NCBI GenBank assembly: GCA_019911785.1
Contig: JAIOJM010000306.1
Span: 1-17,437 of the forward strand
Length of the DNA: 17,437 nucleotides
Source of the DNA: Sulfuricella sp.
GTDB lineage: Bacteria; Pseudomonadota; Gammaproteobacteria; Burkholderiales; Sulfuricellaceae
Direction: 5' to 3'
Shown: positions 1 to 17,437 of the stretch, piece by piece
Position numbering within the stretch: the first letter of the stretch is position 1
Layout of the letters: the number at the start of each line of letters is the position of its first letter
Made by a program: the position numbers and the translations under genes
The notes under the pieces: model-generated
Databases searched by the model: none
What the model saw: only the letters and a program-made list of their open reading frames with translations
Told to the model about the DNA's origin: nothing

Positions 1-64
1 CTCGTTTCAGCAAGGCAATTAGAACTTGAGCACGCAGGTCTTTCTGTCATAGTGGTGTTTTGCA

Positions 65-544
65 TCACACCCAGCCCCGCCGCTCGATTTCGGCAATCAT
101 TTTGCTGGCTGTAGCTATGAGTGCTGGCACAAAAGAATGGCCGGTTTGCAGGGCGCTGCTGAGTACAACTGGGTCTTCAACGTATTCATGAACCATCTGG
201 TTTCTGAGGTTACGCATGGTCATCCATTCGTCAGCAGACTTGAGCAGTCCCAAGCGTTCGGCGCGGTCAAGGTTGTCGATGGCGGCGGATGGTTTCTCAC
301 CCAAGGCGGCCAGGAGCAACGGCAACAGTTTGTCACCCACGGTGTCTTGCAGGCGGCCAAACCTGCCCACAAAGGCTTCCACCCTCTCTGCCAGGTCGGG
401 GTCTTCTTCGAGCCGGGTTGCTTGCTCCAGGGTAAACAAGCCTCCAAACAGGCGCCGGTCCGTGGTGGTGAGGTGTTTGCATTCTTTGCGTACGACACGG
501 GCTAAAAATTGCAGGCGCAGTGCGATTTTCGGTTCCACTGTCAT
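65..544 (-). CDS. HEPN-domain toxin of a MNT/HEPN module
   Basis: A 159-residue, mostly helical protein. It carries the HEPN RNase signature R-x4-H at residues 114-119 (R114, H119; local sequence RNLRNQMVHEY). In HEPN toxins this pair forms the RNA-cleaving site at a dimer interface. Its start codon overlaps the stop of the upstream nucleotidyltransferase gene as ATGA, the usual coupled order of MNT/HEPN toxin-antitoxin systems, in which the MNT partner neutralises HEPN by modifying it with nucleotides. The length is typical of the family. The target RNA cannot be read from sequence. The 64 bases after its stop, up to the window edge, show nothing recognisable. Confidence 0.8.
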   Translation of the reverse strand: MTVEPKIALRLQFLARVVRKECKHLTTTDRRLFGGLFTLEQATRLEEDPDLAERVEAFVGRFGRLQDTVGDKLLPLLLAALGEKPSAAIDNLDRAERLGLLKSADEWMTMRNLRNQMVHEYVEDPVVLSSALQTGHSFVPALIATASKMIAEIERRGWV

Positions 545-840
545 AGCAATTTCCCTTCCTTGAATGCCATGTCGTGAATGGGCAGGCGCATCAGGTTGGG
601 TGCGCTGAGCAGTACGTCCACTTTGCGTCCTTGCATGGCGCGCGACACCAGAGCGGACATCTGCGCGGCCATGAGTGCGGGGTTTTCTACAGGTTCCGGC
701 AATTCAAGCATGAGGTCAATATCTCCGCCGTGTGCAGCGTCATCCAGCCTGGAGCCGAAAACTCGCACGCGGGATTGGCTTCCTGCCACTTGGCGAGCAA
801 GTTGGCGAATAATCTGGGTTTGGTAGTCAGTCAGGCGCAT
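541..840 (-). CDS. MNT-type minimal nucleotidyltransferase (antitoxin)
   Basis: A 99-residue protein with the polymerase-beta-fold signature: G29-S30 followed by D40-x-D42 (FGSRLDD...GGDIDL), and a likely third acidic residue, D75, in GRKVDVLL. This set binds metal and nucleotide triphosphate. The protein is small, as expected for MNT proteins paired with HEPN partners, and the HEPN start overlaps this stop by 4 nt. In characterised pairs the enzyme adds AMP units to a tyrosine near the HEPN active site. Here Y121 lies two residues after the HEPN histidine, which fits that model. A weak GGGAAG lies about 10 nt before the ATG. The upstream stretch is AT-rich and probably holds the promoter. 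Confidence 0.8.
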   Translation of the reverse strand: MRLTDYQTQIIRQLARQVAGSQSRVRVFGSRLDDAAHGGDIDLMLELPEPVENPALMAAQMSALVSRAMQGRKVDVLLSAPNLMRLPIHDMAFKEGKLL

Positions 841-1024
841 GCTTTTTGAGCTTCCCTGGAAATTTAGAAAAGCGATCGGAAATAATTAAATAATAGGAGT
901 TACATCCCATTTTTTCATTCGATCTTCGACCACCTTTGTCTTGAACCATTGATAGATATTTGATGCTCATGGACAATCCGGCTTCACGATGAACAGTTTC
1001 GCATTTCTCACTGGCAGATGTCAC
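827..1024 (-). CDS. Possible small ORF between wzm and the MNT gene, unrecognised
   Basis: An open frame of about 65 codons begins at a GTG directly behind a purine-rich GAGGAAAG and ends 14 nt inside the MNT gene. Starting at an ATG at 1057 would give 76 residues. The product is charged and has no membrane segment or motif I recognise. In a normal Wzm operon the ATPase gene would follow at this point, but no Walker A or any other ATPase feature is present. The frame may be chance, or the remnant of a deleted gene. Low base-composition contrast and the poor RBS spacing argue for caution. Confidence 0.15.
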   Translation of the reverse strand: MTSASEKCETVHREAGLSMSIKYLSMVQDKGGRRSNEKMGCNSYYLIISDRFSKFPGKLKKHAPD

Positions 1025-1067
1025 CCTTTCCTCATGATTTGATGCCGTGACGTGCACTCAGTCTCAC

Positions 1068-1877
1068 TTACAGCGCATCGGCGAATTCTTCGCGGCTGTG
1101 CTGAAAGAAGGCGTAGCCTAGAATGGCAGTTGCCAAACCGATGGCCAGCGCGGTAACCCAGGGAGCCCACGGAATCGACGCTCCCAAGGCGGCAGCCCGA
1201 CCGGCCTCTATCACCGCGCCGAGCGGATTGTGCAAATAGATGGGGCGTAGCACTTCCGGCACTGCGCTCACCGGGTAGAACACCGGCGACAGAAACATCA
1301 GCATCTGCACGAACAGCGGGACGATCTGGGTCATGTCCTTGATGAACACCCCCCAGGCGGCGAGAAACCAGGAAAAACCCAGGGCGAGCAGCAGGATGGG
1401 GATAAGCAGTAACGGGAAAAGCAGTACCTGCACGTGCAGATTGCCCGTCCAGGCCAGTGCCGCCAGCAGAATGAGGAAATTGAATACGCCATGTACCAGC
1501 CCTGCGCCGAGGGGAACCAGGGGCAGGATTTCCACCGGAAAGATGATTTTTTTCACGAAGCTGGGGTAGCCGCGCACCGCCGAGGGCGAGCGGGATACGG
1601 CTTCGGCAAAGATGTTGAACACGATCAGGCCGCTGTACAGGATCAGCCAGAAAGGCAGCCCCTCCTGCTGCTGGGGCCAGCGCGCCTGGAAGATATGACC
1701 GAAAACGAAGGCAAAAATACCCAGCATCAGCAGCGGGCTGAGGAAAATCCACAGCACGCCGAACATCGCGCCCCGGTAGCGCAGCAGCACATCGCGCTTG
1801 ATGAGCTGGCCGAGCAGGTAGCGGTGGCGCCAGATATCGGCAACGATGCGCAGGGGATTTAAAATCATTGTGCTCAT
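1068..1877 (-). CDS. ABC-2 type polysaccharide export permease (Wzm/KpsM/TagG family)
   Basis: A 269-residue inner-membrane protein with about six hydrophobic segments. It has an amphipathic N-terminal helix leading into [16 protein letters not shown], the characteristic entry to the ABC-2 membrane domain, and [12 protein letters not shown] in the later loop, also typical of O-antigen, capsule and teichoic-acid exporters. The start at 1877 is chosen because its ATG overlaps the cysC stop as ATGA. An upstream in-frame start would lie deep inside cysC. Such permeases work with a Wzt/KpsT ATPase that is normally the next gene. Here the next 230 bp hold none. Glycan genes are also absent from the window, so the substrate is unknown. 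Confidence 0.85.
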
Positions 1878-2488
1878 TTCGGCCTGGGAATCACTCCGCG
1901 ACCCTGCAGGTAGCCGATGACCTGATCCACACATTGATCCAGCGGCATGCTGCCCGTATCGATGGCCAGTTCCGGATTTTCCGGTTCTTCATAGGGGGAG
2001 GAGATGCCGGTGAAATCGCGGATCTCGCCGGCACGGGCCCGGCGGTACATCCCTTTCACGTCCCTCTGCTCACAGACCTCAATCGGACAGCGGCAGTAGA
2101 CTTCGATGAAATCGCCGGGAACCGTCAGATTGCGAACTTTGAGTCGATCCGCTCGGAAGGGCGAGATGAAGGCGGTCAGCGCAACCACGCCCGCTTCGAC
2201 AAACAGTTTGGCCATCTCGCCGATACGGCGGATATTTTCCCTGCGATCCTCCTCGGAAAAATCCAGATCCCCACACAGACCGTGACGAACATTATCGCCG
2301 TCGAAAACAAAGGTTCGGCAACTCATCTGGTGCAGCCTCTCTTCAACCGCGTGTGCCAATGTCGACTTGCCGGCACCGGAAAGCCCAGTAAACCAGATGA
2401 TCACACTTTTGTGGCCGTTGAGCTGTTCTCTGCGAGCGCGCGTTACCGTGGCATGGTGCCAGACGGTATCGGAGCTTTTATTATTCAT
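1874..2488 (-). CDS. cysC: Adenylylsulfate (APS) kinase
   Basis: A 204-residue cytoplasmic kinase that phosphorylates APS to PAPS with ATP. Visible features are the P-loop GLSGAGKST at residues 35-43, the APS-binding [10 protein letters not shown] at 62-71, and FISPFRADR around 107-115, whose serine matches the conserved phosphoserine position of the family. The length is normal for a stand-alone CysC. The ATG at 2488 is chosen over longer frames because it overlaps the end of the permease gene by 8 nt and the N-terminus then matches the family. The stop overlaps the next gene by 4 nt. No cysD, cysN or cysH is nearby, so the PAPS may serve sulfate transfer to an exported glycan. That role is inferred from the adjacent exporter. 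Confidence 0.92.
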
Positions 2489-3704
2489 AGCGCAACGCCT
2501 CCACCGGCTTGAGCATCGCTGCCCTGCGCGCCGGGTAATAGCCGAAAAATACGCCGATCGCGGCAGAAAAGGCAAACGACAGCAGGATCGACCACACTGT
2601 CACCACCACGACCATTTCTGCCATCGAACTGACCAGCCAGGCACCACCAACGCCGAAGAGCACGCCAACCAGCCCGCCGACGATGCAGATAATCAGCGCT
2701 TCGAGCAGAAATTGCAGCAGGATGTCGCGGCGGCGCGCGCCGATCGCCATGCGGATGCCGATTTCCCGGGTGCGCTCGGTGACCGATACCAGCATGATGT
2801 TCATGATGCCGATCCCGCCCACCAGCAGGGAAATGGAGGCGATGGCGCCGAGCATGAAGGACATGGCCTGCGCCGATCCGGCGGCGGATTGCGCCACCGA
2901 GGTCAGGTTGCGGATTGTGAAGTCGTTTTCCGCATCTTCGGCCAGGCGATGGCGCTGGCGCAGCAATTGGGTCATTTCACGCTCCGCTTCACCCATCGTT
3001 TCGGCCGATCGCGCCTGAACCATGATATAGCGCACCGTGCCCGGGAACTGGTTGCCGAAAAGCTTGCGCTGGGCGGTGGTGACCGGCACCACGGCGGTGT
3101 CGTCCTGATCCCGTCCGTCCAGGCTCTGCCCCTTTGCCGAGAGCAGGCCAACGACCAGGAACGGCATGTTCTTGATGCGGATGATCTTGCCGGTGGGGTC
3201 TTCCTCGCCGAACAGGTTTTTTGCCACCGTCTGGCCGAGCAGGACCACCCGGGTCGCGCCGCGCACATCGCTTTCCTCGAAGGGATGCCCGGAGTCCAGG
3301 CTCCAGTTGCGCACTGTAAAGTAATCCGGCGTGGAGCCGGTGACGATGGTGCTCCAGTTGTTTGAACCATAGGCCAGTTGGGCGTTGCCCGGATACGAGG
3401 GGGAAACCGCCTTGACCGACGGGACTTGAGCGAGCGCCTGCGCGTCGGAGACGGTCAGGGTAGGCACGCTGCCCGCGCCGAAGCGCAGCCCGCCTGAAGT
3501 GCTGGCGCCGGACAGGACGATGAACAGGTGGCTGCCCATCGAGGCGATGGACTGGTTGACGGTGTACTGCGCGCCTTGGCCGACGGCGAGCATCAGCACC
3601 ACCGCCGCCACACCGATCACCATGCCGAGCATGGTCAGCGCGGTGCGCATGCCGTTCATCGCCATGGCGCGCCAGGCTTCGGCGAATATCGCAAGAATTT
3701 TCAT
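2481..3704 (-). CDS. macB: MacB-type ABC efflux permease subunit (FtsX/MacB fold)
   Basis: A 407-residue inner-membrane protein. It has a first transmembrane segment near residues 20-42, a large periplasmic MacB_PCD domain, and a C-terminal FtsX block of three membrane helices containing the conserved cytoplasmic loop [18 protein letters not shown]. It ends with the usual [17 protein letters not shown] tail. With the separately encoded ATPase and the MacA-like adaptor it would form a tripartite pump handing substrate to an outer-membrane channel, which is not encoded here. The start at MKILAIF is chosen because the extra nine residues of the longer frame are read from cassette repeat DNA. The SD is weak. 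A 470-bp cassette separates this gene from its ATPase partner. Confidence 0.9.
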
Positions 3705-3714
3705 GACAAAAAGA

Positions 3715-3757
3715 TTAACCACGAATAACACGAATGTTCACGAATCTGCACGAATAC
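3715..3757. repeat. Left inverted repeat of the GxxExxY cassette
   Basis: Four CACGAAT cores start at 3720, 3729, 3739 and 3749. It lies between the GxxExxY stop and the macB permease start, and contributes the dubious extra N-terminal codons of the longer permease frame. Confidence 0.85.
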
Positions 3758-3771
3758 ATCAATACAGGAAA

Positions 3772-4155
3772 TCATAGAACGACCCGCTGGTATTCCAAAC
3801 GAGGGTTGGCAAAGTTAAAAACCATAGCCAAATTCAGGCCGGTTGCCTTGAGATAATTAAGTGCCTGGGCCTTATGGGAATCAGATATTTCACTTACCGT
3901 TTTGAGTTCCAGAATAATCTTGTTCTCGACCAGAATATCAGCGTAATAAGTGCCGATGGATTCGCCGTCAAACAATACAGTAATCGGAGCCCGCTGCACC
4001 GCATCGATTCCCGCTTTGTGAAGCAGCACCATCAATGCATTCTCATACACTTTTTCCAAAAACCCATTTCCCAGCCTGGTATGAACCTGCATGGCCAAAC
4101 CCACGATTTGGTAAGCTAATTCTTGATGAAGTATTTTCGTCGGATTCGTGTTCAT
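3772..4155 (-). CDS. GxxExxY protein (PD-(D/E)XK nuclease-fold family)
   Basis: A 127-residue protein with the family-defining G31-F-L-E34-K-V-Y37 motif, preceded by the helix AYQIVGLAMQVHTRLG. It also has Y-Y-A-D73-I-L-V followed by I-L-E83-L-K85. D73 and E83-x-K85, with E34, match a PD-(D/E)XK nuclease core, as in the Pfam family called PDDEXK_3. Biochemical function is not established as far as I know. It is full length. Its ATG and first codons (MNTNP) come from the flanking repeat, and the ATG overlaps the stop of the macB ATPase frame, so it is translated within the efflux operon. Its role in efflux is doubtful; it looks like a passenger of the inverted-repeat cassette. Confidence 0.85.
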   Translation of the reverse strand: MNTNPTKILHQELAYQIVGLAMQVHTRLGNGFLEKVYENALMVLLHKAGIDAVQRAPITVLFDGESIGTYYADILVENKIILELKTVSEISDSHKAQALNYLKATGLNLAMVFNFANPRLEYQRVVL

Positions 4156-4184
4156 TCGTGTTCATTCGTGTCATTCGTGGTGAA
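4142..4184. repeat. Right inverted repeat of the GxxExxY cassette
   Basis: Four ATTCGTG cores (the reverse complement of CACGAAT) start at 4144, 4154, 4164 and 4173. The repeat encodes the last ten residues of the macB ATPase frame ([10 protein letters not shown]), its TGA stop, and the ATG and first codons of the GxxExxY gene. Confidence 0.85.
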
Positions 4185-4880
4185 TGAACTGACTTTTCCA
4201 TCATGCGCCACCCGCCCGTCCACGAAGCGCACCATCCGGTGAGCATAGCGGGCGATATCCAGCTCGTGGGTCACCAGGATGACGGTCATGCCCTGTTCGC
4301 GGTTGAGGCGGGTGAATATTTCCATGATCTCCTGGCCGGTGTGGGTGTCGAGGTTGCCGGTGGGCTCGTCCGCCAGGATCAGCGGCGGGCGGTTGATCAG
4401 CGCGCGGGCGATGGCGACGCGCTGCTGCTGGCCGCCGGAGAGCTGGTTGGGCAGCGATAGCGCGAACTTTTCCAGGCCGGTCTGGCGCAGCATTTCCAGG
4501 GCGCGTTCACGGCGTTCAGCCTGTCCCAGGCCGGCGTAAAGCAGCGGCAGCGCGACATTGTCGACAGCCGTGACGCGCTTGAGCAAATTGAAGCCCTGGA
4601 ACACGAAGCCGATCAGGCCGTTGCGCAGATTAGCGAGTTCGTCCGGATTCAGCTGCGCGACATCCCGGCCATTCAGGAAATAATGCCCGCTGGTTGGCGT
4701 ATCGAGACAGCCGAGGATGTTCATGAAAGTGGACTTGCCCGAACCGGAGGGCCCCATGATGGCGACGAATTCGCCGGGGGCGATGCTCAGGTTGACGTCA
4801 TGCAGCACCGGGGCGGTGCGGCCGCCGGCGATTTCATACTGCTTGTGCAGGCCTTCGACGCGGATCAGGGAATCGGCCAT
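4152..4880 (-). CDS. MacB/LolD-type ABC transporter ATPase
   Basis: A 242-residue cytoplasmic ATPase of the MacB/LolD class. It shows Walker [10 protein letters not shown] (43-51), a Q-loop at Q95 (FVFQGFNLL), signature LSGGQ (147-151), Walker B LILADEP (167-173) and switch H205 (VTHELDIA). It energises the separate MacB-like permease for mechanotransmission-type export. The start ATG overlaps the adaptor stop by 1 nt (TAATG). Odd: residues 233-242 are read from the inverted repeat of the inserted cassette, so the native C-terminus and stop have been replaced. The catalytic core ends well before this, at the usual DGRVAHDG region, so the enzyme is probably still active. Confidence 0.93.
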
Positions 4881-6046
4881 TACATCATCCTGAGGCCAAA
4901 GCCGGTACCTTTGCCTTTCTTGGTATCGATCTCTCTGACTACCAGCGACTCCCCGGGCTTGAGTTCATCCCCCAGCACTTCGGTGTAGGTGCCGTCGGAG
5001 ATGCCGGCCTTGATCCTCACCGGCTTCGGCTCCCCGCGCTCGAGCCGGTAAACGGTAGCGCCGCCGCGCCCTTTTTCTTTCCTGTTGTTGTTCTTGCCGG
5101 CGGTCTCGCCGCCTTCTTCCTTCAGCGGCTTGAAGCGCAGCGCCGCATTCGGCACGCGCAGCACGTTTTCGTGGCGGCTAACGATGATCTGGACGTGGGC
5201 GGTCATGCCCGGCAACAGCACTTCATCCGGGTTGTCCACCGCCACCACCACATTGTAGGTCACTACGTTCTGCTGCACGGTGGGGTTCAGCCTGACCTGC
5301 TTGACGCGGCCTTCGAACTGCCGGTCGGCAAAGGCGTCGACGCTAAAGCGCACCGGCAGGCCGATCGTGAGATTGCCGATATCCGCCTCGGCCACGCTGG
5401 TTTCGATCTGCATCTGCTTGAGATCGCCGGCGATCTGGAACAACGTCGGCGTCTGGAAGCTGGCCGCGACCGTCTGGCCCACATCGATATTGCGCGCCAC
5501 CACCACACCGGAAATCGGCGAACGGATTACGGAATAGTTCAGGTTGGTGCGGGAGCGTGTCAGCTGGGCTTGCGCCAGCTTGATCTGCGCCAGGGCGGAA
5601 TCCAGTTGCTGCCTGGCCTGATCGACAGCATCCTGGGAAATGAAGCCCTTCTGCTTCAAGGAACGCGCTCGCTCCTCCTTGGCTCGCATCAGAACGAGAT
5701 TGGCCTCGGCATTGGCGACGTTGGCCTGGTCCTGCCTGAGCTGGGCTTCGAACAGGGCGGGATCGAGTTCCGCCAGAATCTGCCCTTCCTTCACCCGGCT
5801 GTTGAAATCCGCATTGAGGCGCTTCAGCGTACCAGACACCTGGGTGCCCACGTTCACCAGCACCACCGGGCTCAGGGTGCCATTGGCCGAGATGGTCTGG
5901 ACGATATCGCCGCGGTCAACCGCCTGGGTTTTGAACTTTTCCTGGGAGGGGCTGGCGCTCCGGGTCTTCCAGTAATAGGCGCCGCCGGCAGCGACGATGA
6001 GCGCGAGAATAACCAGCGGGATTCGGATGGAACGGGTTGAGGGCAT
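4880..6046 (-). CDS. macA: MacA-like periplasmic adaptor (HlyD/RND membrane-fusion family)
   Basis: A 388-residue adaptor. It has one N-terminal membrane anchor (about residues 7-26, IPLVILALIVAAGGAYYW), then a biotinyl-lipoyl-like half (TISANGTLSPVVLVNVGTQV), a long alpha-hairpin rich in Q, A and R (about 100-165), the second lipoyl half (VIRSPISGVVVARNIDVGQT) and beta-barrel and membrane-proximal domains. It would bridge the MacB permease to an outer-membrane channel. The ATG at 6046 is preferred; a TTG at 6061 would add five residues. A basic, low-complexity insert (GKNNNRKEKGRGG) sits in the membrane-proximal domain. It follows soxB after 54 bp with no terminator that I can see, so readthrough from sox is possible. 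Confidence 0.92.
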   Translation of the reverse strand: MPSTRSIRIPLVILALIVAAGGAYYWKTRSASPSQEKFKTQAVDRGDIVQTISANGTLSPVVLVNVGTQVSGTLKRLNADFNSRVKEGQILAELDPALFEAQLRQDQANVANAEANLVLMRAKEERARSLKQKGFISQDAVDQARQQLDSALAQIKLAQAQLTRSRTNLNYSVIRSPISGVVVARNIDVGQTVAASFQTPTLFQIAGDLKQMQIETSVAEADIGNLTIGLPVRFSVDAFADRQFEGRVKQVRLNPTVQQNVVTYNVVVAVDNPDEVLLPGMTAHVQIIVSRHENVLRVPNAALRFKPLKEEGGETAGKNNNRKEKGRGGATVYRLERGEPKPVRIKAGISDGTYTEVLGDELKPGESLVVREIDTKKGKGTGFGLRMM

Positions 6047-6100
6047 AGGCGTCTTCGGCAAAGAAAAAATTATAGCAGTTGCCCGCCTATCTTACCCTAT

Positions 6101-7816
6101 TCAAGCGATGCCGGCATTGCCCTCCACCCCGATCAGCCTGGGCAGATTGAGCTTGCGCGGCGTGATCACCTTCTTGTCGCGCAAGTAGCTCGCCACCACA
6201 TCCCATACCGGCTCGCCGCTGGCGCCCTCCGCCACTGGCGCCCAGCCTGCCACCTTGTATTTCTTGTTGGGATCGAGCGGCTTGCCCTTCAGAACCATGT
6301 TGTTGATGCGCTTGCCGAAGCCCTGGCGCAAATCGCAGGTATAGCTGATGCCGCCGACGCGCACCATGTCGCCGCCCTGCTGCTTGTAGGGATCGGCATT
6401 GAACAGGTTGTCACAGACGTCTTCCATAACGGACTTGATCGTTTCACCGGTCATTTCGGTCAGCGTGGTATAGGGATAGGTGATGGCGGTCTGGTCCATC
6501 AGATTTTCCATGGTGATGGTGTCGCCCGGCAACAGCGAAGTGCCCCAGCGGAAGCCGGGAGAGAAGGCCGCGTCCGCTCCTTTCACTTCCATCAGGGCAT
6601 CCAGAATCAATTGATCGAAGGTGCCGTTGAAGTTGCCGCGGCGGTACAGCGTCCCCTCGGTGACGGCCAGCTTTTCCGCCAGCTTGGCTTCGTAGGGCGC
6701 GCGAACCTTCTTGATCAGGGCTGCCATGTTTGCATCCGGCTTAATCAGGTTAGCGAACACCGGCAGCAGCTTGTATTTGAAGCCGGCCACCTTGCCGTTC
6801 CTGACGTCGAAATCCAGCACGCCAAGAAACTTGCCATTGGAACCGGCGTTGGTCACCAGGGTTTGTCCCCTGGCATTCTTGACGATGGACGGAGCAGGCA
6901 TGCCGTCGTGGGTATGGCCGCCGAGGATGGCATCGATACCGGTGACACGGCTGGCCATTTTGAGGTCCACATCCATGCCGTTGTGGGACAGCACCACCAC
7001 GACCTGGGCGCCCTTGGCGCGAGCCTCATCCACCATCTTCTGCATATTGTCGTCCTGGATGCCGAAGCTCCAGTCCGGGGTCATGTAACGCGGGTTGGCG
7101 ATCGGCGTGTAGGGGAAGGCCTGGCCGATGATCGCCACCGGGATGCCGTTCATGCGCTTGATGACATAAGGCTGGAACACCTGGTCACCGAAATCGTTGG
7201 TCTTGATGTTCTGCGCCAGAAAATCCACCTTGCCCTTGAAATCGTTGTCCACGATCTGCTTGACGCGCTCCGCGCCCAGAGTGAATTCCCAATGGCCGGT
7301 CATGATGTCCACACCGAGCAGTTTGCAGGCATCCACCATGTCCTGGCCATTGGTCCACAGCGCGGTGGCGGAACCCTGCCAGGTATCGCCGCCATCCAGC
7401 AGCAAGGCCCCCGGACGGTTGGCGCGAACCTTCTTCACCAGCCCGGCGAGGTGGGCGAAGCCGCCGACCTTGCCGTAGGTGCGGGCGGCCTTTTCGAAAT
7501 CGAGGGAAGTGAAAGCATGCGCCTCGACCGTGCCGGGCCGGATGCCGAATGCCTTGAGCAGTTTCTCGCCCACCAGGTGCGGCGGCTTGTTGAGGCTGGT
7601 GCCCAGGCCGATATTCACGTTGGGTTCACGGAAATAAATCGGCATCAACTGAGCATGGCAATCGGTGATGTGCAGCAATGAGACATTGCCGTATGCGGGC
7701 AAATCGTAGAAGCTTCCTGCGTGACTGGCAGACAGGGCCTGCCGGCTGTTCAGCGCGAAGCCGGATGCGGCGGCCACTGCCAGGATCTGCAGAAATTCGC
7801 GGCGGTTCATGGACAT
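6101..7816 (-). CDS. soxB: SoxB sulfate thiohydrolase
   Basis: A 571-residue periplasmic hydrolase that releases sulfate from the S-sulfonate carried on the SoxY cysteine, using a dinuclear manganese site. Metal and catalytic motifs are H-I-T-D52-C-H54, GGD144TW, the SoxB-specific GHWE (174-177, in place of the GNHE of 5'-nucleotidases), SH278NG and GGH301TH303. The N-terminus has a twin-arginine signal (NRREFLQ, residues 4-10, then AVAAASGFA), consistent with folded export. Length is typical. The start ATG at 7816 has GGAG 6 nt upstream. It is the last sox gene, separated from soxA by a 103-bp spacer with a stable inverted repeat. Confidence 0.97.
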   Translation of the reverse strand: MSMNRREFLQILAVAAASGFALNSRQALSASHAGSFYDLPAYGNVSLLHITDCHAQLMPIYFREPNVNIGLGTSLNKPPHLVGEKLLKAFGIRPGTVEAHAFTSLDFEKAARTYGKVGGFAHLAGLVKKVRANRPGALLLDGGDTWQGSATALWTNGQDMVDACKLLGVDIMTGHWEFTLGAERVKQIVDNDFKGKVDFLAQNIKTNDFGDQVFQPYVIKRMNGIPVAIIGQAFPYTPIANPRYMTPDWSFGIQDDNMQKMVDEARAKGAQVVVVLSHNGMDVDLKMASRVTGIDAILGGHTHDGMPAPSIVKNARGQTLVTNAGSNGKFLGVLDFDVRNGKVAGFKYKLLPVFANLIKPDANMAALIKKVRAPYEAKLAEKLAVTEGTLYRRGNFNGTFDQLILDALMEVKGADAAFSPGFRWGTSLLPGDTITMENLMDQTAITYPYTTLTEMTGETIKSVMEDVCDNLFNADPYKQQGGDMVRVGGISYTCDLRQGFGKRINNMVLKGKPLDPNKKYKVAGWAPVAEGASGEPVWDVVASYLRDKKVITPRKLNLPRLIGVEGNAGIA

Positions 7817-7850
7817 GGAAACTCCAAATCAGGAAAGAGGCACGAGGCGA

Positions 7851-7899
7851 GGGGCAGGAGGAAAACGCGAAGCGACAATCGCCTCCAGCCTCCAGCCCC
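7851..7899. repeat. Inverted repeat in the soxA-soxB spacer
   Basis: GGGGCAGGAGG at 7851-7861 pairs with CCTCCAGCCCC at 7889-7899 (10 of 11 positions) around a 27-nt loop. A second CCTCCAG copy lies at the loop edge. There is no U-tract after it on the sox strand, so a transcript-processing or stability hairpin is more likely than a terminator. Confidence 0.5.
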
Positions 7900-7919
7900 G
7901 CGCCCCTGGCCCGAGTGGC

Positions 7920-8747
7920 TTACTTGCGGAACACCGGAGTCTGCATCGGCAGGCCGTTGCTCATGTAGGTGAGGAAATATTCGAGGTTGTTGTACTCTTC
8001 GCTGTTGAATTCCAGCGGCGCGGAACGCACATTTTTCTGGCACTGGCGAAAACGCCCTTGCAGCGTAACCAGGTCCGTTCCGGCGCGAAACTCCGGCCAG
8101 TGCGCAGCCTGCCCGATCATCGGGGAGAGCTGTTCGCTACGGACGAAGTTGCCGACATTGTCGATATGACAGGTCGCACAGGAGAAATTCAGCTGGCCGC
8201 GGCGGCTATAGTAATGGGTCTTGCCTTTCTCGTACGCAGCCAGGGCAGCGGGGCCCTCCACCTTGACCTGCACTTTCATCCCGTCCGATAAACTCTTTAC
8301 ATATACCGACAACAACCCGAGATCATTGCTGCCATATTTCAGCTCCGCCTCGCCATTCGCCTTCAGGCAGGCATTGAGCGCGTTCTCGAAGGTGATGACC
8401 TTGCCGATGGCGTTATCAAATTGGGGATAATTACCCGCCGCATTCTTTCCGCCATCGGGAAAGCACGAGGATAACTTCTTGCCGTTCTTGAACGGCTTTT
8501 CCCACATTTTCCTGCCCTCATCGACATCGTTGACGAAGGGTGGGAAGATCATGATGCTGTCGTATTGGTCTTTGGCGTCCGGATTCAAGGCCAGGGCGCC
8601 CAGCACATAATCCTCAAACTTCACGCCAGGAAGTCGCTGTTTGTAATGCTCGGTCAAGGCCTTGCGATCCTCGGCAGGCCCGGCGATCGCAGCAAGGCTG
8701 GCACCCAGGAACAGGCAGGCCAGAATAGCGGTGAGTCTCCGTCTCAT
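7920..8747 (-). CDS. soxA: SoxA c-type cytochrome, monoheme type
   Basis: A 275-residue secreted cytochrome that pairs with SoxX to oxidatively couple thiosulfate to the SoxY cysteine. The Sec signal peptide covers about residues 1-22 (RRRLTAILACLFLGASLAAIA). There is one heme motif, C190-A-T-C193-H194. C236 (RFRQC) is the expected cysteine ligand, found as a persulfide in known SoxA. C95 and C127 sit where diheme SoxA has its first heme and probably form a disulfide, so this is the single-heme form. The third of three tandem ATGs (8747) is chosen because AGGA lies 6 nt before it. soxZ is 76 bp upstream. Confidence 0.96.
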   Translation of the reverse strand: MRRRLTAILACLFLGASLAAIAGPAEDRKALTEHYKQRLPGVKFEDYVLGALALNPDAKDQYDSIMIFPPFVNDVDEGRKMWEKPFKNGKKLSSCFPDGGKNAAGNYPQFDNAIGKVITFENALNACLKANGEAELKYGSNDLGLLSVYVKSLSDGMKVQVKVEGPAALAAYEKGKTHYYSRRGQLNFSCATCHIDNVGNFVRSEQLSPMIGQAAHWPEFRAGTDLVTLQGRFRQCQKNVRSAPLEFNSEEYNNLEYFLTYMSNGLPMQTPVFRK

Positions 8748-8823
8748 CATCATTCCTTTCGCAGAAATCATTATAGTTTTTTGTGTTGCATTGGCCGGAC
8801 AAGAAGCATCCGGCCGGGCTTGA

Positions 8824-9138
8824 TCAGGCAATGGCCGCCTCGCCGCTAATTTTTCCGCCTTTGTTGTCCACCGCATTAATCACGATTTTGTCGCCGGCCT
8901 TGGCGCCCTTGATCTTGAAACCCAGAAAGGGATTCTTGGAAATTGCCGCACCCCACTGCGCTTCCAGCACGGTCTTGTCATTCAGGGTGGCCACGACGTG
9001 ATTGATGAAGAAGGCGGGAATCAATTGCCCGGTTTTGGCGTCCTTGCGCAAACCGGTCTCCATGATGTGATTCATCAGTGCTTTTACATCGGCGACATCG
9101 CCTTGCAGCGTCGCGCGAATTTTCATTCCTTCAGCCAT
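8824..9138 (-). CDS. soxZ: SoxZ sulfur carrier partner
   Basis: A 104-residue protein of immunoglobulin-like fold that dimerises with SoxY to present its cysteine arm to SoxXA and SoxB. The sequence has the family N-terminus (KIRATLQGDVADVKALMNHIMETGLRKD), the central PAFFINHV and the closing GDKIVINAVDNKGG. No signal peptide is present, as expected: SoxZ is exported by riding with Tat-borne SoxY. The ATG is preceded by AAGGAT at good spacing. It lies 49 bp downstream of soxY in the same operon. Confidence 0.96.
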   Translation of the reverse strand: MAEGMKIRATLQGDVADVKALMNHIMETGLRKDAKTGQLIPAFFINHVVATLNDKTVLEAQWGAAISKNPFLGFKIKGAKAGDKIVINAVDNKGGKISGEAAIA

Positions 9139-9187
9139 GTTCGTATCCTTGTCAAATAAAGTGAATATTCAAATCCATTCATGCCGA

Positions 9188-9658
9188 TCAACCACCGCAG
9201 CCGCCGATCGTCACCTTGACTTCCTTGGTGGCGGTGTAAGCCTTGCCGCCGGCTTTCACTGCCACCCTGACGTGGGAAGTGTTGGCCATCTTGATGCGTG
9301 TAGAAACGTATCCTTCCGCACCATTGGAAAACTCGAAATCAGCGATCAAGGGATTCTGGTTCTTGTCTACAAAAATCATGATGGAAGTGGTGCCGGGAAT
9401 TTTGCTGGTCACTTCCACCGGAACCACCGCACCATTCTCGGCAATATCCGGCGCCTTGATCAGGATGTCCTTGCTCTCGGTGGCACCAGTAACATTCATG
9501 CCCTTCATTGCATCCGCCGTGGTCGTGGCATCAAATGCCACCTTGTTCCATTCCGCTGCCAACACCTGACCAGGCCTGAGCAGGCCCGCGGCGATGGCGA
9601 CCGCCACCGTCCCGGCAGCACCGGTACTCTTCAAAAAAGTTCTACGCAAGTGATTCAT
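9188..9658 (-). CDS. soxY: SoxY thiosulfate-carrier protein
   Basis: A 156-residue periplasmic carrier on which sulfur intermediates are bound during thiosulfate oxidation. The C-terminus is GGCGG, with C154 as the swinging-arm attachment cysteine. The N-terminus is a Tat signal (LRRTFLK at residues 4-10, then a hydrophobic alanine-rich stretch to about residue 34). Length is normal. It starts 24 bp after soxX and is followed by soxZ, the obligate partner. A GGAAAG and a further GGAG lie before the ATG. Confidence 0.97.
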   Translation of the reverse strand: MNHLRRTFLKSTGAAGTVAVAIAAGLLRPGQVLAAEWNKVAFDATTTADAMKGMNVTGATESKDILIKAPDIAENGAVVPVEVTSKIPGTTSIMIFVDKNQNPLIADFEFSNGAEGYVSTRIKMANTSHVRVAVKAGGKAYTATKEVKVTIGGCGG

Positions 9659-9682
9659 CTTTCCAATCTCCGAATAAAAAAG

Positions 9683-10042
9683 TTAAAGGCTAAGTATATA
9701 TTCAACGACCTGATCAATTTCCTGCTCAGTCAGAATCTGGTGCTTTCCGAAAGGCGGCATCGAAGTTTTTGGATTGGCTACCGTGGAATCCCAAACCTGG
9801 GCACGCAGCTTGTTCCGGTCGGGAAAGCGCTCCTTCATCATGATGAAGGGTGGCGCTATATTACCAGGCGAATCGGCCTTCGGATCATTGGGGATCGCAT
9901 GGCAGGCGAGGCAATTGCCCTTCGCCTTGTTGAACAAGACCGTCCGTCCAGCGGGTTCCTTGGCAACTTCGGCTGCCATGGACAGGTTCGCGATACCCAA
10001 GCCGGCGATCAGCGCAAACAAAAGTGTCGATATTTTCCGCAT
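9683..10042 (-). CDS. soxX: SoxX c-type cytochrome
   Basis: A 119-residue monoheme cytochrome, the small subunit of SoxXA, which passes electrons from the SoxA reaction to the respiratory chain. It has a Sec signal peptide over about residues 1-24 (KISTLLFALIAGLGIANLSMA), the heme motif C44-L-A-C47-H48 and M95 in SMPPFG as the distal ligand. The start at 10042 is chosen because a strong GGAGGAG stands directly upstream; a longer frame to 10084 has a non-signal-like N-terminus. It is the first gene of the sox operon, and the 223 bp upstream form its control region. Confidence 0.95.
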   Translation of the reverse strand: MRKISTLLFALIAGLGIANLSMAAEVAKEPAGRTVLFNKAKGNCLACHAIPNDPKADSPGNIAPPFIMMKERFPDRNKLRAQVWDSTVANPKTSMPPFGKHQILTEQEIDQVVEYILSL

Positions 10043-10088
10043 CACTCCTCCTTCTCCGTTTTGTCGAGCATTCTCCGAAGGCATCCAC

Positions 10089-10144
10089 TTTACCCTGGAA
10101 AAATTTGCTGTTTGTGTAAAACAAGCATACTGAATTTACCCTGG
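10089..10144. promoter_or_regulatory. Paired TTTACCCTGG boxes upstream of soxX
   Basis: Two perfect copies of TTTACCCTGG lie at 10089-10098 and 10135-10144, 46 bp apart start to start, between the soxX start and the AT-rich upstream block. Their repetition right before a regulated operon suggests an activator or repressor site. No convincing -35/-10 pair was found; a poor TTGCTT-N18-TATGCT is present on the minus strand. Confidence 0.35.
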
Positions 10145-10189
10145 TCAAAGCAAGCTTTTTTTGAAATTTTTTGTTTTATTTCCGATAGT

Positions 10190-10205
10190 TAGTACAAATG
10201 TACTA
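10190..10205. promoter_or_regulatory. Palindromic operator candidate of the sox operon
   Basis: TAGTACA-AA-TGTACTA is a perfect 7-bp inverted repeat with a 2-bp spacer, placed about 150 bp upstream of the soxX start and 60 bp beyond the stop of the preceding gene. A symmetric site of this size fits a dimeric regulator. Which regulator is unknown; no regulator gene is in the window. Confidence 0.45.
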
Positions 10206-10265
10206 GGTAAATTAGCATATGACCAATTGCCGATCAAACCAAAGGCAATCATTTTTGGCGCAAAG

Positions 10266-11159
10266 CTATTCTACCTCGCTCAACAGCTTTTCGATCATCC
10301 CTTCTGCCTGCCCAAGATAGCCTTGGCCAAACATATTCAGGTGATTGAGTATGTGGTACAGATTGTATAACGACTTTCGCATGGGGTAGCCGGAATCGAG
10401 AGGGAACGCCTCGCGGTAGGCCGCATGGAATGCCTCGGGGAACCCTCCGAATAATTCTGTCATCGCCAGATCAGTTTCCCTGTCGCCATAGTAGACCGCC
10501 GGATCGAAAATAACCGGCTCACCGGTAGCGGCGTAAGCATAATTTCCGCCCCACAGATCGCCGTGCAGCAAGGAGGGAAACGGTGCATAGCCGGCAAAAA
10601 AACCGTCCAACCTCGCCAGCAAACGCTCCCCCTTGCGTTGCAGTGCGCCGCCGTAACCGTTGCTTGCCGCCAGCGCCAACTGGCGCCCGATCCGCCGGTC
10701 ACGCCAGAACTCCGGCCAGTTGTCGGCAGGCGTGTTGACCTGGGGGGTGGAGCCGATCGTGTTGTCGCGCCGCCAGCCGTACTGTGTCGCGCTTGCCCGG
10801 TGCATGTCGGCCAGCTGGCGCCCAAGATCTTCTGCCCGCCCCCTCCTGCCGGAACTGAAATCAATAACCTCGAGCACCAGAAATGCCGAATCTTCGGCGA
10901 CTCCGGCACACACCGGATGGGGAACGCGGATAACGCCGGCTCCCGCGATTTCACGCAGCCCGTCGGCCTCCGCTTCAAACATGGCCAGGCCAGACACGCG
11001 GTTAACCTTGACGAAGAAGCGGCGCTCACCGTCCTCGACCGAATACGTCGAATTGATGCATCCGCCGCCGATGGCGCGGCATTTCCGGACGGCAAAATCT
11101 TCCCCCGTTGCAACCCGGATTGCCTTGCCGATCGCCTGCCACATCGCTTCATTTGCCAT
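10266..11159 (-). CDS. Fructosamine kinase family protein (YniA-like)
   Basis: A 297-residue cytoplasmic kinase-like protein. It has the aminoglycoside-phosphotransferase fold with K51 in the beta-strand (RRFFVKVN), the catalytic HGD201LWGGN and the metal-binding FD219PAVYYGDRETDLAM. GWRRDNTIGSTPQVN near 128-142 is characteristic of bacterial fructosamine-3-kinase relatives. Such enzymes phosphorylate ketoamine adducts of sugars on proteins or amino acids, helping deglycation. The true substrate in bacteria is often unknown. Length is as usual. No strong SD precedes the start. It lies 87 bp downstream of selO, on the same strand. Confidence 0.88.
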   Translation of the reverse strand: MANEAMWQAIGKAIRVATGEDFAVRKCRAIGGGCINSTYSVEDGERRFFVKVNRVSGLAMFEAEADGLREIAGAGVIRVPHPVCAGVAEDSAFLVLEVIDFSSGRRGRAEDLGRQLADMHRASATQYGWRRDNTIGSTPQVNTPADNWPEFWRDRRIGRQLALAASNGYGGALQRKGERLLARLDGFFAGYAPFPSLLHGDLWGGNYAYAATGEPVIFDPAVYYGDRETDLAMTELFGGFPEAFHAAYREAFPLDSGYPMRKSLYNLYHILNHLNMFGQGYLGQAEGMIEKLLSEVE

Positions 11160-11246
11160 GGTTTATTTTACGCCGAAATTCGCATGTAAAATTCGCGCCA
11201 TACCCGTCCAAATCCAATACCATCAAAACCTGAAACCAGGAACCCT

Positions 11247-12716
11247 TCACGACGAGCAGCTCACCGAGATATGCTGCGCCCAGTCCGGCGGCGGGGCGGC
11301 ATAATCGGCCATCTCCGGCTGCTCGTCAAAGGGGCGGCTCAGCAGTTTCAGCAAGCGATCCACTTCCGAAAAGTCGCGCTCCTTCTCGGCCTTGCCGATC
11401 GCGACCTGCGCCAGATAATTGCGCAGGATGTATTTGGGATTGACCCTGTCCATGCGCACCTTGCGTTCCCCGTCCGTGCCCGGCTCACTTTGCAAACGGG
11501 CGCGATAGGTTTCAGCCCAGGCATCGAACGCCGGGCGGTCGATGAATTGATCGCGCACCACGCTGTTCTGCTCGCCCGGTGCGGATCTGAAATCGCCCAG
11601 GCTGCGGAACAGATGGGTATAGTCCACCTGGTTGGCGTGCATCAGCCCCAGCAGCGCCTCGATCAGTGCAACATCTTCTTTGCCCGTGTGAGCCAGCCCC
11701 AGCTTCTGGCTCATCAAGTCCACATAGTGCTCGGCGTTAGTCGGGCCATAGTTGCCCAGCACCGCTCTTGCCTCCTCCACCGGAACAATCGGCGTCAAGG
11801 CCTGCGCCAGGCAGGTCAGGTTCCACAGACCGATTTGCGGCTGCCGGTCAAAGGCGTAGCGCCCGCCATGGTCGGAATGGTTGCAGACGTAACCCGGATT
11901 GTAGGTTTCCATGAAACCGAATGGGCCATAGTCGAAAGTCAAACCGAGGATGGACATGTTGTCGGTGTTCATCACCCCATGCGAGAAGCCGACCGCCTGC
12001 CACTTGGCCATCAGCCTTGCGGTGCGCGTGACCACTTCGTTCAGGAAACGCGGATACTTGTCAGGCGCATCGGCCAGCTCGGGGAAATGCCTGGCGATCA
12101 CATAATCGGCAAGCAGGGAGATCGGCTCAGGCTGGTCCCGGTAGAAAAACACCTCGAACGAACCGAAGCGCACGTGAGATGGCGCGATGCGCGTGACCAC
12201 CGCAGCACTTTCGACGCTCTCGCGCCAAACCTCCTCGTCGCTGCCCACTATGCACAAGGCGCGCGTGGTGGGAATGCCCAGGCCATGCATGGCCTCCGAG
12301 CACAGGTATTCGCGGATGCTGGAACGCAGCACGGCACGGCCATCGCCACTGCGCGAAAACGGCGTGGACCCTGCCCCCTTCAGTTGAAGGTCCCAGTGCC
12401 CCCCGGCGCGATTCTTGACTTCACCCAGCAATATCGCCCTGCCATCGCCCAGCTGCGGCACGAAATGGCCAAACTGGTGCCCGGCATAGAGCATCGCCAG
12501 CGGGTCGCTGCCGGGCAGCAAACGGTTGCCGATGAAATACTCGGCAAAGTCGGCGCGCTTCGCTTCGTCCGCATCCAGATCGATCAATTCTGCCGCATTC
12601 GCGTTGAAGCTGACCAGGTAAGGCTCGGGCAGAGGCGTGGGGTGCAAGCGGCGGTGGAAAGTATCCGGCAGGCGCGCAAAGGTATTCTGGAAATTCAGCT
12701 GATCGAGTTTTTTCAT
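11247..12716 (-). CDS. selO: SelO/YdiU protein AMPylase
   Basis: A 489-residue pseudokinase-fold enzyme that transfers AMP from ATP to hydroxyl side chains of redox-related proteins. Visible features are the N-terminal YLVSFNANAAELI block, GHQFGHFVPQLGDGRA (79-94), QLKGAGSTPFSRSGDGRAVLR (111-131), and the active segment GVMNTD252N253MSILGLTFD262YGPFGFM. The C-terminus ends SCSS, the conserved redox cysteine position that is selenocysteine in eukaryotic SelO. The ATG at 12716 gives the usual N-terminus MKKLDQLNF; a TTG 18 nt earlier is possible. It is chromosomal housekeeping-type content, next to a rearranged stretch on its 5' side. Confidence 0.93.
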   Translation of the reverse strand: MKKLDQLNFQNTFARLPDTFHRRLHPTPLPEPYLVSFNANAAELIDLDADEAKRADFAEYFIGNRLLPGSDPLAMLYAGHQFGHFVPQLGDGRAILLGEVKNRAGGHWDLQLKGAGSTPFSRSGDGRAVLRSSIREYLCSEAMHGLGIPTTRALCIVGSDEEVWRESVESAAVVTRIAPSHVRFGSFEVFFYRDQPEPISLLADYVIARHFPELADAPDKYPRFLNEVVTRTARLMAKWQAVGFSHGVMNTDNMSILGLTFDYGPFGFMETYNPGYVCNHSDHGGRYAFDRQPQIGLWNLTCLAQALTPIVPVEEARAVLGNYGPTNAEHYVDLMSQKLGLAHTGKEDVALIEALLGLMHANQVDYTHLFRSLGDFRSAPGEQNSVVRDQFIDRPAFDAWAETYRARLQSEPGTDGERKVRMDRVNPKYILRNYLAQVAIGKAEKERDFSEVDRLLKLLSRPFDEQPEMADYAAPPPDWAQHISVSCSS

Positions 12717-12800
12717 GGAGCGATTCAATCCCAAGGGTGTTCTGGGAGAATCAGGCCGACTCGGCTAGAATCAAGAGTACGAAGCTAAAGTCAGACAAAA

Positions 12801-12911
12801 TTGCCGCTCGCCACCACGCTCAAGATTATCGAAACCATCGCAGGTATTCCTGATGCGCAGTGGAACGCACTGGCAGGCAACAACCCTTTCAAGAAAAAAT
12901 CCGGTGAATGA
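12801..12911 (+). pseudogene. Truncated 5' end of a COG3146/FemAB-like acetyltransferase gene
   Basis: Read from TTG at 12801, the first 30 codons give a peptide ending in AGIPDAQWNALAGNNPF. This resembles, from memory, the N-terminus of DUF482/COG3146 GNAT-like proteins (IPAAxWNALAGDNPF). Homology stops abruptly at 12890 and the frame ends after seven unrelated codons (KKKSGE, stop). The remaining roughly 350 codons expected for the family are missing. It is divergent from selO. I read it as the stub of a chromosomal gene cut by a deletion or insertion; a chance match over 30 residues is the alternative. Confidence 0.45.
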
Positions 12912-13036
12912 TGCTTTCACCAGCATTGCCAAGTCGAGTCTTCCACGCCAACGCTGATGTAGTGCGAAGCAAAACCCCTTGTTTGCTGCCGTAGCGTCCC
13001 TGTAAAGAGCCACCCGGCTCTCGAATGGCACTGCGG
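12912..13036. other. Unassigned junction sequence between two gene stubs
   Basis: No complete gene is present. On the minus strand short open stretches recall the region following the hsdR fragment (for example AVPFE and, in another frame, GGSLQGRYGSKQG), as if frames were shuffled by small indels. The match is too weak to call. A small hairpin GAGCC-ACCC-GGCTC lies near 13007-13020, without a U-tract. Confidence 0.3.
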
Positions 13037-13170
13037 TCACAGTTCAAGCGGGCTCGGGTATTGTGCCAACTGGACCTCGGCACCGGTGTGCATGTCTATG
13101 CCGTAAATGCCCTGCCCGTTGACGCAAGCAGAGGGGCGATATGTTCGGCGCGGGTTTCGGCTTCGTTCAT
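13037..13170 (-). pseudogene. hsdR: hsdR remnant (type I restriction subunit), internally deleted and frameshifted
   Basis: The ATG at 13170 overlaps the Fic stop as ATGA and opens [17 protein letters not shown], the style of N-terminus of HsdR proteins; this frame stops at 13096. In the +1-shifted frame the DNA then reads NGQGIYGIDMHTGAE and QYPSP, which matches the conserved HsdR segment normally more than 100 residues further in. The expected D-E-L-W becomes L-E-L-stop (TGG to TGA). So a deletion joined codon 17 or so to this segment out of frame. No helicase domain remains. The functional protein would be about 800 residues or more. Confidence 0.6.
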
Positions 13171-14291
13171 TGCGCAGCGTTCCCATAAGGTGCAAATTGA
13201 TTGCTATCTCGGGTAAGCAACTGCATCAGCTTCGGGTGGATGAACAGTTTTTCCTTTGTTACGGCCACTTCGGCCAGCACGCCGATTTCCACCAACTGCT
13301 TCAGGTACTGCGATGCCGTTTGCCGTTTCGCGATGCCCGCTTCGGTCAGACTGCCGATCCGGCAATACGGCAGCTCGAATATCAGGCTCACCAGCTCATG
13401 GCTGTAAACCTTGGGCAATCTGCCGCGAACATATTCCGTCGTGTGCTCCGACAATGCCCGGATCGCCGCGATTTTCGCCGTTGTCCAGATTGCCGTTTCT
13501 TCCACGCCCTTGATGATGTAAAGCAGCCACGGCTCCCAGTCTTGCTCGCGGGTCACCTGCAACAACAAGCGGTAGTAATCCGCCTTGTTCTGGATGATGT
13601 AACGGCTCAGATACAAGATCGGCAGGGTCAGCAAATTTTCCTGAATCAGAAACAGGCTGTTCAACACCCGCCCCGTTCGGCCATTACCATCCGTGAATGG
13701 GTGTATCGCCTCGAACTGATAATGACCCATCGCCATGCGGATCAGCGGGTCGAGCGACGTTTCGTTGTGCAAAAATCGCTCCCAGTTCGCCAGTAAATCC
13801 CGCAACAATGGCTCGCCTTCGGGTGGGGTGTAGATGATCTCGCCCGTCGCATCATTGCTCAGCGTGGTGCCCGGCGTGCGGCGCACCGTCATCTCAACGC
13901 CCTTGATGCGGGTGCATATCTGCTCTGCGGTGCGAGTGGTGAGTGGGTATTCCTGGAGTGCCTTGAACCCCTCGAACAGCGCATGGCTATAGCGCAAAGC
14001 TTCCTTGGTGGCAGGGTCTGCCTGCTCCTCACTACGCAGATACCGGAACAACTGGTCCGTGGTCGTAACGATATTCTCGATTTCCGAACTAGCGCGCGCT
14101 TCGAGCAACGGCAGCGAATTGATGAGCACGGCCTGATTGGGGATCAGCTCCGCCGCCTGCTTGAGTTCGGCCAATGCCGCACGCGCGGTAATGCACTGCT
14201 TCAACACCGCGCGAGTTTCAATCTCCACCTTGGGCGGCAAGGCAGGCAGCGCATTGTAGGGCCGCTCCGGTCGCCAGTTTTTGAGGCTCAT
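13167..14291 (-). CDS. Fic-domain AMPylase with N-terminal inhibitory motif and C-terminal winged helix
   Basis: A 374-residue Fic protein. The catalytic motif [12 protein letters not shown] is at residues 197-208; its histidine activates the target hydroxyl for transfer of AMP from ATP. An inhibitory helix motif, S68-S-E-I-E72-N73, fits the [S/T]xxxE[G/N] rule, so it is a class II, self-inhibited Fic. The C-terminus contains a helix-turn-helix ([25 protein letters not shown]), as in the common Fic plus winged-helix architecture. The ATG at 14291 is chosen ([20 protein letters not shown]); one at 14306 adds five residues. The stop overlaps an hsdR stub. Fic genes of this type often sit in type I restriction loci. 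Its promoter lies under three inverted repeats. Confidence 0.92.
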
Positions 14292-14310
14292 GTTTGCATT
14301 TCGCATTTTT

Positions 14311-14335
14311 TCGACACAACCGCAGTCTATGTCGA
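14311..14335. promoter_or_regulatory. Operator 1 at the fic promoter
   Basis: TCGACA-N13-TGTCGA; the predicted -10 hexamer lies in its spacer. The arms are 6 bp, the weakest of three sites with identical geometry. Confidence 0.6.
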
Positions 14336-14352
14336 TGCCATCGACACGTCAA
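14324..14352 (-). promoter_or_regulatory. Predicted sigma-70 promoter of fic
   Basis: On the minus strand TTGACG (14352-14347) and TAGACT (14329-14324) are separated by 17 bp. Transcription would begin near 14317, giving a leader of about 25 nt to the chosen fic start. The -35 lies in the spacer of operator 2 and the -10 in the spacer of operator 1. Confidence 0.6.
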
Positions 14353-14366
14353 CAATATGTGTCGAT
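14340..14366. promoter_or_regulatory. Operator 2 at the fic promoter
   Basis: ATCGACAC-N11-GTGTCGAT, perfect 8-bp arms. It covers the predicted -35 hexamer. Its core starts 30 bp from operator 1, close to three helical turns. Confidence 0.65.
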
Positions 14367-14376
14367 TTTTTCGCGT

Positions 14377-14409
14377 TTCATCGACACAAGATGCCGATGT
14401 GTCGATGAA
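14377..14409. promoter_or_regulatory. Operator 3 upstream of the fic promoter
   Basis: TTCATCGACACA-N9-TGTGTCGATGAA, perfect 12-bp arms and the strongest of the three. Its core is 40 bp from that of operator 2, again near an integral number of turns, which would allow cooperative binding on one DNA face. Confidence 0.65.
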
Positions 14410-14425
14410 GTGAGCATGCAAAGAA

Positions 14426-14462
14426 AACGGCCTAGAGAATTATCTCTAAGCCGTTGTTTTTT
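14426..14462. terminator. Bidirectional intrinsic terminator next to the tRNA remnant
   Basis: AACGGC and TAGAGA pair with TCTCTA and GCCGTT (12 pairs, one mismatch) around a 4-nt ATTA loop. GTTTTTT follows on the plus strand and TTTTCTTT on the minus strand. It begins 2 nt past the CCA end of the minus-strand tRNA fragment, so it is probably the native terminator of that tRNA. Confidence 0.75.
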
Positions 14463-14463
14463 A

Positions 14464-14509
14464 TGGTGGGCCCGCACGGACTTGAACCGTGGACCAAAGG
14501 ATTATGAGC
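14464..14509 (-). pseudogene. 3' part of a CAU-anticodon tRNA (Ile2 or Met), candidate attachment site
   Basis: On the minus strand the sequence holds a CTCATAA anticodon loop, a T-arm with CACGG and CCGTG around TTCAAGT, the acceptor strand CGGGCCC, discriminator A and an encoded CCA. Further 5' the anticodon stem does not pair and no proper D-arm or matching acceptor strand is present, so the gene is not functional. Loss of the part upstream of the anticodon loop, with the 3' end and terminator kept, is the pattern left by an integrase using the tRNA 3' half as its att site. Deletion by IS activity is the alternative. Confidence 0.7.
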
Positions 14510-14819
14510 ACCACTCAACCGTGAAATATAGGCCGCAAAGCTGAAGATTTCAAAGAAATTTCTTGTTGGCCATTCTACTACACACTCGAAACCGAAACAT
14601 ATCCGAACCTCCCCTTTCTAAAATTGCATTATTTAATGTAAAAATCAAACGGTAACAATTGGTTGCCCACCCGAAAAACCGAGCGGAAGCCGAACATTGC
14701 ACTGAAATTCCGCCAGACTGGGGCGAAAGCACCAGGGTAGCCCGAGTGCGGCGTGCCGGGGCCAGCGGAGGGGGTAGGCATCCACCTCGCCGGGTTCGCA
14801 CCAGAGGGTGCCTCTATGG
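14510..14819. other. Intergenic stretch between tRNA remnant and IS21 element
   Basis: No convincing gene. The left half is AT-rich (around 14610-14650); the right half is GC-rich, with short open frames on both strands that look like shadow translations. A hairpin GCACC-AGAG-GGTGC lies at about 14798-14811, just before the IS end, and AGGCATCC further left can pair with its extension. I recall similar GC-rich noncoding stretches as dispersed sequences in proteobacteria, but cannot confirm this. Confidence 0.4.
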
Positions 14820-14944
14820 TGTCACGGATCGCCCCATAGGAGCCAAACCATGATCGCCTAATGGCGCCACCAGATGATCGCCGTAATGGCGCCATCGCAG
14901 GATCGGCATAAAGGCGCCAGTCCATGATCAGATAATGGCGCCAC
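14820..14944. repeat. IS21 left end with five iterated repeats
   Basis: ATGGCGCCA-type boxes start at 14861, 14886, 14911 and 14935 (spacing 25, 25, 24), with a degenerate copy, ATAGGAGCCA, at 14836. GATCG-like words recur between boxes. These are probable IstA binding sites for transpososome assembly. Confidence 0.85.
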
Positions 14945-15014
14945 CCCACCCAGAATCAAGGTCTCGAACTTTCCTGAAATCGGCTACCCTCCCGGCATTT
15001 TGCCGGGAGAAGCC

Positions 15015-16556
15015 ATGAGTAATCGGAGGTTCGAAATGTATCAATATCGCCAAGCCTTGGTGCGCATGCGCCAGGGTGATCCTGACCGGGTGATCGCCCG
15101 GTCTGGCCTTATGGGGCGCAAGAAGCTCGCCAGCATCCGGAAACAGGCCATCAGCCATAACTGGCTTTCCCCAAGCCAGCCCTTACCCGACGACAGCGCA
15201 CTTGCCGAAGTCTTCCAGCCACCTTTAAGCGTCCCGGTGGCCAGCACCTCATCGCTGGCGCAATTTCGCGAGCAAGTGACCGCCTGGCACGATGCCGGCA
15301 TCCAAGGCACCACCATCCACAGCGCCTTGGCACGCGAGCACGGCTTTACCGGCAGCTATTCGGCGGTGCGGCGACTCCTGCAACAACTCAATGCCGCCAA
15401 GCCGCCCGAGGTGTCGATGCGCCTCACCTTTCAACCCGGCGAAGCCGTCCAGGTCGATTTCGGATCAAGCCCGCTCCTCACCGATGTCCACACCGGCGAG
15501 ATCTTCAAGACCTGGTTCTTCGTCATGACCCTGTGCTGGTCCCGACACCAGTACGTCGAGATGATCCCGGACCAGACCGTCGCAACCTGGCTGGGCTGTC
15601 ATCGTCGCGCCTTCGAATGGTTCGGCGGCGTACCGGGACGGGTCATCATCGACAACGCCAAGTGCGCCATCACCAAGGCGTGCATTCACGATCCCGAGGT
15701 GCAGCGCTCCTATGCCGAGTTCGCCGAAGGCTACGGATTCCGCATCGACCCCTGTCCGCCGCGCGACCCGCAGAAGAAAGGCATCGTCGAAGCCGGCGTG
15801 AAGTATGTGAAGCGTTCCTTCCTGCCGCTACGCACCTTCCGCAGTCTCGCCGACGCCAACCGCCAGGCGCAGGAATGGGTGATTAAGGAAGCCGGCAACC
15901 GCTGTCACGGCACCACCCGCGAGCAGCCGCTGGCCCGCTTCGCCGAGGTGGAGCGGGCGCTACTGGGCAAGCTGCCCGACGTGCCGCCGGTGCTGGCGGT
16001 CTGGGCCAAGGTGAAGGTGCATCGCGACGCCCATGTGCAATACATTCACTGCCTGTATTCGGTGCCGTTCAGGCTGGTCAGCCTGTCTCTTTGGCTGAAG
16101 GCCACCGAGACGACGCTCCAGCTCTACCGGGAGCATGAACTGGTCGCCACCCATGTGCGCCAGACCAGACCGGGAAGCCGTTCCACGGTAACTGACCACA
16201 TGCCGCCCGAGGCGCAGGCTTGGCAGACGCAGGATACGCAGTGGTGCCTCCAGGAGGCCGAACGCATCGGGCCGAGCTGTCATGCCTTGATCCATGCCCT
16301 GTTCAGCGACAAGGTGCTGGAGAACCTGCGGGCCGTGCAAGCGGTGCTGCGACTGGCGAAGAAGTTTGGTTCGGCACGGCTGAACGCCGCCTGTGCGCGT
16401 GCGATGGCCTTCGATCAGCCACGGCTGCGGACGGTCAAGGCCATCCTCGCCAAGGGGCTGGACCAGCAGGCAGAACTACAGACGTTCGACGCGCTGGCAG
16501 CGACTTACACCCAGGGCGGCCGCTTCTGCCGCGACACTTCATCCTTGTTGAATTGA
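15015..16556 (+). CDS. istA: IS21-family transposase IstA
   Basis: A 513-residue DDE transposase that cuts and joins the element ends. An N-terminal HTH-like region (about 12-50) and a second DNA-binding segment (about 90-125) precede the integrase core. The catalytic triad is D148 (VQVDFG), D213 (IIDNAK) and E259 (KGIVEAGVKY). A C-terminal beta-barrel region follows (YIHCLYSVPFRLV). The ATG at 15015 has GGGAG 5 nt upstream and is preferred over a TTG at 15000. The full-length reading frame shows no frameshift. istB begins 8 nt after its stop. Confidence 0.95.
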   Translation: MSNRRFEMYQYRQALVRMRQGDPDRVIARSGLMGRKKLASIRKQAISHNWLSPSQPLPDDSALAEVFQPPLSVPVASTSSLAQFREQVTAWHDAGIQGTTIHSALAREHGFTGSYSAVRRLLQQLNAAKPPEVSMRLTFQPGEAVQVDFGSSPLLTDVHTGEIFKTWFFVMTLCWSRHQYVEMIPDQTVATWLGCHRRAFEWFGGVPGRVIIDNAKCAITKACIHDPEVQRSYAEFAEGYGFRIDPCPPRDPQKKGIVEAGVKYVKRSFLPLRTFRSLADANRQAQEWVIKEAGNRCHGTTREQPLARFAEVERALLGKLPDVPPVLAVWAKVKVHRDAHVQYIHCLYSVPFRLVSLSLWLKATETTLQLYREHELVATHVRQTRPGSRSTVTDHMPPEAQAWQTQDTQWCLQEAERIGPSCHALIHALFSDKVLENLRAVQAVLRLAKKFGSARLNAACARAMAFDQPRLRTVKAILAKGLDQQAELQTFDALAATYTQGGRFCRDTSSLLN

Positions 16557-16564
16557 GGTACACC

Positions 16565-17353
16565 ATGAATCCCATTCCTGAACTCTCCCCGCTGCTCAAG
16601 CAACTGCGCTTGTCCGGCATTCTCGATTCACTGGAGGCGCGTAACCGTCAGGCGGTCGACAGCCACCTGGCCTACACGGAATTCCTGTCACTGTTGATCC
16701 AGGATGAGGTGGCGCGCCGGGAGCAGACCAAGCTGCAATCCCGGCTGCGCCGCGCCAGCTTCCGCTCGCAGAAGACGCTGGAGGGTTTTGACTTCGACCG
16801 CTTGCCGCAGCTCAACCGGAGTCTGGTGCATGACTTGGCGACGGGGCGCTACATCGAGGAGAAGGTGGCGGTGCTGATCGCTGGCCCGTGCGGCACCGGC
16901 AAGAGCCATCTGGCACAGGCGCTGGGCCATGGCGCGGTGCGCCAGGGCTATGACGTGCTGTTCACCACACAAACCCAATTGCTCGGCAGCCTGCACGGCG
17001 CCCGAGCCACCGGTAGCTATGAGCGGCGCTTCCAGCAGTTGGCGCGGGTGGATTTGCTGATTATCGACGACTTCGGACTGAAGCCGTTGCGTCCGCCCCA
17101 GGATGAGGATTTCCACGATCTGATTGCGGAGCGCTATGAGCGGACGGCGACAATCCTGACCAGCAACCTGGATTTCGGGGAGTGGGGTGATGCCTTCCCC
17201 GCAAACAAGATGCTCGGTGCGGCTACGCTGGACAGGCTCCGTCACGCGGCTTATCGGGTTGTTCTGGACGGCGACAGTTTCCGTGCGCCAAGGCCTATGC
17301 CTGACACCCCAAAACCTTCACTTGCGAAAGGAGGAAAAAACACTCATTCTTGA
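16565..17353 (+). CDS. istB: IS21-family helper ATPase IstB
   Basis: A 262-residue AAA+ ATPase of the DnaC/IstB type that assembles on target DNA and stimulates IstA. Walker A is GPCGTGKSH (about 107-115) and Walker B LLIIDDFG (164-171). TILTSNLDFGEW further on is the sensor-1 region, and LDRLRHAAYRVVLDGDSFR the C-terminal conserved block. The ATG at 16565 is chosen because GAGG stands 6 nt upstream and the N-terminus (MNPIPELSPLLKQLRLSG) matches the family. A longer open frame reaching into istA is not the real gene. It is intact. Confidence 0.95.
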   Translation: MNPIPELSPLLKQLRLSGILDSLEARNRQAVDSHLAYTEFLSLLIQDEVARREQTKLQSRLRRASFRSQKTLEGFDFDRLPQLNRSLVHDLATGRYIEEKVAVLIAGPCGTGKSHLAQALGHGAVRQGYDVLFTTQTQLLGSLHGARATGSYERRFQQLARVDLLIIDDFGLKPLRPPQDEDFHDLIAERYERTATILTSNLDFGEWGDAFPANKMLGAATLDRLRHAAYRVVLDGDSFRAPRPMPDTPKPSLAKGGKNTHS

Positions 17354-17386
17354 CCCCGTTCGAGACCCCGATTCGGGTGTGTCCAG

Positions 17387-17437
17387 GTGGCGCCATTAGG
17401 CCGATCTTGGGTGGCGCCATTGGGGTGATCCGTGACA
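17387..17437. repeat. IS21 right end with two iterated repeats
   Basis: GTGGCGCCAT boxes start at 17387 and 17411 (24 bp apart), followed by the terminal TGATCCGTGACA. They are in inverted orientation to the left-end boxes, with two copies here against five at the left, an asymmetry common in this family. Confidence 0.85.

Follow-up and report, generated by a model that had tools for sequence, protein, structure and literature searches.

In the REPIN-RAYT system, a single gene is accompanied by short repeats that are found elsewhere as hairpin-forming inverted doublets; some genomes hold many gene-less copies, and the repeat groups are matched to particular proteins (passages of PMC3116915). 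In Geobacter metallireducens, paired tandem repeats on opposite strands were described in 2009, in classes of three to five tandem units of 7-8 bp at a variable distance, and were presumed to be binding sites for global regulators (passages of PMC2700814).

The GxxExxY family (TIGR04256; PF13366, PDDEXK_3) is mentioned only in passing in the open-access literature, where no link between it and such arrays was found. TIGR04256 is not mentioned there and, in the passages concerned, PF13366 appears only in the context of Arctic microalgae; the titles and abstract openings of papers on PDDEXK proteins and palindromic repeats hold nothing on such a system. Matches to the word CACGAAT in open-access papers were primer noise, and tandem repeats reported from Bacillus have units of 52 and 20-21 nt in the passages of PMC8161180. 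The family description itself does not refer to arrays.

Here, a stretch of 17,437 nucleotides from Sulfuricella sp. (contig JAIOJM010000306.1, the window) was analysed, in which a GxxExxY gene lies between two mirrored arrays of the heptamer CACGAAT. We put the probability at roughly 0.55 that this feature belongs to a widespread family of cassettes in which the GxxExxY protein reads its own arrays, in a system resembling REPIN-RAYT.

Structure of the cassette and its protein

The cassette and its neighbours are as follows (window coordinates).

2481-3704, minus strand: MacB-like permease (open reading frame and family search)
3714-4185, minus strand: complete cassette, one gene flanked by two inverted heptamer arrays, located between the genes for the ATPase and the permease of a MacB-like exporter
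3720-3755, plus strand: permease-side array, four CACGAAT heptamers at 3720, 3729, 3739 and 3749 (sequence)
3772-4155, minus strand: GxxExxY protein, 127 amino acids, PD-(D/E)XK fold (family profiles and predicted structure)
4144-4179, minus strand: ATPase-side array, four CACGAAT heptamers at 4173-4179, 4164-4170, 4154-4160 and 4144-4150 (sequence)
4152-4880, minus strand: MacB-like ABC ATPase (open reading frame and family search)

The cassette is 472 bases long and has a GC content of 43.6%, compared with 58.2% for the window. Counted from the outside in, the steps between heptamers are 9, 10 and 10 bp on both sides, in mirror image, and the 43-base ends are identical at 35 of 43 positions (42 nt at 83% in another alignment); both the spacing and the match had been noted in a preliminary description of this DNA and were reproduced on recounting, with four heptamers per side. 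A fifth, degenerate unit of the ATPase-side array lies near 4136-4142. The cassette holds six tandem heptamer pairs, with 0 in 200 shuffles. Its arm score is 28, and none of 619 controls of the same spacing taken from the window exceeds 13.5. The ATPase-side array extends into coding sequence: the ATPase stop overlaps the GxxExxY start codon (ATGA), both inside the array, and the last ten residues of the ATPase are encoded by array sequence. By comparison with a cassette-free relative (locus L384, below), the permease likely starts at the ATG at 3704-3702 rather than at a GTG at 3731 within the array.

The open reading frame list and the family search gave GxxExxY as the sole gene of the cassette (TIGR04256, E 8e-39; PF13366, E 5e-37), as had been described, and no transposase gene inside it; of the features of an insertion sequence or transposon, the terminal inverted repeats are present and the transposase gene is absent. 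The earlier statement that no transposase is present holds for the cassette, and IS21-like reading frames occur only elsewhere in the window, at 15000-17353, where two look like an istA/istB pair. The window also encodes a sox sulphur-oxidation cluster (6101-10084; SoxB and SoxA from the family search, with neighbouring reading frames that look like SoxX, SoxY and SoxZ), a Fic-family protein of the SoFic type (13167-14306, family search) and two small adjacent reading frames (65-840) that look like a nucleotidyltransferase/HEPN-type pair and had no family match at E 0.001.

The window protein scores 132.5 bits against TIGR04256 (cut-off 35) and 127.2 against PF13366 (cut-off 22). The latter is its only Pfam match, and it has no match to the REP-associated tyrosine transposase. 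It carries the D...E-x-K active site and the fold of the PD-(D/E)XK superfamily, with D73, E83, K85, Q97 and Y101 all present; the D73-E83-K85 set is complete in 229 of 235 relatives, and Q97 and Y101 are likewise conserved. The closest structures to the predicted model (pLDDT 80.5) are Cas4-like and other PD-(D/E)XK nucleases, with middling scores. Such matches show the fold and not the function, and the lack of a family among them is not evidence of its absence. Helix 1 is predicted at residues 9-28, with residues 11, 14 and 15 near its start and one turn apart, and residues 69 and 71 lie close to the catalytic D73. The family is large (at least 7999 matches among 8000 candidates in one search), with no match in phage records. 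It is also multicopy in some genomes, as the preliminary description had supposed, with up to 12 matches per genome, and 20, mostly fragments, in genome G009.

Matched arms and covariation with the protein

The main sample of GxxExxY genes was drawn from the order of genome G001 (which we take to be Burkholderiales), the phyla of G010 (Planctomycetota), G006 (Bacteroidota) and G004 (Chloroflexota), and other genomes. The 164 matches less 33 partial, 2 long C-terminal, 7 edge and 2 duplicate cases gave 120 genes: 95 unselected, 23 from genomes picked for an array, the window gene and one found through the ATPase search. Inverted arms scoring at least 16 flank 95 of the 120 genes, compared with 19 of 360 mispaired flanks and 13 of 688 other reading frames at the same loci. 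They are present at 73 of the 95 unselected genes, the remaining 22 being without arms at this score, and at 20 of the 23 genes from array-picked genomes; flank matches of at least 16 in direct orientation were seen at 35 of the 120. In a second sample, which covered G009 and G011 and their phyla (63 matches less 20 partial and 5 edge cases), 24 of 38 genes have such arms (mispaired flanks, 16 of 190). A third, from array-bearing genomes (108 matches less 4 partial and 2 edge cases, at 107 loci, from part of the matches), gave 82 of 102, with 24 of 245 flanks mispaired within the same genome.

The repeated unit is CRCRRAK at steps of 8-11 bp, a form picked after the first sample of 120 and left unchanged for the second and third. 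Most arrays consist of three or four heptamers about one helical turn apart, and the heptamers that flank the gene point inward, with 239 such copies upstream and 261 downstream and only 70 and 72 on the opposite strands. Where both arms have at least two copies, the heptamer class agrees between them in 45 of 51 cases (permuted mean 5.8, maximum 14 in 2000), and in 9 of 11 held-out cases (permuted mean 2.6). Fourteen classes were distinguished among 129 classed cassettes, including CACGAAT, CACAGAG, CGCAGAG, CACGAAG and CGCAAAG. The preliminary description had proposed to look for CACGAAT arrays beside other GxxExxY genes. Inverted arrays do accompany most of the genes in each of the three samples; the focus on CACGAAT, one class of the fourteen, proved too narrow.

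Among three annotated examples, a Bacteroides finegoldii plasmid has arms of the CACAGAG type (score 24) between radA and the gene that follows it, Sphingomonas parapaucimobilis has arms of the CGCGAAG type (score 19) between fabD and fabG, with the right unit inside the end of the gene, and the Prevotella nigrescens gene scores 12.5 and lacks clear heptamers. No close pair of filled and empty sites was found among the plasmid relatives.

Inverted tandem arms were also observed beside genes of the four-helix-bundle family TIGR02436, the protein of 23S rRNA intervening sequences. In Chloroflexota (L414-L440), 16 of 26 such genes have arms of at least 16, compared with 6 of 260 mispaired flanks (27 of 30 loci used, one lost at an edge), mostly with 7-bp units such as TCAGTTA or CATAGAA. 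TIGR02436 (E <= 0.001) is present in 17 of 20 GxxExxY-bearing Chloroflexota genomes and in 31 of 81 overall.

The class of heptamer follows the protein. Among the 64 cassettes classed first, 30 have the same whole class as the cassette of the nearest protein (permuted 6.2; shuffled within host group, mean 8.1 and maximum 18) and 62 have the same base 7. In a first held-out set of 19, the nearest protein gave base 7 correctly in 18 cases (p about 0.02 by permutation) and base 5 in 15 (p about 0.04); it did not predict bases 2 and 4. Over all 129 classed proteins, base 7 is shared with the nearest protein in 127 (permuted 66.7), base 4 in 113, base 5 in 107 and base 2 in 91; when only neighbours below 65% identity are used, bases 7, 4, 5 and 2 agree in 122, 106, 98 and 86 (permuted means about 64 to 68).

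Individual residues covary with individual bases. At residue 14, T goes with G at base 5 (43:0) and A or V with A (23:0); at residue 11, N goes with A at base 4 (41:2) and K, Q or R with G (33:2); and G at residue 121 (68:0) or residue 69 (57:0) goes with G at base 7. When the proteins were divided 64/65 into training and test sets, base 4 was right from residue 11 in 53 of 65 (majority guess 29), base 5 from residue 14 or 15 in 53 (majority guess 29) and base 7 from residue 119 or 100 in 56 (majority guess 36), a division that is not fully blind because its columns had first been picked on the whole set. The leading columns of all were 11 for base 4, 15 then 14 for base 5, and 119 and 100 for base 7. 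When disjoint close pairs are compared, the best column is residue 14 for base 5 (29 of 47) and residue 11 for base 4 (20 of 35), and columns 22 and 119 tie for base 7. A second split, with 69 unselected cassettes for training and 48 from array genomes for testing, gave base 5 right in 41 of 48 (majority 30), base 7 in 38 (majority 26), base 4 in 31 (equal to the majority guess of 31) and all three in 20; the base 4 of the window protein itself was mispredicted. Well-supported tree branches supplied only 2 to 5 independent pairs, too few for power. We consider the residue links good for bases 5 and 7, and likely for base 4. The covariation strongly suggests that the protein binds the heptamers.

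Gene-less arrays, insertion sites and copies

The three-CACGAAT pattern was found in at least 116 stretches of genome contigs and in 102 stretches of viral contigs. A GxxExxY gene is present at 8 of the 116 cellular loci listed and at 0 of the 102 viral loci, and the idea that the gene stands beside most CACGAAT arrays was rejected on these counts. At the 116 cellular loci, the 8 gene-bearing ones included, 73 of 135 arrays have an inward-facing partner within 200 bp, compared with 13 of 135 for the outward control. G006 alone has 58 arrays, and none of the backwards control pattern. The viral triples (L001-L102) are paired less often (26 of 127 within 200 bases) and may be something else.

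Genomes chosen only for a CACGAAT array at a gene-less locus carry a GxxExxY gene scoring above the cut-off elsewhere in 45 of 50 cases, compared with 136 of 470 background genomes (Fisher odds ratio 22, p 2e-17). The 50 are the first of 99 listed (108 gene-less loci less 9 genome repeats); the background shares G006, G010, G011 and G292 with them, and the genome at the centre of each background sample is counted in it. The highest rate in any single background group is 39 of 80, in Bacteroidota, and within that sample 4 of 5 array genomes have the gene, with no clear link. An early count of 12 of 12, superseded by this comparison, was set aside and is not evidence, because seven of the twelve genomes had been picked for a gene beside an array.

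The genes beside gene-less arrays have no common family: among 145 reading frames (15 of 160 were omitted for length or total size), each of the 25 commonest Pfam families occurs at most three times, and no transposase family is among these 25. This bears on a different explanation, in which the protein acts as a regulator and, by binding the arrays, sets the expression of its own gene and of the neighbours of gene-less arrays; the arrays would then be the sites of a regulon and not mobile ends. A spacing of one helical turn suits a repressor, covariation shows reading only and not movement, and the Geobacter metallireducens repeats were called global regulator binding sites (in the passages of PMC2700814). 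The mixture of neighbouring families speaks against such a regulon, as do the mirror-image arrays, which lie downstream of the gene as much as upstream, the nuclease residues conserved in 229 of 235 proteins and a copy pair in G009 that ends at the arrays (below); we consider this explanation unlikely.

The preliminary description had also suggested a cassette moved in trans. The co-occurrence in genomes favours this, as does an enrichment of the same class: 14 of 48 classed cassettes in array genomes are of the CACGAAT class, compared with 4 of 69 in unselected genomes (p 0.0012), with 54 of 102 array-genome cassettes unclassable. The residue-code version of the comparison was null, with predicted CACGAAT readers making up 15 of 102 proteins in array genomes and 19 of 133 in the others.

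The same MacB-like junction was compared at thirty loci with ATPase relatives, one of which (L398) has a stretch that missed the junction. In a close relative, genome G026 (L384, ATPase 93% identical), the ATPase stop directly overlaps the permease ATG and there is no cassette, and the search of that genome gave no GxxExxY match; this is an empty site at a macAB-type operon of the kind that the preliminary description had proposed to look for. L385 (86% ATPase identity) has the same cassette as the window. Different CACGAAT cassettes occupy the junction in L388 and L400, the one in L397 appears to be broken, and L407 has an apparent remnant. The junction is thus empty, filled or differently filled among relatives, which indicates that insertion or loss at this tight operon junction occurred more than once. 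In L387 (genome G057) the junction is occupied by another type of palindromic insert, a few hundred bases long and with AGGAGCCTGTCGGACTT ends, so the junction accepts several kinds of insert.

A gap between two co-directional genes of Flavobacterium, judged by eye at 29 of 30 loci, has a similar range of states. Eight loci have 0-28 bases and no cassette, seven have a CACGGAT/CACGAAT cassette, five have a different, CACAGAG-type cassette, two have a hairpin of 143-146 bases and seven more distant species have cassettes of their own. L534 and L528 have different cassettes in flanks that are 97 and 93% identical. The two hairpin loci (L537 and L546, CTCCTGCAAGGTTTT...) have apparent leftovers of cassette ends. 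A gene-less palindrome near the gap is present in some species and absent in others. At this gap and at the MacB-like site the filled and empty junctions have diverged, with no target duplication readable.

The Flavobacterium gene-less palindromes appear to be bordered by T-runs and A-runs on opposite sides, in the manner of two-way terminators. Together with the inverted tandem arms of TIGR02436, this would suit a model in which the palindromes are RNA hairpins (terminators, processing sites or elements akin to 23S rRNA intervening sequences) on which the protein acts. A terminator requires pairing but no fixed heptamer that recurs every 8-11 bp and follows the nuclease beside it, and a strong terminator between the ATPase and permease genes of the window operon would be harmful; a role in RNA seems very improbable.

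Copies within genomes are few. Of 236 pairs of GxxExxY regions from the same genome (66 genomes), 4 are similar (at least 72% over at least 300 bases), which indicates that recent copying is rare. In the G009 pair the similar stretch is 428 bases long (87.6%) and runs from GAACCACGAAT to ATTCGTGGTTC, ending at the arrays, with no convincing target duplication; in the G010 pair it is 557 bases long (91.2%) and extends some tens of bases past the arrays. From these alignments, copying of cassettes seems to happen, but rarely, a pattern more like that of RAYT genes than of active insertion sequences. As to the self-spreading element that had been offered as one possibility, few same-genome pairs are similar, no target duplication was established and no movement was observed.

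G009 also has fifteen closely similar short elements (L249-L263) with CACAAAA-type arms and the last ~43 GxxExxY codons, nested in a longer inverted element that begins near TTTTGCAA; L251 is without the left arm. The full GxxExxY gene is present at L268. One copy of the G009 gene (L245) is at the centre of a 12-base perfect palindrome (AAGATGAACGGC / GCCGTTCATCTT), as if the palindrome had been the target, and its sister copy (L237) is not.

The scarcity of recent copies, the nesting of the multicopy G009 derivatives and the different cassettes at one site in close Flavobacterium species would all be accounted for if homologous recombination or an unrelated transposase moved the cassette and the palindromes, the arrays being only hairpins or recombination tracts. 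Across phyla, however, heptamers still match the protein when protein identity is down to 50-65%, which would not be expected of passive cargo, and the 25 commonest families beside gene-less arrays include no transposase. Transport as a passenger is rather improbable.

Proposed mechanism and comparison with known systems

In the preferred reading, that of a protein reading its own arrays, we infer that GxxExxY binds its heptamers directly. The middle bases would be contacted by the start of helix 1 (residues 14, 15 and perhaps 11), and the last base by residues 69, 71, 100, 119 and 121, which lie near the active site and the C-terminus. A row of protein subunits may occupy the heptamers along one face of the DNA, and the putative nuclease would act where two such rows face each other, probably at a hairpin or cruciform. 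Its activity would help to copy or move the paired arrays into tight intergenic gaps, and the gene-less palindromes of the same heptamers would be non-autonomous relatives that use the same machinery as the cassette.

A broader proposal is held tentatively, at somewhat less than even odds: GxxExxY proteins may be sequence-specific PD-(D/E)XK enzymes that recognise the arrays flanking their own genes by a decodable residue-base code and drive an unrecognised class of dispersed palindromic DNA in many phyla, a nuclease-based counterpart of REPIN-RAYT, with the four-helix-bundle arms as a second, parallel branch. The link to cognate arrays gives a large and barely described family a testable role and may explain scattered repeats that have been labelled as regulator sites. 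The family also provides naturally occurring compact proteins in which changes at a few residues seem to shift the preference for DNA and, if movement is true, it would represent a new chemistry for the spread of short palindromic repeats.

MITEs and insertion sequences share with the cassettes the terminal inverted repeats and the short gene-less derivatives, but the GxxExxY cassette is without a transposase, its heptamers are conserved while the spacers diverge, and no target duplication was established. The 23S rRNA intervening sequences with an S23 four-helix-bundle gene likewise have one small gene per element (passages of PMC4990558). Their units and protein differ, and the window cassette is not within a 23S rRNA gene but in a protein-coding operon, between the ATPase and permease genes. 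Class 2 of the Geobacter metallireducens repeats (TCTCCGTS[Y]) resembles the CACGGAGA class of GxxExxY cassettes; the passages of PMC2700814 read these repeats as regulator sites and make no link to GxxExxY.

The likeness to REPIN-RAYT, as far as the passages on that system describe it, is that the GxxExxY gene is flanked by repeats that elsewhere form inverted doublets, with many gene-less copies in some genomes. On whether each class is specific to its own protein, as in REPIN-RAYT, the evidence is divided: the agreement between arms, the class enrichment in array genomes and the covariation speak for it, and the residue-code comparison of genomes was null. No intermediate of movement was seen. 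The differences are in the protein, a PD-(D/E)XK enzyme unrelated to the REP-associated tyrosine transposase, and in the ends, which are arrays of heptamers at 8-11 bp steps with a visible residue-base code.
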